Source: a virus. From it: a DNA stretch of 64,000 nucleotides. The DNA lies in IMG/VR virus record IMGVR_UViG_3300009159_007116, positions 1-64,000 of that record; one strand, given 5' to 3'. The first letter of the stretch is position 1, and every line of letters begins with the position of its first letter. Below the pieces are notes generated by a model, which saw only the letters and a list, made by a program, of their open reading frames with translations, had not been told where the DNA came from and did not search any database. Positions 1-64,000 of this stretch are shown here, one piece after another. The translations under genes and the position numbers were made by a program.

Positions 1-74
1 GAGACAATGTTTTAGAGCTAACTAGTTATATTAAAGCGTTATCTGAATATTTATTTAGAAGCAAAGTTTATTAA
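1..74 (+). CDS. 3' end of a gene that starts outside the window
   Basis: The frame beginning at base 3 is open until the TAA at 72-74 and encodes about 23 C-terminal residues ending FRSKVY. The next gene's Shine-Dalgarno AAAGGAG (73-79) overlaps this stop codon, the tight head-to-tail spacing seen elsewhere in the window. The fragment is too short to identify a family. It could be chance open frame, but the fit of stop and following ribosome-binding site favours a real gene end. Confidence 0.5.
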   Translation, partial: DNVLELTSYIKALSEYLFRSKVY

Positions 75-86
75 AGGAGAACAATC

Positions 87-341
87 ATGACCCCCGAAGA
101 TCTTGACAAACTTATAAATGACCCCAAAACATGGGTGGTAAAAGAGTTTAACAACACTAGTAATATATATCTCCATCTTGAAGAGATTGAAATTTTAATT
201 ACTGGATTAAATTTATTAATTGGGCAAGAAATCGCAGGGCGAAATGTTATAGATTTGAGTTCGCATCATAAGCAAGGACAATTTAAAGAACTACTTGAAA
301 AGTTATACGCACTAGATGATCGAGAAAGGAGTAGGAACTAA
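87..341 (+). CDS. Hypothetical protein, 84 aa
   Basis: Small acidic, mostly helical protein that I do not recognise. The start is fixed by AAAGGAG 7 nt upstream. Its stop codon overlaps the next ATG by one base (TAATG), so it is translationally coupled to the following gene. No membrane segment, signal peptide or cysteine cluster is visible. It is the first complete member of a run of small + strand genes typical of phage early regions. Confidence 0.7.
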   Translation: MTPEDLDKLINDPKTWVVKEFNNTSNIYLHLEEIEILITGLNLLIGQEIAGRNVIDLSSHHKQGQFKELLEKLYALDDRERSRN

Positions 342-601
342 TGAGGTATAATATTTTAGCAAATGGAGAAAAGGTAGCAACAATCGAAGCCGACTTTAAA
401 AGGGCAGAATGCCCATTAATACTAGATGGTGGGTCAACGCCATATCAAGTAGGCGATTTCAGCCACAATAAGGTTCAAGCTGCCGAAGCACTATTGCTAT
501 GGGATAAATTAACAACAGGCTATAATCGTGTTTCTATACTCACAGATGATGAGGGAGAAAGATATGTGCTGGCCGATATTAGTGTAGTTGAGAGTGTATA
601 A
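341..601 (+). CDS. Hypothetical protein, 86 aa
   Basis: Unrecognised small soluble protein with mixed alpha/beta character and no obvious motif. The start overlaps the stop of the upstream gene by one base. AAAGGAGT lies 11 nt or so upstream inside that gene. It belongs to the same small-gene operon. Confidence 0.7.
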   Translation: MRYNILANGEKVATIEADFKRAECPLILDGGSTPYQVGDFSHNKVQAAEALLLWDKLTTGYNRVSILTDDEGERYVLADISVVESV

Positions 602-623
602 AACTTTAAAAGGAGGTTATAAA

Positions 624-890
624 ATGACAGCAACAGAAAACAAACCAGAATCTAAGAAAGATAAAATTAGCGATGGGGCAATACTAGAAGCCCTATACAA
701 ACAAGTAGATAGAGTTGAAGATGTAATTCAAACATCTGTCGTAAATGTATATTCAAACAGATACAGAATCAACATTTGGCAATCTGTTGGTAATCCATTC
801 ATTCCTAAGTTGGGCAAGATAGTGGCTAGCTATTTTGTTTGTATAGATGAGCGAGGAAAATTAAAAATATTAGGAAGAATGAGTGAATAA
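624..890 (+). CDS. Hypothetical protein, 88 aa
   Basis: The frame is open from 588, but the AAAGGAGG just upstream of 624 makes that ATG the likely start. The first 15 residues are polar and lysine-rich. The remainder, about 60 residues, reads as beta-rich and ends in a segment resembling a small nucleic-acid-binding fold, but no family can be named. It is followed within 40 bases by a promoter-like ACGAATA motif at 904, so this gene may end the first transcription unit. Confidence 0.65.
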   Translation: MTATENKPESKKDKISDGAILEALYKQVDRVEDVIQTSVVNVYSNRYRINIWQSVGNPFIPKLGKIVASYFVCIDERGKLKILGRMSE

Positions 891-903
891 TATTGGTCTT
901 GAA

Positions 904-920
904 ACGAATAATAATAAGGA
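904..920 (+). promoter_or_regulatory. ACGAATA promoter-like motif, copy 1
   Basis: ACGAATAATAATA lies in the short gap before the gene at 929. The same ACGAAYA core recurs in gaps at 1730, 8622, 9566, 12622 and 19921. This copy is unusually close to the Shine-Dalgarno (AAGGAG, 916-921), leaving little room for a transcription start. It may be degenerate or coincidental. Confidence 0.35.
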
Positions 921-928
921 GTATGTCG

Positions 929-1246
929 ATGAAAAAATTAGAAAGTCAAAAACAATTATTTGAAGATGTCTTTGCAGTAGAGCATATCCATTCAAGTAAA
1001 AAGAAGTTAGTTATTCGTACAGATGTATTTGAAGATGGCATCATCGTGCAAAAGGTATCTGCCAATTGCACAATGCTTTATATCAACGACCTTGATTATA
1101 TGGCTAAAGGCGATGTTCTTGACGGAAGCATTCAGATAATTTTCTTTCCAATATCGGAAAAAGAATTGAACAAAAGATTTAAACTACTTGCTAACTCTAT
1201 TTTAAAAAAGGAGGAATTATGTGGTACGAAGACAGACAAAATTTAG
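929..1246 (+). CDS. Hypothetical protein, 105 aa
   Basis: Three in-frame starts exist (TTG 893, ATG 923, ATG 929). AAGGAG at 916-921 is 7 nt from 929 and only 1 nt from 923, so 929 is preferred. The product is soluble, with no recognisable domain. Its 3' end overlaps the next gene by 28 bases. Confidence 0.65.
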   Translation: MKKLESQKQLFEDVFAVEHIHSSKKKLVIRTDVFEDGIIVQKVSANCTMLYINDLDYMAKGDVLDGSIQIIFFPISEKELNKRFKLLANSILKKEELCGTKTDKI

Positions 1247-1425
1247 TGGCTCTGGCCAATTACCTTAAAGATGATGGAGAGTGGAGAGATTATAGCACTA
1301 AGGAGCATAAGGATGATCCTGCTAATCGAATGATCTACTTTCTTTCTAAGCCTTGGAAGTGGCAAGAAGAGTGGGAGCAATTTCAACAGAAAAGGAGTGA
1401 GGAACTATGTCAACAAAAATCATAA
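1219..1425 (+). CDS. Hypothetical protein, 68 aa
   Basis: Tryptophan- and acid-rich small protein with a hydrophilic C-terminus. A strong AAAGGAGG precedes ATG 1219. It overlaps genes on both sides, consistent with a tightly packed operon. Family not recognised. Confidence 0.65.
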   Translation: MWYEDRQNLVALANYLKDDGEWRDYSTKEHKDDPANRMIYFLSKPWKWQEEWEQFQQKRSEELCQQKS

Positions 1426-1703
1426 CAAGGAAAAGAAAACAAACAGGTGAAGAACTAAAGGGTTGTACTTCTGCTCTACTATCTTCACTTAGAGAATCTT
1501 ACAGAATACTAAATGACTACTCTAACAACTTAGAGAAAACAGTATTGAGAACGCCATTAAACATTAACTCTTTGCAAAACGAAATTGAAAAATTAAACTT
1601 TGCATTTCAGAATTTAGTATGTTTATATGATCGTGATGAACAACTAGAAATTATAATGGAAGAACTTAAGAATGAAGTATCTGTACAACTAGCAAAAAGA
1701 TAA
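1407..1703 (+). CDS. Hypothetical helical protein, 98 aa
   Basis: Predicted to be almost entirely helical after a basic N-terminus, with leucine-spaced segments near residues 25-95 that could form a coiled coil. The start at 1407 follows AAAGGAGTGAGG. No known family. It is the last gene before a promoter-like motif at 1730. Confidence 0.65.
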   Translation: MSTKIITRKRKQTGEELKGCTSALLSSLRESYRILNDYSNNLEKTVLRTPLNINSLQNEIEKLNFAFQNLVCLYDRDEQLEIIMEELKNEVSVQLAKR

Positions 1704-1729
1704 TTTATTTGAATAATTTCAATTGAATT

Positions 1730-1750
1730 ACGAATAATAATATATACAAT
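1730..1750 (+). promoter_or_regulatory. ACGAATA promoter-like motif, copy 2
   Basis: ACGAATAATAATATATAC sits in the gap after the gene ending at 1703, about 30 bases upstream of the AAGGAG of the gene at 1771. The position is as expected for a promoter with a short leader. The motif is shared with five other gaps in the window. Confidence 0.45.
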
Positions 1751-1770
1751 AAAATCACAAGGAGAGTCAT

Positions 1771-1872
1771 ATGTATCCATCAGACCCAACACACGGAACT
1801 TTTTGTTTGTTTATCTTATTGGCAGCATTTGCCATACAGATTATTGCTCTTAACTTTAATAAAGGAGGATGA
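1771..1872 (+). CDS. Small membrane peptide, 33 aa
   Basis: A short gene with one strongly hydrophobic segment (about residues 11-28) preceded by a polar N-terminus containing a cysteine. It has a good Shine-Dalgarno (AAGGAGAG) and lies directly behind a promoter-like motif. Its own 3' end contains the AAAGGAGG of the next gene, two bases downstream. Likely a single-pass membrane micropeptide. The role is unknown, although phage micropeptides of this kind are often anti-host or lysis-related. Confidence 0.55.
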   Translation: MYPSDPTHGTFCLFILLAAFAIQIIALNFNKGG

Positions 1873-1873
1873 T

Positions 1874-2203
1874 ATGAAAAATAGAAGGATTAGCATTACA
1901 TCAAGCATTATCGAAGGCATTGAACGAATGGTGCATAGTAATTGCATTAATGAAAGTTATGCTGAATTCATCTTGGATTGGATTCAAAATATTAAAAGAT
2001 TTCCAATGCAAAAATATTCAGATATTCCACAAGAGCTACGCTTAAAATTAGACATTCTTAATAGTCAATACATTGATAAGAATGAAGAAAAAAATGGTCT
2101 TGTATATCATAAAAGTGTCTTAGATGCATTTATGTACATAACCAAAGTTAATGAAAGATATAAGGAAGTAGCTCCAATTGCTGCTGAAGTTGAACAGGAA
2201 TAA
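1874..2203 (+). CDS. Hypothetical protein, 109 aa
   Basis: The frame is open from 1829, but AAAGGAGG at 1861-1868 points to ATG 1874. The product is soluble and helical with no recognised domain. It is coupled to the micropeptide upstream and to a small lipoprotein downstream. Confidence 0.65.
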   Translation: MKNRRISITSSIIEGIERMVHSNCINESYAEFILDWIQNIKRFPMQKYSDIPQELRLKLDILNSQYIDKNEEKNGLVYHKSVLDAFMYITKVNERYKEVAPIAAEVEQE

Positions 2204-2235
2204 TGTGCGTCTTTTCTAAACTAGGAGGGTTTATG

Positions 2236-2394
2236 ATGACTGCTAGGATTTTAATGTGCTTTGCTGCTATATGTGTGTTTGGATGCGGAACGATAGAGCA
2301 AAGCGTTTCTACTAGTATCAGTCCATATGACAGTAGAGAAATAGAAAAAATTAATGTGAGTTTTAAACACTATTATGTTTTTCCAGCTAGGTAA
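2236..2394 (+). CDS. Small predicted lipoprotein, 52 aa
   Basis: The N-terminus is hydrophobic and followed by VFGC, a plausible lipobox with Cys at about residue 17. The precursor would be cleaved and lipidated, leaving a mature chain of about 36 residues. AGGAGG (2223-2228) favours ATG 2236, with ATG 2233 as an alternative. Tiny phage lipoproteins are commonly o-spanins (Rz1-like) or superinfection-exclusion factors. No partner i-spanin was recognised next to it, so neither role is asserted. Confidence 0.6.
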   Translation: MTARILMCFAAICVFGCGTIEQSVSTSISPYDSREIEKINVSFKHYYVFPAR

Positions 2395-2397
2395 TTT

Positions 2398-2661
2398 ATG
2401 ACAATAGAAAAAAAGAAATTCATATCTGGTGATAATGGATTTATATATTCAATGTCTAAACCTAAATGGAAAAAGCACTTAAAGTTAATGCTTGCCCACA
2501 AACTATCTTTGTTAAAGAAGAAACATCTTCTAATGCCAGAGATCAATAAGGATGACATTAAGTTAATAGCCTATAATATATTTGATATATATAGGCTTAA
2601 GCAGGATGATTGTATTGATATAATTAAATCAGAAATTGTAAAACTAGGAGAACAAAAATGA
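2398..2661 (+). CDS. Hypothetical basic protein, 87 aa
   Basis: Lysine-rich N-terminal half with several KK pairs, then an acidic helical C-terminus. The start at 2398 is three bases after the previous stop and lacks a clear Shine-Dalgarno, suggesting coupling by reinitiation. The stop overlaps the next ATG (ATGA). Family unknown. Confidence 0.6.
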   Translation: MTIEKKKFISGDNGFIYSMSKPKWKKHLKLMLAHKLSLLKKKHLLMPEINKDDIKLIAYNIFDIYRLKQDDCIDIIKSEIVKLGEQK

Positions 2662-2870
2662 AAATGTATGTAGTTGGTGGATATAAAGATGGAAAAATTC
2701 GTGTTGGTTTGCTCGACAAGGTTTGGAAAAGCAAAGCTGGAACTGAATTAGTTACCCTAAAGATTCTTGATCATTATAAAGAACATAAAACAGTTTATAG
2801 AACTTATCATAAAAAAGAATTAGATGTTATGAAAGTTTTAGATGTTGATGAAAAGGAAATTGAACAATGA
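2658..2870 (+). CDS. Hypothetical protein, 70 aa
   Basis: Small protein with a beta-rich N-terminus and acidic C-terminus, starting from an ATGA overlap with the upstream gene. The Shine-Dalgarno AGGAG lies inside that gene. It directly precedes and overlaps the sugar-nucleotide island, but nothing in it suggests sugar metabolism. Confidence 0.6.
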   Translation: MKMYVVGGYKDGKIRVGLLDKVWKSKAGTELVTLKILDHYKEHKTVYRTYHKKELDVMKVLDVDEKEIEQ

Positions 2871-3817
2871 GAATACTTATTACTGGCGGTTATGGGTTTC
2901 TTGGAAAGAGTATTTGTAACAATTTAAAGTTAAAAGGCATTAAAGAACTTACAAATATTGATGAATCTGGAGAAGGGTATTATAGATTTAGAAAAAAAGA
3001 CTTTGATATTATAGATAAACAACAATGTTTAGAGTTAATTAAAAGGTTTAATCCAGAAAAAATAATTCATGCAGCAGCAAAAGTTGGAGGTATAGGAGCA
3101 AATAAAAAATATCCTGCTGATTTTTTCTATGAAAATCTTATGATGGGAGTTAATTTAATAGACTCATGTAAAAATACAAGTATTAATAAAATAATTTTAG
3201 TTGGAACAGTTTGTTCTTATCCAAAAATAACTCCTGTGCCGTTTAAAGAGTCAAATTTGTGGGATGGTTATCCAGAAGAAACGAATGCTGGATATGGAAT
3301 AGCAAAAAAAACAATTCTTACTCAAGCTATATCATATAAACAACAATATGGAATTGATTTTACATATCTTCTTATGGTAAATTTATATGGAATTGGAGAT
3401 AACTTTGATGATCAAAGCTCTCATGTTATTCCTGCATTAATAAAGAAATTTGTTAACGCTAAAAAAAATAATTTAAATTCTGTAGAAGTTTGGGGAACAG
3501 GTAATGCTACTAGAGAATTTTTATATGTAGATGATGCATCAGAAGCAATAGTAAGATCAGTTGATAAATGCGGATCTTTTGAACCAATGAATATAGGCAA
3601 CGGATTTGAAGTAACAATCAAACAAATTACCTCTATAATAAAAACAATTGTTGGATATAATGGAGAAATTGTGTTTAATACAAATTATCCAGATGGTCAA
3701 CCAAGAAGATGTCTAGATACAACTTTATCAAAACAAAATCTAGGTGATTATGCAAACACAAGTCTTTACGAAGGACTAAAGAAAACAATTGAATGGTATT
3801 TGGATTTTAAAAAATGA
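2867..3817 (+). CDS. fcl: GDP-L-fucose synthase-like NAD(P)-dependent epimerase/reductase
   Basis: Extended short-chain dehydrogenase/reductase of 316 aa, the usual size for GDP-fucose synthase (Fcl/WcaG). The Rossmann motif GGYGFLG is at residues 7-13. The family signature AAKVGGI followed by the YPADF and YENL segments lies near 70-92. The GTVCSYP motif (Cys116) and the catalytic Y143-x3-K147 pair are intact. The family converts GDP-4-keto-6-deoxy-mannose to GDP-L-fucose by 3,5-epimerisation and reduction. The related ColC enzyme makes GDP-L-colitose by C5 epimerisation and reduction. A ColD-like dehydratase lies two genes downstream, so ColC is a real alternative. No GDP-mannose 4,6-dehydratase is visible in the window, so the substrate would come from the host or another phage gene. 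Confidence 0.85.
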   Translation: MRILITGGYGFLGKSICNNLKLKGIKELTNIDESGEGYYRFRKKDFDIIDKQQCLELIKRFNPEKIIHAAAKVGGIGANKKYPADFFYENLMMGVNLIDSCKNTSINKIILVGTVCSYPKITPVPFKESNLWDGYPEETNAGYGIAKKTILTQAISYKQQYGIDFTYLLMVNLYGIGDNFDDQSSHVIPALIKKFVNAKKNNLNSVEVWGTGNATREFLYVDDASEAIVRSVDKCGSFEPMNIGNGFEVTIKQITSIIKTIVGYNGEIVFNTNYPDGQPRRCLDTTLSKQNLGDYANTSLYEGLKKTIEWYLDFKK

Positions 3818-4587
3818 TCAAAGTACAAACACAAGCTATTCGTGGCGATGAATATCACAGAGGAATTTTTTCTTTTGTAGATCAATTTCTTTCAAACTGT
3901 AAGTATTTTTATGATTTAAAAATTAATTTTAAAATGAATTTTGATTTAAATAAAAAAACAGGTTATTACGATACAGAATACAAAAAAACAGATAATGTTT
4001 GGGAATATTACTTCAATAAAAATTTTGAAGAACAACCAGATCAAATAGTAGAATGGATTGGAAACTATGATTATCATTATGAATTTAATTACAACGATCA
4101 AGAAAAAAGATTTATTTGCAAGGAATTAATAGAAAAACACTTAAGTATAAAGAATGAAATAATTTTAATTGCTAATTCATTCTATCGGAATAACATTAAA
4201 AAAAATAGTTTAGGGGTTCATGTTCGTGGAACAGATATAGAAATACATCATCAAAAAATAAAGTTTGAAAAGTATTTTAAAGAAATAGATGCTCTTTTAA
4301 ATCAATACGAAACAATATTTTTATGTTCAGATGAATATCAAACAATAGATGTTTTTAAAAACAAATATGGAAATAAAATAATTACATATGAATCAAAAAC
4401 ATTATCAAAAAACAATGTTCTACCTGAGTACAAACAAAATGGAAAAAATAAATATAAAATGGGTGAAGATGTTATTGTTGAATCTTTACTTTTAAGTAAA
4501 ACAGATTTTTTACTAAAAGGTAAATCTAATATGTCAAATTTTTCATTGTTATATAATCCACTATTACAATTTAAAAATTTACAATGA
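3814..4587 (+). CDS. Fucosyltransferase-like protein (GT23/NodZ-like fold)
   Basis: 257-aa protein carrying the HVRGTD motif near residue 133, the pyrophosphate/GDP-fucose-binding signature of the alpha-1,2/alpha-1,6/O-fucosyltransferase superfamily. A later FLCSDE strand near residue 170 and an acidic helix followed by an SNMSNF segment near 240 correspond to the usual second and third motifs. It would transfer fucose or a related 6-deoxy sugar from GDP-sugar to an unknown acceptor. The start overlaps the fcl stop (ATGA), so donor synthesis and transfer are coupled. The N-terminal 100 residues are divergent and the acceptor cannot be predicted. Confidence 0.65.
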   Translation: MIKVQTQAIRGDEYHRGIFSFVDQFLSNCKYFYDLKINFKMNFDLNKKTGYYDTEYKKTDNVWEYYFNKNFEEQPDQIVEWIGNYDYHYEFNYNDQEKRFICKELIEKHLSIKNEIILIANSFYRNNIKKNSLGVHVRGTDIEIHHQKIKFEKYFKEIDALLNQYETIFLCSDEYQTIDVFKNKYGNKIITYESKTLSKNNVLPEYKQNGKNKYKMGEDVIVESLLLSKTDFLLKGKSNMSNFSLLYNPLLQFKNLQ

Positions 4588-4593
4588 GGCTTT

Positions 4594-5757
4594 ATGATAT
4601 CTTTAGCAAGTGACAGCATAACAAAAGAAGACATAAAAAATCTTGTTGAATGGTTGTCTCAAGAAAAAATACCTAAGTTAACTAAAGGACATTTAACAGT
4701 TGAGCTTGAAGAAAAATGGGCAAAAAAAGTTGGTTCAAAATATTCTGTATTTGTTAATTCTGGATCTTCTTCAATACTTTTAACTTTAGCAGCATTAAAA
4801 GAATCTGGAAAATTAAAAAATTTAAAAATAATAGTTCCGGCATTAAGTTGGGCAACAGATGTAAGTTCTCCAATGATACTTGGTTATGAAACTATAATGT
4901 GCGATTGCAACTTGCAAGATTTGTCTTGCGACTTAAATCATTTAGAACAAATCTTTAAAAAAGAAAAACCATCTTTATTTATACTAGTTTCTGTTCTTGG
5001 ATTAGTTCCAAATATGAAACAAGTAAATGAATTGTGTAAAAAGTACGATGTTATATTGTTAGAAGATGCATGTGAATCTATGGGTTCTAAGTATGAAAAT
5101 AAATACCTTGGTTCGTTTGGTTTAGCTTCGTTTTATTCAATGTATTTTGGTCATCATATATCAACTATAGAAGGTGGATTTATAAACACAAATGAAGAAT
5201 GGCTTTATCATTTATTGTTAATGATGAGAAGTCATGGTTGGGATAGAGATCTTTCAAAAGAAAAAAGAGATCAATTAAGAAAAGAAAATGATTGCTCAGA
5301 ATTTAACGCACTTTATAACTTTTACTATCCAGGATTTAATTTAAGATCAACAGACTTGCAAGCATTTATAGGTATAAGAGCTATAGATAAATTAGATGAA
5401 TATGCAAATATAAGAAATAGAAATTTTAACATGTATATGAAATTTTTAACTAATAACGAATTAAATTTAATTTGTAGAGAAGAAGATTTTATTTCAAGTT
5501 TAGCTATGCCGTTTATGCACAAAAATAAAAATAAAATTGTTAATTTGTTAAGAGAAAAAAATATAGAAATAAGACCATTGATTGCTGGAAATATGGCAAA
5601 AAAACCTATGTGGAAAAATAAAAGTGAAGGAATTGTAAATTGTGAACTAATAGATTTGTTTGGTTTTTATCTTCCTAATCATCAAGACTTATCAGAAAAC
5701 GATGTTAAAACTGTATGTTCAATTTGCACTCAGGCCACTCTCTCCACCAATTCTTAG
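4594..5757 (+). CDS. ColD-like PLP-dependent GDP-4-keto-6-deoxymannose 3-dehydratase
   Basis: 387-aa member of the DegT/DnrJ/EryC1 aspartate-aminotransferase fold, with SGSSS near residues 56-60 binding the PLP phosphate and the LLEDAC segment at 155-160. At the position where sugar aminotransferases carry the Schiff-base lysine, this protein has FGHHISTIEGG (His187-His188). Replacement of Lys by His is the hallmark of the 3-dehydratases ColD and DdhC/RfbH, which remove the C3 hydroxyl instead of transaminating. E. coli ColD is also about 388 aa and uses His188. With the upstream epimerase/reductase this could form a GDP-colitose-type pathway. Its 3' end overlaps the convergent gene by 53 bases. 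Confidence 0.75.
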   Translation: MISLASDSITKEDIKNLVEWLSQEKIPKLTKGHLTVELEEKWAKKVGSKYSVFVNSGSSSILLTLAALKESGKLKNLKIIVPALSWATDVSSPMILGYETIMCDCNLQDLSCDLNHLEQIFKKEKPSLFILVSVLGLVPNMKQVNELCKKYDVILLEDACESMGSKYENKYLGSFGLASFYSMYFGHHISTIEGGFINTNEEWLYHLLLMMRSHGWDRDLSKEKRDQLRKENDCSEFNALYNFYYPGFNLRSTDLQAFIGIRAIDKLDEYANIRNRNFNMYMKFLTNNELNLICREEDFISSLAMPFMHKNKNKIVNLLREKNIEIRPLIAGNMAKKPMWKNKSEGIVNCELIDLFGFYLPNHQDLSENDVKTVCSICTQATLSTNS

Positions 5758-6721
5758 TAGATGTATCACAATCATATCCATTCCAAGAATATGGGCCATT
5801 TTGAATAAAGTTTTTTCCTTTTGAAGAATCCATAAATAAAAAACAGTCTTTTTTATTGTTTAAAAATCTTTGTCTATGTACATAAGAAGAAAATGTGCTT
5901 CCTGGGGTTCCAATAAAATAATCTGATTCACACATAATTAAAAGAGATATTAATCCTAAAACAACATTGTCATGAAATTCTAATTCTAAAAATTCTTTTT
6001 TAAAAAAATTTAATATTATTTCATCAACAAGTAAGCATTCTTTTTTAAATTCTTTTTTGATTAAATCAACATCATCAGTTGAAAATACAAGCCTATTATT
6101 TTTTTCTTTTATTTGATTTAAAAATTTAAGTCTGTTTTCACTCGTTGCAAAATAGTTTTGAGAATGATCTGTTAGTCTAAAGTGTATAGATGAAAAATTT
6201 CCTATTTGATATGCTATTTTTTTAGCTAAATTTATATATGGATCTTTAAATTTTAATTTGCTTAAAAATATATCAAGTTCTTTAGGTCTATTATAAAAAA
6301 ATCTGCTGTAAAAAGCAAAACAGGTCTTATGAAAAAAATTTTTTGTTGTTTTGTTTAGAGTTAACTTAGCCCTATCTTCAGCAAAACTATTTTCATTTTC
6401 TCCATCATTACATTTGTAATATAAACCAATGATATGTTCATGAATAGTACACGATGTTTGTGAAGCATTGTTGATTAATGAATAATCAATAGAATCTGGA
6501 ATATCAATCAACTGAAAAATATTTGGTTTAAAAGATTCACCTATTTCTTTTATGTTCATTGTTTTTACTGGGGGCAAAAAAATACTACCATAACTTTTAT
6601 TTGAATAATCAAAAAATTTTATATGTGATTTTTCTAAAAAAGAAATGCCCGCACCTATTTCAACTGACATAAGTTGATTTATTAATCCAGCATTATGAAT
6701 TTGCCACAATATGTCATTCAT
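5705..6721 (-). CDS. O-fucosyltransferase-like protein
   Basis: 338-aa minus-strand protein with an IHFRLTDH motif near residue 180 and a late GTPGSTFSS motif near residue 273. These match the HxRxxD and STFS elements of GDP-fucose O-fucosyltransferase-like proteins. The C-terminus is tryptophan-rich. It overlaps the next minus-strand gene by 4 bases (ATGA), so both are co-translated. The neighbouring fcl-, ColD- and GT11-like genes support a role in attaching 6-deoxy sugars. The N-terminal 100 residues are not recognised. Donor and acceptor are inferred from family only. Confidence 0.55.
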   Translation of the reverse strand: MNDILWQIHNAGLINQLMSVEIGAGISFLEKSHIKFFDYSNKSYGSIFLPPVKTMNIKEIGESFKPNIFQLIDIPDSIDYSLINNASQTSCTIHEHIIGLYYKCNDGENENSFAEDRAKLTLNKTTKNFFHKTCFAFYSRFFYNRPKELDIFLSKLKFKDPYINLAKKIAYQIGNFSSIHFRLTDHSQNYFATSENRLKFLNQIKEKNNRLVFSTDDVDLIKKEFKKECLLVDEIILNFFKKEFLELEFHDNVVLGLISLLIMCESDYFIGTPGSTFSSYVHRQRFLNNKKDCFLFMDSSKGKNFIQNGPYSWNGYDCDTSTKNWWREWPECKLNIQF

Positions 6722-7506
6722 GAAAATATATTTACCCTATTCCAATTTTCTTTTGTTATATCATTTTGAATATTATTAGGTTCTGGTGCAATAGATCTCC
6801 ACCAACTGTTAGGGCATGTTATAAAATCTTTTCCACTTAAATAAGCACCCATCCAAGAAAATGAAGAATTTGCAATTATATGACTACTGCATTTAGTCAT
6901 CATATACAATGAAACATATTCGTTTTTATTTATTATATGAAAATTTTTTCTGTTTTTAAAATAGTTTTTAACAAAATCAACATCGTCAGAAAAAACAAGA
7001 ACATCTTGATCTGATGGAATGTGTTGTGTAGCAACTTCGTAATATCCAGTTTCTATTAAATTTCCAAAAAAATTAATGTTTAAATAATCTGTTCTTCTAA
7101 CATGAATACTAATTGGATTTTTAAAATTAGAAAGTTCTTTATCTCCATCTTTTATTATGTTTTCTTTAAAGTTCAATGTTTCTATTAATTCTTTTTTATA
7201 ATTATCAAAATACAAGTACGATTGAAAATAACCATGAAAAATTGTGTTGTCTTTATAATTTAATATTGATGGATCAAAGTTACACGAACCTTTTGTTTCT
7301 ACGCAAACATTAAGATTTTTATTCTCTATAAAATCAAATATCTTGACTTTATTAATGTCAAAACAATTCCAGAACTGACAACCATTATTTAATGGAAGAT
7401 GTATTTCATATCCTTTTGATTTATGTATACTGAACAAAAGTGCAAATTGAAATATTTGATTACCAAGTCTGCCCATTGCAGGACCAAATAAACTTATTGT
7501 TATCAT
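6718..7506 (-). CDS. GT11 family alpha-1,2-fucosyltransferase
   Basis: 262 aa from the ATG at 7506. The frame stays open to 7575, but family members begin at this methionine and the longer form would overlap the upstream gene. Classic GT11 features: N-terminal MGRLGNQIFQ nucleotide-sugar loop, HVRRTDY near residue 134, LVFSDD near 174, and a C-terminal ANSSFSWMGA segment followed by PNSWW. GT11 enzymes transfer L-fucose from GDP-fucose in alpha-1,2 linkage to galactosides. This is one of four fucosyltransferase-like genes in the window and probably acts in the cytoplasm on a surface glycan or virion glycoprotein precursor. Confidence 0.85.
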   Translation of the reverse strand: MITISLFGPAMGRLGNQIFQFALLFSIHKSKGYEIHLPLNNGCQFWNCFDINKVKIFDFIENKNLNVCVETKGSCNFDPSILNYKDNTIFHGYFQSYLYFDNYKKELIETLNFKENIIKDGDKELSNFKNPISIHVRRTDYLNINFFGNLIETGYYEVATQHIPSDQDVLVFSDDVDFVKNYFKNRKNFHIINKNEYVSLYMMTKCSSHIIANSSFSWMGAYLSGKDFITCPNSWWRSIAPEPNNIQNDITKENWNRVNIFS

Positions 7507-7522
7507 TTTATATAATCCAAGA

Positions 7523-8005
7523 TTATGAATCCTGCGATAGTTGTTTAGCCATATACTCAGCATGTTTTTGTTCAAACTCTAATATCTTATCTGCTGGCCC
7601 AACATAAGTAAACTTATCACTATTGTAGTGTCTTATCATAGTCATCATGGTTGATTTAAGCCAATTGATTACTTTTTGACAATCGCTGCTATATATAGCA
7701 TTTGGCCATACCTCTTGCCCCATCAGTATATCTATTCCTAAGTCATTGTTTTTGGCAGAAACAGGGTAGAACATCAAACCCAAATTGTTTGGCTTTAAAC
7801 TTTCTTTATTTGGCATAAGACCTAGAATATAAGAACAATCCCATGTCCTACAGCTATGTGGTCTAGATTCATAAATACCACAACCACCACCCTCTGCTCT
7901 ATGATCACAATTCTTATATGTTTTTTTATTGATTTCTTTCACTTCCAATATGTTGCAACACACATCACAATCACCACAAGACCTTTCGCTCATAGGAAGT
8001 TCCAT
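7523..8005 (-). CDS. YkgJ-family cysteine-rich metal-cluster protein
   Basis: 160 aa. AAGGAG (plus-strand CTCCTT at 8011-8016) lies 5 bases from ATG 8005, and ATG 8008 is an alternative. The N-terminal half has CGDCDVCC, then a CDH, and CGIYESRPHSCRTWDC, the cysteine pattern of the YkgJ zinc/iron-sulfur-cluster family. The function of the family is unclear; members are proposed to bind metal or an Fe-S cluster. The C-terminal 60 residues are helical. It is first in a minus-strand block divergent from the gene at 8074. Confidence 0.75.
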   Translation of the reverse strand: MELPMSERSCGDCDVCCNILEVKEINKKTYKNCDHRAEGGGCGIYESRPHSCRTWDCSYILGLMPNKESLKPNNLGLMFYPVSAKNNDLGIDILMGQEVWPNAIYSSDCQKVINWLKSTMMTMIRHYNSDKFTYVGPADKILEFEQKHAEYMAKQLSQDS

Positions 8006-8023
8006 CATAACTCCTTGCAACAA

Positions 8024-8073
8024 AACACATTAGTGTTAAACTATAATAAAAGTATAATCAAAAGGGAGAGGAT
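8024..8073. promoter_or_regulatory. Divergent intergenic promoter region
   Basis: 50-base AT-rich gap between a minus-strand and a plus-strand gene. It contains TATAAT at 8042-8047 and again at 8053-8058 on the plus strand. The nearest -35-like box (TTGCAA, 8015-8020) is 21 bases from the first TATAAT, which is longer than ideal for sigma-70. A promoter is expected because transcription must start for both directions nearby. Confidence 0.35.
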
Positions 8074-8604
8074 ATGTTATTATTTTTAGAAAAAATACTT
8101 CTTGGTTTAATGCCATTTGTATTTAGCAGAATAGCATTTCATTTAACATCTAATAACATTAATGATTATATAAGATATTGCTGTGTTTATTTGTTTTATT
8201 TGTCGATAAAAAGAATAAACGACCAAGACATAATCAAATCATATGTAAACAACGACAACAATCAAATGACTAGAGTTAAGCATTCGCTGCTTTATGCAAC
8301 TACAGTATTTGTGTTGATGATAGTTTCATTTCAATATTATCATTGGACATTCAATATTTCTTTTTTAATTTCTTTTATATCCCTAAACATATTTTGGAGA
8401 TTTAAGGATATGTACAACAAATATGAAATAGGGTATTTTGCTTCTAATTTGTTTAACGCATCTTATACATTATCATTTATGATTTCATCTTGGTTTTTAT
8501 GCCAAGAAACAGTAAGCTTTCATTATTGTGTTGGATCATTAATAACTGCATACTTATGCTCAAATTCAATGATAAATAAGCTTATTTTCAATAGAATTAT
8601 TTGA
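8074..8604 (+). CDS. Multi-pass membrane protein, 176 aa
   Basis: Hydrophobic protein with about four membrane segments (near residues 5-20, 70-95, 100-118 and 130-170), rich in Phe, Ile and Tyr. GGGAGAGG precedes ATG 8074. The gap to the divergent gene carries two TATAAT-like boxes (8042-8047 and 8053-8058), so a promoter is likely there. No family recognised. Possible roles such as immunity or lysis cannot be distinguished. Confidence 0.65.
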   Translation: MLLFLEKILLGLMPFVFSRIAFHLTSNNINDYIRYCCVYLFYLSIKRINDQDIIKSYVNNDNNQMTRVKHSLLYATTVFVLMIVSFQYYHWTFNISFLISFISLNIFWRFKDMYNKYEIGYFASNLFNASYTLSFMISSWFLCQETVSFHYCVGSLITAYLCSNSMINKLIFNRII

Positions 8605-8621
8605 ACTAATGTGTGTTAAGA

Positions 8622-8640
8622 ACGAATAACATAGTATGGA
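8622..8640 (+). promoter_or_regulatory. ACGAATA promoter-like motif, copy 3
   Basis: ACGAATAACATAGTATGGA in the gap before the gene at 8674. It matches the copy at 12622 at 17 of 19 positions, including the ATAGTATGGA tail. About 30 bases separate its end from the AAGGAG of the next gene. The strongest pair of the six copies. Confidence 0.55.
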
Positions 8641-8673
8641 AACAACACTTTACTTTAACGCAAGGAGATACAT

Positions 8674-9075
8674 ATGGACACAACAGCAAAGATCAAAATT
8701 AATGGCAAGAGTTATATGATTTTTTTAAGTGATGACACCATAAATGTTTTACTTAAAAACAAAGTGGCAGCAAAAGATATTGCCAAAAAGTATATTGACT
8801 CACAATTTACTGTAAAAGGCGTTTGTCATTACGATAAAGTTGGAAGTGCTAATGTTTGTATTCTAACTATTAAGGCACATGATGCAGAAACAAACAATGA
8901 ACTTAGCTGTTTTGTAATGAATACACTTGGCAATTACAAAGAACTTAGGCCAGTATCTCCAAACAAATGGAGTGTTGAGCTAGAATGTGGCCACAGGGCT
9001 ATCATAGATGATACTGTTGACAAAATTAACAGCGAACATATTGTTGAATGCTTTAAATGTAAGGGGAAAAAATAA
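8674..9075 (+). CDS. Zinc-finger-like protein with C-terminal CGH/CxxC motif
   Basis: 133 aa with a beta-rich N-terminal domain and a C-terminal putative metal site: WSVELECGH near residues 100-110 followed by CFKC near 129. A second protein at 14912-15331 has the same C-terminal pattern (WSAQLECGH ... CSKC) and a similar size, so the two are paralogues. The start is fixed by AAGGAG 7 nt upstream and by the promoter-like motif at 8622. Function unknown. The cysteine/histidine pattern suggests structural zinc. Confidence 0.7.
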   Translation: MDTTAKIKINGKSYMIFLSDDTINVLLKNKVAAKDIAKKYIDSQFTVKGVCHYDKVGSANVCILTIKAHDAETNNELSCFVMNTLGNYKELRPVSPNKWSVELECGHRAIIDDTVDKINSEHIVECFKCKGKK

Positions 9076-9275
9076 TGAATGAATTAGACACTCTAAAAGA
9101 ATTTAATTGGCAATTGCAACATTTCTTTACATTGCAAGACGAAAGAATTAAAAAGCTTGAAGAGGCCATAAGAACTCATCAATCAGAAATGCAAAATCAT
9201 TGGGCTAATCTAAGCATAGATGAAAGACAAGTTCCTGACTGGGATACAAACAAAAAACTATGGGATTCTTTGTAA
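9075..9275 (+). CDS. Small coiled-coil protein, 66 aa
   Basis: Highly charged, helical, with heptad-like leucine/isoleucine spacing over residues 5-45. The ATG overlaps the stop of the upstream gene (TAATG), so it is coupled to the zinc-finger-like protein. Family not recognised. Confidence 0.6.
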   Translation: MNELDTLKEFNWQLQHFFTLQDERIKKLEEAIRTHQSEMQNHWANLSIDERQVPDWDTNKKLWDSL

Positions 9276-9302
9276 AAAACAATATTTCGGGTATTTACTT
9301 AT

Positions 9303-9449
9303 ATGGATACCAACGATTCATATAAAATTGTATTTACAAATGAAATGCTTAAATCTATTGGTATAGATACAAATAGCGATGATATTGAAGTAGAAATAAC
9401 AATAGAAAATGGAAGCATTAAAGTTTGCAGAAAAGAAGATGCTATCTAA
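9303..9449 (+). CDS. Small hypothetical protein, 48 aa
   Basis: An open frame from ATG 9303 to TAA 9447-9449 encoding an acidic beta-strand-rich peptide that begins MDTNDSYK. It fills most of the otherwise empty gap between 9275 and 9613. The Shine-Dalgarno is weak (CGGG upstream), so expression is uncertain, but amino-acid composition looks protein-like. Downstream, 9450-9565 shows only a 16-codon open frame at 9508-9558, which I do not call, and AT-rich sequence leading to a promoter-like motif. Confidence 0.5.
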   Translation: MDTNDSYKIVFTNEMLKSIGIDTNSDDIEVEITIENGSIKVCRKEDAI

Positions 9450-9565
9450 CAATTACCTTTGTGCATTTTTTCAATATGTATGTTATGTAATAGTATATCT
9501 TCTTATAATGAAATTAATAAAAGAAATATTAAATGAAGATTCAGATGAATATTTTTAAGTTTTAA

Positions 9566-9585
9566 ACGAATAATAAGAAGTGTAA
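9566..9585 (+). promoter_or_regulatory. ACGAATA promoter-like motif, copy 4
   Basis: ACGAATAATAAGAAGTGTAA lies in the gap before the gene at 9613, about 25 bases upstream of its AAGGAG. It shares the ACGAATAATA core with copies 1 and 2 but lacks the TAGTATGG tail. Confidence 0.4.
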
Positions 9586-9612
9586 GGAATACATAACCCA
9601 AGGAGAAAAGAT

Positions 9613-9897
9613 ATGATGATTTACGATTGGCTTTTTGGCAAGGAAACTAGGAAAACTTGCAGCGGTTTTGATCTAAAAGAACAGGAAACAATAGAAGGAC
9701 TTGTTTCTGAGCTTAACTTGCTCAAAGCTAAATTTAATGATCTAGAACTAGATTATATTGAATTAGAAAACATTAATGCTTCTTTAAGTTCTGATAATGA
9801 GGAACTAAAAGGCAAGAACAACGAACTAATATCTATACTCTTAAAGGTATCTGATATAGCAAGAGTGGGTGTTGAGTCTAGTAAAAAAGGATATTAA
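9613..9897 (+). CDS. Coiled-coil protein, 94 aa
   Basis: Short N-terminal segment then a long helix (about residues 20-85) with regular leucine spacing, so probably a dimeric coiled coil. The start follows CAAGGAGAAAAG. Its role is unknown. It is the only gene between a promoter-like motif (9566) and the folded leader of the CsrA homologue, so it may be co-transcribed with csrA. Confidence 0.6.
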   Translation: MMIYDWLFGKETRKTCSGFDLKEQETIEGLVSELNLLKAKFNDLELDYIELENINASLSSDNEELKGKNNELISILLKVSDIARVGVESSKKGY

Positions 9898-9901
9898 TCA
9901 A

Positions 9902-9973
9902 ATTATAGGGTGTCTGGACTAATGTCGGTGGGAAAAGTCTTACTAGTTGTGTTGACTAGAGACACCTTATAAT
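9902..9973 (+). ncRNA. Folded leader RNA of the csrA-like gene (three-way junction)
   Basis: Bases 9902-9915 can pair with 9960-9973 in a 14-bp stem with a single G-U wobble. Inside it are two hairpins. One is GACT 9917-9920 with AGTC 9936-9939, enclosing a 15-nt loop that contains GGA (9931-9933). The other is CTAGT 9943-9947 with ACTAG 9955-9959, with a 7-nt loop. The result is a compact three-way junction ending 7 bases before the Shine-Dalgarno AGGAGGA (9980-9986) of a CsrA homologue. CsrA proteins bind GGA in loops and in ribosome-binding sites, so autoregulation is the leading hypothesis. A riboswitch or processing element is the alternative. Confidence 0.6.
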
Positions 9974-9992
9974 AAACTTAGGAGGAATTATT

Positions 9993-10223
9993 ATGGAAAT
10001 TGGAAGTTTAGTTTTTGCTAGAAGATTAAATGAAGCTTTTACTATTTATACTGATTGTGGAAATATAGAAGTTAGCATTAAAGAAATAAGCAAATATTCA
10101 AATCAGGTAAGATTGTGTATTAAAGCACCAAAAAATATTAAAATTATGAGAGATGATGCTGTAGATGTAAGACCAAGCCACATGTTATTTACGCCAACAA
10201 TTCCAAAATCGGAGAAAAAATGA
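9993..10223 (+). CDS. csrA: CsrA-like RNA-binding translational regulator
   Basis: 76 aa. CsrA is usually about 61 aa. The pattern fits the CsrA dimer: an N-terminal LVFARRLNEA strand corresponding to the LxLxRRxGEx motif, a central IEVSI strand, then NQVRLCIKAPKNIKIMRD, equivalent to the NQVRIGVxAPKxVxVHRE core that includes the RNA-binding arginine region. The C-terminal 15 residues extend beyond the core. CsrA binds GGA-containing hairpins and blocks ribosome binding. The gene follows a strong AGGAGGA and a folded leader with GGA motifs, and its stop overlaps the DUF1501 gene start (ATGA). It probably autoregulates and may remodel host mRNA translation. Confidence 0.75.
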   Translation: MEIGSLVFARRLNEAFTIYTDCGNIEVSIKEISKYSNQVRLCIKAPKNIKIMRDDAVDVRPSHMLFTPTIPKSEKK

Positions 10224-11497
10224 ACAGAAGACATTTTATAAAACATACTGCTGGCATTTCTGCACTTTCTTTTGTAGGAAAAGTTAAAGCACAAGAAGAA
10301 GTGCTTAAAAAAAATGGTAAAAAGCTAATTGTTTTATGGATGGGTGGCGGTCCTAGTCACATGGATCTTTGGGATTTAAAGCAAGGACAGGCAAATGGCG
10401 GTGAATTCAAGCAAATACTTACTTCTGCAAAAGGAGTGAGTATTAGTGAGGTTCTTCCAACAATAGCTTCTCAATTTCACAATTTAGTTGCTGTTCGATC
10501 TCTTGTGACTAATGAAGGAAGTCATGAGAGAGGAACTGTTTTAATGAATACTGGGCATCAACCAAGCGTTGTTGTTCAGTATCCATCCATTGGTTCAGTA
10601 ACATCTTCTCTTTTAACATCAAAAGAACTACCCTTGCCAGGATTTATTGGGATTGGAAATTCAGCACAAAGGATTGGTCCAGGATTTTTAGGAACAAATC
10701 TTGCACCATTCACAGTTCAAAATGCTGGAACTCCACCAGAGAATATTAAAGCACCAAAGGAAATAGATGATGAAGAAAGACTTAGACGAAGACAAAGACT
10801 GTTTTATACATTGGAAGACGATTTTTCGGAAAGAATTGCACCTCACATTAAAAATAGTGTGGCTAGAGAAGCTATGGGCAATCATGCTCAATCTCACTCT
10901 AATATCTATGGCAAAGCCTTTGATCTTACACTATCTCCGCTAAAAACTATCTTTGAACTAAAAGACGAAAATCCTAAAACGATTGAGTCTTATGGTGGTA
11001 GAGGAAATAACTTTGGAATGGGTTGCCTTCTTGCTAGAAAGTTAATTTCTAAAGGAGTTAGCTGTGTACAAATCGACTTGGGTGGATGGGATAATCATAG
11101 CAATATTTTTAGTACTATTAGGGGCGGGAATGGGAATCGTCTTGATATGGGCATGGGATATTTGGTCAAGGACTTGGTAGATATGGGTATGTGGAAAGAT
11201 ACTGTAGTTATGTGGATGGGAGAGTTTGGCCGTACCCCTAAGATTAATCAGAATGGTGGTCGTGATCATTGGGCTAGATGTTGGTCTGTGGTTCTTGGGG
11301 GTGGTACTATCCAAGGTGGACAGGTTTATGGATCTACAACTTCAGATGGTATGGACATTAAAGACAAGCCTTGCAGTATTTCAGATGTTTATGCTACAGT
11401 GTACAAAGCGTTAGGTTTGGACCCAATGTTTCAAATTAGAGACAATTTAGGGCGACCAATACCTATATCTGATGGTAAGCCACTAAGTATATTTTAG
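10220..11497 (+). CDS. DUF1501 family protein with twin-arginine-like leader
   Basis: 425 aa. The N-terminus MNRRHFIKHTAG resembles a Tat signal (RRxFI), followed by a hydrophobic stretch and a KAQ cleavage-like site near residue 25. The body matches DUF1501 of the alkaline-phosphatase superfamily: VLWMGGGPSHMDLWD near residues 35-50, a SHERG segment near 100, DLGGWDNH near 290 and GEFGRTP near 335, which carry the metal-binding Asp/His residues. The family is greatly expanded in Planctomycetes and its substrate is not established, with sulfatase- or phosphatase-like hydrolysis of exported substrates usually proposed. It is likely a host-derived auxiliary gene. ATGA coupling to csrA is notable. 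Confidence 0.85.
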   Translation: MNRRHFIKHTAGISALSFVGKVKAQEEVLKKNGKKLIVLWMGGGPSHMDLWDLKQGQANGGEFKQILTSAKGVSISEVLPTIASQFHNLVAVRSLVTNEGSHERGTVLMNTGHQPSVVVQYPSIGSVTSSLLTSKELPLPGFIGIGNSAQRIGPGFLGTNLAPFTVQNAGTPPENIKAPKEIDDEERLRRRQRLFYTLEDDFSERIAPHIKNSVAREAMGNHAQSHSNIYGKAFDLTLSPLKTIFELKDENPKTIESYGGRGNNFGMGCLLARKLISKGVSCVQIDLGGWDNHSNIFSTIRGGNGNRLDMGMGYLVKDLVDMGMWKDTVVMWMGEFGRTPKINQNGGRDHWARCWSVVLGGGTIQGGQVYGSTTSDGMDIKDKPCSISDVYATVYKALGLDPMFQIRDNLGRPIPISDGKPLSIF

Positions 11498-11504
11498 GAA
11501 TGCT

Positions 11505-12002
11505 ATGTTATTACATTTAAAAGATTTTTTTACTAAAGAACAATGTTCTTTTTTAAGTGGGATTTTGTTGGATTATTATAAAAATAATAGTCTTGGTTGG
11601 GAAGGTAATGATCAGCATTACAAAAATTCTTATGGTTCAACAATTCCAGAATTTGAATCTGTACTTGAAGACATAACCCCAAGAATAAAAATATTATTAA
11701 AAAATGATAATATTGTAAAGGTAAATAGCTATAGTAGAATTTACTTTAATGATTCTATTTTAAAAAGACATGTAGATAGAGAAGACTTAGAATACACATT
11801 AAGTGTTTGTATATTTGATAATACAAATAAAAAGTGGCCACTATTTGTTGAGCATGATGGTGGTATAGCTGAAGTAATAACAAATGTTGGTGATGGTGGA
11901 TTAATAATGGGAACTAAAATGGCACATTGGAGAGAAAAACTTCTTTGTGAAGAAGATCAAATGGTTATGCAATGTTTTTTCCATTGGAAAAATATTAAAT
12001 AA
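11505..12002 (+). CDS. 2-oxoglutarate/Fe(II) oxygenase-like protein, 165 aa
   Basis: Starts with the FTKEQC helix typical of prolyl-4-hydroxylase-like proteins. A His-x-Asp pair (RHVDRED, near residue 88) and a later histidine in MAHWREK near residue 145 fit the HxD...H iron site of the 2OG-Fe(II) oxygenase fold. No clear C-terminal Arg/Lys for 2-oxoglutarate is assigned. Hydroxylation of protein or small-molecule substrates is inferred. It is convergent with a second oxygenase gene (11995-12564), overlapping by 8 bases. Confidence 0.6.
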   Translation: MLLHLKDFFTKEQCSFLSGILLDYYKNNSLGWEGNDQHYKNSYGSTIPEFESVLEDITPRIKILLKNDNIVKVNSYSRIYFNDSILKRHVDREDLEYTLSVCIFDNTNKKWPLFVEHDGGIAEVITNVGDGGLIMGTKMAHWREKLLCEEDQMVMQCFFHWKNIK

Positions 12003-12564
12003 ATTTGTTTTGTCTAATCCAAACAATAGCAATCCACTTGTTTCCAGAAACAACAGGTAATCCTGCATGTATTGAGTCATAGTCTAATGATCCATCATCA
12101 TTTAAATTTGACCAAAGCAAACCTTTGCCTGTTTTTGGAATTACCTTAATATCTTTTTTAACAAATTTTGTTTCGCCACCTTCAAATTCATCGTTTAAAT
12201 AAAACAAAAAGCTGTAAGTCCTTTGCCCACCTCTATTTATATGAACATTATAGTCTTGTGTATTAGCATGAAAAAAATCATGATGTTCTTTGTATTCACC
12301 ACCTATTTCATAATGAACAATATGTATAGCTTCTTGATTTTCTATTGGCAAAGATGTGTGTTCTTGCACTATTTGTTTAATCTTTTTATTTAAATCAACG
12401 CCAAAACTATCTATTACTGGAGATAAAACCCAAGTACCATCTCCAACTCTATAGTTATTATTTTCACCTATAGTTGTTAATTTTCTAAGTTGTGCTTTAG
12501 AATAATCTATTAATGTTTGACAGTCTTCTTTTGTTAACAAATTTTCTATTTCTTTAATAACCAT
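11995..12564 (-). CDS. Prolyl 4-hydroxylase-like 2OG-Fe(II) oxygenase
   Basis: 189 aa. Clear P4H-family pattern: HHDFF (His-x-Asp) near residue 95, GGQRTYSFLFYLND near 112-125, EGGETKF, and the distal HAGLPVVSGNKW with the iron-binding His and the 2-oxoglutarate-binding Lys near 168-178. Oxygenases of this type are common in large phages and hydroxylate proline, other residues or nucleobases. The substrate is unknown. On the minus strand between two plus-strand units, with its promoter probably in the gap shared with 12622. Confidence 0.8.
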   Translation of the reverse strand: MVIKEIENLLTKEDCQTLIDYSKAQLRKLTTIGENNNYRVGDGTWVLSPVIDSFGVDLNKKIKQIVQEHTSLPIENQEAIHIVHYEIGGEYKEHHDFFHANTQDYNVHINRGGQRTYSFLFYLNDEFEGGETKFVKKDIKVIPKTGKGLLWSNLNDDGSLDYDSIHAGLPVVSGNKWIAIVWIRQNKFI

Positions 12565-12621
12565 TGAAAAAGTCCTTTATAAAATATATTATGACAAAAG
12601 TTGAATAATTGTTTGTTTCAT

Positions 12622-12659
12622 ACGAACAATATAGTATGGATCTGGTTATGTTACCAGAT
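12622..12659 (+). promoter_or_regulatory. ACGAACA promoter-like motif (copy 5) plus 5' stem-loop
   Basis: ACGAACAATATAGTATGGA (12622-12640) is nearly identical to the copy at 8622. Immediately after it, ATCTGG (12640-12645) pairs perfectly with CCAGAT (12654-12659) across an 8-nt loop. If transcription starts near the end of the motif, the mRNA would begin with this stem-loop, a feature that stabilises transcripts. The Shine-Dalgarno AGGAGGA follows about 20 bases later. Confidence 0.5.
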
Positions 12660-12690
12660 TAATTTGTAGGATTCTTTAGGAGGAAGATTT

Positions 12691-12912
12691 ATGTTCGATT
12701 TGTTATTGGCAACATCGATTGCCTTTGGTTCTGAATCTGTTAACGCTATTGGACTTCGTTCTAAGTCCAGTTGTTCTGGTGGTGTTTGTTCGTCTTCTGC
12801 ATCAGCACCTGTTGTAGTTGATGCTAAGAATAAGCCAGAAACAAAGGTTGTTGCTGCTCAACAAAAGCAGTCTAGGTTTAAGGGTGTTCTTCGTGGGAAG
12901 AAATGTCGTTAA
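12691..12912 (+). CDS. Small Ser/Cys-rich protein, 73 aa, single-gene unit
   Basis: Hydrophobic N-terminus, a central SCSGGVCSSSASAPVV stretch with two cysteines, then a basic C-terminus rich in Lys, Arg and Gln. A strong AGGAGGA precedes the start. It is the only gene in the window with a promoter-like motif and 5' stem-loop upstream and a good intrinsic terminator downstream, suggesting abundant independent expression. The composition resembles small secreted or DNA-binding peptides but no family is recognised. Confidence 0.65.
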   Translation: MFDLLLATSIAFGSESVNAIGLRSKSSCSGGVCSSSASAPVVVDAKNKPETKVVAAQQKQSRFKGVLRGKKCR

Positions 12913-12924
12913 TCTATATGAGAC

Positions 12925-12957
12925 ATGGGGTTGTGTCAAAAACAGCCCCATTGTTTT
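12925..12957 (+). terminator. Intrinsic (rho-independent) terminator
   Basis: ATGGGGTTGT (12925-12934) pairs with ACAGCCCCAT (12942-12951) in a 10-bp stem with one wobble and a 7-nt loop, followed by TGTTTT. It lies 12 bases after the stop of the 73-aa gene. The only convincing intrinsic terminator in the window. Confidence 0.8.
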
Positions 12958-12997
12958 GTAAGAAAAACATATACATATTTCTTACAAGGAGGTTTAA

Positions 12998-13897
12998 ATG
13001 CTTAAAGTTTATGACATGTTTTCGGGTATAGGTGGTTTTGCTTTAGGATTTCAAAAAGAAGGTTTTGAAGTAACTGCTTTTGCAGAATTAGACAAGTATC
13101 CTTCTCAAGTCTTAGCAAAAAACTTTCCAAACATTCCAAATTATGGCGATGTTACAAAAATAAAATACGAAAAAAATCAATTTGATGTAATAGTTGGGGG
13201 TTTTCCCTGCACAGATATATCTATAGCAAGTCAATCAAAGGAGGGAATATATGGCAAAAGATCGTTCTTGTGGAAAGAGTTCTTCAGAGCAGTTGGAGAT
13301 ATTCAACCCAAATATTGCGTCATTGAAAATGTCCAAATGCTCGTTAGAAGAGGGCTTAACACGATACTCAGCGACCTTGCCTCCATCGGGTACGATGCGA
13401 CTTATACGACACTCGATGCCCAATACTGTGGAACAGCCCAAAGAAGGCGTAGAATTTACATTTTGGGAGTCCGTGATGGAATCCCCGCCAATAGCGATAT
13501 ATTCGAGTTTGGCCCTCGTAGTACTAGAACCTGTCAACAAAGCATGGAACTTGTCAAAAAGAGCTTTGAATGGAATTTTAAAGAGAGCATGTGGTTCAAA
13601 GAAACCTTTGCCTACTTTACTCGCCAAAGAAGTGATCAATTTGATGAATGCGGAGTGTCATCGACCTTAACAAAAAGAGATTATAAATCATTTACAGATT
13701 TAGTAGTCTCTAATGGTAATATACGCAGAGTAACGCCCACAGAGAGGCTTAGACTTATGGGTTTTCATGACCATTGGCATATTCCAGATGCTTCAAATAC
13801 AGATAAGTATAAATACAATGGTATGCATGTACCTTCAGTTCAGTACATAGCAAGATGTTTAAAGGAGTATCATAAATGTTTGAATTCTCAAAAATAG
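12998..13897 (+). CDS. DNA cytosine-5 methyltransferase
   Basis: 299 aa with the C5-MTase motifs in order: motif I DMFSGIGGF (residues 6-14, SAM binding), motif IV GGFPCTD with catalytic Cys71, motif VI ENV (110-112), motif VIII QRRRR (148-152), and motifs IX/X RRVTPTERLRLMGF and NGMHVPSVQ near the C-terminus. It methylates C5 of cytosine, probably to protect phage DNA from host restriction. The start follows AAGGAGG. The middle of the gene (about 13235-13670) is visibly more GC-rich than its two ends and contains a second open frame with its own ribosome-binding site. The target-recognition region is short and the target sequence cannot be predicted. Confidence 0.9.
   Translation: MLKVYDMFSGIGGFALGFQKEGFEVTAFAELDKYPSQVLAKNFPNIPNYGDVTKIKYEKNQFDVIVGGFPCTDISIASQSKEGIYGKRSFLWKEFFRAVGDIQPKYCVIENVQMLVRRGLNTILSDLASIGYDATYTTLDAQYCGTAQRRRRIYILGVRDGIPANSDIFEFGPRSTRTCQQSMELVKKSFEWNFKESMWFKETFAYFTRQRSDQFDECGVSSTLTKRDYKSFTDLVVSNGNIRRVTPTERLRLMGFHDHWHIPDASNTDKYKYNGMHVPSVQYIARCLKEYHKCLNSQK
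13251..13670 (+). CDS. Overlapping ORF embedded in the cytosine methyltransferase gene, 139 aa
   Basis: This second frame starts with ATG GCA AAA after AAAGGAGGG with 5-nt spacing, an excellent ribosome-binding site placed inside the methyltransferase gene, and ends at TAA 13668-13670. Its limits coincide with the GC-rich island. The methyltransferase third-codon position is this frame's second position. It is enriched in C and gives Ser/Pro/Thr/Ala-rich protein such as LPPSGTMR, as expected if this frame is selected. The SGTMR segment is the shifted reading of the IGYDA motif. I recall similar SGTMRNG-type proteins annotated in phages, from memory only. Alternatively the island is a recombined segment and the frame is fortuitous. 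Confidence 0.4.
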   Translation: MAKDRSCGKSSSEQLEIFNPNIASLKMSKCSLEEGLTRYSATLPPSGTMRLIRHSMPNTVEQPKEGVEFTFWESVMESPPIAIYSSLALVVLEPVNKAWNLSKRALNGILKRACGSKKPLPTLLAKEVINLMNAECHRP

Positions 13898-14508
13898 CAG
13901 AAAAGTTTGATGAACACTTGTCTGGACAACTATATTGGCACAGCAATTTTGTTAATCATTTCTTGCCTGAGATTGCATCGGTATTTATGGCAGAAGAAAC
14001 AAATGTGTACGATTTTGGTGCAAGCACAGGTAATGTGGAATTGGCTTTATCAAGTATGATTAAGTCAAGAAACATAGACTATATACCAGTTGAAAAATGC
14101 AAAGAGATGGTAGAAAGATATAAAGGTGAAAGCGAAGTAGTTCTTGATGACTTTCTCAATATTTATATGGAAGAGTTTTCATTTGCCACATGCATTTTAT
14201 CTTTATGTTTTGTTCACCCATCAAAAAGAGAAATGTTTATTGATTCTTTAAAAAATAATTGTATGGTCGGAGGTGCTTTTGTAATATTAGAAAAAATGAA
14301 ATCTAGGGGTGGATATCTAGGAACAGCCTTAAATAGAGTTACATGGCGTAATAAGATTGAAAATGGCGAATCTGTAAAAATGGTAGTTAATAAAGAACTT
14401 TCTTTAAGTGGAGTTCAATATCCTCTAAGTGAAAAAGAACTTGAAGAATTTGAGTTAATATGGGCGTATGGTGATTTTCGTGCTTACATTTGGCTAAAGG
14501 AGTTTTAA
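13876..14508 (+). CDS. SAM-dependent methyltransferase, CmoA-like
   Basis: 210 aa class I SAM-binding protein. VYDFGASTGN near residues 42-51 is motif I, and a later ILSLCFVHP strand near 110 corresponds to the NxTLQF-type motif of CmoA-related proteins, followed by a GGAFVILEKM strand. CmoA makes carboxy-SAM for tRNA wobble-uridine modification; phage homologues have unproven substrates. It begins inside the end of the cytosine methyltransferase gene behind AAAGGAG and is probably co-expressed with it. Confidence 0.65.
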   Translation: MFEFSKIAEKFDEHLSGQLYWHSNFVNHFLPEIASVFMAEETNVYDFGASTGNVELALSSMIKSRNIDYIPVEKCKEMVERYKGESEVVLDDFLNIYMEEFSFATCILSLCFVHPSKREMFIDSLKNNCMVGGAFVILEKMKSRGGYLGTALNRVTWRNKIENGESVKMVVNKELSLSGVQYPLSEKELEEFELIWAYGDFRAYIWLKEF

Positions 14509-14509
14509 A

Positions 14510-14758
14510 ATGGAAGAAGAATTAGATTATCATTGTTCTGAATGTGGAATACAAATTTCAGAGTGGATGCTTAGAGATGTTGATGGAGTTACAGTTGACA
14601 CTTGTTTAAATTGTGCTATTAAAACATCATTGATGTCATGCCCTGTTTGCAATAAAGATATAGGTATGACAAATGTAGATCGTGCAAATAGAATACTTGG
14701 TGAAGGATGGGAAGAAATGTGTGAAAAATGTGCTGTTGAATTTAAAAGGAAAGTTTAA
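14510..14758 (+). CDS. Double zinc-ribbon protein, 82 aa
   Basis: Four CxxC knuckles: CSEC near residue 9, CLNC near 32, CPVC near 44 and CEKC near 71. These would form two treble-clef or ribbon zinc sites. The start is one base after the previous stop. It probably binds nucleic acid or protein; no specific function is recognised. Confidence 0.65.
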   Translation: MEEELDYHCSECGIQISEWMLRDVDGVTVDTCLNCAIKTSLMSCPVCNKDIGMTNVDRANRILGEGWEEMCEKCAVEFKRKV

Positions 14759-14759
14759 A

Positions 14760-14915
14760 ATGGAAGATGAATTTGTTATTACTTTTTTAGGTAAAAAGTA
14801 TAGAATTAAAGATGTAAAAAAAACAATTAAAGAAAAAGAAAAAACAGCTAAAGTTTTTAATCATAAATATATAAGTAAAATAGACGAAAAAATATGTAAG
14901 TGGGAAATAAAATGA
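14760..14915 (+). CDS. Small basic hypothetical protein, 51 aa
   Basis: The frame is open further upstream but ATG 14760, one base after the previous stop and preceded by AAAGGAAAG, is the evident start. Lysine-rich, with no cysteines except one near the C-terminus. It overlaps the next start by 4 bases (ATGA). Function unknown. Confidence 0.55.
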   Translation: MEDEFVITFLGKKYRIKDVKKTIKEKEKTAKVFNHKYISKIDEKICKWEIK

Positions 14916-15331
14916 AAAGCATAAAAATAAAGATTGACGATGAAATTTTCTATGTTTTTTATAGTGAAGAATGTAATTTAAAAAAAGACATAACTAAATT
15001 AGACTGGGGTCAACTGCTATATCATTTAAAAGATTCGGTTTTTCCAAAACAAGAAGATGTAGACGAAGACACAGATAATAACCACATAATAGATTTATCT
15101 TTATTTTTAGATGATTTTAAGTTTTTAGTATTTACACACTCTTTTGGAAGCAAAAGAGTTTTTTCTATTTATTGTAATCAAAAAATAATATCAAAGAAAA
15201 AGTTAGCGTTTGGAAAATGGTCTGCTCAACTTGAATGTGGTCATTCATATATAATGGATGAAAAAATAGACGATTTGAATAAGTTTAAAAGAATTTTTTG
15301 TTCTAAATGTTTGGAGGAATCTAATGGATAA
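14912..15331 (+). CDS. Zinc-finger-like paralogue of the 8674 protein
   Basis: 139 aa from ATG 14912 (ATGA overlap). The C-terminus carries WSAQLECGH near residue 105 and CSKC near 132, matching the WSVELECGH and CFKC of the protein at 8674-9075. The N-terminal domains are similar in length and strand pattern but divergent in sequence, so this is an old duplication. Putative structural zinc site, function unknown. Confidence 0.65.
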   Translation: MKSIKIKIDDEIFYVFYSEECNLKKDITKLDWGQLLYHLKDSVFPKQEDVDEDTDNNHIIDLSLFLDDFKFLVFTHSFGSKRVFSIYCNQKIISKKKLAFGKWSAQLECGHSYIMDEKIDDLNKFKRIFCSKCLEESNG

Positions 15332-15767
15332 AGGTTATATTCGTAAAGACAAATTATCTGAAATAAAATTGGAATCTGGAGGATTAGCGTTAATATCTAT
15401 AGAGCAAATTCAAAATTTGCTTGAAAGTTTAACTGGTAAACATTATGACATTTTTGAATTATTTCAAATGTTAAGATCTTTTGATGGCGACATAATTAAC
15501 ATGGACATGATGGAAACTATTATTGTAGAAGGTTTGTATACATTAAATACAGATGGAACTAACTGCAAGCATGTTACTATATCTCCCATTGCAGAAGACA
15601 AAGAAACTTCTAGAATGATATGTGAAGGCGAAAAAACAATGGAAGAATATTATATTTCTGAAACAAAAAGACTTAAGGTAAATATTTCAAAGAATCTTGG
15701 TTTTGTGACTGAGAAGTGCAATGAATACAAAAAGGCAATGTTAGGTAAAAAATATGAAAACAGATGA
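15324..15767 (+). CDS. Hypothetical protein, 147 aa
   Basis: Acidic soluble protein, starting within the end of the upstream gene behind GGAGG. It is mostly helical, with no recognised motif. It overlaps the next gene by 14 bases. Confidence 0.6.
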   Translation: MDKGYIRKDKLSEIKLESGGLALISIEQIQNLLESLTGKHYDIFELFQMLRSFDGDIINMDMMETIIVEGLYTLNTDGTNCKHVTISPIAEDKETSRMICEGEKTMEEYYISETKRLKVNISKNLGFVTEKCNEYKKAMLGKKYENR

Positions 15768-16377
15768 GATAATGAAGCGTATTGAAAGTGGTAACACTCT
15801 GGCAGATAAAGTTGCTAATTATTTAAACTTTAGATTTAAATACAAATTTGAAAAGGCTTCTATCGAAGAAGATAAGAAGTTAATGATTGATTATAAGTGC
15901 AGCAAAAGCAATAAAACTGCACAAATGAAATGTCGTGAAAATAAATCAGACATCATTTACGAAGCAAAAAGGTTCTATTCTACAAGTGGTGCTTTTTATG
16001 AAGAAGCAAATGGTAGAGATGTGAGAACAGAAGCAACACTATACATATGTCTGTCAGCAGATAAAAGACAGATAATTGTTGCAGAAACAGAAGCTATCAA
16101 AAAAATAGTTCAAAAAGAAATGCAAAAATTAGAAGTAACATTAGATCAAGTAAAACAATATGAGCAAGAATGTGCATCTACTAGAAATAAAACAAAAAAA
16201 TTAGCATCAAACAAATCTAGAATTGAAGTATGGTTTAAGGTTGATGAAGGCATAGATTCAAGGCATTATAGTAAATTGCTTGTATTTATTCCGTATTCTG
16301 CGATATTTGAATCTGTAGTAATTGACTTAAGAAGCAACGAAAACATTGAAGATGAAAGGACTTGGAAAAATGGATAA
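15754..16377 (+). CDS. Hypothetical protein, 207 aa (possible nuclease-like core)
   Basis: Soluble protein. The segment IDYKCSK near residue 47 followed by AQMKCRE near 60 and SDIIYEAKR weakly resembles the D-(x)n-QxK core of PD-(D/E)XK nucleases, but the match is too thin to name. A coiled region lies near 120-150. It overlaps genes on both sides. I cannot assign a function. Confidence 0.6.
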   Translation: MKTDEIMKRIESGNTLADKVANYLNFRFKYKFEKASIEEDKKLMIDYKCSKSNKTAQMKCRENKSDIIYEAKRFYSTSGAFYEEANGRDVRTEATLYICLSADKRQIIVAETEAIKKIVQKEMQKLEVTLDQVKQYEQECASTRNKTKKLASNKSRIEVWFKVDEGIDSRHYSKLLVFIPYSAIFESVVIDLRSNENIEDERTWKNG

Positions 16378-16966
16378 TGAAATTATGTTTAACCAAAGAA
16401 TACCTAGCTTACTTGTTGTTGATAACTTTTATAAAGATCCAGACTTTATTGTAGAAGAAACAAAAAAGTTTGAGTTTAAAGAAGAAAATAAATTTTATAA
16501 AGGAAAAAGAACAACATCTTGTTTGTTTCCATATGTAAAAGAAGAATTTGAAAAGTTATTGCAAGTTCAAATAGTTGACTGGTTAAATCAACCAATGAAT
16601 GGCGTTTTTCAAATAACAGAAGGCAAAGATCCTTTAGTATATCATAGTGATCAACAAGACTATGCAGCAGCAGTATACTTAACAAAAGATGGACCAACAA
16701 ATGCAGGAACATCATTTTGGATAGATAAAAAATATGGTTGTAGAAGACCGCCAAGTCACCCATTAGAAAATAGAGAAGGAATAAGCGATTCAGATATATA
16801 TACACAATACAATTTATTAAATGAAGATAATTGGGAATTGGTAGATAAAGTTGGATCTGTGTATAATCGGCTTGTTCTTTGGGATGGTAAAATGATTCAT
16901 TCTGCTAGTATGTATGGTGAATTTCCTAGATTGGTTCAACTATTCTTTTTTAATGTGAAAAAATAA
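16370..16966 (+). CDS. DUF6445/2OG-oxygenase-like protein
   Basis: 198 aa. YHSDQQDYAAAVYLT near residue 80-95 (His-x-x-Asp region), a GTSFW turn near 106, and a distal LVLWDGKMIHSASMYG with histidine near 178 fit the DUF6445-type double-stranded beta-helix proteins related to 2OG-Fe(II) oxygenases that recur in phages. The frame is open a little upstream but ATG 16370 gives the ATGG start overlapping the preceding stop. It sits next to glycosyltransferases, so a role in modifying glycan or glycoprotein is possible but inferred. Confidence 0.6.
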   Translation: MDNEIMFNQRIPSLLVVDNFYKDPDFIVEETKKFEFKEENKFYKGKRTTSCLFPYVKEEFEKLLQVQIVDWLNQPMNGVFQITEGKDPLVYHSDQQDYAAAVYLTKDGPTNAGTSFWIDKKYGCRRPPSHPLENREGISDSDIYTQYNLLNEDNWELVDKVGSVYNRLVLWDGKMIHSASMYGEFPRLVQLFFFNVKK

Positions 16967-18216
16967 TGCCATACTTTTCTATAGTTACACCAACAAATAA
17001 CACTCAATTTCTTGCTAGGCTTGCTAGATCTATATCCAAGCAAACATTCAAAGATTTTGAGTGGGTTATTGTTCCAAATGGTAACGCTAATATTGACATT
17101 GAATCTTTGGCTTTTAGTCCAAGGATTATAGAATCAAAAAAACCAGATTCAAAATTGATTGGTCTTTTTAAAAAAGAAGGGTGCATGGCATCCAATGGAA
17201 CTGTAGTTGTAGAAGTTGATCATGATGATGAGCTTACAGAAGATTGTTTGCAAGAATTATATAATGAATTTAATTCAAATCAAACTATTGATTTTGCATA
17301 TTCAAATTGTGCAGAGATAGACCCTAATGGAAAACCATTTGTATATCACAATAGATATGGTTGGAGAAATAGACCATTTAAATATCAAGGTAAAGATCTT
17401 TTAGAGCTTATATCATTTGATCCAACTCCAGCTTCATTTTCTAAAATATGGTTTGCCCCAAATCATGTTCGTGCATGGAAAAAATCGTTCTACGAAAAAA
17501 TTGGTGGTCACGATGAAACAATGGAAGTTTTAGATGATCATGATATTCTATGCAAAACATATATACAAGGCAAAGTTAAACATATAGATAAGTGCTTGTA
17601 TATTTATTACAAACATAAAAACAATACTTGTTATGGCGAAAAGAATGCATTCATTCAAGAAGAAACATTAAATATTCATGACAGATATATTTATGCGTTG
17701 ACTGAGAAATGGTGTGACCTTAATGGTTTGCTTAAGATAGACCTTTGCGGTGGTTTTAATCCTCCAAAGGGGTACAAGTCGATAGACATGCATAACGCAG
17801 AAATTATACACGATTTAAACAATCCTTGGCCTTTTAAAGATGGCGAAGTAGGATTGATAAGGGCACATGATGCACTTGAGCATTTAAAAGATCCGATTCA
17901 TGTTATGAAAGAAGCACATAGGTGTCTTTGTCCAATGGGTTGGTTTTTAACGCAGACCCCATCCACTGATGGCAGAGGTGCTTTTCAAGACCCAACACAT
18001 ATAGCATTTTGGAATAGTAATAGCTTTTGGTATTACACTAAAGAAGAACAAGCAAAATATATTGGAACACCAGTAAGATTTCAAGGTAATAGAATTAAGA
18101 ATTTTTACCCAACTGAATGGCATAAAACACACAATATTCTTTATGTAAAAGCAGATCTAATAAGGCTTCCAGAAAAAGATTCAAGCACAAGAGTTCCAGG
18201 AGAAGTTATGATATGA
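16966..18216 (+). CDS. Glycosyltransferase family 2 fused to a SAM methyltransferase
   Basis: 416 aa in two domains. Residues 1-235 are a GT-A (GT2) glycosyltransferase with VTPTNN at the N-terminus, EVDHDDE (DxD-type metal site) near residue 85 and VLDDHD near 188. Residues 245-400 are a class I methyltransferase with IDLCGGFNPP (motif I), HDALEHLKDP and FLTQTPSTDGRG, the pattern of type-11/glycan-associated methyltransferases. The fusion implies a sugar is added and then capped or modified by methylation. Starts at TAATG overlap with the upstream gene, ends in ATGA overlap with another methyltransferase. Confidence 0.8.
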   Translation: MPYFSIVTPTNNTQFLARLARSISKQTFKDFEWVIVPNGNANIDIESLAFSPRIIESKKPDSKLIGLFKKEGCMASNGTVVVEVDHDDELTEDCLQELYNEFNSNQTIDFAYSNCAEIDPNGKPFVYHNRYGWRNRPFKYQGKDLLELISFDPTPASFSKIWFAPNHVRAWKKSFYEKIGGHDETMEVLDDHDILCKTYIQGKVKHIDKCLYIYYKHKNNTCYGEKNAFIQEETLNIHDRYIYALTEKWCDLNGLLKIDLCGGFNPPKGYKSIDMHNAEIIHDLNNPWPFKDGEVGLIRAHDALEHLKDPIHVMKEAHRCLCPMGWFLTQTPSTDGRGAFQDPTHIAFWNSNSFWYYTKEEQAKYIGTPVRFQGNRIKNFYPTEWHKTHNILYVKADLIRLPEKDSSTRVPGEVMI

Positions 18217-18773
18217 ATCACATATATCATCTTCCGCAATTTGGAGAGAATTGGTTTACATATCCACATTTATATAAATCAATGGTTGAAAAGTTTTCCT
18301 CTGGAAGTAAGTTTGTAGAGGTTGGTTCATGGAAAGGAAAAAGTGCAGCTTATCTTGCCGTAGAAATTATAAATTCTAAAAAAGATATAAAATTAGATTG
18401 TGTAGACACATGGAAAGGTAGTTCTGAACATGTAGATAATGAGTATGTAAAATCAAATTCTTTATACGAATTGTTTATTGAAAACACATCTTCTTTATCT
18501 TCTATCATTAATCCAATTAAAATGGATTCTATTAGTGCATCAAAAACATATGAAGATAATTCAATAGATTTTGTTTTTATTGATGCTAATCATGAGTATA
18601 TACATGTAAAAAATGATATAGAAGCATGGTTTCCTAAAGTAAAAGTAGGAGGAACTATTGCTGGACACGATTATAGAAATGGTTGGACAGATGTAGACAA
18701 AGCCGTTAATGAATTTTTTGCTGGAAAAAAGATTTTAGCTGGCGAAAGTTGTTGGGTTTACGAGAAAATTTAA
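18213..18773 (+). CDS. Class I SAM-dependent methyltransferase (Methyltransf_24-like)
   Basis: 186 aa. FVEVGSWKGKSAAYLA near residue 34-49 is motif I. DCVDTWKGS near 70 and FVFIDANHEY near 126 are characteristic of the Methyltransf_24 group that often acts on sugars or small metabolites, and VGGTIAGHDY near 150 completes the core. It is translationally coupled on both sides to glycosyltransferase-like genes, so a glycan-modifying role is likely. Confidence 0.75.
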   Translation: MNHIYHLPQFGENWFTYPHLYKSMVEKFSSGSKFVEVGSWKGKSAAYLAVEIINSKKDIKLDCVDTWKGSSEHVDNEYVKSNSLYELFIENTSSLSSIINPIKMDSISASKTYEDNSIDFVFIDANHEYIHVKNDIEAWFPKVKVGGTIAGHDYRNGWTDVDKAVNEFFAGKKILAGESCWVYEKI

Positions 18774-19381
18774 TGGACTTAGCATTATTAGTTCATGCAT
18801 GTGACAAGTATTCTTTTGTTTTTGAAAGATTTTTAAAAGCATTTGATGTTTTTAACTTGAGCATACCATGTTATTTCTCAACAGAATCTACAGAAATAAA
18901 AAACAGTCGATTTGAAAATATAAATATAAATGAAAATATATGGTCATTAAGATTAAAAGAAGTTTTGTTTAAAATAAAAGAAAAAAACATAGTTCTTCTT
19001 CAAGAAGACTTTATAGTAAATAGTTTTAATAAAAATTTGTTTTGTGATCTTTATAAGTTTCACAATGATTATGGTTCAGACATTACTAAGACAGGTTCGT
19101 TTAAAACCTTTTCGTTGCTAAAAACTTCTGTTGAAAATATGTACGCACAAAAATATGGTTATTATTTAATGAGTCATCAACCAATAGCTATATTCAATAA
19201 AGAGTTTTTAATATCAACGCTAAATGAAAAACAAAATGCCAGTGAGCACGAAATGTATTGGTCTGAAAAAATAAAGGAAAATAGTATTTTTTGTTTTGGT
19301 AAAAATGAATTTGATCATCAAATGTTTAATCCTGTTTTTGGATATACACATGTTATAAGCAAGGGTAAGCTAATAGCTTAA
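18773..19381 (+). CDS. Putative glycosyltransferase-like protein, 202 aa
   Basis: Starts at the TAATG overlap with the methyltransferase. It contains a hydrophobic strand followed by an acidic pair (VLLQEDFIV near residue 74), reminiscent of the DxD region of small GT-A-like phage proteins, and is otherwise unrecognised. Neighbours favour surface-glycan work. It ends overlapping the convergent adenosyltransferase gene by 4 bases. Confidence 0.45.
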   Translation: MDLALLVHACDKYSFVFERFLKAFDVFNLSIPCYFSTESTEIKNSRFENININENIWSLRLKEVLFKIKEKNIVLLQEDFIVNSFNKNLFCDLYKFHNDYGSDITKTGSFKTFSLLKTSVENMYAQKYGYYLMSHQPIAIFNKEFLISTLNEKQNASEHEMYWSEKIKENSIFCFGKNEFDHQMFNPVFGYTHVISKGKLIA

Positions 19382-19890
19382 CCATGCCATATCTTTTCTT
19401 CTGGACCAAGCAATCTTGCTAAAGTAAATAGGAAATCGCTAAGTCTATTTATAAATACAACAATGTTTTTAAAATCTTGATGTGCTTCCATAAGTCTGAC
19501 TAAATCAATTTCAACTCTTCTGCATACTGCTCTAGCCAAATGAATTTCACAATGATTGAATGGGATTATAAAATTCTTTAATGGCTTTAAACTTTTAGTC
19601 ATTAAATCAATAATGTCTTCTGTTTTTTTAATGTGTTCTTCTTTTATTCTTTCTTTTCCAGTAGCCACTTCTGCACCAACTTCAAAAAGAAGATTTTGTA
19701 TTTCTATTATAAATTCGTACACTTCATGGACTTTTAATTCTAAAATATACTTTTGATTAACAAATCCAATCCAAGCATTAAGCTCATCAATACTACCAAG
19801 AAGCTGTATATTAGGATTAGTTTTAGGTACTCTACCTATTTTTGGCAAAAGTGTAGTTCCGTCATCACCAGTTTTTGTATATATTTTCAT
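19378..19890 (-). CDS. Cob(I)alamin adenosyltransferase (PduO/MMAB type)
   Basis: 170 aa from ATG 19890; a longer open frame exists but family proteins begin with this KIYTKTGDDGTT motif. Other family motifs follow: LGSIDELNAWIG near residue 36, ARAVCRRVEIDL near 125, and FINRLSDFLFTLAR near 153. It transfers the adenosyl group of ATP to cob(I)alamin, giving adenosylcobalamin in the cytoplasm. That cofactor is required by the class II ribonucleotide reductase at 33529-35820, which gives this gene a clear purpose in phage dNTP supply. Its start faces the promoter-like region at 19891-19963. Confidence 0.85.
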   Translation of the reverse strand: MKIYTKTGDDGTTLLPKIGRVPKTNPNIQLLGSIDELNAWIGFVNQKYILELKVHEVYEFIIEIQNLLFEVGAEVATGKERIKEEHIKKTEDIIDLMTKSLKPLKNFIIPFNHCEIHLARAVCRRVEIDLVRLMEAHQDFKNIVVFINRLSDFLFTLARLLGPEEKIWHG

Positions 19891-19920
19891 TTTAAATTCT
19901 TGAATATTTTGGTTGTTAAA

Positions 19921-19941
19921 ACGAATACTATTATATATTAC
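19921..19941 (+). promoter_or_regulatory. ACGAATA promoter-like motif, copy 6
   Basis: ACGAATACTATTATATATTA lies in the divergent gap between the adenosyltransferase (minus) and the gene at 19964 (plus), preceded by TTGTTAAA. It is about 15 bases upstream of AGGAGG. It matches the ACGAATA core of the other copies. Confidence 0.45.
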
Positions 19942-19963
19942 TAAACTATAAGGAGGAATCAAT

Positions 19964-20176
19964 ATGAAAGTAATAATTAGAAACATGTCTGGAGAATTTT
20001 TTTGCAAACAGCCAGAAGTTGGATTAACAAATCTAAAGAAAGATGCATATGTTTTTGATTGTTATAATGAAGAACATGCAAATTTAGTATTAGAAAAAAC
20101 AAAACAATTTATTTCAAACAGTGATTTAAATTTAGAAGTTATTGAAACAACACAAATAAATCTAAATGTAGAATAG
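19964..20176 (+). CDS. Hypothetical protein, 70 aa
   Basis: Small soluble alpha/beta protein with a strong AAGGAGGA upstream and a promoter-like motif in the gap. No recognised domain. It is followed after 7 bases by another small gene. Confidence 0.6.
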   Translation: MKVIIRNMSGEFFCKQPEVGLTNLKKDAYVFDCYNEEHANLVLEKTKQFISNSDLNLEVIETTQINLNVE

Positions 20177-20183
20177 GAACAAC

Positions 20184-20372
20184 ATGAAAATTAAAAAGAA
20201 CAGACAAAAAAAAGCTAGAAGAATAATGATATTGGCATCTATTAGAATGTCAAAAAGTGTTGGCGTAAAATTTAATAGAATTTGTATGGAAGAAATAAGA
20301 GATGTGTATATGGATATGTTTGGCGTAGATAGTTTAACTAGAAGGTTTGATATTGCCAGTATTGTCGCTTGA
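20184..20372 (+). CDS. Small basic protein, 62 aa
   Basis: Very lysine/arginine-rich first 20 residues, then a helical segment. Possibly nucleic-acid binding. The start follows AGGAAC. Its 3' end overlaps the convergent small gene at 20334-20504 by 39 bases, an unusually long antiparallel overlap. Function unknown. Confidence 0.55.
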   Translation: MKIKKNRQKKARRIMILASIRMSKSVGVKFNRICMEEIRDVYMDMFGVDSLTRRFDIASIVA

Positions 20373-20504
20373 TTTTTCTTTTTGAAATCCGTAAGGGCAA
20401 TGCTTGCAATCTTTTTTGCAACAACGACCTCTTTTTTTTAAAAAATATTCGGTTAAAACAACTTGTTTGTTTTCATCTATATAATAATCTATATCTTTTA
20501 TCAT
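20334..20504 (-). CDS. DUF5522-like small cysteine protein, 56 aa
   Basis: Minus-strand frame from ATG 20504 to TAA at 20334-20336. It contains RGRCCKKDCKHCPYGF (residues 26-41), the C-C-x3-C-x2-CPY pattern of the small DUF5522 family, likely a metal site. Its ATG overlaps the stop of the HAD phosphatase gene (ATGA), so the two are co-translated. The plus-strand frame across this interval is a shadow. Confidence 0.65.
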   Translation of the reverse strand: MIKDIDYYIDENKQVVLTEYFLKKRGRCCKKDCKHCPYGFQKEKSSDNTGNIKPSS

Positions 20505-20893
20505 TTTTTAGGCGACTTTGTTTTTATTCCAGCTTCCTTATATGCATTACGCATCTTAGGATTATCATCTATAGCAAACAACACATTTTCTTTTATGCTT
20601 TCAGCATGTCTTTTTTTAGACTCGTTTTGATCTTTAGGTCCACCGCCTATATTATTCATCATAAGTCTATTATATTTAACTCCAGCTTTCTTTAAAGACT
20701 TTACAGTCTCATCTCTATCAGATTCTGGCCTACCAGTTATAATATAAATTTTATTTTGTTTTGACAATTCATTGACATAATCAATCATTTTTTTAATTGG
20801 ATATATACCATTACGCAAAATGGTGTTGTCAATATCAACAATCACCACATTGGCATTAGATAAGTACAATTGTATGTTTTCTATTATGCTCAT
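20501..20893 (-). CDS. HAD-superfamily phosphatase (polynucleotide 3'-phosphatase-like)
   Basis: 130 aa with the HAD motifs: VDIDNT near residue 20 (nucleophile and acid/base Asp), YIITGRP near 54 (motif II), and FAIDDNP near 110 (motif IV). The layout is that of the short acid-phosphatase/PNK 3'-phosphatase-like proteins common in phages. It removes phosphate from a nucleotide, nucleic-acid end or small metabolite. The substrate is not predictable. Part of a minus-strand cluster with the DUF5522-like and ferritin-like genes. Confidence 0.8.
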   Translation of the reverse strand: MSIIENIQLYLSNANVVIVDIDNTILRNGIYPIKKMIDYVNELSKQNKIYIITGRPESDRDETVKSLKKAGVKYNRLMMNNIGGGPKDQNESKKRHAESIKENVLFAIDDNPKMRNAYKEAGIKTKSPKK

Positions 20894-20894
20894 G

Positions 20895-21332
20895 TTAACT
20901 TAGTGTAAGTAAATATTTTAGTTGAGAAAAAGAACTAAGCATTTCATCTCTTGCATTTAATAAATTTGTTTGTGTAGTTGAATTTACATTTTTAGGTATT
21001 TCTACAATAAGTAAGTTTTCTGCTTTAGCAATAAATGTAGTTATTTCTTGTGGAGTATTATTAGAAACTGCATAGGAATTAAATTCCCCATGTGGCATTA
21101 AGCCGTGTTCACCTTGCCATTGCTCAATAAATTCGTCAATGCTTTCAGATAAATCATCATAGGCTCTACCAAATGATTGATGTTGAGCAAAAGATTTGGT
21201 GTTCCAATGAAAAATTTTGAGTTGAGAAAGCAAAAACAAAAAATCTGCTTGAGTAATAGTAGCTTCTGTTGCTACATCAGCAGCTTTTGCAAAATAATTA
21301 TGAACTTGTTTTGTGACATTTAATTTTTTCAT
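20895..21332 (-). CDS. Ferritin/Dps-like helical protein (DUF5856-like)
   Basis: 145 aa, all helical. The segment LKIFHWNTKSFAQHQ near residues 38-52 followed by YDDLSESIDEFIEQWQGEHG resembles the Dps/ferritin-like H-W-x(n)-H...D...E pattern recognised as DUF5856 in phages. It may bind iron or protect DNA, but the residues for a ferroxidase site are only partly evident. AAGGAG precedes the start. First gene of the minus-strand cluster. Confidence 0.65.
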   Translation of the reverse strand: MKKLNVTKQVHNYFAKAADVATEATITQADFLFLLSQLKIFHWNTKSFAQHQSFGRAYDDLSESIDEFIEQWQGEHGLMPHGEFNSYAVSNNTPQEITTFIAKAENLLIVEIPKNVNSTTQTNLLNARDEMLSSFSQLKYLLTLS

Positions 21333-21423
21333 GTTAATCTCCTTACATAAATATACACCAGCATATAAACTATAATAGTGTATGTGTATTTGAAAAGCTC
21401 ATCAAAACATTGTGGTATTTTAA
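21333..21423. promoter_or_regulatory. Divergent promoter region
   Basis: 91-base AT-rich gap between the ferritin-like gene (minus) and the gene at 21424 (plus). A TATAAT box is present on the plus strand (in the run AAACTATAATAG near 21369-21380) and a TATTATAG on the minus strand at the same place. No ACGAAYA motif is present. Promoters are expected from the divergent arrangement. Confidence 0.35.
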
Positions 21424-21696
21424 ATGATTAAAACATATCATATAAAAATAACAATTCTTAAAAATAAAAATAAATATAAGGCTAAGATTTCAAAACATGG
21501 ATATATATCAATAATTCTTTGTGCTTCTTCTGATAATCAAGCAATTGAATTATTAGAAAAAGTTATTTGTATAGGTGACAAAAGAAAGATCAAGAATAGT
21601 AAGAAAGTTAAGGATTTCGTATTGCAAAATGGCAATGGTAGTTATATGTTTGCATTGCGTATGGAGAATGTAGATAGCTATATAACAAGCTTATGA
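21424..21696 (+). CDS. Hypothetical protein, 90 aa
   Basis: Basic alpha/beta protein with a lysine-rich N-terminus. The start at 21424 has no clear Shine-Dalgarno. It precedes the large structured leader of the cupin gene. Family unknown. Confidence 0.55.
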   Translation: MIKTYHIKITILKNKNKYKAKISKHGYISIILCASSDNQAIELLEKVICIGDKRKIKNSKKVKDFVLQNGNGSYMFALRMENVDSYITSL

Positions 21697-22000
21697 TCAT
21701 AAGTAACTGCGTTATCAAATTCAATAACGGTTCTTTCGCAGTTCTTTCCCCGAAGTAATCATAACACCAGGGTATGTACCCAAAGACTGCCATAGAGTAG
21801 CCAAACTCTTAACAGGTGGCACGAAAAGTTTAATTAAGAATCAACACTAAGATCGGAGTGACCCCTTCTCCACTTAGACCTGATAGAGCAAAGCACAAAA
21901 ATTCTTAATTGATGTCTTGTTTGGTAGAGTTTATAGCACACTGAAAGTAAACAAAAGAACTCTGATGCTATGCTATCAGGGTAAAGAAGGGGTATTTGCA
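21697..22000 (+). ncRNA. 300-nt structured leader RNA upstream of the cupin gene, with loop-to-SD pairing
   Basis: This gene-free stretch is much richer in complementary segments than other gaps. Helices seen: AACTGC 21705-21710 with GCAGTT 21738-21743, enclosing GTTAT/ATAAC (21711-21715/21724-21728); GGGT/ACCC (21770-21773/21778-21781); TGCCA 21788-21792 with TGGCA 21817-21821, enclosing AGAGT/ACTCT; a 10-bp stem 21832-21841/21901-21910, enclosing CTAAG/CTTAG and GGAG/CTCC (21855-21858/21868-21871). The loop of that inner hairpin (ACCCCTT, 21861-21867) is complementary to the Shine-Dalgarno AAGGGGT (21987-21993). AGAGTT:AACTCT and CTGAT:ATCAG near 21926-21979 are mutually exclusive. This is the architecture of a translational switch. 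The manA RNA class, found in phages upstream of cupin/ManA-like genes, is a candidate identity, untested. Confidence 0.7.
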
Positions 22001-22354
22001 ATGAAGTTTAAAGCAGACATAATACTTAAAAAGTGGGGTAGTGAAGAAACAGTAGTAAACGAATCTTTTAGAGAGGTATGCTTGAAAATATTAAAGATGG
22101 ATATTTTTAAACAAACTAGTTGGCACTATCATGCTCAAAAAGAGTCCTATTTTTACATATTCTCTGGAGAGGTGTCGATACACATATCTGATGGCGATGA
22201 CTTAAATTTAGCCCATATAGAGCTTTTAAAACAAGGTGATTGTATTTTTGTAGGGGCGAATCAAAGGCACATGATAACAGCCATGAAAGAGAGTGTATTA
22301 CTTGAGTCATCCAGCTTTGACGATCAATTTGATAAAACTATAGTTCCTCACTAG
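22001..22354 (+). CDS. Cupin-domain protein (mannose-6-phosphate isomerase-like)
   Basis: 117 aa single-domain cupin. SWHYHAQKESYFYI near residues 41-54 gives the H-x-H...E metal motif, GEVSI follows, and QRHMI near 88 supplies the distal histidine. The N-terminal KKWGSEE segment matches the small phage cupins related to ManA/ManC C-terminal domains. It may isomerise or epimerise a sugar phosphate or simply bind one. The ATG at 22001 follows AGAAGGGG; the frame is open to 21917 but that part is leader RNA. Its translation is probably controlled by the preceding structured RNA. Confidence 0.75.
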   Translation: MKFKADIILKKWGSEETVVNESFREVCLKILKMDIFKQTSWHYHAQKESYFYIFSGEVSIHISDGDDLNLAHIELLKQGDCIFVGANQRHMITAMKESVLLESSSFDDQFDKTIVPH

Positions 22355-22616
22355 CTATGTCGCAAAATATTTGAACTACGCTCTTCTCTATAAAGCCAAA
22401 TGAGTTTAGGTGACCAACATCTTTTCCAACTATTAGGGTTATTTCCATAAATTCAGATTCAGATATATATCCAGTTGAATAAGCCTTCCTTATTATCTCT
22501 TTAAATAAAATAAATTCAGACTTATTAAAATTTACAGTATTTAAATTGAGAAAATCAATTTTGCCTTTAAAATAAGCCTTGAGTGTTTGTTGACTTTCCT
22601 TTATTCTATTTTTCAT
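22338..22616 (-). CDS. Hypothetical helical protein, 92 aa
   Basis: Minus-strand gene convergent with the cupin, overlapping it by 17 bases. Helical and soluble with no recognised family. A Shine-Dalgarno-like AGAGGTTAGT lies just upstream on the minus strand. Divergent from the acetyltransferase at 22642. Confidence 0.6.
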   Translation of the reverse strand: MKNRIKESQQTLKAYFKGKIDFLNLNTVNFNKSEFILFKEIIRKAYSTGYISESEFMEITLIVGKDVGHLNSFGFIEKSVVQIFCDIASEEL

Positions 22617-22641
22617 ACTAACCTCTTATATCGAGAACATT

Positions 22642-23133
22642 ATGTCAAAGAAAAACGAACCAGAAATAAATGTAAAGTTATTAATAAAAAGAAATCTCTT
22701 AGATGTAGTAGAAATAGAAAAGGCATCATCTTACACAAATGATCCAGACTTTGGCAAAATTCAAAATAATTCTGCTTGGTCTTCATCTTCTTTTACAAGT
22801 TTTGTAAGAAAAAAGAATACATTCTCTTATGTTATTTATGAAAATTCTAAAATAGTTGGCTTCATTTTGATTGAAAATGCTCCAAATGAAACAATAATAG
22901 AAAAATTAGTTGTTCATCCAAAGAACAGAAGAAATGGTTATGGAACTGCTATGATTGAGTTTTTAATTCAAAAAAAATTCAAACCAATAATTTCTGCATA
23001 TTGTAGGGAAGATGACAATGATAGCATTAAATTCTATAGCAGCAAAAAGTTTAAATCGAAACTAGAAAAAAAACATTTTCCTAATGATATTGATGCTGTA
23101 AAATTTACTGTGGAGATTGATAATGAAAAATAA
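22642..23133 (+). CDS. GNAT family N-acetyltransferase
   Basis: 163 aa. The acetyl-CoA-binding motif A is seen in EKLVVHPKNRRNGYGTAMI near residues 90-110 (R-x-x-G-x-G/A), preceded by the beta strand IVGFILIEN, and the C-terminal ISAYCRED...FYSSKKF segment is the usual motif B. It acetylates a protein N-terminus, amino sugar or small amine. The substrate is unknown. Overlaps a zinc-binding micro-gene at its 3' end. Confidence 0.8.
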   Translation: MSKKNEPEINVKLLIKRNLLDVVEIEKASSYTNDPDFGKIQNNSAWSSSSFTSFVRKKNTFSYVIYENSKIVGFILIENAPNETIIEKLVVHPKNRRNGYGTAMIEFLIQKKFKPIISAYCREDDNDSIKFYSSKKFKSKLEKKHFPNDIDAVKFTVEIDNEK

Positions 23134-23293
23134 AGTATCTGTAAGCTGCTTGGGTTGGTGCAATAAAAGTTTTATGAGCGTTGATCCAAAAACAAATAGG
23201 TTGTGTAAAAAATGTAGTGAAAAATTAAAAAATATGACTAATGAATTTGGAAAATGGGGAACAAGAATAACGAGAGAAATTAGTAATGATTAG
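23123..23293 (+). CDS. Small zinc-finger-like protein, 56 aa
   Basis: Starts 11 bases inside the acetyltransferase gene and ends 8 bases inside the HNH gene. The pattern CLGWC near residue 9 and CKKC near 28 is a compact C-x3-C...C-x2-C metal site. Behaves as a coupled member of this gene string. Phage proteins of this size and pattern are common and of unknown role. Confidence 0.6.
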   Translation: MKNKVSVSCLGWCNKSFMSVDPKTNRLCKKCSEKLKNMTNEFGKWGTRITREISND

Positions 23294-24002
23294 TTTTTTA
23301 TTTAAAATTTTTCAATCTGAAAGATCTGGCAAATGGTGGACTACTCGTTGCGAACACATTAAAGACAATCCATCATGTATAGCTTGTGGTTCAAAAAAAG
23401 GCGTTCAAGTACATCATATTATACCATTTAGTGTTGATCCATCTAAAGAGTTAGTTAAAAACAATTTATGTACTCTCTGTGAACATTGCCATTTTGTATT
23501 TGGTCACTTGCACAATTATAAAAATTATAATCCAGAAGTAATTAGGGATTGCCAAGAACATTACAAAAGAGTAAAACAATTTAGAGTTAAGACTTTTCAA
23601 AGACCTATTTCTATATGGAGGACTATTATGGCTAAGTTTTTTGGTTCTATTGCTTTGGTTTTTTTAGGTTATTCAATCTATGTTAGTCATATGTATGTAG
23701 TAGAAACTAACAAAAACGCAACTGTTAAAGAACTTTTTGCTGCTGAAAATAGAATCTTGAAAGATGAAATTTATGCAGAGCGAAGCAAACCAACTTATGA
23801 AAATGGCTATAGAGATGCTATTTTAAGGGCTGGATCACCAACTGGATCTGGTGCATATCGTGATGGTTGGGAAGCTTGTGCAAAACTTTATATGGATGGC
23901 TCATGGACAAGTGGCTATCATACAGCACTTGAACAATTTGGTTGGAAGAATGAATCAACAGCATTCAAAAATTCAAATCCACAAGCTGTTTCTATGAAAT
24001 AA
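23286..24002 (+). CDS. HNH endonuclease fused to a membrane-anchored protein
   Basis: 238 aa. Residues about 25-90 form a free-standing-type phage HNH nuclease: CIACG, VHHIIPF, then NNLCTLCEHCHFVFGH, with zinc knuckles and catalytic His. A hydrophobic segment near 118-135 follows, then a region with repeated aromatic-glycine units (ENGYRDA, YRDGWEA, SGYHTA). Inside the frame, ATG 23628 is preceded by GGAGG with 6-nt spacing, so the 124-aa C-terminal part could be made alone. HNH enzymes of this class are usually about 90-110 aa, so the fusion is unusual. It may have arisen by HNH insertion upstream of a resident membrane-protein gene. Confidence 0.7.
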   Translation: MISFLFKIFQSERSGKWWTTRCEHIKDNPSCIACGSKKGVQVHHIIPFSVDPSKELVKNNLCTLCEHCHFVFGHLHNYKNYNPEVIRDCQEHYKRVKQFRVKTFQRPISIWRTIMAKFFGSIALVFLGYSIYVSHMYVVETNKNATVKELFAAENRILKDEIYAERSKPTYENGYRDAILRAGSPTGSGAYRDGWEACAKLYMDGSWTSGYHTALEQFGWKNESTAFKNSNPQAVSMK

Positions 24003-24016
24003 TTTTTGATGATTTG

Positions 24017-24043
24017 CCCTCATATTGTGTATTAGTATGGGGG
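24017..24043 (+). promoter_or_regulatory. Hairpin covering the ribosome-binding site of an HNH gene
   Basis: CCCTCAT (24017-24023) can pair with ATGGGGG (24037-24043), seven base pairs with one wobble. The 3' arm contains the GGGGG that serves as Shine-Dalgarno for the gene at 24049. TTAGTATGG in the same stretch resembles the tail of the promoter-like motif. T4 homing endonuclease genes are known to use SD-sequestering hairpins of this sort. Confidence 0.4.
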
Positions 24044-24048
24044 TAATC

Positions 24049-24423
24049 ATGAAAAAGAAATCACACAACAGCAAAGCTTTTGGCGAAATTTCTGGAAAAT
24101 ATTGGGCTTCATTAAGAAAAAACGCAAAAAAAAGAAACATACAAATAAAAGTAACAATAGAAGAAGCTTGGGAAATTTTTCTAAAACAAAACAAAAGATG
24201 TTTTTATACTGGTTTAAAAATAACTCATAAAAAATATTTAAAAAGAATTAATAATAAAGATATTTATTCTTTAGGAACAGCATCGTTAGATAGAAAAAAT
24301 AGTAATCTTGACTACACTAAAGAAAATATACAATGGGTTCATAAAGATGTGAACTATATGAAAATGAACTTAAATGAAAAGTATTTCATAAAACTTTGTA
24401 AGCTTATATCTAGGAGATTCTAA
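24049..24423 (+). CDS. HNH-like homing endonuclease, 124 aa
   Basis: Basic N-terminus, CFYTG near residue 53, then SLDRKNSNLDYTKENIQWVH near 85-105 and a closing NYMKMN, the pattern of phage and intron-borne HNH-type homing endonucleases (Asp-Arg, Asn and His in order). The frame is open from 24025 but ATG 24049 with GGGGG upstream is preferred. It probably cuts cognate DNA to spread itself. It lies directly after the HNH fusion gene, making a two-endonuclease cluster. Confidence 0.7.
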   Translation: MKKKSHNSKAFGEISGKYWASLRKNAKKRNIQIKVTIEEAWEIFLKQNKRCFYTGLKITHKKYLKRINNKDIYSLGTASLDRKNSNLDYTKENIQWVHKDVNYMKMNLNEKYFIKLCKLISRRF

Positions 24424-24908
24424 TGCCTTTAAAAAAATGTTCTGAAAATGGTAAAAATGGTTGGAAGTGGGGAGATCAAGGGAAGTGTTATGCTGGAAAA
24501 GAAGGTAAAAAACAAGCAATAAGACAAGGCATTTCAATTGAAGGACCAGAAAAATTTTCTAAGATAATGAAATCTCAATCACATGAAGATCTTTATTTAC
24601 AACTTTCAGACGATGAGAAGCATTTAGCGGATGCACTTATTGCGTTATCTCAAAAAGTTGGACCATTAGATAAATCTGATGGTATTTGGGTAGGATACGA
24701 AAATGCAGAAAATAATGAAGTAAAAGATATTGGTGTAAAATGCGGAAACTGTGCATTACATAAATCAGAAAATGCATGTGTGATTATTGATCAAACAATA
24801 GAACCTGATGGTGCTTGCAGATTTGCAGTAATTCCAGATGGTTATATAACTTCTGCCAAAGTAAAAAAACATATAGAAGAGTACTTAAATGAAAATAATT
24901 CTAAATAA
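24423..24908 (+). CDS. Conserved phage protein with C-terminal cysteine cluster, 161 aa
   Basis: The N-terminal segment NGKNGWKWGDQGKCY followed by a KQAIRQG helix is a short motif I associate with head-region phage proteins. Residues about 112-140 contain CGNC, then CVI and CRF, a four-cysteine set that might bind a metal or iron-sulfur cluster. The ATG overlaps the HNH gene stop (TAATG) and the 3' end overlaps the deformylase gene. Structural role is inference only. Confidence 0.5.
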   Translation: MPLKKCSENGKNGWKWGDQGKCYAGKEGKKQAIRQGISIEGPEKFSKIMKSQSHEDLYLQLSDDEKHLADALIALSQKVGPLDKSDGIWVGYENAENNEVKDIGVKCGNCALHKSENACVIIDQTIEPDGACRFAVIPDGYITSAKVKKHIEEYLNENNSK

Positions 24909-25383
24909 TAATGAACTACTAAAGAAAAAATGTTTAAATGTTGATTTAAAAACAGGATTTAAAATTGCTAAAAGAATGGGTATGTTTTTAAATACATTAA
25001 AGAAAAAAACAAAAAATAGAATAGTTGGTTTAGCAGCTAATCAAATTGGTATAGATGCATGTGTATCTATTGTTTTAAAAAATAATAAACCTTTTGTTTT
25101 AATAAATCCAAAAATCATTGCTTTTTCTGATGTTAGAATTAGAAATAAAGAACAGTGTTTAAGTTATCCAGATGTTGAATTAGATATATATAGACATATG
25201 TGGGTTGAAGTTTATTGTGATAATCATAAAGAAACAATTTTTTTTGGTAATGTTTCTCTTGAAAGTGATCCTATTAAAAATCTTGAGAGTGCAGTTGTTC
25301 AGCATGAAATAGCACACTTGCATGGTTTAACATTTTATGACTTCCAATGGAACAATGCACCAACACCAGCGGAGTGGAATTAA
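24889..25383 (+). CDS. def: Peptide deformylase
   Basis: 164 aa, normal length. All three motifs are present: GLAANQIG near residues 44-51 (motif 1), EQCLSYP near 84 (motif 2; usual EGCLS, so Gly to Gln, metal-binding Cys kept), and QHEIAHLHG near 139 (motif 3 HExxH). It removes the formyl group from nascent N-terminal Met in the cytoplasm using Fe or Zn. Phage and organelle-type deformylases are known and may sustain rapid processing of phage proteins. Confidence 0.85.
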   Translation: MKIILNNNELLKKKCLNVDLKTGFKIAKRMGMFLNTLKKKTKNRIVGLAANQIGIDACVSIVLKNNKPFVLINPKIIAFSDVRIRNKEQCLSYPDVELDIYRHMWVEVYCDNHKETIFFGNVSLESDPIKNLESAVVQHEIAHLHGLTFYDFQWNNAPTPAEWN

Positions 25384-25384
25384 T

Positions 25385-25654
25385 ATGCAAACTCATTACA
25401 CAAAAAATAAATTGATTGGAAATGAAAGATTTTCTAGTGAACTAGATAGTCTTATATATCAGAACATACCTTCTGACTATTTAATACCAGAAGAGATGCT
25501 TTTTGAAAAAATACAGAAAGATATACTTAAAGAGTTTTCTCACAATAAATATTCATCTAGAGAAATAAATGATAGTTTAAAAAACATGATTCAAAAAAAA
25601 CAAATAAAAGAATTATATGGAACAAAACTATCCAAATACATTTCTATACAGTAA
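25385..25654 (+). CDS. Hypothetical protein, 89 aa
   Basis: The frame is open earlier but ATG 25385, one base after the deformylase stop, is the likely start. Acidic and helical, with no family recognised. Its end overlaps a small membrane-protein frame. Confidence 0.55.
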   Translation: MQTHYTKNKLIGNERFSSELDSLIYQNIPSDYLIPEEMLFEKIQKDILKEFSHNKYSSREINDSLKNMIQKKQIKELYGTKLSKYISIQ

Positions 25655-25775
25655 AGGTTTTAAAAATATTATTATAATAATATTGTCGTTTTTATTAATG
25701 TATTTAATATTGCATTACATATTAGCGGATTTAATGCATAACAGTAATTGTAAGTGTGTAGATACTGCTGATTAA
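25617..25775 (+). CDS. Small single-pass membrane protein, 52 aa
   Basis: Open frame from ATG 25617 to TAA 25773-25775, overlapping the previous gene by 38 bases. A strongly hydrophobic segment covers residues about 18-38, followed by a short tail with CKC. No clear Shine-Dalgarno, so expression would rely on coupling. The clean transmembrane profile supports a real gene, and a lysis or membrane-modifying role is possible. Confidence 0.5.
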   Translation: MEQNYPNTFLYSKGFKNIIIIILSFLLMYLILHYILADLMHNSNCKCVDTAD

Positions 25776-25819
25776 GGGGTATTTAAGTATGGGTTAATAT
25801 TTCTCTTTGGAGATTTCCC

Positions 25820-26014
25820 ATGACAACTTACTTTGAGGTTTGGGGAGTGGTTCCAGGAGGAAAGAATAGGATTAAAATAGCTGAGTATGAAGAAAAATAT
25901 TGGCAAAGAGCAGAGAAAAAAGCTGTTTTTTTAGAAGAAAATGAATATACAAAAATTGTAATTTATGAAAAAACAAGATCAAATGTTATTGATAAAGACA
26001 ATCGTTTTCTGTAG
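25820..26014 (+). CDS. Hypothetical protein, 64 aa
   Basis: Small basic alpha/beta protein. TTTGGAGAT precedes ATG 25820. Upstream 25776-25819 contains only AT-rich sequence. No family recognised. A strong AAGGAGGA after it serves the glycosyltransferase at 26043. Confidence 0.55.
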   Translation: MTTYFEVWGVVPGGKNRIKIAEYEEKYWQRAEKKAVFLEENEYTKIVIYEKTRSNVIDKDNRFL

Positions 26015-26042
26015 TATGACCAAGGAATAAAAGGAGGACACA

Positions 26043-27113
26043 ATGAATATCAATTTTTCTGCCCCAATCAATCAGCTTGGATATGGTGTTGTTGGAACAA
26101 ATCTTCTTGTTGAACTTTCAAAATCACACAATCTTTCTTTGTGGCCAATTGGTCCAATTGATTGTGAAGAAAAAATAATTCCAATTGCTAAAGCTAGTTT
26201 GAAAAATGCTTTATCGTTTGATTACGATGCACCAAGCTTTAGGTTGTGGCATCAATGGGATATGGCATTAGGTGCTGGTCGTGGTAAAAAATATGGAATG
26301 ACTTTTTTTGAAATGGATAACATAAAAGACAATGAAAGACATAACCTTAATTTTTTAGATAAAATTTTTGTTTGTTCTGATTGGGCAAAACAAATAATTG
26401 TTAAATCTGGAATACATGAATCTAAAGTAAAAGTAATTAGGCTTGGTGTCGATAAATCAATTTTTAAACAATCTGAACCAGACAATGTTAAAACAACAAG
26501 AATATTGAGCATAGGCAAATGGGAAATAAGAAAGGGTCATGATTTAATACTTGATGTACTAGAAAGAACATTTGATGTTGATGACGATTTTAAATTAATA
26601 ATGTGTTGTTCTAATCCATTTCTTTCGCAAGAAGAACAAGATCAATGGATTTCATATTATGAAAAAAGTAAGTTTTTTGACAAAATAGTTGTGCTAAAGA
26701 ATAGATTAAAAACACAAAACGAAGTTTATGATCTTATGAAAAAAAGCGATATAGGCATATTCCCTTATCGTGCAGAAGCTTGGAATTTAGAATTAGCAGA
26801 AATGTTATCTATAGGCAAAAACTGTATAGCTACAAATTACTCAGGACCAACTGAATATGGTATTGAGTCTGGTTGTTATTTGATTAATCCAGATGGAATA
26901 GAACCAGCAAATGATTCAAAATGGTTTGATGGTAGTGGTTCTTGGGCAAAGCTGGAAGAAAACTATATAAACAATTTTTCTAATCAATTAAAAGAATTGC
27001 ATATTAAAAAACAAAATAACAATTTAAAAACAAATATTTCTGGAATAGAATTTTTTAAACAGAATACATGGGAAAGTTCTTGCGAAACAATAATTCGAGA
27101 AATTTCATTATGA
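26043..27113 (+). CDS. GT4-like glycosyltransferase (GT-B fold)
   Basis: 356 aa. The N-terminal Rossmann domain begins with INQLGYGVVGTN. FVCSDWAKQ near residue 118 is the linker pattern of GT4 enzymes. The C-terminal domain opens with ILSIGKWEIRKGHDL near 158 and carries the E-x7-E-like AEAWNLELAEMLSIGKNCIA near 240. It transfers a sugar from a nucleotide donor with retention. Acceptor unknown. A strong AAGGAGGACA ribosome-binding site suggests high expression. Confidence 0.85.
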   Translation: MNINFSAPINQLGYGVVGTNLLVELSKSHNLSLWPIGPIDCEEKIIPIAKASLKNALSFDYDAPSFRLWHQWDMALGAGRGKKYGMTFFEMDNIKDNERHNLNFLDKIFVCSDWAKQIIVKSGIHESKVKVIRLGVDKSIFKQSEPDNVKTTRILSIGKWEIRKGHDLILDVLERTFDVDDDFKLIMCCSNPFLSQEEQDQWISYYEKSKFFDKIVVLKNRLKTQNEVYDLMKKSDIGIFPYRAEAWNLELAEMLSIGKNCIATNYSGPTEYGIESGCYLINPDGIEPANDSKWFDGSGSWAKLEENYINNFSNQLKELHIKKQNNNLKTNISGIEFFKQNTWESSCETIIREISL

Positions 27114-27502
27114 AAATAAAAATATCATTTCTTGTATGTGCAAGAGGAATAAACAAAGAGCCAGTCATTGCAATACAAAAAAACAAAAACAATAATGAAT
27201 TACCAACATTTAATTTTAATAGAGAAGATTCAAATATAGATTTATTTGTTATAGATAAATTTAAAGAATTGACTTCTTTTGATGCAAAATTTAAAGATAT
27301 TGAAGGATGGGTAAATTTATTTATTTGTGGAACAATGATTGATTTAAATTCTTCATCTATAGTTTATGCTTGTTATTTACAAGATTCATTTGAAAAAGAA
27401 AACATTGAGTGGAAAACTATTTCTTCTGTTTTAGAAAACAAAATATTTGAAAGTAAATACACTCAAGAAGTTATATCTTGCTTTAACTATTTTTCGAGAT
27501 AA
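27110..27502 (+). CDS. Hypothetical protein, 130 aa
   Basis: ATG 27110 overlaps the glycosyltransferase stop (ATGA). Mixed alpha/beta protein with no clear motif. It sits between a glycosyltransferase and ThyX-linked genes. Confidence 0.55.
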   Translation: MKIKISFLVCARGINKEPVIAIQKNKNNNELPTFNFNREDSNIDLFVIDKFKELTSFDAKFKDIEGWVNLFICGTMIDLNSSSIVYACYLQDSFEKENIEWKTISSVLENKIFESKYTQEVISCFNYFSR

Positions 27503-27503
27503 C

Positions 27504-27815
27504 ATGATAAACGCAAAAATATATTTTGAATTAATTGACAATGAAATAAACTCAATAGTTCAAATTCCAGAAGATCTTACTTCTGAAGAACAAATGATAT
27601 TTGCAGAAAGATTTTCAGTCTTAATTGGTATGATACAAAGCGGAAGTTTATTCCCATCTATATTTCAGTCAGTTGTAGAAGCTGGCATATTAACAGAACA
27701 AAAAGCATTGTCTGAATTAATAATAAAAAAAGTACTTGAAAGTTTTTCTGTTGATTCTGAAAAAATTCCCCTTGTTTCGCCTAGTGAAGCTTTTCTATTT
27801 AGAGAGACAAAATGA
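27504..27815 (+). CDS. Hypothetical helical protein, 103 aa
   Basis: ATG 27504 lies one base after the previous stop. Residues 1-20 are strand-like, the rest helical and acidic. The stop overlaps the thyX start (ATGA), so it is coupled to thymidylate synthesis, but no function can be assigned. Confidence 0.55.
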   Translation: MINAKIYFELIDNEINSIVQIPEDLTSEEQMIFAERFSVLIGMIQSGSLFPSIFQSVVEAGILTEQKALSELIIKKVLESFSVDSEKIPLVSPSEAFLFRETK

Positions 27816-28627
27816 TTGATTGCAGAATAATTGCTGATTCTATAAGTGAATCTAAAAAAAGAATAACTACTTTTGTTTGTACTTTCCCAAGGTTTATACT
27901 TGCTGAGTTTAACACACATAGAGTTTTCTCTAGAAATGCTGCTAGTTCTAGAGCCATACCCTCTAAAAAGTTTATTGATCAAATAAATAATCATCCAGCA
28001 ATGCCAATTCATTGGGGCAAAGAACAATCTGGAATGCAAGCTAGATCTGAACTTTCACCTTCAGACATTCCTGTTGCTCAAGAAATTTGGCTTCAAGCTA
28101 GAGATAAAATGATACATTGTGCTAAAGAAATGATGTCTATAGGTGTTCATAAGCAAATAGTTAACAGGCTTCTTGAACCTTGGTTTAATGTTACTGTAAT
28201 TCTTACAGCTACAGAGTTTGATAATTTTTTTAAATTAAGGTGTCATAAAGATGCACAACCAGAAATACAAGATCTTGCATTAAAAATGAAAGATTGTTTA
28301 AAAGAATCAACTCCAAAAGCTATAAACTTTGGTGATTGGCATATACCATTTGGTGACAGGTTTATTGACGAAAAACTTTCTATTCAAGAAAAACTTAAAA
28401 TTTGTGTAGCACGATGTGCTAGGGTTAGTTATTTAAATTTTGATGGCGTGATAGATCACCAAAAAGACTATGATCTTCATGATGTTCTTGCAAAAGAAGG
28501 TCATTGGAGTCCATTTGAACATTGTGCTTCCCCATCTGCAAATCCTTGGGAATATTCTGGAAATTTTATGGGTTGGCATCAGTATAGGAAGTCATTTGAA
28601 AATGAACAAAAAAATATCATGGCTTAA
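27812..28627 (+). CDS. thyX: Flavin-dependent thymidylate synthase ThyX
   Basis: 271 aa. The ThyX signature RHRxxSxNxxSxR is present as THRVFSRNAASSR near residues 34-46, and the C-terminal substrate region includes HWSPFEHCA near 231 and WHQYRKSFE near 255. The enzyme methylates dUMP to dTMP with FAD, methylene-tetrahydrofolate and NADPH. It is somewhat longer than common ThyX because of the central segment near 100-150. With the ribonucleotide reductase and dNMP kinase it forms a phage dNTP-supply set. Confidence 0.9.
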   Translation: MIDCRIIADSISESKKRITTFVCTFPRFILAEFNTHRVFSRNAASSRAIPSKKFIDQINNHPAMPIHWGKEQSGMQARSELSPSDIPVAQEIWLQARDKMIHCAKEMMSIGVHKQIVNRLLEPWFNVTVILTATEFDNFFKLRCHKDAQPEIQDLALKMKDCLKESTPKAINFGDWHIPFGDRFIDEKLSIQEKLKICVARCARVSYLNFDGVIDHQKDYDLHDVLAKEGHWSPFEHCASPSANPWEYSGNFMGWHQYRKSFENEQKNIMA

Positions 28628-29192
28628 ATGGGAAGATCCATTTTTCCCAAAAGAAAACCCATACTCTGTTGACGACAATGAAATACAATCACAGAAAGAT
28701 AGTTTTTTTGATAAAGATAAGGATGAAGAACCAGACAGGCATATGAGAGTTATTCTTGGTCCATATGGAACAATACCAATAAACGAAAACGCAATAACTA
28801 GTAAGCTTTATAAAATGTGGGTAGGTCATTGTAATTTTGATATAACTAGAAATATCATGAGAACAATTGAAGAAGTTGAAGGAGTAGAAATACTTAGAGT
28901 GTGGACAAGATATAGATTCTGGATAGGTTTTGGCAATCTTTTCGATGACATTGAAATTCAAAAAAATATAGAAGAAGCAATAAGTCCAACTAAGAAAAAA
29001 CCTAAAAATGTTTCTATCAATGCACTTTCTAAAGTTTTAAATAAAAAATACAAAAATTGGATTATATATTCTTTAAAAAATGGAGAAATAAAAACATTTG
29101 GCAGCGAACAACTTGACGATGTTTTAAATGTAGAAATTCAAAATAAAGACTCTATAACACTTGCTTCCAGTTGGAGCAATGACTACAATTGA
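28602..29192 (+). CDS. Conserved hypothetical phage protein, 196 aa
   Basis: The start at ATG 28602 lies inside the end of thyX. Residues about 65-105 hold FDITRNIMRTIEEVEGVEI and a WTRYRFWIGFG stretch, a segment I associate with conserved proteins of large T4-like phages of unknown role. The C-terminus is helical and basic. Probably co-expressed with thyX. Confidence 0.55.
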   Translation: MNKKISWLKWEDPFFPKENPYSVDDNEIQSQKDSFFDKDKDEEPDRHMRVILGPYGTIPINENAITSKLYKMWVGHCNFDITRNIMRTIEEVEGVEILRVWTRYRFWIGFGNLFDDIEIQKNIEEAISPTKKKPKNVSINALSKVLNKKYKNWIIYSLKNGEIKTFGSEQLDDVLNVEIQNKDSITLASSWSNDYN

Positions 29193-29229
29193 ATAATCGG
29201 CTTTTTTACTTTTCAAACAGGAGATTATC

Positions 29230-29487
29230 ATGAGCGATGTTAAAACTGCAATTAGTCCAGAACAAGTTCAAAAAACAATGTCTATTGTTATTTCAACTTT
29301 AAAGTTTGTTTCGACAATTATTCCAGGCGAAGCAGACGATAAAATTGTTGATGTTGTTTCTTCACTAGCACAAGAACCTTGGGTTATTCCAGCAATTACA
29401 TTTTTGATTAATAAGTTTGATAATACAAAACCAATTACTTCTGAAGATTTCTTACTTGCTATAAAAGTAGCAAAAAATGAGGCTTAA
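29230..29487 (+). CDS. Hypothetical helical protein, 85 aa
   Basis: Acidic, amphipathic and mildly hydrophobic helices. AGGAGATTATC precedes the start. It begins a new group (29230-32664) that includes an exported protein and a cysteine peptidase. Not recognised. Confidence 0.55.
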   Translation: MSDVKTAISPEQVQKTMSIVISTLKFVSTIIPGEADDKIVDVVSSLAQEPWVIPAITFLINKFDNTKPITSEDFLLAIKVAKNEA

Positions 29488-29489
29488 TC

Positions 29490-30269
29490 ATGTTTAAAAA
29501 AACTTTGTTGTTTTTGTTGGTATTTTGCAATATTGCTTTTGCAGAAAACTTTATTGTTCCAGAACAAAAAATTGTTGGAGCAGAACTTCCTATTCCATTA
29601 GGTGAGCTTGTAGACTTATCTATAAGTCCAGTTCAATCTGCACCAAAGTTTTTAGTTTCAACTACATATGCATGGAAAGTTTTTGATGGATACACAGAAA
29701 AACGAATTCGCAACTATGAAAATGGCGTTTTCTTTGGTTCTGGTATACAAGCAAAAAAACTTAAGGTTATTGTTGCAATAACTCACTTGTATGTAGTTAA
29801 AGAGAATGAAAAACTTTTAGAGGCAGCTACTAGAACTAACTTTATTTCAACAGATGTTTTTATTGGAGAACCAGAACCTGAGACTCCAGTAGAACCAGAA
29901 CCAGAACCAGAATTTGGAGAATCAAAATACCAACTTTCTAAATTTGTTTATGATGGCGTTAAAAATATTAAGCTTTCAAAAACAGATAAAATAAAACAAT
30001 CTACTGCTATTGCATCATCCTTTGATGGTATTGCTGCTGCTATTGCTGCTGGAACAATAGCGACACTTGAAGATATACTAAAGAAAACAGCAGAATCAAA
30101 TAGATTTGCACTAACTAAATCTGGTGGAGATAGAACAAAATGGGAACCTTTATTTACAGAAATACAAGAAAAACTTTTTGATCTATATAAAACTAGCAAG
30201 ATGCAAACTAAAGAAGATTTTGCTATTGCGTGGAGAGAAATATCTTCTGGACTTAAACTAGTAAAATAG
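29490..30269 (+). CDS. Secreted protein with PEPEPE linker, 259 aa
   Basis: A clear signal peptide (about residues 1-18, hydrophobic core LLFLLVFCNIAFA, cleavage after AFA). Residues about 19-125 form a beta-rich domain. A VEPEPEPE-type repeat near 132-140 acts as a flexible linker. The C-terminal 115 residues are helical. No catalytic motif recognised. The next gene encodes a papain-like peptidase, so this may be its partner, substrate or inhibitor at the cell envelope. That link is inference from adjacency. Confidence 0.6.
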   Translation: MFKKTLLFLLVFCNIAFAENFIVPEQKIVGAELPIPLGELVDLSISPVQSAPKFLVSTTYAWKVFDGYTEKRIRNYENGVFFGSGIQAKKLKVIVAITHLYVVKENEKLLEAATRTNFISTDVFIGEPEPETPVEPEPEPEFGESKYQLSKFVYDGVKNIKLSKTDKIKQSTAIASSFDGIAAAIAAGTIATLEDILKKTAESNRFALTKSGGDRTKWEPLFTEIQEKLFDLYKTSKMQTKEDFAIAWREISSGLKLVK

Positions 30270-30276
30270 GTGAAAC

Positions 30277-31200
30277 ATGTCTGAATTATCAAAACTTAAT
30301 GGTTGGGCAGGAAAAGACAATCCTTCGCTTGTTGAAAGTGAATTTAATTTAATTAAAGATGGTGGATCATTTAAAGACTTTAATGTTTATGGCAAAAGCC
30401 AAGACACTAAAGGCAAAAAAATGATGCTGTACGAAGTTGTTCGTAAAGTTCTTGGTAAAGATACTCCTAATTACGGACAAGAAATTGGTGACTGCGTAAG
30501 TTTTGGTGCTAAAAATGCAGTCGAATATTTAATGGCTACTGAAAAGCTTATGAAGGGCGATAACGAAAAGTTTGAATTTGTATTTCCACCATATCTTTAT
30601 GGAACAGGAAGAGTTCTTATTGGTCGTGGAAGACTTAATGGTGAAGATGGTTCTCTTGGTAGCTGGATGGCAGATGCTGTTATTAAGTATGGGGTTCTTC
30701 GTAGTAGTTTTGATGGTCTTCCTAAGTATGCTGGAAGCGTAGCTAAAAAATGGGGTGATACGCCAGGACCAGATAAAAAGTTTATTGAAGAAGGAACTAA
30801 GCACCCAGTAAAATCTGCTGCCCAAATTAAAAGTTGGGATCAATTAGTAGAGGCTATTGTCAATGGCTATCCTTGCACAACTGCTAGCGATGTTGGCTAT
30901 ACCATGACACCAGCAAACGATGGTTTTCATCGTCAAACAGACAATTGGGGGCATCAAATGTGTTTTGTAGGTGTTGATGATAGGGCTAATGATCCATATG
31001 CTATTATTGTTAATAGTTGGGGCGATGCTCACGGAGAACTTAAGGACTTTGATACTGGTGAAGCCCTTCCTATTGGCACTCTTAGGGTTAGAAAGAAAGA
31101 TGCTGAAAAACATATTAGGCAAGGTGAAACATTTGCTTATAGTAATTTTGATGGATTTCCAGAACAGTTGATAGACAAAAAATTATTCATGCTTATTTAG
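30277..31200 (+). CDS. Papain-like (C1 fold) cysteine peptidase
   Basis: 307 aa. The catalytic elements occur in papain order: QEIGDCVSFGAKNAVEYL near residues 67-84 (nucleophile Cys with upstream oxyanion Gln), NWGHQMCFVGVDD near 225 (His), and IVNSWGDAHG near 246 (Asn). The central region has a family-typical PPYLYGTGRV and DGSLGSWMADAV. No signal peptide is seen, so it acts in the cytoplasm or in virions. Similar peptidases occur in large phage genomes, where a structural or maturation role has been proposed. Neighbours do not include a capsid gene here. Confidence 0.75.
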   Translation: MSELSKLNGWAGKDNPSLVESEFNLIKDGGSFKDFNVYGKSQDTKGKKMMLYEVVRKVLGKDTPNYGQEIGDCVSFGAKNAVEYLMATEKLMKGDNEKFEFVFPPYLYGTGRVLIGRGRLNGEDGSLGSWMADAVIKYGVLRSSFDGLPKYAGSVAKKWGDTPGPDKKFIEEGTKHPVKSAAQIKSWDQLVEAIVNGYPCTTASDVGYTMTPANDGFHRQTDNWGHQMCFVGVDDRANDPYAIIVNSWGDAHGELKDFDTGEALPIGTLRVRKKDAEKHIRQGETFAYSNFDGFPEQLIDKKLFMLI

Positions 31201-31211
31201 AAGGATTTAAT

Positions 31212-32123
31212 ATGACAGATAAAACTGAAGGTTTGCAATATGGAAAACCTGACAAGGATGATCCAAGAAAAACTCCAGCAAAACCAGAAGAAAAAAAAAG
31301 GGGTTCTAAAAAAAACCCAAAAGACTCTGCAAATAAACCAAATAAAAGCATAGAGCTATCTTCAGAAACAGAAGATAAAATTAAAGTTTTAATGCAGAAA
31401 CACAATGAAAAAGATCCAGAATTTAAAGCCAACATGGGTCAATTGAAATCTGTTTTTAGAAGAGGTGCTGGAGCATTCTCTACTAGTCATGCACCAAACA
31501 TGAATAGAACAGGATGGGGATTGGCTAGAGTTAGAGCTTTTTTATATTTGCTTCGCAATAAAATACCATCTAATCCTAATTATAAACAAGATAATGATTT
31601 GTTGCCAGATGGTCATCCCAAAAAAACAAAAAATACAAAAAAATCTTCAGTAGCTTTTTGTGATTTTGAATCAACTTATTTATACGAAGAAATTGATTAT
31701 TCAGAATTTTTAAATTCCATTAAAGATATAATAGTTAAAAGTAAAGCTTCTTCAGATATTGAAAATTATTTTAGTAAATCCGCTGAAACTTATGATGCTC
31801 CACAATCAGCAAGAAATAATGCAAGAAAAGTTTTAGAATGGAAAGAAAAGTACGGAAAAGAATGCAAAGGAATGACTGCTGTTGGTTGGGCAAGAGCAAG
31901 AGACTTAGCTGGCAATGCCATGTTATCTGCTGATACAGTTAAAAGAATGTCTCAATTCAATAGACACGGATCTAATTATGAAAAAGCAAAATCTAAACCA
32001 GAATATAAAACTAAACCTTGGAGTATTCCAGCGGTGGTTGCATGGTTAGGTTGGGGTGGAACATCTGGTATTGAATGGGCAATGAGAACAAGTGAATCTA
32101 TTCTAAAGAAGAAGAAACAATAA
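31212..32123 (+). CDS. Phage protein with GWxRARxL-type C-terminal domain, 303 aa
   Basis: Lysine- and proline-rich N-terminus (residues 1-45). A short GWGLARVRAFLYLLRNK segment lies near 98. The C-terminal 110 residues match a recurrent phage domain: APQSARNNARKVLEWKEKYG, then VGWARARDLA, LSADTVKRM, a histidine, and PAVVAWLGWGGTSGIEWAM. That domain is frequently linked to head or prohead-protease-region proteins. Specific function unknown. TAATG overlap with the downstream small gene. Confidence 0.6.
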   Translation: MTDKTEGLQYGKPDKDDPRKTPAKPEEKKRGSKKNPKDSANKPNKSIELSSETEDKIKVLMQKHNEKDPEFKANMGQLKSVFRRGAGAFSTSHAPNMNRTGWGLARVRAFLYLLRNKIPSNPNYKQDNDLLPDGHPKKTKNTKKSSVAFCDFESTYLYEEIDYSEFLNSIKDIIVKSKASSDIENYFSKSAETYDAPQSARNNARKVLEWKEKYGKECKGMTAVGWARARDLAGNAMLSADTVKRMSQFNRHGSNYEKAKSKPEYKTKPWSIPAVVAWLGWGGTSGIEWAMRTSESILKKKKQ

Positions 32124-32299
32124 TGTTAAATCTAATTCTTTTTTTGTTGTTTGATCAGACTATAAGCAAAGAACAATTTGTTTTGATAGAAAAAGATTCT
32201 ATTTCATTTTCTAAGCTTATAGATCAATTGTCAAAACCAAAACCAAAAATAGCATCACCAGTAATCATAAATGCAAATCAAGAAGAATGTTTTACTTGA
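32123..32299 (+). CDS. Small hypothetical protein with hydrophobic N-terminus, 58 aa
   Basis: Open frame from ATG 32123 (TAATG overlap) to TGA 32297-32299. The first 10 residues are a short hydrophobic stretch, too short for a certain signal or membrane anchor, and the rest is polar. It fills the space to the next Shine-Dalgarno. Role unknown. Confidence 0.5.
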   Translation: MLNLILFLLFDQTISKEQFVLIEKDSISFSKLIDQLSKPKPKIASPVIINANQEECFT

Positions 32300-32313
32300 C
32301 GGAGAAGAAAATA

Positions 32314-32664
32314 ATGCGGTCGCATAAAAAAATACAAGAAATATTAGAAAAATCAGAAACAATTAAAAAGTATGATGCTGTTGGTATCTTAACAATAATT
32401 ATGATTGTTAGTCTTATATTTGAAGGAATAAAAATAATACAGTACTGTAAATCATCTAAAGTAACAGCATTAATAATAAAAAAAGGTGGTCCAATTGTAA
32501 GAATGTTTATTAGAAAAAATCTATACAATAAAATAATCAAAGCAAATGTTCCAGAGAACGATGCTAAAATAATATCTGATACAATAGTTCAGCTTATACA
32601 ATCTTTGTCTGTAAGCGAAATAGTAAATCTTTTAGAGTTAGTTTATGCCGAATCCAAAAGTTAG
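32314..32664 (+). CDS. Membrane-anchored hypothetical protein, 116 aa
   Basis: ATG 32314 follows GGAGAAG with 7-nt spacing, and the earlier in-frame start at 32287 lacks one. A membrane helix is likely near residues 25-45 (GILTIIMIVSLIFEGI), with a second weakly hydrophobic amphipathic region later. The 3' end overlaps the glycosyltransferase start by 20 bases. Confidence 0.55.
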   Translation: MRSHKKIQEILEKSETIKKYDAVGILTIIMIVSLIFEGIKIIQYCKSSKVTALIIKKGGPIVRMFIRKNLYNKIIKANVPENDAKIISDTIVQLIQSLSVSEIVNLLELVYAESKS

Positions 32665-33382
32665 TTGTTATTGCCCAACTTATGGAAGAACAACTTTTTT
32701 AGAAGAAGCTATTTATAGTTTTTTAAATCAAGATTATGATGGTGAAAAAGAATTAATAATATTAAATGATCTTGAAGAACAAACACTTTTTTTTGATCAT
32801 CCAGAAGTAAAAATAATAAACTCTAAAGAAAGAATAATTCCTATTGGTAAAAAATTTAACAAATGCATTTCGTATTGCTCTGGAGAATACATTTTTGTTT
32901 GGGATGATGACGATATATTCTTACCTTGGAAAATATCTTTTTCAATTAAAAATATAAGTTCTAATGGAATATTTCATACAAACGATGGTTTTTTTGAAGA
33001 AGAAACAAAAAAATTGTCTATATCTCAAAACATGTTTCACTCAAATTTATGTATGCATAAAAAGTGTTGGGAAAAAATTGGTAATTATATTGAACTAGAT
33101 ATTACATCATTAGATGCTTATCTTTTTGAAAAAATAAATAAAATATATGGTAGAACTTCTAAGAAAATAACTGAAGAAGAAATATTTTACATATACAGAT
33201 GGTCAACACTAAAAACCTATCACATGTCATTTTATAAAGAAAATGTAAGTTTAAAAACACAAGAAGTAGTAAAACAAAAAATATTAAATAATTTAGAACC
33301 AATTGGTAACATTATACTTAAACCTCATTGGAAATACGACTATTTAGAAGCAAGAAACATTTGTTTAAAAAATAAAAAATAG
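32645..33382 (+). CDS. Glycosyltransferase family 2
   Basis: 245 aa GT-A fold. The N-terminus SCYCPTYGRTTFLEEAI fits the GT2 nucleotide-binding start, FVWDDDD near residue 85 is the DxD metal site, and a late KITEEEIFYIYRW strand follows the acceptor region. It transfers a sugar with inversion. It begins inside the preceding gene. Donor and acceptor unknown. Confidence 0.8.
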   Translation: MPNPKVSCYCPTYGRTTFLEEAIYSFLNQDYDGEKELIILNDLEEQTLFFDHPEVKIINSKERIIPIGKKFNKCISYCSGEYIFVWDDDDIFLPWKISFSIKNISSNGIFHTNDGFFEEETKKLSISQNMFHSNLCMHKKCWEKIGNYIELDITSLDAYLFEKINKIYGRTSKKITEEEIFYIYRWSTLKTYHMSFYKENVSLKTQEVVKQKILNNLEPIGNIILKPHWKYDYLEARNICLKNKK

Positions 33383-33528
33383 ACTATTGTCATACCAAAA
33401 AAAATAAGTAAGAATCTCTTCTGTCTTATCATTGTTGTGGGTGTATTTATATCCGCTGGTAATCGCCAGTATTACATACCTTTAGAGTTCTGCTTATCCT
33501 TGCGGTCAGCATGGAAGATGGAGTTTTT
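33383..33528 (+). promoter_or_regulatory. Gap before the ribonucleotide reductase gene
   Basis: This 146-base gap is less AT-rich than most gaps. CTGG 33456-33459 pairs with CCAG 33466-33469 across a 6-nt loop, and CCGC 33453-33456 could instead pair with GCGG 33502-33505. A leader or promoter function is plausible. No cobalamin-riboswitch B12 box is visible. ATG 33511 has no ribosome-binding site. Confidence 0.3.
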
Positions 33529-35820
33529 ATGTCTATTAAAGAATTGCAAAAATATACTGCTGTTTCTAAGTACGCTAGATGGATAGAGTCTGAAAAAAGA
33601 AGAGAAACTTGGGAAGAAAGTGTGGATAGAATAAAAGATATGATGATTGAAGTTAATCCTTCCTTGCGTGAAGATATTGAAAAAAATTATGGAATGATTA
33701 AAGATCAAAAAATATTAGGTTCACAAAGAGCATTGCAGTTTGGTGGTAAGCCAATCCTTAAGCATAATGCAAGGATATTCAATTGTTCTGCTAGTTATTG
33801 CGATAGATTAAGGTTTTTCCAAGAGTGTTTTTACCTACTGCTTTGTGGCTCTGGAACTGGCTTTAGTGTACAAAAACACCATGTTGAATTATTGCCCAAA
33901 TTTTCATCTGCTAGACTAGATCCAGAAACATGTTGTTATCAACATCTTGTTCATAGAGTTGAAGATTCAATTGAAGGTTGGGCAGATGCTCTTGGTGTTC
34001 TTCTTTCTTCATATTTTGAAACTCCAATAAAAGAGTTTGAAAAATACAAAAATATTGAAGTTGCATTTAGTTATGCAGACATAAGAGAAAAAGGTTCTCC
34101 TTTAGGTTGTGGTATAGGCAATGCTCCTGGCCATGAACCACTAGAAAAAGCTTTAGAAAAGACTAGGGCTTTACTTAATAGATGTCTTGCAAATGGGCAG
34201 ACACAATTAAGAACAATAGATGCATTTGATATAGTTATGTTTGCTGCTGATGCAGTTATCTCTGGCGGTGTTCGTAGATCTGCAACTATAGCTTTGTTTT
34301 CTGCTGATGACGAACTAATGATTAATGCAAAGACTGGTGATTGGTATTTTACTAATCCACAAAGAGCTAGGGCAAATATCTCTGCATTACTTCATAGAAA
34401 ATACACTTCCAAAAAAGTATTTGAAAATCTATTTAAAGCAACAAAAGAGTTTGGTGAGCCAGGATTTTTCTTTGCTGATTTTTACGATGTCTTATGCAAT
34501 CCATGCTGTGAAATATCATGGATAACTAGGCACTTTTACAAGAAGGGCAGTCCAGAACTGGCCGAAGCTTTGTCATTATATGAAGGACCAATAACAACAA
34601 AAGAGTCATGCAAAGATGATATGCCAGAAGATGAGGTCGGTCTTTCTGGTTGGGGATTCTGCAATTTATCAACCATTAATGGAAAAACAATAACTTCAGA
34701 AGAAGACTTCTACGAAAGATGTGCTGCTGCTGCGTTTATTGGTACATTACAAGCATCTTTTACCAATTTTCCATACTTGGGTCATGTTACAGAACTTATC
34801 GCTCGTAAAGAGGCATTATTGGGCGTTTCAATTAATGGTATGCAGCATCATCCAAAAATATTACTAAATCCAGAAATTCAGCAGAAAGGTGCTGAAATAA
34901 TAAAAAACATAAATAAAAAGTACGCATCTATTTTAAACATAAACCCTGCTGCTAGAACGACTTGTGTCAAACCAGAAGGTAATTCTGCTGCACTATTAGG
35001 TTCAACATCAGGCATTCATCCAGATCATAGCAAGAGGTATTTCCGTATTGTCCAAGCTAATCAGCTTGAATCTCCTTATCAATACTTTAAAACCATCAAT
35101 CCCCAAGCTTGCGAAGAGTCTGTATGGTCATCTAACAAGACAGATGATTGTATAAGGTTTTGTGTGCAAACCCAAGATGGAACAGTACTTAAGGAAGAAA
35201 TAGATGCTATATCTATGCTAGACAATGTTGTGTCAACCTATAAGAATTGGGTAGTGTCTGGTAAAAATCCAGATCTTTGCATTAGAAAAGAACTAAATCA
35301 TAATGTGTCTAATACAATACATGTACAAGATGATGAGTGGGATAAGGTAAAAGATTATATTTATGATCATCGTGCAGATCTTGCTGGAATATCACTTATA
35401 GCTGCTACTGGAGATAAAGATTACAATCAAGCTCCATTCACAGCAGTTTATTCAATTGAAGAACAAATAAAAAATTGGGGTTTTGAAGCTACATCTAGTG
35501 CTTATGAAATTTACCCAAAATTTTCTGAATATAACTTTAACTCTTTATGGGATGCGTGTTCTTGTGTTCTTGGTTATTTTGAACCAAAAGACAGCAAACA
35601 AGAAGAGTGGAAAAAATTAATTAAAACATATTCTGATCAGTGTTTTAGTTCTAATATAAAGTATGCCACTTATGCACTTAAAGATGCATACAATTTAGAC
35701 TTATGGAATAAACTTATAGATAGTTATTCAGAAGTAAATTATTTAAATGTATTGGAAGAAAAATCTACAATAAATATACAAGGCGAACTAGCTTGTGCTG
35801 GCGGTGCGTGTTTAGTATGA
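33529..35820 (+). CDS. Adenosylcobalamin-dependent (class II) ribonucleoside-triphosphate reductase
   Basis: 763 aa, close to the monomeric RTPR of lactobacilli (about 739). GATGGAG precedes ATG 33529. Near residue 84, NCSASYC supplies the first redox cysteine. NPCCEI near 324 is the NPCGEI motif with the thiyl-radical Cys. FCNLS near 380 carries the second redox Cys. The C-terminus CAGGAC is the CxxxxC pair that re-reduces the active site. Other conserved parts are CGSGTGFSVQ and SGGVRRSATI. It reduces NTPs to dNTPs using adenosylcobalamin. A matching adenosyltransferase is encoded at 19378-19890. No NrdB or NrdG partner is present. Confidence 0.9.
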   Translation: MSIKELQKYTAVSKYARWIESEKRRETWEESVDRIKDMMIEVNPSLREDIEKNYGMIKDQKILGSQRALQFGGKPILKHNARIFNCSASYCDRLRFFQECFYLLLCGSGTGFSVQKHHVELLPKFSSARLDPETCCYQHLVHRVEDSIEGWADALGVLLSSYFETPIKEFEKYKNIEVAFSYADIREKGSPLGCGIGNAPGHEPLEKALEKTRALLNRCLANGQTQLRTIDAFDIVMFAADAVISGGVRRSATIALFSADDELMINAKTGDWYFTNPQRARANISALLHRKYTSKKVFENLFKATKEFGEPGFFFADFYDVLCNPCCEISWITRHFYKKGSPELAEALSLYEGPITTKESCKDDMPEDEVGLSGWGFCNLSTINGKTITSEEDFYERCAAAAFIGTLQASFTNFPYLGHVTELIARKEALLGVSINGMQHHPKILLNPEIQQKGAEIIKNINKKYASILNINPAARTTCVKPEGNSAALLGSTSGIHPDHSKRYFRIVQANQLESPYQYFKTINPQACEESVWSSNKTDDCIRFCVQTQDGTVLKEEIDAISMLDNVVSTYKNWVVSGKNPDLCIRKELNHNVSNTIHVQDDEWDKVKDYIYDHRADLAGISLIAATGDKDYNQAPFTAVYSIEEQIKNWGFEATSSAYEIYPKFSEYNFNSLWDACSCVLGYFEPKDSKQEEWKKLIKTYSDQCFSSNIKYATYALKDAYNLDLWNKLIDSYSEVNYLNVLEEKSTINIQGELACAGGACLV

Positions 35821-35915
35821 TAAGAACCAGTTTGAAAAGATCAAAAAGGTGTTCTTGTAGGATTAAGAAGATTAAAAAGGAAAAAAGGAAAAATGTCAAA
35901 AAGAGGAACCCTTAA
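35817..35915 (+). CDS. Very basic 32-aa peptide frame
   Basis: An ATG overlapping the reductase stop (ATGA) opens a frame to TAA 35913-35915, extending into the next gene. The product would be over 50 percent Lys/Arg with two cysteines. This could be a real basic micropeptide or the chance reading of an AG-rich gap. No ribosome-binding site beyond coupling. Confidence 0.25.
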   Translation: MIRTSLKRSKRCSCRIKKIKKEKRKNVKKRNP

Positions 35916-36762
35916 GGCATTTGGTGCTCCATTTAACATTGAACATTCAAGCTGTTCAAACATTAAACCAACACTATTTGATTGGACAAAACAAGATTCA
36001 GACATAGAAGTCTTTATAGACTATTCTATAATTCAAGAATCTTTTTCCGTTCCAAAAAAACAATCTGTACTTAGAGTTGGTTGGTTATGTGAATCCACTA
36101 CTATTTATGGCAACCTTTACGAATACATAAAATATAATTATAAGCATATATTCTCTTCTTTAGATTTTATTTTTACATCTGATAAATATCTTTTGTCATT
36201 AGATTCAAGATTTAAATTTGCTTACTCTTGCAGCAACATACCTTGGACACCAAGAGATCTTTGGGGTATTTACCCAAAAACAAAAATGTGTTCAATGATT
36301 TGCTCCAACAAAAAATCATGCAAAGAACATCTGTATAGACATTCTGTTGCTCAAATATATAAAGATAAAATTGATATCTATGGTGGTGCTTTTGATTCTC
36401 CACTCACTGGAGAAAGATTTGATAATTTTTATAAAAAAGAAAATGCATTAAAAGATTATATGTTTTCTATAGTAATACAAAATAATTTTAATTCTTATTT
36501 TTTTGCTGAATTACTAACTGATTGTTTTGCTTACGGAACAATACCAATATACTTAGGCACTCCCGAAATAGGAAACTTTTTTGATGAAAAAGGAATAATA
36601 CAATACACAGGCGGGTTTGATATTGGTACTTTAAGCGAAGAATTGTATAATAGTAAAATGGATGCAATTAATAACAATCTAGAAAAAATAAAATTAATGC
36701 CTATGTCTGATGACTATCTATATGAACAATGCACTAATATATATAGAGGTAATTATGAATGA
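35893..36762 (+). CDS. GT10 family alpha-1,3/4-fucosyltransferase-like protein
   Basis: 289 aa. The C-terminal GT10 signature is clear: a YMFSIVIQN strand near residue 195 followed by FFAELLTDCFAYGTIPIYLG near 205-225, the donor-binding E-K/L-x-x-D-C-F...G-T-I-P-I-Y-G region, and a FFDEKGI element. An IYGGAF strand precedes it near 165. GT10 enzymes use GDP-fucose. The reaction complements the GDP-fucose-synthase-like gene at 2867. A GGAAAAAAGGAAAAA ribosome-binding region precedes the start. Confidence 0.75.
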   Translation: MSKRGTLKAFGAPFNIEHSSCSNIKPTLFDWTKQDSDIEVFIDYSIIQESFSVPKKQSVLRVGWLCESTTIYGNLYEYIKYNYKHIFSSLDFIFTSDKYLLSLDSRFKFAYSCSNIPWTPRDLWGIYPKTKMCSMICSNKKSCKEHLYRHSVAQIYKDKIDIYGGAFDSPLTGERFDNFYKKENALKDYMFSIVIQNNFNSYFFAELLTDCFAYGTIPIYLGTPEIGNFFDEKGIIQYTGGFDIGTLSEELYNSKMDAINNNLEKIKLMPMSDDYLYEQCTNIYRGNYE

Positions 36763-36997
36763 GTCATTTCAAAATGGTGATGTTGTTTGCTTAAAATCTG
36801 GAAGTATGCCAATGACTGTTGTTAATACAAATAAAGAGACTAATGAAATTTTAGTTGCTTATTTTGATTTAGATGCCAATGTTATGCGTGATGGCTTTCC
36901 ACCAGAAGCACTTGAGTTTACTCATGATTCTTGGAAAATGAAATATTGCGTTGATTTACATGATGACGAAGACGAAGAAGAAGAGAATGGATTTTAA
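36755..36997 (+). CDS. DUF2158/YodC-like small protein
   Basis: 80 aa. NGDVVCLKSGSMPMTV near residues 7-22 matches the opening motif of DUF2158 (YodC), a small SH3-like beta-barrel family of unknown function. A very acidic tail (DDEDEEEE) ends the protein. ATG 36755 lies in an ATGA-type overlap with the fucosyltransferase stop. Confidence 0.65.
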   Translation: MNESFQNGDVVCLKSGSMPMTVVNTNKETNEILVAYFDLDANVMRDGFPPEALEFTHDSWKMKYCVDLHDDEDEEEENGF

Positions 36998-36998
36998 T

Positions 36999-37364
36999 AT
37001 GCCAACCTATGAATACACATGTGAAAATTGCAACGCTTCAACAGAACAGTTTCGTACCTTTGCAGAAGGTCATTTAGAAAAATGCCCTAGTTGTAAAAAA
37101 AATAAATTGGTTCAAGTATTTTCTGGTGGCATAATTAGTTATGTTAAAGGTGGAGAAACACTAGGCCAAATAAGCGAACAAAATTTTAAAAGAGAAGGTG
37201 GAAAAATAAAAGAAAAGATTGCAAAAGAAAAAGAAGAAGCAGATAATAAGCTTCCTTGGTGGAGGTCTGGAAAAGTAAAGGGTCTTGAAAAACAAGACAA
37301 AATATTAAATGTTGATAAGATTAAGAACATCAGGAAATACATAGACAAAGGAGAAAAAAAATGA
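36999..37364 (+). CDS. FmdB-type zinc-ribbon protein, 121 aa
   Basis: The N-terminus PTYEYTCENC and CPSCKKNKL near residue 32 are the FmdB/CxxC_CxxC_SSSS putative regulatory zinc ribbon. The rest is lysine-rich and helical. The start one base after the upstream stop is clear. Proposed functions for the family include regulation. Unknown in phages. Confidence 0.7.
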   Translation: MPTYEYTCENCNASTEQFRTFAEGHLEKCPSCKKNKLVQVFSGGIISYVKGGETLGQISEQNFKREGGKIKEKIAKEKEEADNKLPWWRSGKVKGLEKQDKILNVDKIKNIRKYIDKGEKK

Positions 37365-37711
37365 GCAAGTTAAAGCAAGAAGACGAAAAAGAAAAGCCAA
37401 AAGAAGGTTTGGTAGATGGTGGACATGTAATTATAAAGTGCAGTAATTGCAATAAGCCATTAGTAGATGTTCTGATTGTAAAACCAAACGAAAAGAAAAG
37501 TGATGGAACGCCATTTATTTGGAAGTGTGTAGCAGAATGTTGTTACTGTAGCGATAAAAGTTTTATTACAGAAATAAAAGGAATATTTCGTGCTGCTGGA
37601 TTCATTGTTGAAGATAAAGAAAATCCAGAACATTATACTGAAATTACAAATTTAGATGATATTGTAATTGATGAAGATAATATTTTATTTAAAACATCTA
37701 GGAGAAAATAA
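37361..37711 (+). CDS. Zinc-binding hypothetical protein, 116 aa
   Basis: CSNC near residue 25 and CVAECCYC near 55-62 give a four- to five-cysteine site; the C-terminal half is acidic. The ATGA overlap with the previous gene indicates coupling. No known family. It is one of several cysteine-cluster proteins in this stretch upstream of the recombinase. Confidence 0.6.
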   Translation: MSKLKQEDEKEKPKEGLVDGGHVIIKCSNCNKPLVDVLIVKPNEKKSDGTPFIWKCVAECCYCSDKSFITEIKGIFRAAGFIVEDKENPEHYTEITNLDDIVIDEDNILFKTSRRK

Positions 37712-38055
37712 TGGAAATTTATGACGATCCAGAAATAAAGTCATACGGATATGACAAAGATGCAAATGATATAGATCCAAATGAGCCTTTTTGTTTAGCC
37801 AAAAAATCATTAGACATAACTAATAATACTTATTCTTATTGGGTTAAAATGTGTCTTTCGTCTTTTAGTCCAAGCAAATTATTTGATCCAGAAACAGATC
37901 TTGTTGAAGAACTAAGAAGGTTTGACAACTATACTGGCAAAAACAAATACCACTACAGAAAAGTTAGTGAAGAATGTTTTAATCATTATATTTCATATCT
38001 TACAACAAAAAAAACATCTTTTATTAGAAACGCAGACAGGAGTGCTATAGCATGA
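37711..38055 (+). CDS. Hypothetical protein, 114 aa
   Basis: Acidic soluble protein with no recognised motif, starting at a TAATG overlap. Lies in the coupled string leading to the recombinase gene. Confidence 0.6.
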   Translation: MEIYDDPEIKSYGYDKDANDIDPNEPFCLAKKSLDITNNTYSYWVKMCLSSFSPSKLFDPETDLVEELRRFDNYTGKNKYHYRKVSEECFNHYISYLTTKKTSFIRNADRSAIA

Positions 38056-38339
38056 AAAATAAAAAGTTTGTTATTGACGAAGTTAAAGAGTTTTATATAA
38101 AGTCAAACTCTAACTTACAAACAATTGAATCTATAGCAGAAAAAGTTGGTGCTAAGATTGAAGACATTCAAGAACTATATAATGCTTCAAAAACTAAAGC
38201 ATCTAATGCGTTTCAAATCTATAGCGGAACAGTTTCTATGACTGAAAAACAAGGCGTTGCAGATGACAATAATTCTAAAAAAGATAATATTAACCATGAA
38301 TTCTTAGATAGATATAAGAATACAAGGCATAAAATATGA
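38052..38339 (+). CDS. Hypothetical protein with possible helix-turn-helix, 95 aa
   Basis: LQTIESIAEKVGAKIEDIQELY near residues 17-38 (given here in part as TIESIAEKVGAKIEDI) has the spacing of a helix-turn-helix, so DNA binding is possible. The remainder is polar and probably disordered. ATGA overlaps on both sides. Confidence 0.5.
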   Translation: MKNKKFVIDEVKEFYIKSNSNLQTIESIAEKVGAKIEDIQELYNASKTKASNAFQIYSGTVSMTEKQGVADDNNSKKDNINHEFLDRYKNTRHKI

Positions 38340-38752
38340 TTTGCACTAAAGAAGACGATTTTATTTTTGAAAAGCCTAGATGGATAGCTGTACTATCTGA
38401 TGGTACAAAAGTTTATCAAGATGATGATAGGCCAAATTCAGAAATAAACTCTGCTTGGATTAGATTAAAAAAGCACATAATTACTACTGGATTAAAAATT
38501 ACAAAGTTTTACTTTCAGTTTAGATCTAATTTTTTTGAACCTTTTCCAGAAAACGCACAAGGTTATTATTTTTCAAATGGGGTAATTGGACAGTTATCAT
38601 CTGACTATTCTATAAATCTTTTTGTTTCTGGCGAAATAATTGGCAATGTTGCACGAATAAAGAGTATAAAGGTTCCTGAGTTAATAGTAATAAATGAAGA
38701 AGATAGGATCTTAGAAAATCTTTCTATAGATCCAGTAATAATGAATGATTAA
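38336..38752 (+). CDS. Hypothetical protein, 138 aa
   Basis: Beta-rich soluble protein with several aromatic residues, starting at an ATGA overlap. No family recognised. One of the genes tightly linked to the recombinase. Confidence 0.6.
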   Translation: MICTKEDDFIFEKPRWIAVLSDGTKVYQDDDRPNSEINSAWIRLKKHIITTGLKITKFYFQFRSNFFEPFPENAQGYYFSNGVIGQLSSDYSINLFVSGEIIGNVARIKSIKVPELIVINEEDRILENLSIDPVIMND

Positions 38753-38754
38753 TT

Positions 38755-39186
38755 ATGGCAAAACAACGAAGTGATGATAGCAAATACGAATCCAGACATG
38801 GTGGTGGTTGGATTACTCCAGCACAATTCTTAGCTGAAGTTATGTGTGAAAGAACAGCCAAAGAAAATTTAGAAGAATTACCTATTAAATTTTGGAACAA
38901 ACCAAGATGGAAAAAGGAATTCTTTAAACAACTGAATTTGGCTAATATAATCTTAAAAGATCATGATGCAGCAATTGTATCTAAAGCACTTAGATCTAAA
39001 GAAGGCAAAAATATATTTTCATTAGGTGCTCCTTGGCTTAAGAAGTTAATTATTTTGGAAGAAAAAAGCTTTAAAGAAATTTCAAGCTTGACTGAATCAA
39101 AAGAAGCTGTAGAACTTCCAATTAGAAAAACCTTTCAGCAATCTAAATCTTTAATTAAAAGAATAAAGGAACTAGACAATGAGTGA
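38755..39186 (+). CDS. Hypothetical protein upstream of the recombinase, 143 aa
   Basis: Helical and basic. GGGWITPAQFLAE near residue 18 and a WKKEFFKQLN helix near 52 stand out but match nothing I can name. Its end overlaps the recombinase start by 8 bases, so a recombination-mediator role is possible by position only. Confidence 0.6.
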   Translation: MAKQRSDDSKYESRHGGGWITPAQFLAEVMCERTAKENLEELPIKFWNKPRWKKEFFKQLNLANIILKDHDAAIVSKALRSKEGKNIFSLGAPWLKKLIILEEKSFKEISSLTESKEAVELPIRKTFQQSKSLIKRIKELDNE

Positions 39187-41200
39187 CAATCTTGAAAAAA
39201 TTCTAAAAGAAGTAGATAAACAATATGGCAAAGGAATTGCTATAAATGCTAATGACTTATTAGATGAAGAAAAACATGTAATACCTTTATCTCCAGCACT
39301 AAACTTGGGTTTGCATGGTGGAATACCAGAAGGTTCTTGGATCACATGCTCTGGACACCCAAAAAGTGGGAAAGAACAACCTGTCTCTGCCATAGTTTAT
39401 ACAGCTAATGGTCCAAAAAGAATTGGCGATATTACATATGGAGAAATAATTTGTTGCCCAAACGGAACAACATCTATGGTTTGTGGTATTTATCCACAAG
39501 GGGTAAAAGATGTTTATACAGTAACATTTTCAGATGGTTCAACAGCAGAGTGTGGGGAAAATCATTTATGGAATATAAAAACCAGAGAACAAGAATCTTA
39601 TAAAACTGTAATGTTAAAAGATTTTATGAATAAAATATATATAGGTAAAGGCACTAAGGCTAAATATTCAATACCAATAACAGCACCAGTAAAATTTAAC
39701 CAAATTAAAATTCCAATAAACCCATTTGTATTTGGTGCTTTGCTTACTGTTGGATTTTTTAACAAAAAAATTACTGCATTGATTGAGAATGAAAAACTGC
39801 TTGATCGAATTTGTAGTTTAATGAATGGAACTGGAATATCTTATGCTAAAGAAGAAAAACAATTAACAATAAATGTACATGATGAATTAAAAGAATTGGG
39901 TCTTTTTGGGAAAAAAACATCTAAAAAATTTATACCCCCAAACTATTTATACAATTCAGTAGAAAATAGAATGTCTTTATTGCAAGGAATACTCAGCTTT
40001 GCACATATAACAAAAACAGAAACTCCAATTCTTACAATATCATCAAAGCAATTTGCTGAAGATTTTAGGTTGTTGGTTCAATCTTTAGGTGGAATATGCC
40101 TGATATCTAGACACAAAAATAATGAAGAAAACTTTATTTATTATTGTTCTGTTATTATTAAAAATAAAAAAAAGCTGCTTGAATTTAAAAAAGAAAAATT
40201 TAAAAAGAAAGATGTAAAAAATAACATATCTAGAAAAATAATATCTGTAGTAAAAACAAGAAGAGAACAAAGTGTTTGTATCTCAGTTAGAGATAAAAGC
40301 GGTTTGTATTTAACAGACAATTTTGTTGTAACTCATAACACGCTTACCTCACTATCTTTTGCTGCTCAATGTCAAAAACCAGAGAATGGTTCTAGACATG
40401 TGTATTATCTAAACATTGAGGGTCGATTAAAGCCTATGAATCTAAGGGGCATAGCTGGCTTAGATTTGAACAAGATGACAATCTATAGATCTACTCAAGA
40501 AAAGATTCTTACCGCAAAGGACTACTTAAATTTGGCTTTTAAAGCCATCAATACTCATCCAGGCAGTTTAATCATCATAGATAGCGTTTCTGCTCTATGT
40601 GATGAGAAGGAAATGGATCAAGGTATTGGCTATGAGAATAGAGGGGCTGGTAATAAGCTTTTTGCTGGTTTTTGTAGACAAGCAGCTAATATAGTACCAG
40701 TACAAAACTGTATGGTTTGGGCGATTATGCATTTAACTCAATCTCAAGGTATGTATGGTGGTTATACAGAAAAAGGTTCTAGAACATTGCAATATCAAGC
40801 AGATGTTCAAATGAGAGTAAAATCTGATAAACCTTGGACTGTTGGCGGTGAAGGAAAAGACAAGCAAATTGGCCAGCAAGTGCATTGGCTAATTGAATCT
40901 TGTTCTTTAGGATCACCAGGAATGGAAGTAGATAGCTATATAAGATATGGCATTGGGATAGATAATACATATGAAGCAATAAATTTGGGTTGTCAGCTTG
41001 GACTTATAAATAAAGCTGGAGCTTGGATGACATTAGATTTTATGGAAAGACATCTTAAGTTATTAAAATCTGAAGCTTGGGATGATGCCACTATAAAAAT
41101 GGTTAAAACTCAAGGTGCAGAAAAAATGTATAAATTATTGTTAGAAAATCCAAAGTGGATTGCTGCTTTAGAAAAAGAAATTAAGGCTATTATATCGTGA
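39179..41200 (+). CDS. RecA/UvsX-type recombinase precursor containing an intein
   Basis: 673-aa precursor. After removal of a 322-residue intein (66-387) the mature protein is 351 aa, the size of phage RecA/UvsX. The flanks join as GHPKSGK + TLTSLSFA, a perfect Walker A loop. Other parts are LIIIDSVSALC (Walker B, near precursor residue 464), and a loop GYTEKGSRTLQYQADVQMRV. The enzyme pairs homologous DNA strands during recombination-dependent replication. Insertion in the P-loop means the protein is inactive until spliced. A nuclease gene and DnaB/DnaG genes follow. Confidence 0.9.
   Translation: MSDNLEKILKEVDKQYGKGIAINANDLLDEEKHVIPLSPALNLGLHGGIPEGSWITCSGHPKSGKEQPVSAIVYTANGPKRIGDITYGEIICCPNGTTSMVCGIYPQGVKDVYTVTFSDGSTAECGENHLWNIKTREQESYKTVMLKDFMNKIYIGKGTKAKYSIPITAPVKFNQIKIPINPFVFGALLTVGFFNKKITALIENEKLLDRICSLMNGTGISYAKEEKQLTINVHDELKELGLFGKKTSKKFIPPNYLYNSVENRMSLLQGILSFAHITKTETPILTISSKQFAEDFRLLVQSLGGICLISRHKNNEENFIYYCSVIIKNKKKLLEFKKEKFKKKDVKNNISRKIISVVKTRREQSVCISVRDKSGLYLTDNFVVTHNTLTSLSFAAQCQKPENGSRHVYYLNIEGRLKPMNLRGIAGLDLNKMTIYRSTQEKILTAKDYLNLAFKAINTHPGSLIIIDSVSALCDEKEMDQGIGYENRGAGNKLFAGFCRQAANIVPVQNCMVWAIMHLTQSQGMYGGYTEKGSRTLQYQADVQMRVKSDKPWTVGGEGKDKQIGQQVHWLIESCSLGSPGMEVDSYIRYGIGIDNTYEAINLGCQLGLINKAGAWMTLDFMERHLKLLKSEAWDDATIKMVKTQGAEKMYKLLLENPKWIAALEKEIKAIIS
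39374..40339 (+). mobile_element. Class 3-type intein in the RecA P-loop with decayed LAGLIDADG endonuclease
   Basis: 322 residues inserted exactly between the Lys and Thr of Walker A. The N-terminal residue is Glu, not Cys or Ser, so a class 1 mechanism is excluded. The WCT signature of class 3 inteins is present: Trp in NHLW (block B), Cys in SVCISV (block F) and Thr in VVTHN (block G), with Thr as the +1 residue. The middle 170 residues correspond to a LAGLIDADG homing endonuclease, but both catalytic motifs are degraded: FGALLTVGFF and LLQGILSFA lack the acidic residues. Splicing should work; homing should not. Confidence 0.8.
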
Positions 41201-41595
41201 AAGTAATAGGTCTTGATGGTAAAACTTACTCTTGGACTTCTGGCAATGTTCCAGATCACGATGATTCTAAACCTAGATCTTCATTGCATTTATTGGCTAG
41301 GTCTATACTTAAAGCAATGTATCCAATGGATAGAATTTTAGAAGAAGCAACTTTGCCTGGTTCTGGAGGTCTAACCGCAGATTTTTGGTTGCCATTAAGA
41401 AAAACAATAGTTGAAGTTCATGGGGAACAACACTACAAATTCATACCTTTTTTTCATAATACAATGTTGAACTTTTATCATTCCAAAAAAAATGATAAGA
41501 ATAAAATAGAGTGGTGTGAAAAAAATAACATTTACCTTATAGAGTTACCATTCAATGAATCAGAACAACAATGGCGAAAAAGAATTGAAGGTTAG
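41197..41595 (+). CDS. PD-(D/E)XK-fold endonuclease-like protein, 132 aa
   Basis: TADFWLPLRKTIVEVHGEQHY near residues 52-72 (only TADFWLP and IVEVHGEQHY quoted as key parts) matches the D...ExxGxQHY core of Vsr/DUF559-like restriction-fold nucleases. IYLIELPFNE near 110 is the typical trailing strand. ATGA-type overlap with the recombinase gene suggests a role in recombination or repair, for example as a resolvase-like or nicking enzyme. Confidence 0.65.
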   Translation: MKVIGLDGKTYSWTSGNVPDHDDSKPRSSLHLLARSILKAMYPMDRILEEATLPGSGGLTADFWLPLRKTIVEVHGEQHYKFIPFFHNTMLNFYHSKKNDKNKIEWCEKNNIYLIELPFNESEQQWRKRIEG

Positions 41596-42067
41596 CGAAG
41601 AAGAAAAATTTGATTCTCTTTTAGATAGCTATGAAAATTCAATAGGTTTATCCTCAATCCCTAAAGATTTAGAATTTACTTGTATGAAATACTTATATCT
41701 ATCTCAAGAAGAATTAAAAAAAATGACTTCTGAAGATTGTGCAGAAGCGTGTGTTCTATTAAACAGTTTTTCTTTTCATTTATCTAGAATGCTAAACAGA
41801 GAAAAAGCGAAATTAAGATGGTGCAATGAAAAGATATTAAAGGCTGTTTCATCTAAGCTTACAGATTATAGATACTTTTCTCCAGATGAAAGAATGGCAT
41901 TGTCAGTTAAAGATGATGATTATGCACAAAAAGTAAAAATGCTTGCAGTAAAAATACAAGCAAGGATAGACAGAACAGAGTATTTGCCTATAAGGGTAGA
42001 GAAGGTTTCTGATACATTTTCTAATCTTTCTTATAATAAAAGGAAAAACAATGAGCGTAATATCTAA
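41555..42067 (+). CDS. Hypothetical protein, 170 aa
   Basis: Begins inside the end of the nuclease gene. It is helical, with many charged residues and a RMLNREKAKLRWCNEKI helix near residue 85. No family recognised. Its position in the recombination/replication operon suggests a replication accessory role. Confidence 0.55.
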   Translation: MNQNNNGEKELKVSEEEKFDSLLDSYENSIGLSSIPKDLEFTCMKYLYLSQEELKKMTSEDCAEACVLLNSFSFHLSRMLNREKAKLRWCNEKILKAVSSKLTDYRYFSPDERMALSVKDDDYAQKVKMLAVKIQARIDRTEYLPIRVEKVSDTFSNLSYNKRKNNERNI

Positions 42068-42536
42068 ATTAAAAGAAGCAATACAAAAAAGTGATTGGGC
42101 ATTAGTAGATGAAGTATTGCAGGATTTGGCTGGCGTTGTAGTAATTAATAATAAAAAAGAAAAAATAGTTGAACAAAAAAAAGAAGTTGTTGTTGAAACA
42201 ATTAGAAACGATGATATTCAATTGAATAAATTTATGGTGAATACGAATAATACTAAAGCAAAGACAAAAGAATCAGTTGCTAGGCCAGTATTTGAAAATA
42301 AATTTGTAGATGATCAAACTTTAGAATGTTCTTTTATTGAAGAGCAATCTAAAGAGCTACAACCTAAAAAATACAGAAGGCCAGTAGATGAATCTTCTGG
42401 ATTTCAAAGCGTTAATTGTACAAAATGTTCCAATACTATGGAAATAACCTCAGAGGAATATGCATTTAAGTCTAGGGATAATGAGTCTTCTGGATTTATA
42501 TGCGTTCCTTGCATGAAAAAAGCGGTGAGAAGATGA
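42051..42536 (+). CDS. Zinc-finger hypothetical protein, 161 aa
   Basis: Low-complexity lysine/glutamate-rich middle, then a C-terminal CTKC near residue 124 and CVPC near 152 that may bind zinc. It directly precedes dnaB and overlaps it by 4 bases (ATGA). Possibly a helicase loader or replication adaptor by position, but there is no sequence support. Confidence 0.55.
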   Translation: MSVISKLKEAIQKSDWALVDEVLQDLAGVVVINNKKEKIVEQKKEVVVETIRNDDIQLNKFMVNTNNTKAKTKESVARPVFENKFVDDQTLECSFIEEQSKELQPKKYRRPVDESSGFQSVNCTKCSNTMEITSEEYAFKSRDNESSGFICVPCMKKAVRR

Positions 42537-43993
42537 TAGATGTTGGTGCAGAAAGGGTAGTCTTAGCTGGACTTTTTCAGAAAGGCTATGACTGTTTTAT
42601 TGAAGTTGCAGATATTATCGATGAAAACTGTTTTTCTAGCGATGATAATGCTGCTATATTCAAATGTTTCTCAAAAATTATTACTGATAAGAATTCAAGA
42701 GTAGATATACCAACAGTTATTTCTACTGCTGAATCTTTAAACTTATCACAATTCTTTAAGACATCAGAACAAGCAAAGTATTTAAGATCATTAACTAGCT
42801 TTCCAGTTGAGTTAGTCAATGCCAGAAAAAGTGCAGCAAAACTTAAGAAGTTGAGTATTGCTAAAAACCTATCTTTAAATCTAATTAATGGTGCAAATAC
42901 ACTTGAAAATGTTACTGGTGATGAGCCTATAAGTCATATTATTTCTATTGCGGAATCATGTGTTTTGGATGCAACATTTAAGATTTCAAACTCCGAAGAC
43001 CCAAATCCCAAGTTAATGAGCGATGGCATAGAAGAGTATGTTGAATATTTAGAGTCAAACCCAATTTCACAGTTGGGTATTTCGTCTGGATTCAAAGCAT
43101 ATGATATGGCTATTGGTGGTGGGTTTAGGCCAGGAACAGTGAATCTTATTGGTGCTAGAATGAAAACTGGCAAAAGCTTTTTTGCTGATAATGTTGGTAT
43201 TAGCGTATCATCAAACAATATTCCAGTTTTGATGCTTGATACAGAAATGACAGAGAAAGATCATTGGCATAGAATATTGGCTTGTATGTCTGGAGTTAAA
43301 ATAGAAGAAATTGAAAGTGGTTTGTTTTCAAAAGATGTTTCAAAAAGAAATAGCGTTAAAAAAGCTATTGAAAAAATTAAACTAATGCCATTTCAATACA
43401 AGTCTATTGCAGGAAAAAGCTTTGATGAAGTTATAAGTATGGCTAGAAGATGGGTAATTAAAGATGTTGGGCTTGATGATTCTGGAAAAGCAAATCCATG
43501 TTTAATTATATATGACTATATAAAGCTAATGGATGATTCTGGCATTGGTAAAAATATGGCAGAATATCAAGCTCTTGGCTTTTTAATGACAAATCTACAT
43601 AACTTTATGGTTCAATATAATGCTTCATGTTTAGCATTTACTCAGCTAAATAGGGATGGCATTAATCGTGAAGATACTGATGTAGCATCTGGTTCTGATA
43701 GAATACTTTGGCTATGTTCTAACTTTTCAATCTACAAGAGGAAAAGTGAAGAAGAAATGGCAGATGAAGGATTTTCTCAGGATAAGATTAGATATAACTT
43801 AAAATTAGTTCCTGTTGTTGCAAGACATGGCAAAGGAATGGATCAGGGTGATTATATAAACATATTTGCCAATTATGAATTTGGAAAAATAGAAGAAGGT
43901 CCAACTAGAAGTCAAATTTTTAAATCTCAGTCTACAAGACAGAATAATGGTTTTGTAGTGGAAGGATTACCAGATGAAATCGAAGTCAACTGA
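42533..43993 (+). CDS. dnaB: Replicative DNA helicase, DnaB-like
   Basis: 486 aa from ATG 42533 (the frame is open earlier). N-terminal helical domain up to about 150. The RecA-like ATPase domain contains GARMKTGKS (Walker A, near residue 206), MLDTEMTEKDHW, CLIIYDYIKLMD (Walker B, near 325), and a TQLNRDG/DIASGSDRIL-type region near 380. It unwinds DNA at the fork, 5' to 3', and pairs with the primase that follows with a 20-base overlap. Confidence 0.9.
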   Translation: MIDVGAERVVLAGLFQKGYDCFIEVADIIDENCFSSDDNAAIFKCFSKIITDKNSRVDIPTVISTAESLNLSQFFKTSEQAKYLRSLTSFPVELVNARKSAAKLKKLSIAKNLSLNLINGANTLENVTGDEPISHIISIAESCVLDATFKISNSEDPNPKLMSDGIEEYVEYLESNPISQLGISSGFKAYDMAIGGGFRPGTVNLIGARMKTGKSFFADNVGISVSSNNIPVLMLDTEMTEKDHWHRILACMSGVKIEEIESGLFSKDVSKRNSVKKAIEKIKLMPFQYKSIAGKSFDEVISMARRWVIKDVGLDDSGKANPCLIIYDYIKLMDDSGIGKNMAEYQALGFLMTNLHNFMVQYNASCLAFTQLNRDGINREDTDVASGSDRILWLCSNFSIYKRKSEEEMADEGFSQDKIRYNLKLVPVVARHGKGMDQGDYINIFANYEFGKIEEGPTRSQIFKSQSTRQNNGFVVEGLPDEIEVN

Positions 43994-45101
43994 AATAACT
44001 AAGAACGAATATTTAAATGCTGTAATATGCGATAAAATAGAATTTCTTATGGACTATTTTAATATTCAATATAAAAATGTTTCTGATTCAATAGTTTGTG
44101 CATGTCCAGTTCATGGTGGGGATAATAGGACAGCAGTAAATCTTTTTATGTCTGGACATACAAGAGTTGGTAATTGGGTTTGTTATACACATCATTGCGA
44201 AAACACATTTATAAATACATCTATAGGTTTTTTCCGTGGAGTGATGAGCAATAAAAAATATGGTTGGTCAAAAGCTGGAGATAGAACAGTTAGTTTTTCA
44301 GACACAATTGCTTCTCTTTGCGGTTTATTGAAAATAGATCTTTCAAGCATAAAAGATGATGTTCCTTCTCATGCTTTTGATAAACATGCACATTTATTTA
44401 CAACTGTTAAAAAACAAAAAGAATTTTTATATACTAAAAAAGTTGTAAGAGAAAAGCTTGATATACCATCAAAATACTTTGTTTCTAGAGGTTATTCTGC
44501 AAATATATTGGATATGTATGATATTGGAGAATCAAAATCAGATAATAGGTTTTTTAGAAAAAGGGCAGTAGTTCCAGTATATGATTCAGACAATAAAACA
44601 ATTGTAGGTTTTACTGGAAGAACTATACTTGATAAGTGCAGCAAGTGCAGTAACTATCATGAAAATGAAAGCTGCGATCCACAAAACGCTATTAGCAAAT
44701 GGATTCACAATAAGGGATTCTCAAAAAAGAATTATCTTTATAACTTTGGAAACGCTAAAGATGAGATTAAAAAAACTGGAATAGTTATATTGGTTGAAGG
44801 TCCAGCAGATGTTTGGAAATTTGTTGAGAACGGAATACACAATGTTGTTGCTGTTTTTGGTTCTTCGCTTACAGATACACAACAGGTTTTGCTAGAATCT
44901 TCTGGTGCTACTACATTAATATTGCTTTTTGACTCAGATAAAGCTGGCAATAGTGCTTCAAATAAATTAAATTCATCTCTTTCCAGAATGTTTAAAATAG
45001 TGTGTCCATCTTTGCCAGATGGTATTAAAGATCCAGGTGATCTTAATAATGAGCAAATAAACAGCATGATTAAGCCTCTGATTGAAAGGAACTCGCATTA
45101 A
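43974..45101 (+). CDS. dnaG: DNA primase, DnaG-type
   Basis: 375 aa. N-terminal zinc-binding domain with CACPVHGGDNRTA near residues 38-50 and a CYTHHC near 72. The TOPRIM core has ILVEGPADVWKF near 275 and LLFDSDKAGN near 320, giving the Glu and DxD metal site. It is shorter than bacterial DnaG and lacks the helicase-interaction domain, like many phage primases. It overlaps dnaB and the kinase gene. Confidence 0.85.
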   Translation: MKSKSTEITKNEYLNAVICDKIEFLMDYFNIQYKNVSDSIVCACPVHGGDNRTAVNLFMSGHTRVGNWVCYTHHCENTFINTSIGFFRGVMSNKKYGWSKAGDRTVSFSDTIASLCGLLKIDLSSIKDDVPSHAFDKHAHLFTTVKKQKEFLYTKKVVREKLDIPSKYFVSRGYSANILDMYDIGESKSDNRFFRKRAVVPVYDSDNKTIVGFTGRTILDKCSKCSNYHENESCDPQNAISKWIHNKGFSKKNYLYNFGNAKDEIKKTGIVILVEGPADVWKFVENGIHNVVAVFGSSLTDTQQVLLESSGATTLILLFDSDKAGNSASNKLNSSLSRMFKIVCPSLPDGIKDPGDLNNEQINSMIKPLIERNSH

Positions 45102-45754
45102 TGACAATTCAAAGATTGATAGGGTTTTCTGGAAGAAAGGGTTCTGGTAAAGATACTTTAGCTGGATTTCTTTCCTTTAATTCTCTAGAACTTTTTGGTT
45201 GTGATTCATGTATATTTTCCTTTGCTCAAACAATGAAATCAGTAGCAATAAACTTTTTTGGATTAAAGCACAAACAGGTTTTTGGATCTTTAGAGGATAA
45301 AAACTCACTCACAAGTTATTTATGGGAAGATTTGCCTCATTACAGCGAAATAAAATCTAGTCGTTTAAATCCACCAATAGGGCAAATGACAGCTAGAGAG
45401 TTTCTACAAGAGTTTGGAACTGGAATAGCTAGAAAAATGAATAAATCAATTCACATTAATGCTTGTTTTAATATGATAAGTAAAGAAAACTGTTTATTGA
45501 ATTTTATTACTGATGCAAGGTTTGAAAACGAAATTGATAGCATTAAAGATGCTGGTGGCATAGTTATTAGACTAACAAGAAGCACTGATAATGATAGCCA
45601 TATAAGTGAAGTTGAACTAGATAAATGCACAAACAAATTTGACATTATTTTAAACAATCAAAATATGTCTAAAGAAGAACAGCAATTTGAACTCATTAGA
45701 AAACTAAAACAAATAAACTGGATTAAAAATGATCATAACTTATCTAAGGTCTAG
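45101..45754 (+). CDS. Deoxynucleoside monophosphate kinase
   Basis: 217 aa P-loop protein: GFSGRKGSGKDT near residues 8-19. FITDARFENEID near 135 and the following GGIVIRLTR strand are shared with T4 gp1-type dNMP kinases. It phosphorylates dNMPs to dNDPs, feeding the phage nucleotide pool with ThyX and ribonucleotide reductase. TAATG overlap with the primase. Confidence 0.8.
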   Translation: MTIQRLIGFSGRKGSGKDTLAGFLSFNSLELFGCDSCIFSFAQTMKSVAINFFGLKHKQVFGSLEDKNSLTSYLWEDLPHYSEIKSSRLNPPIGQMTAREFLQEFGTGIARKMNKSIHINACFNMISKENCLLNFITDARFENEIDSIKDAGGIVIRLTRSTDNDSHISEVELDKCTNKFDIILNNQNMSKEEQQFELIRKLKQINWIKNDHNLSKV

Positions 45755-46760
45755 TTCTGTAAGCTCCTATGCTTGGTGTCAACATAAATACTGGTTAACT
45801 TATAACTTAGGCTTTCAAGATGATTCCAACAAAAAAGCTGAAAAAGGCAATGTTGTTCATAAAGCATTAGAATTGTTGGCAAATAAAAAGCTTTGTCTAC
45901 AAAATGAAACATCTACATTTACAGATAATGAATTAAAACAAACTTTTTCTACAATAGACATTTCTCCAGAAAGTGCTATATTGTCTGCTTTTGATCATTA
46001 TAAAAATAAAAGCATTCATGAGTGGGATGATAAAGATTTAAAAGAATGCTCTAAATGGACTTGGGATACACTATTATTTAATAATGGAATGTTTTCACCT
46101 TTATCTAGAAAGATTGAGCAACCAGAGCAATATTTTGATATAGAAATTGAAGAACCTTGGGCTAAGTACGAATACTATTTAGACGATGGTACTGTTATGT
46201 CTGGAAATCTTAGAATAAAAGGAACGATGGATTTAATAACTAGAATAGATAAAAAAACTATAGAGTACATAGACTGGAAAACAGGAGAAAGAAAAAACTG
46301 GGCAACTGGAAAAGAAAAAAACTACGATGATTTTTATAAAGATTTTCAATTAAGGCTTTATCATTATGCATTAAACAAACTTTATCCAGACGAAGAAAAC
46401 ATAATTATTACTATTTTTTTTAATAAGTCTGGTGGTCCTTTTACATTGTGTTTTCATAAAGAAGATATAAAAACAACAATTGAAATGATTAGGTATGAAT
46501 TTGAAAAAATAAAGTCTTGCCATTTTCCATCAAGAATTATAGATTATGGTAAGGATAAGTGGAAATGTGAGAAGCTTTGTAGATTTTATAAAGAAAAATA
46601 TGAAGACACAGAAAAATCAATATGTGACTTTATGAATAAAGAACTTATACAATTGGGCATGAATGTTGCGTATACTAAATATGCCAATAAAAAAACAGTT
46701 GTTTCTTATGGCGATGGTGGCGGTCAATCTAACAGGGAGAATAATGATGTCAAAAAGTAA
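45729..46760 (+). CDS. Cas4/RecB-like PD-(D/E)XK nuclease with Fe-S cysteines
   Basis: 343 aa. N-terminal SSYAWCQHKYWL with Cys, then GNVVHKALE, the RecB-type QxxxY-preceding helix. GTMDLI near residue 165 (Asp), IEYIDWKTGER near 180 (DxK), and FQLRLYHYAL near 210 (QxxxY) complete the RecB nuclease motifs. Three further cysteines (KCEKLCRFY and ICDF near 277-297) with the N-terminal Cys match the Cas4/AddB 4Fe-4S arrangement. Probably a 5' exonuclease for recombination. No cas genes or CRISPR nearby. Confidence 0.8.
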   Translation: MIITYLRSSSVSSYAWCQHKYWLTYNLGFQDDSNKKAEKGNVVHKALELLANKKLCLQNETSTFTDNELKQTFSTIDISPESAILSAFDHYKNKSIHEWDDKDLKECSKWTWDTLLFNNGMFSPLSRKIEQPEQYFDIEIEEPWAKYEYYLDDGTVMSGNLRIKGTMDLITRIDKKTIEYIDWKTGERKNWATGKEKNYDDFYKDFQLRLYHYALNKLYPDEENIIITIFFNKSGGPFTLCFHKEDIKTTIEMIRYEFEKIKSCHFPSRIIDYGKDKWKCEKLCRFYKEKYEDTEKSICDFMNKELIQLGMNVAYTKYANKKTVVSYGDGGGQSNRENNDVKK

Positions 46761-47511
46761 AAAGTGGATAGAAGCTATTTTTGAAAAATCAATGCAAACA
46801 TCAACTTCTACAACATTTAGTCCAGAAGAATCTCCTACAGATCAAGACTACCCAAATTATTCTGATGAAGAAACAGAAATCTGCTTAAAGACATTGGACT
46901 ATATTCCAAAGTATAATGGCGAAAAGGTTCTTGTTTTTAAAAAAGAATTGTTAACTGAAGAATTATCGTTTCAAGGAATGTTAACTGGAGAAAAATCTTC
47001 TAAAATTAAAAATAAAATTCTTGTTCCAGAAAACTTATTCTATATAGACAGAGATATTGCAGAAAATGACTTAAACTATAAACAAGTAATTCCTTATTGT
47101 ATTTTTACAAAAAACGATCAGCTATTTGTCTATCAAAGATCAAAACATGGTTCTGAAAATAGGCTTCATGATCTATGGTCTGTTGGTGTTGGTGGTCATG
47201 TTAATCCTTGCGATGGAAATAACATTGAAACAATAGGTAATGCTTGCAAAAGAGAGATAGAAGAAGAAGTTCAATTTTCAGATCCTCATTCTGTAAGATT
47301 GGTTGGTGTTATAAATGACGATTCGTCTACAGTTAACGCTGTTCATTTTGGCGTTGTTTTTCATGTTCACTTAAAAGACGGAACTTCGCTTAATCCAATT
47401 GATAAAGCTCTTGCAAATGGCGAATTCAAACATACAAAAACAACGGTAATATCAGATATAAACTGGGAAGATTGGTCAGTACATGTAATTAGGAACTACT
47501 TAAGAAATTAA
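46744..47511 (+). CDS. NUDIX hydrolase-domain protein, 255 aa
   Basis: AGGGAGA precedes ATG 46744 (ATG 46747 also possible). The C-terminal half carries the Nudix box: GGHVNPCDGNN...ACKREIEEEVQF (G...REUxEE), near residues 160-180. The first 90 residues are an extra acidic N-terminal domain. It hydrolyses a nucleoside diphosphate linked to another moiety. In phages such enzymes clean up nucleotides or decap RNA. Confidence 0.8.
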   Translation: MMSKSKKWIEAIFEKSMQTSTSTTFSPEESPTDQDYPNYSDEETEICLKTLDYIPKYNGEKVLVFKKELLTEELSFQGMLTGEKSSKIKNKILVPENLFYIDRDIAENDLNYKQVIPYCIFTKNDQLFVYQRSKHGSENRLHDLWSVGVGGHVNPCDGNNIETIGNACKREIEEEVQFSDPHSVRLVGVINDDSSTVNAVHFGVVFHVHLKDGTSLNPIDKALANGEFKHTKTTVISDINWEDWSVHVIRNYLRN

Positions 47512-47539
47512 TTAATTGAAAAAAATTTAAGGATTGAAT

Positions 47540-49456
47540 ATGAATTGGATACCATTGCATTGTCATACCCATTATAGCCTATTAGACGGATTAAGTAAGC
47601 CAGATCTTTTAGCAAAAAGATGCAAAGAACTTGGATATACTTCATGTGCCATAACTGATCATGGAACTATATCTGGTGCTATTTCTTTTTCTAAAGCTTG
47701 TATTTCACAAGGTATAAAACCAATCATTGGTTGTGAATTTTATATTTGTAAGAATATAGCAACAGAACATAATAAAGAAAACTCAAGCTTAACTCACCTG
47801 TGTGTCATTGCTAAAAATCTAAACGGCTGGAAAAACTTAATTAATTTGTCTTCTTTAGCCAATTCCTTGGATTATTTTTATTATAAACCAAGATTAAACT
47901 TAAATGATTTTAAAGGACTGTGCAGTGATTTAATTGCATTTTCTGGTCATCCAGGAACAGACTTGGCTAACTCTTTATTTGAAGATCATAAAGAAGCTTA
48001 TAAAAGAACTGATTATGATGAAATAAAGGAAATGCTCAAACCTAACTGGTTAAATGAAGCCGGAAATATTTGTGCAAAATATATTGAGATATTTGGGCCA
48101 GACAATTTTTTTGTAGAAATACAATTATTTGATAGCTGTAACTTAGTTGCATCAAAGGTTATTGCTGAATGCATGAGAGAACTTTGTGCCAAAACTGGTA
48201 TTAAAAAAATAGCAACTCCAGATGTTCATTATGTTATGCCAGAAGATGCTCCTGATCAAAGAGTTTTATTGTGTTCTTCAATGGAAACAACTCTAAAGAA
48301 TGTAAATAGCAAATTAGAAAATAACGAAGAATTTGGGCTTTCTGTATTTTTTAAATCAAACAAATACTATCTTCCAACAATTGAAGAAATATCTAGCTTT
48401 CATGAAGAAGACGAAATAAGCAATTGTTGTTTAATTGATAGTTTATGTGAAAACTATTCACTTATAAAACAACCAGCTATACCAAACTTTGCTTGTCCAG
48501 ATGGTCTGTCTCAGATCCTTTATTTGAGGAAGTTATGCAGAAATGGGTGGAATAGGCGTTTCTCTGCAATAAAGCCAAAAACAGATGAATATAAGCTATA
48601 TACAGAACGAATAAAGCATGAACTTGAAGTTATAGATACTTCTGGTTTGGCTGGATACTTTTTGATTGTACAAGACTACTGCAATTGGGCAAAGTCAAAG
48701 GGTTGGATTATGGGTAGAGGTAGGGGTTCTGGTGCTGGATGCATGATATCCTATCTTTTGGGCATAACAGAAGTAGATCCTATTAAACACTCTCTTATAT
48801 TTGAAAGATTCTATAACGCAGGAAGAAACTCTGCTGGTCGTATAAGCTTGCCAGATATTGACTGTGACTTTCCAATTACAAAGCGTGATAAGGTAATAGA
48901 ATATATAAAGCAAAAGTATGGAAGCAGCAATGTTTGTCAAATGATAACATTTAGTCGTATGCAGGGTCGTGGATCATTAAAAGATGTTCTTAGGGTTCAT
49001 GGTTTTTCTTTTGAGGAAAGCAACAATGTAACTAAGTACATTCCAGATGAATCGGAGATATCTGAACAGTTACAAGATATGAAAGACGAAGATGGAGATT
49101 CTTCAATTATAAGGTGGGCGTTAGAGAATATTCCTGATAGATTATCTGAGTATTGTAAGATTGAAAAGGATGGCACTTACTCTGGAAGATTAGCAAAGGA
49201 ATTTGCACAGGCAATAAGATTAGAAGGAACAAAAAGAAGTCAGGGTAAACATGCTGCTGGTATAGTTATTAGTAATATTCCTTTATCAGAAGTATGCCCA
49301 ATGACATTCGATAAAAAGACAAAGCAGATGATAGCTGGTATGGAAATGTCAGACTTAGAGTCAATTGGAATGGTTAAGTTTGATATACTTGGAGTTGCAG
49401 TTTTAGATAAAATAATGGGTTGTATAAATATTTTAAAGGGGAAACCAAATGAATGA
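47540..49456 (+). CDS. dnaE: DNA polymerase III alpha-like, N-terminal half (PHP and palm)
   Basis: 638 aa. PHP domain with HCHTH at residues 7-11, TDHG and further His/Asp near 40-70. The polymerase palm has GRGRGSGAG near 395, LPDIDCDF near 436 (two catalytic Asp) and VKFDILG near 612 (third Asp). The frame then stops after about 20 residues, where intact DnaE would run into the fingers. The missing part is at 50363-51988. AAGGA precedes ATG 47540; a TTG six bases earlier is unlikely. No intein motifs at the end, so the halves probably associate non-covalently. Confidence 0.9.
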   Translation: MNWIPLHCHTHYSLLDGLSKPDLLAKRCKELGYTSCAITDHGTISGAISFSKACISQGIKPIIGCEFYICKNIATEHNKENSSLTHLCVIAKNLNGWKNLINLSSLANSLDYFYYKPRLNLNDFKGLCSDLIAFSGHPGTDLANSLFEDHKEAYKRTDYDEIKEMLKPNWLNEAGNICAKYIEIFGPDNFFVEIQLFDSCNLVASKVIAECMRELCAKTGIKKIATPDVHYVMPEDAPDQRVLLCSSMETTLKNVNSKLENNEEFGLSVFFKSNKYYLPTIEEISSFHEEDEISNCCLIDSLCENYSLIKQPAIPNFACPDGLSQILYLRKLCRNGWNRRFSAIKPKTDEYKLYTERIKHELEVIDTSGLAGYFLIVQDYCNWAKSKGWIMGRGRGSGAGCMISYLLGITEVDPIKHSLIFERFYNAGRNSAGRISLPDIDCDFPITKRDKVIEYIKQKYGSSNVCQMITFSRMQGRGSLKDVLRVHGFSFEESNNVTKYIPDESEISEQLQDMKDEDGDSSIIRWALENIPDRLSEYCKIEKDGTYSGRLAKEFAQAIRLEGTKRSQGKHAAGIVISNIPLSEVCPMTFDKKTKQMIAGMEMSDLESIGMVKFDILGVAVLDKIMGCINILKGKPNE

Positions 49457-49730
49457 CAACTCTCTTGAAATATCTATAATAAGCAAGTTGGTAGTTCAGC
49501 AAACAGCTTTATTGGATGCTTTATCTGATTGCTCTTCCTTAAAGAAGGATCTTGTTAAACAAGCTAATAAGCTATTAAAAGCAATAACAATTCAAAATGG
49601 AGGTATGTTGATTATAGAAAAAGATTTTTTAGATTCAGCAGAAGATGCAGAAGTTGAACTTAAAATACAGCAAAATGATGACGGATCAATAGAACTAACT
49701 ATTAAAGGAGAAGAAGACGATGAAGAGTAA
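49449..49730 (+). CDS. Small acidic protein inside the split polymerase locus, 93 aa
   Basis: Begins within the last codons of the first polymerase half and ends 11 bases into the exonuclease gene. Helical first half (with CSS near residue 26), acidic beta C-terminus ending in EEDDEE. No family recognised. The position between polymerase half and exonuclease suggests a polymerase accessory subunit, but that is inference. Confidence 0.6.
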   Translation: MNDNSLEISIISKLVVQQTALLDALSDCSSLKKDLVKQANKLLKAITIQNGGMLIIEKDFLDSAEDAEVELKIQQNDDGSIELTIKGEEDDEE

Positions 49731-50358
49731 TACGATTATTGTTTTTGATTTTGAAACAGGATCTTTAGATACAAATACTTGTGAAGTTATTCAAATTGCT
49801 GCAAAAGCAATAAATAGAAAAACTCTTCAGCCGATAGAAGGTGCAGTATTTAATAGTCTTGTAAAGCCTAGAGACTTTGGAAATTTACAAGAAGCAGCAC
49901 TAGCAGTAAACAAAAAGACAAGAGAAGAACTTCAGCTTGCACCTAATCTTGATGTTGTTTGGAGTAGATTTATTGATTTTATATCTACTTTTGCAGTTGG
50001 TAAAAGCAACATACTAGCTCCTGTTCCAGCAGGGAAAAACATTAGATTTTTTGACATGCCAATATTTCAAAGAGTTTGTGTTGAATTAGGATATGTTCAG
50101 CCAAATAGCACACAGTCTTTCTTTAATAAAAGAAGCATGTTTGATTTAGATGAAATGATGTTGCTTTGGTTTGAAAATTCAGATGATATGCCTAATATGA
50201 AAATGGATACTATTAGAGATCATTTTGGAATGTCAAAAGCTAATGCTCATGATGCACTAGTTGATGTTGAGCAAACAGCAGATCTAATTACCTACTTCTT
50301 AAAACTACACAGATCAATATACCCAAAGGTTAAATTTAAAGACTCATTTAAGAAATAA
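49720..50358 (+). CDS. DnaQ-like 3'-5' proofreading exonuclease
   Basis: 212 aa DEDDh nuclease: VFDFETGSLD near residues 8-17 (Exo I), a GKNIRFFDMPIF near 106 (Exo II), and NAHDALVDVEQTA near 176 (Exo III with HD). It would proofread for the polymerase whose two halves flank it. In most bacteria DnaQ is a separate gene, and its placement between the two DnaE halves is unusual. Confidence 0.85.
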   Translation: MKSNTIIVFDFETGSLDTNTCEVIQIAAKAINRKTLQPIEGAVFNSLVKPRDFGNLQEAALAVNKKTREELQLAPNLDVVWSRFIDFISTFAVGKSNILAPVPAGKNIRFFDMPIFQRVCVELGYVQPNSTQSFFNKRSMFDLDEMMLLWFENSDDMPNMKMDTIRDHFGMSKANAHDALVDVEQTADLITYFLKLHRSIYPKVKFKDSFKK

Positions 50359-50362
50359 TAAT

Positions 50363-51988
50363 ATGACAAAAACATACAAATTTTCATGCGGTTGTAGTTT
50401 TCCAATAATTGGAGATCCTTTAACCGAAAATTCTTTGCCTTTAATGGAAGTAGATCCAACCAATCTTCCTTCTTGCGATATTGCTTGGGATATATTCGCT
50501 AGAGGCGACACAAAAGGAATTTTTCAATTAGAATCAGATCTTGGAAAACAGTGGTCTAAGAAACTAAGGCCAAAAACTGTTGATCATTTAACTGCTTTAG
50601 GTGCTCTTATTAGGCCAGGAGCTTTGCGTTCTGTGGATGATAAGGGCGTTAGTATGACAGCACATTATTGCCGTATTGTAAACGGAGAAGAAGAGGTTTC
50701 ATCCTACCATCCTATTGTTGATGATGCACTTAAATCAACTTATGGGTCACTTGTTTTTCAAGAGCAAGCAATGGAGCTTTCTAGGGTTATCGCTGGATTT
50801 ACTTTGCAAGAGGCAGATATGCTTCGTAAAGCAATGGGAAAGAAATCATCTAGCGAAATGGCAAAATGTAAGAAGATGTTTATTGAGGGTGCTAAAAAAA
50901 TAGAAGTAGTCTCAGAAGATCAAGCTGAAGAAATATTTGGATGGATTGAACAGAGTCAAAAATATTCCTTCAATCGCAGTCACAGTTGCTGCTATGGCTT
51001 AATTGGATATGATACAGCATATTTAAAGAGTCATTTTCCAGTTCAATTCTTTACTAGCTGGCTTTATTTTGCAAAAGACAAAGCAGATAGTCAGCTTGAA
51101 ATATCTGATTTAATTGAAGATGCAAAAAAATTCAATATAACTGTTCAATCTCCAGACATAATGATGCTAAATAGCAATTTTTATACTGACGGAATATCAA
51201 TTTGGTTTGGTATTACTGATGTAAAAGGAATTGGACAATCGCAATTTGAAAAAATCAAACTAGCTATAAATAATTACGGCAAAAGTATAGATTCTTGGGA
51301 AGAATTTGTTGTTAAATGTTCTGATGAAATGCCAAAATCAAGTATTGAAAAACTAATTGCTGTAAATGCTTTAAGAAAATTTGGCAGCAAAAGGAAAGTG
51401 CTTCTTGCCGAATTTAATGCTTGGTCTGAATTAACAGACAAAGAAAAAGAATGGATAAAGGCTAATGCTGAAATTACTAATATACCAGATATGATTTTAA
51501 ACTCAGCAAAGACAAAAAAAGAAGGCGGTTGTTGTTCATCAGTTAAAAGGGTTGAAGTTTTAAAAAGCATAGCCTCTATGATTAAAAATCCACCATCTCC
51601 ATTAATAGATATTCCAAGTTGGGTTTGTTGGATTGAAAAAGATTCTTTAGGTATTTCTTTAACATATAATGCTACAGACTCTTGCGATACAAGTAGTTCT
51701 AACACTACATGCAAAGAATACTTAGATGGAAAGAATGGTTATATGGTCTTTGGTGTTGAAGTAAGAAGGTCTAAAGAAGTGCTTACAAAGGCTGGAAAAA
51801 CACCAGGATCTAGAATGGCATTTTTATCAATATCTGATGCTACTGGAAAAATAGATGATGTCATTTGTTTTCCAAACTCGTACAAAGATTTTGCTTCTTT
51901 GTTAAAAGAGGGTAATACAGTCTTGATTCAAGGTGAACGAGACAAAAAAAGTGACTCTCTTTTAGTTAAAACTGTTGTTCAAATTTAG
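50363..51988 (+). CDS. dnaE: DNA polymerase III alpha-like, C-terminal half (fingers, HhH, OB)
   Basis: 541 aa beginning with a short CGC-containing segment (FSCGCSFPI) before the IFQLES fingers motif near residue 51 and RPGALR near 81. YSFNRSHS near 215 is the conserved KFxxYxFNKSHS helix. A helix-hairpin-helix region follows near 280, and the C-terminus (about 455-541) is an OB-fold with ATGKIDDVICFP. Residues that in intact DnaE precede FQLES are replaced by the CGC segment. With the N-terminal half this reconstitutes one polymerase. No separate start other than ATG 50363. Confidence 0.9.
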   Translation: MTKTYKFSCGCSFPIIGDPLTENSLPLMEVDPTNLPSCDIAWDIFARGDTKGIFQLESDLGKQWSKKLRPKTVDHLTALGALIRPGALRSVDDKGVSMTAHYCRIVNGEEEVSSYHPIVDDALKSTYGSLVFQEQAMELSRVIAGFTLQEADMLRKAMGKKSSSEMAKCKKMFIEGAKKIEVVSEDQAEEIFGWIEQSQKYSFNRSHSCCYGLIGYDTAYLKSHFPVQFFTSWLYFAKDKADSQLEISDLIEDAKKFNITVQSPDIMMLNSNFYTDGISIWFGITDVKGIGQSQFEKIKLAINNYGKSIDSWEEFVVKCSDEMPKSSIEKLIAVNALRKFGSKRKVLLAEFNAWSELTDKEKEWIKANAEITNIPDMILNSAKTKKEGGCCSSVKRVEVLKSIASMIKNPPSPLIDIPSWVCWIEKDSLGISLTYNATDSCDTSSSNTTCKEYLDGKNGYMVFGVEVRRSKEVLTKAGKTPGSRMAFLSISDATGKIDDVICFPNSYKDFASLLKEGNTVLIQGERDKKSDSLLVKTVVQI

Positions 51989-51997
51989 GAGATAGAA

Positions 51998-52384
51998 ATG
52001 AATATTTGTTCTTTCCTTGGTAAGCTAACTAGAGAACCAGAACTTATAAAATTAAACAATGGAAAATCTGTTGTTAACTTTTGTATTTCGGTTAGAAATC
52101 CATCTAAGAATCAAGAAAAACCAGAAATGACTTTTATTGATTGTGTTGCTTGGGAAAAAACTGCTGATTTGATTGGGAAGTATTTTAAAAAAGGTTCTAG
52201 AATTTTAGTGCATACTTCTGCCAAAACAGAAAGTTGGGTAGATAAAGAAAATGGCAAAAATAGGCATAAAATTAAATTCATAGTTCAAAAATTTTGGTAT
52301 GTAGATCAGAAAGCAAACGATGAAGAAGAACAACATTCAGAAGTATTTGCAGAAGAAGAAGATTTTGGCAATCAAATACTATAG
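51998..52384 (+). CDS. ssb: Single-stranded DNA-binding protein
   Basis: 128 aa OB-fold SSB: NICSFLGKLTREPEL at the N-terminus, VVNFCISVRNP near 25, DCVAWEKTADL near 50 and an acidic C-terminal tail (DEEEQHSEVFAEEEDF), though not ending in the usual DDDIPF. Coats single-stranded DNA and recruits replication partners through the tail. AGGAGATAGAA precedes the start. Confidence 0.85.
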   Translation: MNICSFLGKLTREPELIKLNNGKSVVNFCISVRNPSKNQEKPEMTFIDCVAWEKTADLIGKYFKKGSRILVHTSAKTESWVDKENGKNRHKIKFIVQKFWYVDQKANDEEEQHSEVFAEEEDFGNQIL

Positions 52385-52392
52385 GAATTAAA

Positions 52393-53892
52393 ATGTCAAA
52401 AAAACGAATACTCCTGTGTGGTGAAGCAACTTTTATAAACTCTGGATATGCCAACTATGGTTGCCAGATTATGAACAGGCTTTATCAAACAGGAGAATTT
52501 GAATTGGCAGAAATAGGGTGTTTTGGCAAAGATCATTCATCAGTTTCAAAACCACCTTGGAAAATATACTATCCAGATGAAAATAAAAACAATGGAAGAT
52601 TTGGTTCTTCAATTTTTGAAGATGTTCTTTTAGAATTTAAACCAGATGTAGTGTGGTCTTTTAGAGATCCTTGGGTTGATGATTTTATTGGCGATTCGCC
52701 CTACAAGAGACATTTCCATTGGGCTTATATGCCAACCATTGATTCTATTCCATTAGATCCAGAGTGGATATATACTTTAACTAAAGCAGACTCTATATTT
52801 ACATATTCAGATTGGGCTTTAGACATACTTAAGGAAAATTATCCAAATCTAAATTTAATCTCTTCTGCTTCTCCAGCAGCAGATGAAGTATTTACCATGA
52901 TTAAAGACAAAAAAGAATTTAAAAAGTCTCATGGTTTAGATCCAGATTGCTTAATAATCGGTTCTGTCATGAGAAATCAAAAAAGAAAGTTGATTCCAGA
53001 TCTTTTTGATGCATTTGAAATGCTGTTGGATCAAGCACCAAAAGAAATATCTTCAAAATTAATTCTATATATGCACACTACTTATCCAGATGTTGGTTGG
53101 GATATACCAAAGTTAATAGCTGAAAGACCAAAAATATCAAAAAAACTGTTTTTTACCTACAGTTGTAGAGGTTGTTTTAACATATCTATATCAAATTTTA
53201 ATGGTGCAATTATAGAATGCAATTATTGTAAAAAAATATCTTCTTTGTTTCCAAACACAAGTTCTGGTGCAAAAAGAGACTCTATGGCAATGGTGTATAA
53301 TCTAATGGATCTATATGTTCAATACTCTTGTGCAGAAGGATTTGGGATGCCATTAGTAGAAGCAGCTTCTTGTGGGGTTCCTATTTGTGCCACAGACTAT
53401 AGTGCTATGTACGATATAGTTAGAAAACTAGATGGTTTTCCAATAAAAGTACAAAGAATGCATTATGAAGTTGAAACACATAGAAAATTTGCACTTCCAG
53501 ACAATCAAAATTTTGTAGATATTTGTATTAAATATTTTAAACAACCAGAGTCAGTAAGAAAGTTTAAGTCTAATAAAACATTAAATTTGGCAAAAGAAAA
53601 GTATAGTTATGATGCTGTTTCAGAAAAGTTAAAAAATCACTTTTTATCTATACCAAGCTCTAATACATGGAATGAACCAAAAAAGTACATGAGCATACCT
53701 TCAGAAATATCTTTTGATAACAATGTAGAATTTTTAAAAGAATTATTGAAGTGTTTTAATGATGATTTTTCTCTTTTGTTTTCAAGGTTATTGAAAAAAA
53801 TAAATTACAATATGTCTTCTAAAGAAGATATATATAAAGAAGTAGAAAAAATAATATCTAAATACAATCACTATGAATCTATAAGGAACTAA
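52393..53892 (+). CDS. GT4-like glycosyltransferase with inserted zinc ribbon
   Basis: 499 aa GT-B enzyme. N-terminal Rossmann domain starting with LLCGEATFINSGYA, FTYSDWALD near 135, VMRNQKRKL near 195, and ETAEGFG-type donor motif as CAEGFGMPLVEAASCGVPI near 315-335. Between the two parts of the C-terminal domain lies a CRGC (near 257) and CNYC (near 277) pair, a zinc ribbon not normal for this family. The last 110 residues are helical. Starts the second glycan island next to ssb. Confidence 0.8.
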   Translation: MSKKRILLCGEATFINSGYANYGCQIMNRLYQTGEFELAEIGCFGKDHSSVSKPPWKIYYPDENKNNGRFGSSIFEDVLLEFKPDVVWSFRDPWVDDFIGDSPYKRHFHWAYMPTIDSIPLDPEWIYTLTKADSIFTYSDWALDILKENYPNLNLISSASPAADEVFTMIKDKKEFKKSHGLDPDCLIIGSVMRNQKRKLIPDLFDAFEMLLDQAPKEISSKLILYMHTTYPDVGWDIPKLIAERPKISKKLFFTYSCRGCFNISISNFNGAIIECNYCKKISSLFPNTSSGAKRDSMAMVYNLMDLYVQYSCAEGFGMPLVEAASCGVPICATDYSAMYDIVRKLDGFPIKVQRMHYEVETHRKFALPDNQNFVDICIKYFKQPESVRKFKSNKTLNLAKEKYSYDAVSEKLKNHFLSIPSSNTWNEPKKYMSIPSEISFDNNVEFLKELLKCFNDDFSLLFSRLLKKINYNMSSKEDIYKEVEKIISKYNHYESIRN

Positions 53893-53893
53893 A

Positions 53894-55033
53894 ATGAAAG
53901 TTCTTTACATAGGAAATTACAGAGATGGAACTGGATATGGTCAAGCTGCTGAAGATTATATATTATCTTTAGATTCAGTTGGCGTAAATGTTGTTTGTAG
54001 GCCACTAAAGTTTAATGATTTAAATCACACTCCACATAAAAGAGTCGAAGAGTTAGAAAAAAGATCAGCAGATAATTGCAATGTTGTTATTCAACATACT
54101 CTTCCAACGCATGTTCAATATGATTCAAGTTTTGATTTAAACATATCACTTTTTGCTCATGAAACATCTTCATTTAGAATGGCTGGATGGCAAAATCATT
54201 TAAACAACATGGATTGTTGTATTGTCATAAATAATCAAATGATTGAATCGTGCAGAGATAGTGGTGTAAAAGTTCCGATATATGTTGTTCCTCATGCTAG
54301 AGATTTTTCTATTTATACTGAAAAATTTGAAAAGCTAAAACAAGTCGAAGATAATACATTTAAAAATGATTTTATTTTTTATACTATCGGAGAACAAAAA
54401 AGAAGGAAAAACTTATCGGCATTATTAAAAGCTTATTTTTTAGAGTTTTCAAGAGATGAAAATGTTTGCTTAATAGTAAAAACAAATCATGAGGATAAAG
54501 AAGATTTTACTAAATATTGTAATTCTATTTCATCTGGACTTAATGTAAGAAGACCTCCTAGAGTATTTTGCATAAAAGAAAGATTGTCAAATAATGCAAT
54601 ATACAAACTACACAATTCATGCGATGCTTTTGTGCAAGCATCTTATGGTGAAGCTTGGAGCATACCAGCATTCGATGCAATGGGTTTTGGAAAGACACCT
54701 ATTGTAACTAATTGCTCTGGCTACAAAGACTATTTGAATGACAATGTTGGTTGGTTGGTTGATTGCCATAAGGAATTTGTTTTTGGTCAAGAAAGGATTA
54801 TTAATGGCATTTACGATGGATCTGAGTATTGGTGGTCAATTGATATTCATGACTTAAGAAGGAAGATGAGAGATTGTTATTCGATGGAGGACATTAGAAA
54901 GTCTAAGGCTACTTTTGCTTTAGATCGTGCCTACGAATTCTCCCACGAAAAAGTGGGTTTAAAATTTTTAAAGGTGATTAAACATGCCTCCAAAAAAGAA
55001 AAAACAAACTTGGGTAGACATTGCAAACTATAA
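53894..55033 (+). CDS. GT4-like glycosyltransferase
   Basis: 379 aa. Begins LYIGNYRDGTGYGQAAEDYI, the donor/acceptor loop of GT-B enzymes. FYTIGEQKRRKNLSAL near 160 opens the C-terminal domain. ASYGEAWSIPAFDAMGFGK near 255 is the E-x7-E donor site. The last 50 bases overlap phoH in another frame. Retaining transfer of an unknown sugar. Confidence 0.85.
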   Translation: MKVLYIGNYRDGTGYGQAAEDYILSLDSVGVNVVCRPLKFNDLNHTPHKRVEELEKRSADNCNVVIQHTLPTHVQYDSSFDLNISLFAHETSSFRMAGWQNHLNNMDCCIVINNQMIESCRDSGVKVPIYVVPHARDFSIYTEKFEKLKQVEDNTFKNDFIFYTIGEQKRRKNLSALLKAYFLEFSRDENVCLIVKTNHEDKEDFTKYCNSISSGLNVRRPPRVFCIKERLSNNAIYKLHNSCDAFVQASYGEAWSIPAFDAMGFGKTPIVTNCSGYKDYLNDNVGWLVDCHKEFVFGQERIINGIYDGSEYWWSIDIHDLRRKMRDCYSMEDIRKSKATFALDRAYEFSHEKVGLKFLKVIKHASKKEKTNLGRHCKL

Positions 55034-55718
55034 AGAAGAACCTACAGAGGTTTCTTGGAAGGAAGAAAGGGATAAATCAGTTGAAGAAGAAAAGACGAAT
55101 CAAATAAAAGGTAAAACAAAAAATCAAGATATCTATATAGAAGCAATTGAAAAACACACGCTTACAATATGTTCTGGTCCTGCTGGTGCAGGGAAAACAT
55201 TTATAGCTTGTGGTGTTGCTGCTGGATTATTGATGCAGAAAAAAATAGAAAAAATTATTATAGCTAGACCATTAATTGAATGTGGACAAAAGATTGGTGC
55301 TTTTCCAGGCGATCTTAAGGAAAAGACTGAGCCTTTTATGGTTGCCATGCTTGAAGCAATTGGTAATTTTGTCACAAAAACAAAAATGAAGGCAATTAGA
55401 AATGATCAGATATTAGAAATATGCCCTCTTGAATTAATGAGAGGCAGAACATTTCATGATTCTATGATTATTTTAGATGAAGCACAAAATGCCACAAGAA
55501 GGCAATTAAAAATGTTTCTAACTAGATTTGGTCAAAATGCAAAAGTTATCGTTTGTGGTGATCATACACAAACAGACTTGCCTCATTACGAAGGAAACAC
55601 TATGGGGTGGATTTTAGAAAAACTTAATCATAAAGATATTGCTAAAGTGTTCCTTACTGGCGATGATATACAAAGGCATGGGCTTATTAAATATATCGTT
55701 GAGCAGTTAGGGGAATAG
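54984..55718 (+). CDS. phoH: PhoH-like ATPase
   Basis: 244 aa. A lysine-rich N-terminal 55 residues, then Walker A GPAGAGKT near 63-70, IIARPLIE, and IILDEAQNAT (Walker B) near 165, with a CGDHTQTDLP sensor near 194. PhoH is a phosphate-starvation-associated ATPase with RNA helicase/nuclease links, extremely common in large phages, role unresolved. It overlaps the glycosyltransferase by 50 bases in a different frame. Confidence 0.9.
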   Translation: MPPKKKKQTWVDIANYKEEPTEVSWKEERDKSVEEEKTNQIKGKTKNQDIYIEAIEKHTLTICSGPAGAGKTFIACGVAAGLLMQKKIEKIIIARPLIECGQKIGAFPGDLKEKTEPFMVAMLEAIGNFVTKTKMKAIRNDQILEICPLELMRGRTFHDSMIILDEAQNATRRQLKMFLTRFGQNAKVIVCGDHTQTDLPHYEGNTMGWILEKLNHKDIAKVFLTGDDIQRHGLIKYIVEQLGE

Positions 55719-56714
55719 ATGCATCCCGCATTAAGTAATATAGTAAGGTCATCCACTAGAAAAAGTGGAGATAGACTTAAGATACTTACATTTTCAACGC
55801 ATGAAAGATATCAGTCTAATATGGCTGATATCAATGCTGATTTTTGGGTTATAAACAATCCAAAGATTAAAGCTTGGAATTCTCAATATGCAGAAGTACC
55901 AAAAAATCATAAGTTATTGAATAATATAAAAAAAATATCTGATATTCCAAATTATCTTGTTTTTGATGCCATTCTAAGCCATGAAAAATTTATGCAATTT
56001 GATATAGCTTTGACTATATCTAAACATTTACACATACCATTAATATGTCTAGAACATGTATGCATGACAGAAACAAGAACTGCATTAAAGAAAAAATTTG
56101 GTAATACAAACATATTTATTTCTGAATATTCTGTAAAATCTTGGGATTTCAATAAAGAACATGAAGTTATTAATCATGGAGTTGACACTAGGATTTTTAA
56201 CAATAAGAAAATAAAAAGAGAAAACAACATTCTAAGTGTTGTTAACGATTGGAAAAATAGAGATTATGAATGTGGATTTACATTATGGCAAAACATAACA
56301 AAAGATATGCCAGTAGTTGTAATCGGCAGCAATCCAGAACTTTCTGAACCAGCTAAAGATGTTGATGATTTAGTTAATAGTTATAATAGATCTAGTATAT
56401 TTTTAAATACATCAATATTTAGTCCATTGCCAACCACTTTAATAGAGGCTATGGCATGTGGTTGCTGTGTTATTACTACCGCAAATGGAATGTGTTCAGA
56501 AATAATTAAAAATGGCGTAAATGGATTTATTTCAAACGATGAAAACGAACTTAAATTATTCTTAAATAATTGTTTGGAAGATCCTTCTTTGTGCAGAAAA
56601 ATGGGTGAAGAAGCAAGAAAAACAATACTTCAAAATTTTTCCCTAGAATCTTTTACAAATAGATGGAATGAAGTTTTACAGAAGGCAGTAACCAAAAACT
56701 GGTGGGAACTATGA
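55719..56714 (+). CDS. GT4-like glycosyltransferase
   Basis: 331 aa, starting directly after phoH. N-terminal domain with FSTHERYQ, an ISEYSVKSWD hinge near 133, VINHGVDTRIF near 150, and a C-terminal SPLPTTLIEAMACGCCVITT near 228 as the donor-binding E-x7-E-like region. Sugar and acceptor unknown. Overlaps the next gene by 4 bases (ATGA). Confidence 0.85.
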   Translation: MHPALSNIVRSSTRKSGDRLKILTFSTHERYQSNMADINADFWVINNPKIKAWNSQYAEVPKNHKLLNNIKKISDIPNYLVFDAILSHEKFMQFDIALTISKHLHIPLICLEHVCMTETRTALKKKFGNTNIFISEYSVKSWDFNKEHEVINHGVDTRIFNNKKIKRENNILSVVNDWKNRDYECGFTLWQNITKDMPVVVIGSNPELSEPAKDVDDLVNSYNRSSIFLNTSIFSPLPTTLIEAMACGCCVITTANGMCSEIIKNGVNGFISNDENELKLFLNNCLEDPSLCRKMGEEARKTILQNFSLESFTNRWNEVLQKAVTKNWWEL

Positions 56715-57190
56715 AAATAAATATAGGAATACCATTCTTTAAAGAAGATGTTGAGGACAGTGAGTTTACATATATAAGCCCATTTCCAACATCGTCTGAT
56801 AGTATTTTATATTGTCATTATCAAGATTTAAGTAAAATTGCAGATGATGGTGAATTAGATGCTATTTCCTGCAAAAGAGTTTTAAATTTTATAAGTCATT
56901 TAGAAATAAAAGACACTATTAAACATTGGTGCAAAAAATTAAAGCATGAAGGAAAACTATTTTTATTTTTTGAAGATATTATTGAGTTATGTAGATTGAC
57001 AACAATTGGAAGCATTAAGGAAGAAGATATATCGCAATATATTTATGGTGGTCAAGAAGAAGGTTGGAACTTTAAAAAATCTGGCATTACAATACCTTTT
57101 ATAAAAAATATACTTGTAGAAAATGGTATGATAATAGAGAATGTCAAACTTGACTCGTTTTATTGTTATATAGAATCAAGGAGAAAATAA
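56711..57190 (+). CDS. Methyltransferase-like protein, reduced, 159 aa
   Basis: ATG 56711 at an ATGA overlap. VLNFISHLEIKDTIKHW and LKHEGKLFLFFED (near residues 55-90) resemble motifs III-V of class I methyltransferases found in phage glycan islands (SHLE then the post-motif strand), but no glycine-rich motif I is visible, so SAM binding is uncertain. Might be a non-catalytic or highly divergent homologue. Confidence 0.45.
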   Translation: MKINIGIPFFKEDVEDSEFTYISPFPTSSDSILYCHYQDLSKIADDGELDAISCKRVLNFISHLEIKDTIKHWCKKLKHEGKLFLFFEDIIELCRLTTIGSIKEEDISQYIYGGQEEGWNFKKSGITIPFIKNILVENGMIIENVKLDSFYCYIESRRK

Positions 57191-58011
57191 TGCTAGGAAC
57201 TGTTCATACATCATGTAAAGATTGTATATTTGCTATTTATTCTGATAAAACTCAAACAGATTGTTCTTTTGATAAAATAAAAAAGCTCAAAGAGAATGGC
57301 GTTGCAGTAGACGAATCATTCGATGATGAAAAGGAATTTTTTGTAATCAATAATCATGCTTGCATGACATATAGACCAGCATCTTTTTTAGAAGGAAAAA
57401 CATTTGAAGAAGCAAAGGAAAGTGCTAGAGAAAGATCTTCAGTTAGAGTTGGCTGTTTAGTTATGATAAAAGAAGATCAAGGCAATTTAATTAAAATTAT
57501 AGATAGTATTTGCAACCAGACTAAACAATTTAGCGAAGTAATTTTCTGTGCTAATCCAGAAGTTCAACCATCAAAAATAATGAAACTTCTTAATGATAAA
57601 AAAGTAACATTTAAATGGTCTATTAGACATATAGTTGATGGTGAATATGTCGGAGATGTTTCTATGAATGTAGCAATGCAAAAAACAAATTGCATATACA
57701 TGTCTGTTTTTACCTCCGATTTTATTGTGCCAAATAAATTTGTAGAGCAAATTGACATTGCCCTAAATGATAACATGCAAAGATTTTTGTTGTTAGAACC
57801 GATTGATTCTGAAAATAATGGGCTTACTTTTCAATCATTTATATTTAACGCATTGCGTGGAAATGAACAAGCAGTTGTTGATGACAATTCTGAAAAACCA
57901 GCAAATAGTATTATTGAAAAAATAAAGTATGTGGCAACAACACAGAACCTTACTTCCATGATTAAAAAGTGTGAAGATATATGTCCATGCATAGTAAACA
58001 GCCAAGAGTAA
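57190..58011 (+). CDS. Glycosyltransferase-like protein with N-terminal cysteine module
   Basis: 273 aa from ATG 57190 behind AGGAGAAAAT. The first 75 residues carry CKDCIFAIY, TQTDC, and NHACMTYRP, a small four-cysteine module. From about 88 the protein follows a GT-A-like plan (VGCLVMIKEDQGNLIKIIDSI, then IYMSVFTSDFIV as the DxD-like position with S-D-F). The catalytic DxD is not intact, so activity is uncertain. It overlaps the next GT2 gene by 31 bases. Confidence 0.55.
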   Translation: MLGTVHTSCKDCIFAIYSDKTQTDCSFDKIKKLKENGVAVDESFDDEKEFFVINNHACMTYRPASFLEGKTFEEAKESARERSSVRVGCLVMIKEDQGNLIKIIDSICNQTKQFSEVIFCANPEVQPSKIMKLLNDKKVTFKWSIRHIVDGEYVGDVSMNVAMQKTNCIYMSVFTSDFIVPNKFVEQIDIALNDNMQRFLLLEPIDSENNGLTFQSFIFNALRGNEQAVVDDNSEKPANSIIEKIKYVATTQNLTSMIKKCEDICPCIVNSQE

Positions 58012-58754
58012 CTGTAGTTGTACCAAATTACAATTATGGCCATTGGATAGAAAGCTGTTTAGACAGTGTTGCTAATGATCCGTATGATAGTAAAAGCATT
58101 GTTGTTATTGATGATGGATCTACAGATAGTTCAGCACAAAATGTATATAATTTAATAACTAATCCAAAACCATTTTCAGAAAATGGAATTGATGGAATAA
58201 TTGGAACATATAAAGATTACAATTTTCAAATAAAATTAATTGCTGCAAATACATCTAGAGGCCCATCAGCAGCTAGAAACATTGGAATAAAGTCTTGTTT
58301 TGATGAAACAGACTTTTTTTCATTTATTGATTCAGATGACATGCACATTTCTGGAAAAATAAAGACAACAGTTAAGAAGATGATTGAACATCAAGGCTAT
58401 GTTGGCGTTGTATATTGTGACTATGAAAATTTATATGTAGATAAAAATAGAGTTCATCAACAATATAAAGAACCATTCTGCTCAGAAAGATTGTTGTCAG
58501 AGTGTATAATTCCACCACATAGTTTAGTTGCAAAATATGCAATTGAAGACTCTGGTCTTTTTGACGAAGAAATGCGTGTGGCAGAAGATTATGATTGGTG
58601 GATAAGAATATCTAAAAAATTTGTTTGTTATCACATACCAGAAAAGTATGTAATCATGAGAACAGGAAAATATAATTCTTCTAATACAGTAGATAAAAAT
58701 ATATGGATTAAAAATTGGGCAAGAATAAGAGACAAAATAAGTAATGGCTCATAA
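57981..58754 (+). CDS. Glycosyltransferase family 2
   Basis: 257 aa, ATG 57981 (57987 also possible). VTVVVPNYNYGHWIESCLDS near residues 10-29, VVIDDGSTDSS near 42, SRGPSAARNIG near 88, FSFIDSDD near 110 (DxD) and an EDYDWWIRIS near 196 form a complete GT2 set. Inverting GT-A enzyme for surface glycan assembly. Overlaps the nucleotidyltransferase by 11 bases. Confidence 0.9.
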   Translation: MSMHSKQPRVTVVVPNYNYGHWIESCLDSVANDPYDSKSIVVIDDGSTDSSAQNVYNLITNPKPFSENGIDGIIGTYKDYNFQIKLIAANTSRGPSAARNIGIKSCFDETDFFSFIDSDDMHISGKIKTTVKKMIEHQGYVGVVYCDYENLYVDKNRVHQQYKEPFCSERLLSECIIPPHSLVAKYAIEDSGLFDEEMRVAEDYDWWIRISKKFVCYHIPEKYVIMRTGKYNSSNTVDKNIWIKNWARIRDKISNGS

Positions 58755-59430
58755 ACTTGGCGTTGTTATATTAGCTGCTGGCCTTGGCAAAAGAATGAAG
58801 GCATATGGTCCTAAATCGGCTATTGGCATATCGTCAGATCAAACAGTTATAGGTAGACAAATAAGCATAATTCAATCATGTTTTCCAAAGTATGAAATAA
58901 CTGTAATAGTAGGATTTCAAAAAGATAAAGTATTAGAAAAAATGCCATCTTTAATTTCATATATAGAAAACAAAAGCTATGAATCTACGAATACATCAAT
59001 GTCTGTTAATTTAGCTTTAAGTAGAAATAACTACTCAAAACTTTTAATAATTTATGGCGATCTTGTTTTTACAGATGAAATATTTAAGGAAACTCCAAAA
59101 AATAATTCTTGGGTTGCTATAGATAATGAAAAAAATCAAAGGTCTATGGAAGTTGGAGTTAATGTAGTTGATAACAATGTGGTTCATTTTTCCTATGGCG
59201 TAAGTCCAAAGTGGGGGCATATAGCTATGCTCACTGGAAATGAATTGCTTCTCTATAAAAAAATAACAAACAATGAAAGATCACATAAGAAATTTTGCTT
59301 TGAAATTTTTAATGAAATAATAGATCAGTCTGGTATATTTAAAGCTCATAGGAACAACAACTGGAAAATGGTTGAGATAGACACTTCCAAAGATATAGAT
59401 AGAGCAAAGAAACTAGTGAAAAGAGGCTAA
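58744..59430 (+). CDS. Sugar- or choline-phosphate nucleotidyltransferase
   Basis: 228 aa. The N-terminal LGVVILAAGLGKRMKA is the nucleotidyltransferase G-x-G-x-R-x loop; ISYIENKSYESTNTSMSV near 80 matches the LicC-type phosphocholine cytidylyltransferases and related NTP transferases; LLIIYGDLVF near 104 holds the metal-binding Asp. It would activate a sugar phosphate or phosphocholine as NDP derivative for the glycosyltransferases around it. A GHMP-kinase-like gene lies downstream, fitting a kinase plus nucleotidyltransferase salvage route. Confidence 0.8.
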   Translation: MAHKLGVVILAAGLGKRMKAYGPKSAIGISSDQTVIGRQISIIQSCFPKYEITVIVGFQKDKVLEKMPSLISYIENKSYESTNTSMSVNLALSRNNYSKLLIIYGDLVFTDEIFKETPKNNSWVAIDNEKNQRSMEVGVNVVDNNVVHFSYGVSPKWGHIAMLTGNELLLYKKITNNERSHKKFCFEIFNEIIDQSGIFKAHRNNNWKMVEIDTSKDIDRAKKLVKRG

Positions 59431-59431
59431 G

Positions 59432-60298
59432 ATGAATATTCTTTGTGTTCATGGGGAACAATTAAACATAGAAGAATTCTCAGGTTGGGGCAAAGCATTT
59501 ATATCTTGTGGACATGAATTTCTATTTTTTAAACAAAAAGAAAAATCAATTCTAGATGCGTTTTATGAAAAAAAACCAGATCTATTTATTACATGTGAAT
59601 CAGCGTTTGATAGAGCTACAAAAAAAGCAATAAATCTTTATCCAAAATGCAAAGTTGTTATTTTTTATAAAAACTCTTCTTTTTTAGAAAACAAAAACTT
59701 TCATGATAATGTTTATTGTTTTAATAATTTTGATCCATCTATAGATATCTATCCTTTGCTCAAAGGAAAATTAAAGTCAAACTTAATTTCTGACATCAAT
59801 TATGTTGGTGAATACATAGATGATAACGACAATGTTATTTTAAACACCCTATCTGAAAATGGCTTTATTGTTAAGGTATGGGGAGATAAGAAGTGGCCAT
59901 ACAGACAGTATTTAGGAAAAGCAAAAGAAAATCTTGTTAAGGACATTATAATGTCTTGCTCCTTATCTGTTTCTTCTGATTTATTTTCTGGTGAAATTTG
60001 GCCTTTAAAGGTGTTCGCATCTGGAAAACCATGTATACTGTATAGATCGGCTAAGACGAAAGATTTGATAAGTGCAGACAATTTTAATTATGAAGATGAA
60101 GAATCGTTTTTTAAAGCTATTATAGACTTGCTTCAAAATCCAGATTCTTTAAATGACGAAGTAGAGAGAATAAATAAAGATGTAAGGAATAATCATACAT
60201 CACATAATAGAGTAGCAAAACTTTTTAATCTATTGAGTATGGAACAGGAGTCAGATAAATGTCTATTGGAATTAAAAAAAATTCTAAAGAAGTACTAA
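59432..60298 (+). CDS. CgeB/GT4-like glycosyltransferase, 288 aa
   Basis: N-terminal half begins NILCVHGEQLNIEEFSGWG; the C-terminal half has INYVGEYIDDND near 125, VKVWGDKKWPYRQYLGKAK near 147, and SLSVSSDLFSGEIWPLKVFASGKP near 175-200, resembling the donor-binding region of CgeB/spore-maturation type glycosyltransferases. Catalytic details are not evident. It overlaps the next gene by 40 bases. Confidence 0.6.
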   Translation: MNILCVHGEQLNIEEFSGWGKAFISCGHEFLFFKQKEKSILDAFYEKKPDLFITCESAFDRATKKAINLYPKCKVVIFYKNSSFLENKNFHDNVYCFNNFDPSIDIYPLLKGKLKSNLISDINYVGEYIDDNDNVILNTLSENGFIVKVWGDKKWPYRQYLGKAKENLVKDIIMSCSLSVSSDLFSGEIWPLKVFASGKPCILYRSAKTKDLISADNFNYEDEESFFKAIIDLLQNPDSLNDEVERINKDVRNNHTSHNRVAKLFNLLSMEQESDKCLLELKKILKKY

Positions 60299-60963
60299 GT
60301 GTAAATTTAGGTTTTGTCAAATCTTCAGATCATCTCAGAAAGTCTTTGTGGTGGATAACTAGAGATTTTACCAACACCACTTTAAAAGTAGTTATAGCAA
60401 TAGAAGACAATGAAAAATCTAATGATATAATTGACATTTTAAAAGCGTGTTCAATCAGATGTTCTTGGACTATCATTAAAACTAAAACAGAACATTTAAT
60501 CGAAACATATGGATTAAAGACATATCAAGAATCAAAAAGTTTAGCTCATAAAATATGCGATAAGTTTTGCACAAATAAAAAAATAATTTCAAGCCCTCAA
60601 ATCATTTATGGCGACAATTCTTTTAAAGAATTTGCAGATCAAATAAACAATGAATTTGTAAATACGATGAATTGTTATTCAATGCCACAATATGTTCAAG
60701 TTGGACTTACGGATGCTTCTTCTAATTTTTCAAATTTTTTAATGAAAGAGTGTTTTAAATTTCCAATATACAGCTTTGAATATCCAGCAAAAATAGCTGA
60801 CTATACAGTTAAGTCATTTTATGATACTGAAGACAACAAAGAAGTTAAATTTTTAAATTTGAATTGTTTCTTTTTAGAAACAAATGATTCATGCCCACAA
60901 ATAGATGTCGAGTTTAATCAATCTACAATAGATCAAAGCGATATTATGGAGTGGTTATGCTAG
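60259..60963 (+). CDS. Hypothetical protein in the glycan island, 234 aa
   Basis: Mixed alpha/beta protein with strands such as LKVVIAIED near residue 40, several cysteines, and no named motif. It could be a divergent glycosyltransferase-related protein, but nothing catalytic is visible. Starts inside the preceding gene and overlaps the following gene by 13 bases. Confidence 0.5.
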   Translation: MSIGIKKNSKEVLSVNLGFVKSSDHLRKSLWWITRDFTNTTLKVVIAIEDNEKSNDIIDILKACSIRCSWTIIKTKTEHLIETYGLKTYQESKSLAHKICDKFCTNKKIISSPQIIYGDNSFKEFADQINNEFVNTMNCYSMPQYVQVGLTDASSNFSNFLMKECFKFPIYSFEYPAKIADYTVKSFYDTEDNKEVKFLNLNCFFLETNDSCPQIDVEFNQSTIDQSDIMEWLC

Positions 60964-61697
60964 CATTTAGAATCCCAAAACCAATAACTATAATTGGTGA
61001 TCATACTAATAAAGTAATTAGTTTTGCATCATGTAATTTTTGGACATCTATTAATTTTAATACAATAATTGAAACACAAGCTCTATGTGATTCAACATTA
61101 AAAGTATTAAATTATATATACATGAATAATCATTTTGAAAAAAACATAATTATAAAAGATCTTTACCCCAATGATGACTTTGCTAAAATTCAATCTGCTG
61201 TATTTGGTGGGTTGAACTATTTAACAATTTCAGATCATCTTTGGTTTTCAATAAAGCTTAATTATGAAAAAGAATTTTTTGATCACATTATGCTTTACGA
61301 AATAAATAAAGATTTTTTTCAATATGATAAGTCTATAGCCAAATCATTTCATAAAATGGATAATCTTGAAAAAATGGTCAGCGATTTTTATGATGCATAT
61401 CAAGAAAAAAACTGGTTATTTTTAGGTCAATTAATAAACTCTTATTGGAAAATAAAAAGAGATGTTGATCCAGCATCTAAAAATACATATATAGAAAAAC
61501 TTTATTCTGATTGTAGGTTAAATGGTGCAATAGGTGGCAAAATGGATGGTTCTTTAATGTTGTTATTTGTAAAGCCAGAAAATCAAGATTCGATAAAATC
61601 AATAATGAAAGATCATGTTCAAATAAATAACACTCTAGATTTAACTGGCATAATCCATGAGGAACTATTCAGTGGAAATAGCAATTGTTGTAAATAA
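60951..61697 (+). CDS. Divergent GHMP-family sugar kinase-like protein
   Basis: 248 aa. The N-terminus FRIPKPITIIGDHTN is the GHMP pattern RxPxRIxxxGxHxD. The C-terminus FLGQLINSYWKIKRDVD then LNGAIGGKMDGS followed by LMLLFVKPENQD is the usual helix plus GAxGGKLxGxGxGG...F of heptose/fucose-type GHMP kinases. The central PxxxGLGSSS ATP loop is not recognisable and the glycine-rich turn is shortened, so activity is doubtful. If active it would phosphorylate a sugar for the upstream nucleotidyltransferase. Confidence 0.6.
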   Translation: MVMLAFRIPKPITIIGDHTNKVISFASCNFWTSINFNTIIETQALCDSTLKVLNYIYMNNHFEKNIIIKDLYPNDDFAKIQSAVFGGLNYLTISDHLWFSIKLNYEKEFFDHIMLYEINKDFFQYDKSIAKSFHKMDNLEKMVSDFYDAYQEKNWLFLGQLINSYWKIKRDVDPASKNTYIEKLYSDCRLNGAIGGKMDGSLMLLFVKPENQDSIKSIMKDHVQINNTLDLTGIIHEELFSGNSNCCK

Positions 61698-62130
61698 AAT
61701 AAGGTTTAGCCAGCTTTCATATCTTTTGACTAAACAGTCACATGATAATGATTTAGTTGTATTTTCTCAAAATGACTACACTATTAATGCAAACAATGGA
61801 TTCTCTATCTTTATGATGTATGATTTTTGGAATTATAAGGGCAATAACATTGTTGCTACAGATATAGATTCATGTAAACTCATCTTAAAAAACCCATCCG
61901 TAAAAAGCTTTTATTTTTATGTTTGGGATTTAGAATGGATGAGATTGCAATCTTTTGATTATGAAGACATTCAGCAAATATATGGTAATAGTAAAATTAA
62001 ATTGATTGCTAGAAGTGACAGACATGCATTAGCTATTGAACAGGCGTGGAATAAAAAATGTTTAGTGGTTGAAGACTTTAAATTAAGCGAAATATTTAGG
62101 AGCGATAAAAATGAACCAATTAACGCATGA
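61672..62130 (+). CDS. Hypothetical glycan-island protein, 152 aa
   Basis: GTG 61672 follows GAGGA with 8-nt spacing; ATG 61657 in the same frame lacks one. It begins IAIVVNKIRFSQLSYLL. Alpha/beta, with no signature. It overlaps the endonuclease gene by 20 bases. Glycan role by context only. Confidence 0.5.
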   Translation: MEIAIVVNKIRFSQLSYLLTKQSHDNDLVVFSQNDYTINANNGFSIFMMYDFWNYKGNNIVATDIDSCKLILKNPSVKSFYFYVWDLEWMRLQSFDYEDIQQIYGNSKIKLIARSDRHALAIEQAWNKKCLVVEDFKLSEIFRSDKNEPINA

Positions 62131-62875
62131 ATACTTAATTGAGCATTATGTACAACAAGTTAAATCTACATATCAAATAGCAGAAGAATTTGGTACATAT
62201 CCCAATAAGGTTAGAAGGGCTTTAGTAGAATTTGGTATACCACTCAGGGATAAATCTCAGGCACAAGAAAAAGCCATAGAAACTGGTAGGTGTAAACACC
62301 CCACAAAAGGCAAGAAAACATCAGAAGCAACAAAGAATAAGATAAGTGACTCTATTGCCAATGTATGGCAGGAAATGGGTGAGGATGAAAAGAAGAGAAG
62401 GGCTGAAATGTCTAGACAGCAATGGGAAGCTAAGTCTGTGCAAAAAGTAGAAGAAATGCAAAAGGCAGCAGCAATATCAGTTAGGGCAGCAGCAGTATAT
62501 GGATCTAAACTAGAAAAGTTTTTAATTACTGGATTGAAAAAAGAAGGGTTTAAAGCAGACTTCCACAAAGAATTTTGGGCTATTGACAGAAAACAACATA
62601 TAGATATATTTATTTCTGATCTTAATTTGGCAATAGAAATAGATGGGCCAAGTCATTTTAGGTCTATTTGGGGTGAGGATATACATAAAAAACAAGTGGC
62701 TAGTGATAATAAAAAAACTGGATTTATAATAAATGCTGGAATGAAAATGATTCGTGTAAAAAACATAGATGGAAATAGTTCTGGATTTTATATGAGAACG
62801 ATCTTGAAAAAACTTTTGCATACAATAGACTTAGTTAAGAATGGTACGAAGGAATGTTTTTTTGAACTGGAGTAA
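62111..62875 (+). CDS. Homing endonuclease with helix-turn-helix and Vsr-like nuclease domain
   Basis: 254 aa. Residues 1-45 contain a helix-turn-helix (TYQIAEEFGTYPNKVRRAL). A basic NUMOD-like region with KTSEATKNKISDSI follows near 75. The C-terminal nuclease domain has HIDIFISDLNLAIEIDGPSH near 165-184 (key residues D, E-x-D-G, H), then WGEDIHKKQVASDNKK, the plan of Vsr/EDxHD-type homing endonucleases. It probably invades DNA at a cognate site. No intron or intein surrounds it, so it is free-standing, between the glycan island and recombination genes. Confidence 0.7.
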   Translation: MNQLTHEYLIEHYVQQVKSTYQIAEEFGTYPNKVRRALVEFGIPLRDKSQAQEKAIETGRCKHPTKGKKTSEATKNKISDSIANVWQEMGEDEKKRRAEMSRQQWEAKSVQKVEEMQKAAAISVRAAAVYGSKLEKFLITGLKKEGFKADFHKEFWAIDRKQHIDIFISDLNLAIEIDGPSHFRSIWGEDIHKKQVASDNKKTGFIINAGMKMIRVKNIDGNSSGFYMRTILKKLLHTIDLVKNGTKECFFELE

Positions 62876-62878
62876 TTA

Positions 62879-63544
62879 ATGTTAGATGAAGAAGAGAATG
62901 AAATTCCTCTTAGGACTAGTAGAGATTGGAATGAGTATGTCCTATCTCATTTTGGTCCAGATGAACTAGCTGATGGAAATCCAACAGTAGATGGTTTAAG
63001 AAGAGTTACCGAACTACTTCTTGGGCCAATTATTGATGGAAATGCCAAAGTTGTACAATCACCAACGCCTCAGAATGACAATAGATGTGTTGTTGAATAT
63101 GAAGTTACAGTTCGTATTGGAGAAGAGGTGGTATCGCAACAAAGTGTAGCTGATTGCTATCCTGGCAATTGTGACCACCGATTTGCCGTCTATTCTTCTG
63201 CAATAGCTGAAACTAGGGCTGAAGGTCGAGCATTAAGGAAATTGCTCAAATTACGCAAAGTAATCGCTGCTGAAGAGGCGGGGCTAGTTCCTCTTGAAGA
63301 AACTGGAGTTAATGGTAAGATAACTCCTACGCAGATGAATTTCATAGAAACTCTCTGCCAAAGAAATGATATCAATGTAGCAGCTTATTTGGGTGCAGCA
63401 AAAGATTTTAACTTTAATGGAAAGCTTGAAGAAATTCCATACAAGTCAGCAGTTGCTGTAATATCACATTTGTCTGAAATGCAAAGAAATCAAGCGTCTA
63501 TTAATGTTAAGTTCAAGGGCTATAACTCTAACTGGAGGAAGTAA
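62879..63544 (+). CDS. Conserved phage protein, possibly Rad52-like annealing protein
   Basis: 221 aa. A beta-rich first half (CVVEYEVTVRIGEEVVSQQS near 65-85) is followed by FAVYSSAIAETRAEGRALRK near 100-119, reminiscent of the A-x-TxAxxRALR helix of Rad52/Sak-type single-strand annealing proteins. The last 70 residues are a small helical domain (TPTQMNFIETLCQRNDINVA). The Rad52 assignment is tentative. ATG 62879 is preceded by a weak site. Confidence 0.5.
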   Translation: MLDEEENEIPLRTSRDWNEYVLSHFGPDELADGNPTVDGLRRVTELLLGPIIDGNAKVVQSPTPQNDNRCVVEYEVTVRIGEEVVSQQSVADCYPGNCDHRFAVYSSAIAETRAEGRALRKLLKLRKVIAAEEAGLVPLEETGVNGKITPTQMNFIETLCQRNDINVAAYLGAAKDFNFNGKLEEIPYKSAVAVISHLSEMQRNQASINVKFKGYNSNWRK

Positions 63545-63546
63545 TT

Positions 63547-63915
63547 ATGAAGGCTATTATCCCAACAAAGTTTTGCACAATTGAAATTGATTGTGACTCT
63601 GTTAAAGATGTGTTTAGAGAAGTAGGAGGCATCTCCGAAATCTTTAATGAAGAAAAATGTGGGTTGTGTGGCAATACCGCAATTATGCCAAAAACACGAT
63701 CCGTAGAAAAGAACAAGAAAGTCTACGAATATTTTGAGATGGGTTGCACTAACTCAAAGTGTAGGGCAAGGTTGTCTTATGGGCAGCGACAAGATGGTGG
63801 TGGTATTTTCCCAGTACGCAAGCTTGATGCTAATGGCAAGCCTGATCGTGAAGGTGGTGCTTATGGTCCACATAATGGTTGGAGCAAATATCGAGGCGAA
63901 AACAAAGATGAGTGA
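63547..63915 (+). CDS. Conserved phage zinc-knuckle protein, 122 aa
   Basis: CGLCGN near residue 38 and CTNSKC near 65 form a zinc site. The C-terminal FPVRK...GPHNGWSKYRGE (near 95-120) is a motif I have seen in short phage proteins next to recombination genes. GGAGG precedes the start two bases after the previous stop. Function unknown, likely nucleic-acid related. Confidence 0.6.
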   Translation: MKAIIPTKFCTIEIDCDSVKDVFREVGGISEIFNEEKCGLCGNTAIMPKTRSVEKNKKVYEYFEMGCTNSKCRARLSYGQRQDGGGIFPVRKLDANGKPDREGGAYGPHNGWSKYRGENKDE

Positions 63916-64000
63916 TATTGGTATTGATGTTAGCTCTTTAAAAACTGAAGAGCTTAAAAAAGAACTCCTTTGGCTAGACGGATATGATACCGAATGGTCA
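63908..64000 (+). CDS. 5' end of a gene cut by the window edge
   Basis: ATG 63908 overlaps the end of the previous gene by 8 bases and the frame stays open for 31 codons to the window end, starting MSDIGIDVSSL. The opening is acidic and helical. Too short to identify. Confidence 0.5.
   Translation, partial: MSDIGIDVSSLKTEELKKELLWLDGYDTEWS

Follow-up and report, generated by a model that had tools for sequence, protein, structure and literature searches.

Can the gene of a viral DNA methyltransferase hold, in another reading frame of the same strand, a complete second gene? The question is raised by a locus in the window analysed here, a stretch of 64,000 nucleotides (positions 1 to 64,000 of IMG/VR record IMGVR_UViG_3300009159_007116) that forms part of a 75.9-kb virus record. 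At 12998–13897 (+) it encodes a C5-cytosine DNA methyltransferase (MTase), and the original prediction placed a second gene inside it, leaving the MTase frame intact. The MTase frame indeed runs uninterrupted across the overlap, giving a protein of 299 aa (PF00145, E=2e-54) in which PF00145 and alignment identify motifs I–VIII, a canonical motif IX (RRVTPTERLRLMGF), and a degenerate motif X (NGMHVPSV). Taken together, the evidence set out below strongly supports the claim of a second gene, as far as can be judged from sequence.

The downstream gene (13876–14508), assigned to PHROG 4752 “tRNA methyltransferase” (E=1e-32), also starts within the 3′ end of the MTase gene (13876–13897), so this short operon contains two separate overlaps. 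On the opposite strand, the product of 11995–12564 (−) looks by eye like a prolyl-4-hydroxylase-like 2-oxoglutarate dioxygenase with the HxD...H pattern.

The +1 Frame and Its Start Site

The overlapping open reading frame (ORF) occupies 13251–13670 (+) in the +1 frame, entirely within the MTase gene; it begins with ATG, comprises 139 codons, and ends with TAA. Five nucleotides ahead of this internal ATG lies a Shine-Dalgarno-like (SD) site, AAAGGAGGG, at 13237–13245 (+), so that the predicted mid-gene arrangement of ribosome-binding site and start codon is confirmed. From stop to stop the frame is open for 147 codons, against a mean longest frame of 69 under permutation of synonymous codons (P=0.004, for one gene), while openness of the +2 frame in the same permutation of the same gene is at chance. 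A 134-aa antisense ORF over the same stretch was dropped as a candidate; its extent is not conserved (96–140 codons among relatives), and hence it needs no explanation of its own.

The +1 protein bears the signature SGTMR at 13386–13400 (+), which is conserved in the window sub-family and is, as had been proposed, the shifted reading of IGYDA in the MTase. Its structure model is poor (mean pLDDT 58), with confidence confined to a predicted C-terminal helical hairpin (pLDDT 75–81) formed by residues 103–136 within WNLSKRALNGILKRACGSKKPLPTLLAKEVINLM and encoded at 13557–13658 (+). Foldseek searches with predicted models of the +1 proteins gave no match, and no fold was assigned. MTase motif IX is absent from the window +1 protein; it sits in the MTase frame.

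Close Relatives and Vibrio Phages

The IMG/VR scan returned 19 loci, of which 18 are full length with protein identity of 90–99%. In all 18, the limits of the +1 frame fall on identical codons, and both AAAGGAGGG and the ATG are unchanged. With the +1 protein as the query, the scan reached further loci at 55% identity, and tblastn found three types of Vibrio phage (four records; E from 2e-23 to 2e-20, 43–52% identity), with every match read +1 to an intact MTase frame. Stop codons or loss of the start and SD site in homologues, which would have spoken against the prediction, were sought; the frame stays open, and SD and ATG are kept in the close clade. In the wider family, the +1 start alternates between two positions, in most cases with an SD-like site upstream; no clear SD-like site precedes the +1 start of Vibrio phage 1.233.A.

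Selection on Both Frames

C at third codon positions of the MTase rises from 0.11 before the overlap to 0.29 inside it and falls to 0.08 after it, in agreement with the prediction. A GC-rich island is likewise present over the ORF, with a local maximum of 0.45–0.51 at 13275–13575; its predicted coincidence with the ORF end is not exact, as GC is down to 0.38 by about 13500–13650 and the island thus ends somewhat before the ORF does.

Across 12 close sequences, synonymous change in the MTase runs at 0.353 upstream of the overlap, 0.184 within it, and 0.314 downstream (codon permutation P=0.00025), dropping to 0.02–0.12 in codons 151–220; suppression is strongest in codons 161–220, over and just before the +1 hairpin. 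The same holds for a wider family of 17 sequences, with 0.409 inside versus 0.635 outside the overlap (permutation P=0.00005). The boundaries of the suppressed stretch match the limits of the +1 ORF, and the synonymous-rate test proposed for the prediction thus gave the result expected of a double-coding region. A Fisher test on fourfold sites in the close clade reached only P=0.09, the codon-level permutation being the more powerful. The ratio dSN/dSS is 0.32 inside the overlap compared with 1.38 and 3.42 outside; if a change is silent in the MTase, it is accepted three times more often when it is silent in the +1 frame as well.

The non-synonymous rate of the MTase in the 12 close sequences is not lowered over the overlap (pN 0.037, 0.038, and 0.046 before, inside, and after). 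This is important for the alternative offered with the prediction, a recombined segment of different composition, under which no frame would be singled out for stop avoidance and synonymous and non-synonymous change would be lost alike; neither is observed. Recombination or a recent sweep of the segment would lower both types of change, and with pN unreduced the recombination reading fails.

The Same Overlap in Other Phages

The original prediction also named phage proteins of the SGTMRNG type as a possible instance of the same overlap, and this proved correct. An SGTMRNG-type query matched 178 phage records, and in 12 of 12 diverse phages that were read (phages of Mycobacterium, Gordonia, Propionibacterium, Sulfitobacter, Bacteroides, Porphyromonas, and Microcystis, as well as uncultured phages) the frame that encodes SGTMRNG is +1 to that of a C5 MTase. 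These +1 proteins correspond to PHROG 1008 (profile E down to 7e-60). The window +1 protein matches the PHROG 1008 profile weakly (E=0.025), and profile–profile comparison of the window-family and type I +1 proteins gave 99.7% over 117 columns, a figure to which the shadow of the shared MTase motifs contributes.

A second tail, type II, with the pattern YYLSxKACAGILRRAEKRGKxLP, is found in the +1 frame of the dmt gene of phage P1, in CP-T1, PaeS-D14E, Javan105, and others. In P1 (AF234172.1), a +1 ORF of 163 codons at 2159–2650 with this tail lies within dmt (1861–4125). In P1-like dmt genes, the suppression of synonymous change is weak and no more than suggestive, with P=0.033 when the whole gene is the reference and P=0.14 when only its C5 part is. 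In the window sub-family, the +1 protein joins the SGTMR core to a related tail.

Several loci show peculiarities of their own. Dmt proteins of differing length are encoded by Punavirus SJ46 and plasmid p2RM10507; in these, the +1 tail sequence is altered and the ILRRAEARGRKLP pattern is kept. For Virus Rctr197k, the annotated CDS (1788–2468) is the +1 frame, and the actual MTase frame (1616–2449) is unannotated. The MTase of Propionibacterium phage B22 (644–2743) has a long intein-like insertion that separates the two residues of the catalytic PC motif, splitting the protein exactly at this point (GGSP...HNCQD). The prophage-like MTases L280, L296, L240, L276, and L282 (around 1304) have a +1 ORF (MSWLFS...) that begins near the MTase start and spans almost the whole gene.

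No description of the overlap in phages was found in the open literature searched.

Family-Wide Statistics and Controls

MTases were gathered by their MTase frame from seeds known to carry the overlap, and 195 were kept at less than 80% identity; given such seeds, the figures from these 195 do not estimate prevalence. The longest +1 frame exceeds a synonymous-permutation null with a mean z of 4.06 (P<0.05 in 89% of the 195 distinct MTases), while the +2 and the three antisense frames of the same genes are at chance (z from −0.21 to 0.27). No +1 excess appears in the genes that flank these MTases (z=0.14) or in 30 control C5 MTases (z=0.04), which were the top PF00145 matches from genomes of one bacterial phylum and were taken as restriction-modification-type enzymes. 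Among 52 type II genes, the +1 frame gives z=2.0, with the remaining frames near the null. Start sites point the same way: an SD with ATG or GTG precedes the SGT motif in the +1 frame of 96 of the 195 MTases versus 60.3 ± 5.9 under the null, and the enrichment is confined to this frame (49 in the +2 frame versus a null of 64.7).

Homology scores by themselves were given low weight because the conserved motifs of the MTase throw their shadow on all frames. Shuffled MTases still yield +1 translations with a median of 128 bits against the family profile (232 for real genes), and although the real +1 frame outscored the shuffled one in 97 of 98 cases, this score was set aside as frame-specific evidence, the +2 and antisense frames being positive too. 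Frame-blind conservation tests are thus weak, so the case is built on the avoidance of stops, the start sites, and the suppressed synonymous change. The +1 proteins as a whole diverge too far for a joint alignment of them to serve as the seed of a collection scan.

These data also bear on the reading that there is no second protein and that a recombined GC-rich segment, or a constraint at the RNA or codon level, leaves the frame open by chance. The local GC island, the modest single-gene P value for openness, and the conservation of other frames above shuffles would all fit it. It is nevertheless very improbable, since MTase pN is not reduced over the overlap, doubly silent changes are tolerated threefold more than those silent in the MTase only, and only the +1 frame shows stop avoidance and an enrichment of starts, the former being absent from flanking genes and restriction-modification MTases.

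In a quick tree, a branch with support 94 separates the type I, type II, and window-type MTases from the controls; the sole control-labelled exception, L332, carries the type II overlap. Among 200 genomes of the phylum that supplied the controls, PHROG 1008 occurs in 14, each time over an MTase ORF and never alone. By these sequence comparisons, the putative +1 family (PHROG 1008 and its unlisted relatives) was found nowhere but in the +1 frame of a single C5 MTase branch, and the predicted overlap is general to that branch, in phages including P1 and in prophage-like loci across bacteria. It is possible, though less likely than not, that a single ancient overprinting created a family locked in the +1 frame of this branch in phages and prophages of several phyla, P1 dmt included, which in window-like branches took on an independent role that goes further than the completion of the MTase.

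Division of Motif IX between the Frames

In 125 of the 195 MTases, a motif-IX-like LMGFPxGW is present only in the +1 frame while motif X is in frame 0, and in 104 of the 195 the +1 motif IX lies exactly 14 codons ahead of the frame-0 motif X. The type I tails match C5 MTases weakly by profile, and a sequence search of the PDB with them gave only a weak motif-IX match to a DNA methyltransferase (4onj/4onq, E=0.42). In MadKillah, gp6 ends after motif VIII and the +1-frame gp5 carries motifs IX and X (E=2e-5 against an MTase C-terminal profile). Babsiella gp54/gp55 and MadKillah gp6/gp5 are already annotated as pairs of overlapping “methylase” genes; in Babsiella, the LPTP repeats and motif IX have been taken over by frame 0.

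The location of the +1 motif IX between frame-0 motifs VIII and X, like the gp6/gp5 split, might suggest programmed ribosomal frameshifting into the +1 frame, which would yield an MTase with an alternative C-terminus in place of a separate protein. Such a mechanism is unlikely: SD-preceded starts are enriched in the +1 frame and strong in the window clade, most members would lose motif X by a single +1 shift, and the N-terminal SGT part is conserved though it would be superfluous in a fusion.

Significance

Long same-strand overlapping genes have seldom been proven outside small viruses. Here the support comes from frame-specific statistics over hundreds of genes, negative controls, and an experimental relative, M.EcoHK31I (see below). 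If the +1 frame is translated, its protein is absent from or mislabelled in most phage annotations, as it has no Pfam or NCBIfam model, and engineered or recoded copies of such MTases may be left without their partner. P1, a laboratory phage of E. coli, allows a direct test of the overlap.

Comparison with Known Systems

The closest parallel is M.EcoHK31I, whose small ORF reportedly lies inside the large one in a different frame. This parallel, as well as the restriction of the overlap to one branch of C5 MTases that includes P1 dmt, is an addition to the original prediction. The large polypeptide of M.EcoHK31I contains motifs I–VIII and X and the small one motif IX (PMC3404938, where the enzyme is described), and both polypeptides are required for methylation according to the title of Lee, Kam and Shaw (1995). 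Motifs are divided in the same way in most relatives of the window MTase, so small MTase subunits are the simplest reading of the family. M.EcoHK31I is a restriction-modification enzyme, whereas the window family consists of phage or prophage genes, and the two are likened by description, not by sequence. The window itself departs from this scheme in part: its MTase has the motifs of an M.EcoHK31I-type large ORF (I–VIII and X, the latter degenerate), but motif IX is not solely in the small polypeptide, as it is in 125 of 195 relatives; the MTase keeps its own and the +1 protein has none. As the window MTase is complete, the role known from M.EcoHK31I is not directly transferable.

The frame at 13251–13670 is probably a real gene with its own internal SD and ATG, the product most likely being a small partner (β-type) subunit of the MTase. 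Ribosomes would start at the internal SD and ATG on the MTase mRNA, and the +1 product, as in M.EcoHK31I, would bind the large subunit and aid DNA binding or target choice. In the window sub-family, motif IX is present in the MTase itself and the +1 protein terminates in the conserved helical hairpin instead, so its role there would be that of an accessory, not of a subunit that completes catalysis. It is less probable, though worth serious consideration, that a real +1-frame gene makes a product that serves something else (e.g., counter-defence or transcription control) and is held in place only by the overlap. Such independence would suit a window-type product that lacks motif IX and lies over a complete MTase, a predicted hairpin resembling a separate module, and the differences in SGT core and type II tail between branches; against it stand the absence of the family apart from an MTase in the 14 genomes with a match, the MTase motif carried by the +1 product in most relatives, and the precedent of M.EcoHK31I (PMC3404938).

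Other systems help to delimit the overlap. M.AquI is a split C5 MTase of two polypeptides, the small one comprising motif IX, motif X, and half the variable region (PMC3404938); its motifs are divided as in MadKillah gp6/gp5, whereas the large ORF of the window is complete. HNH insertions of the ShiLan type (PMC11855218) likewise give a phage methylase gene a second, out-of-frame protein; they are mobile and absent from other copies, whereas the window overlap involves the catalytic core itself, with no insertion. The members of PHROG 1008 are, like the window protein, +1-frame proteins of such MTases, although the label “DNA methyltransferase” conceals their alternative-frame origin and their SGT core has no catalytic MTase motif. 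The window +1 protein may thus act in the manner of a β subunit without the enzyme being of the M.EcoHK31I type.
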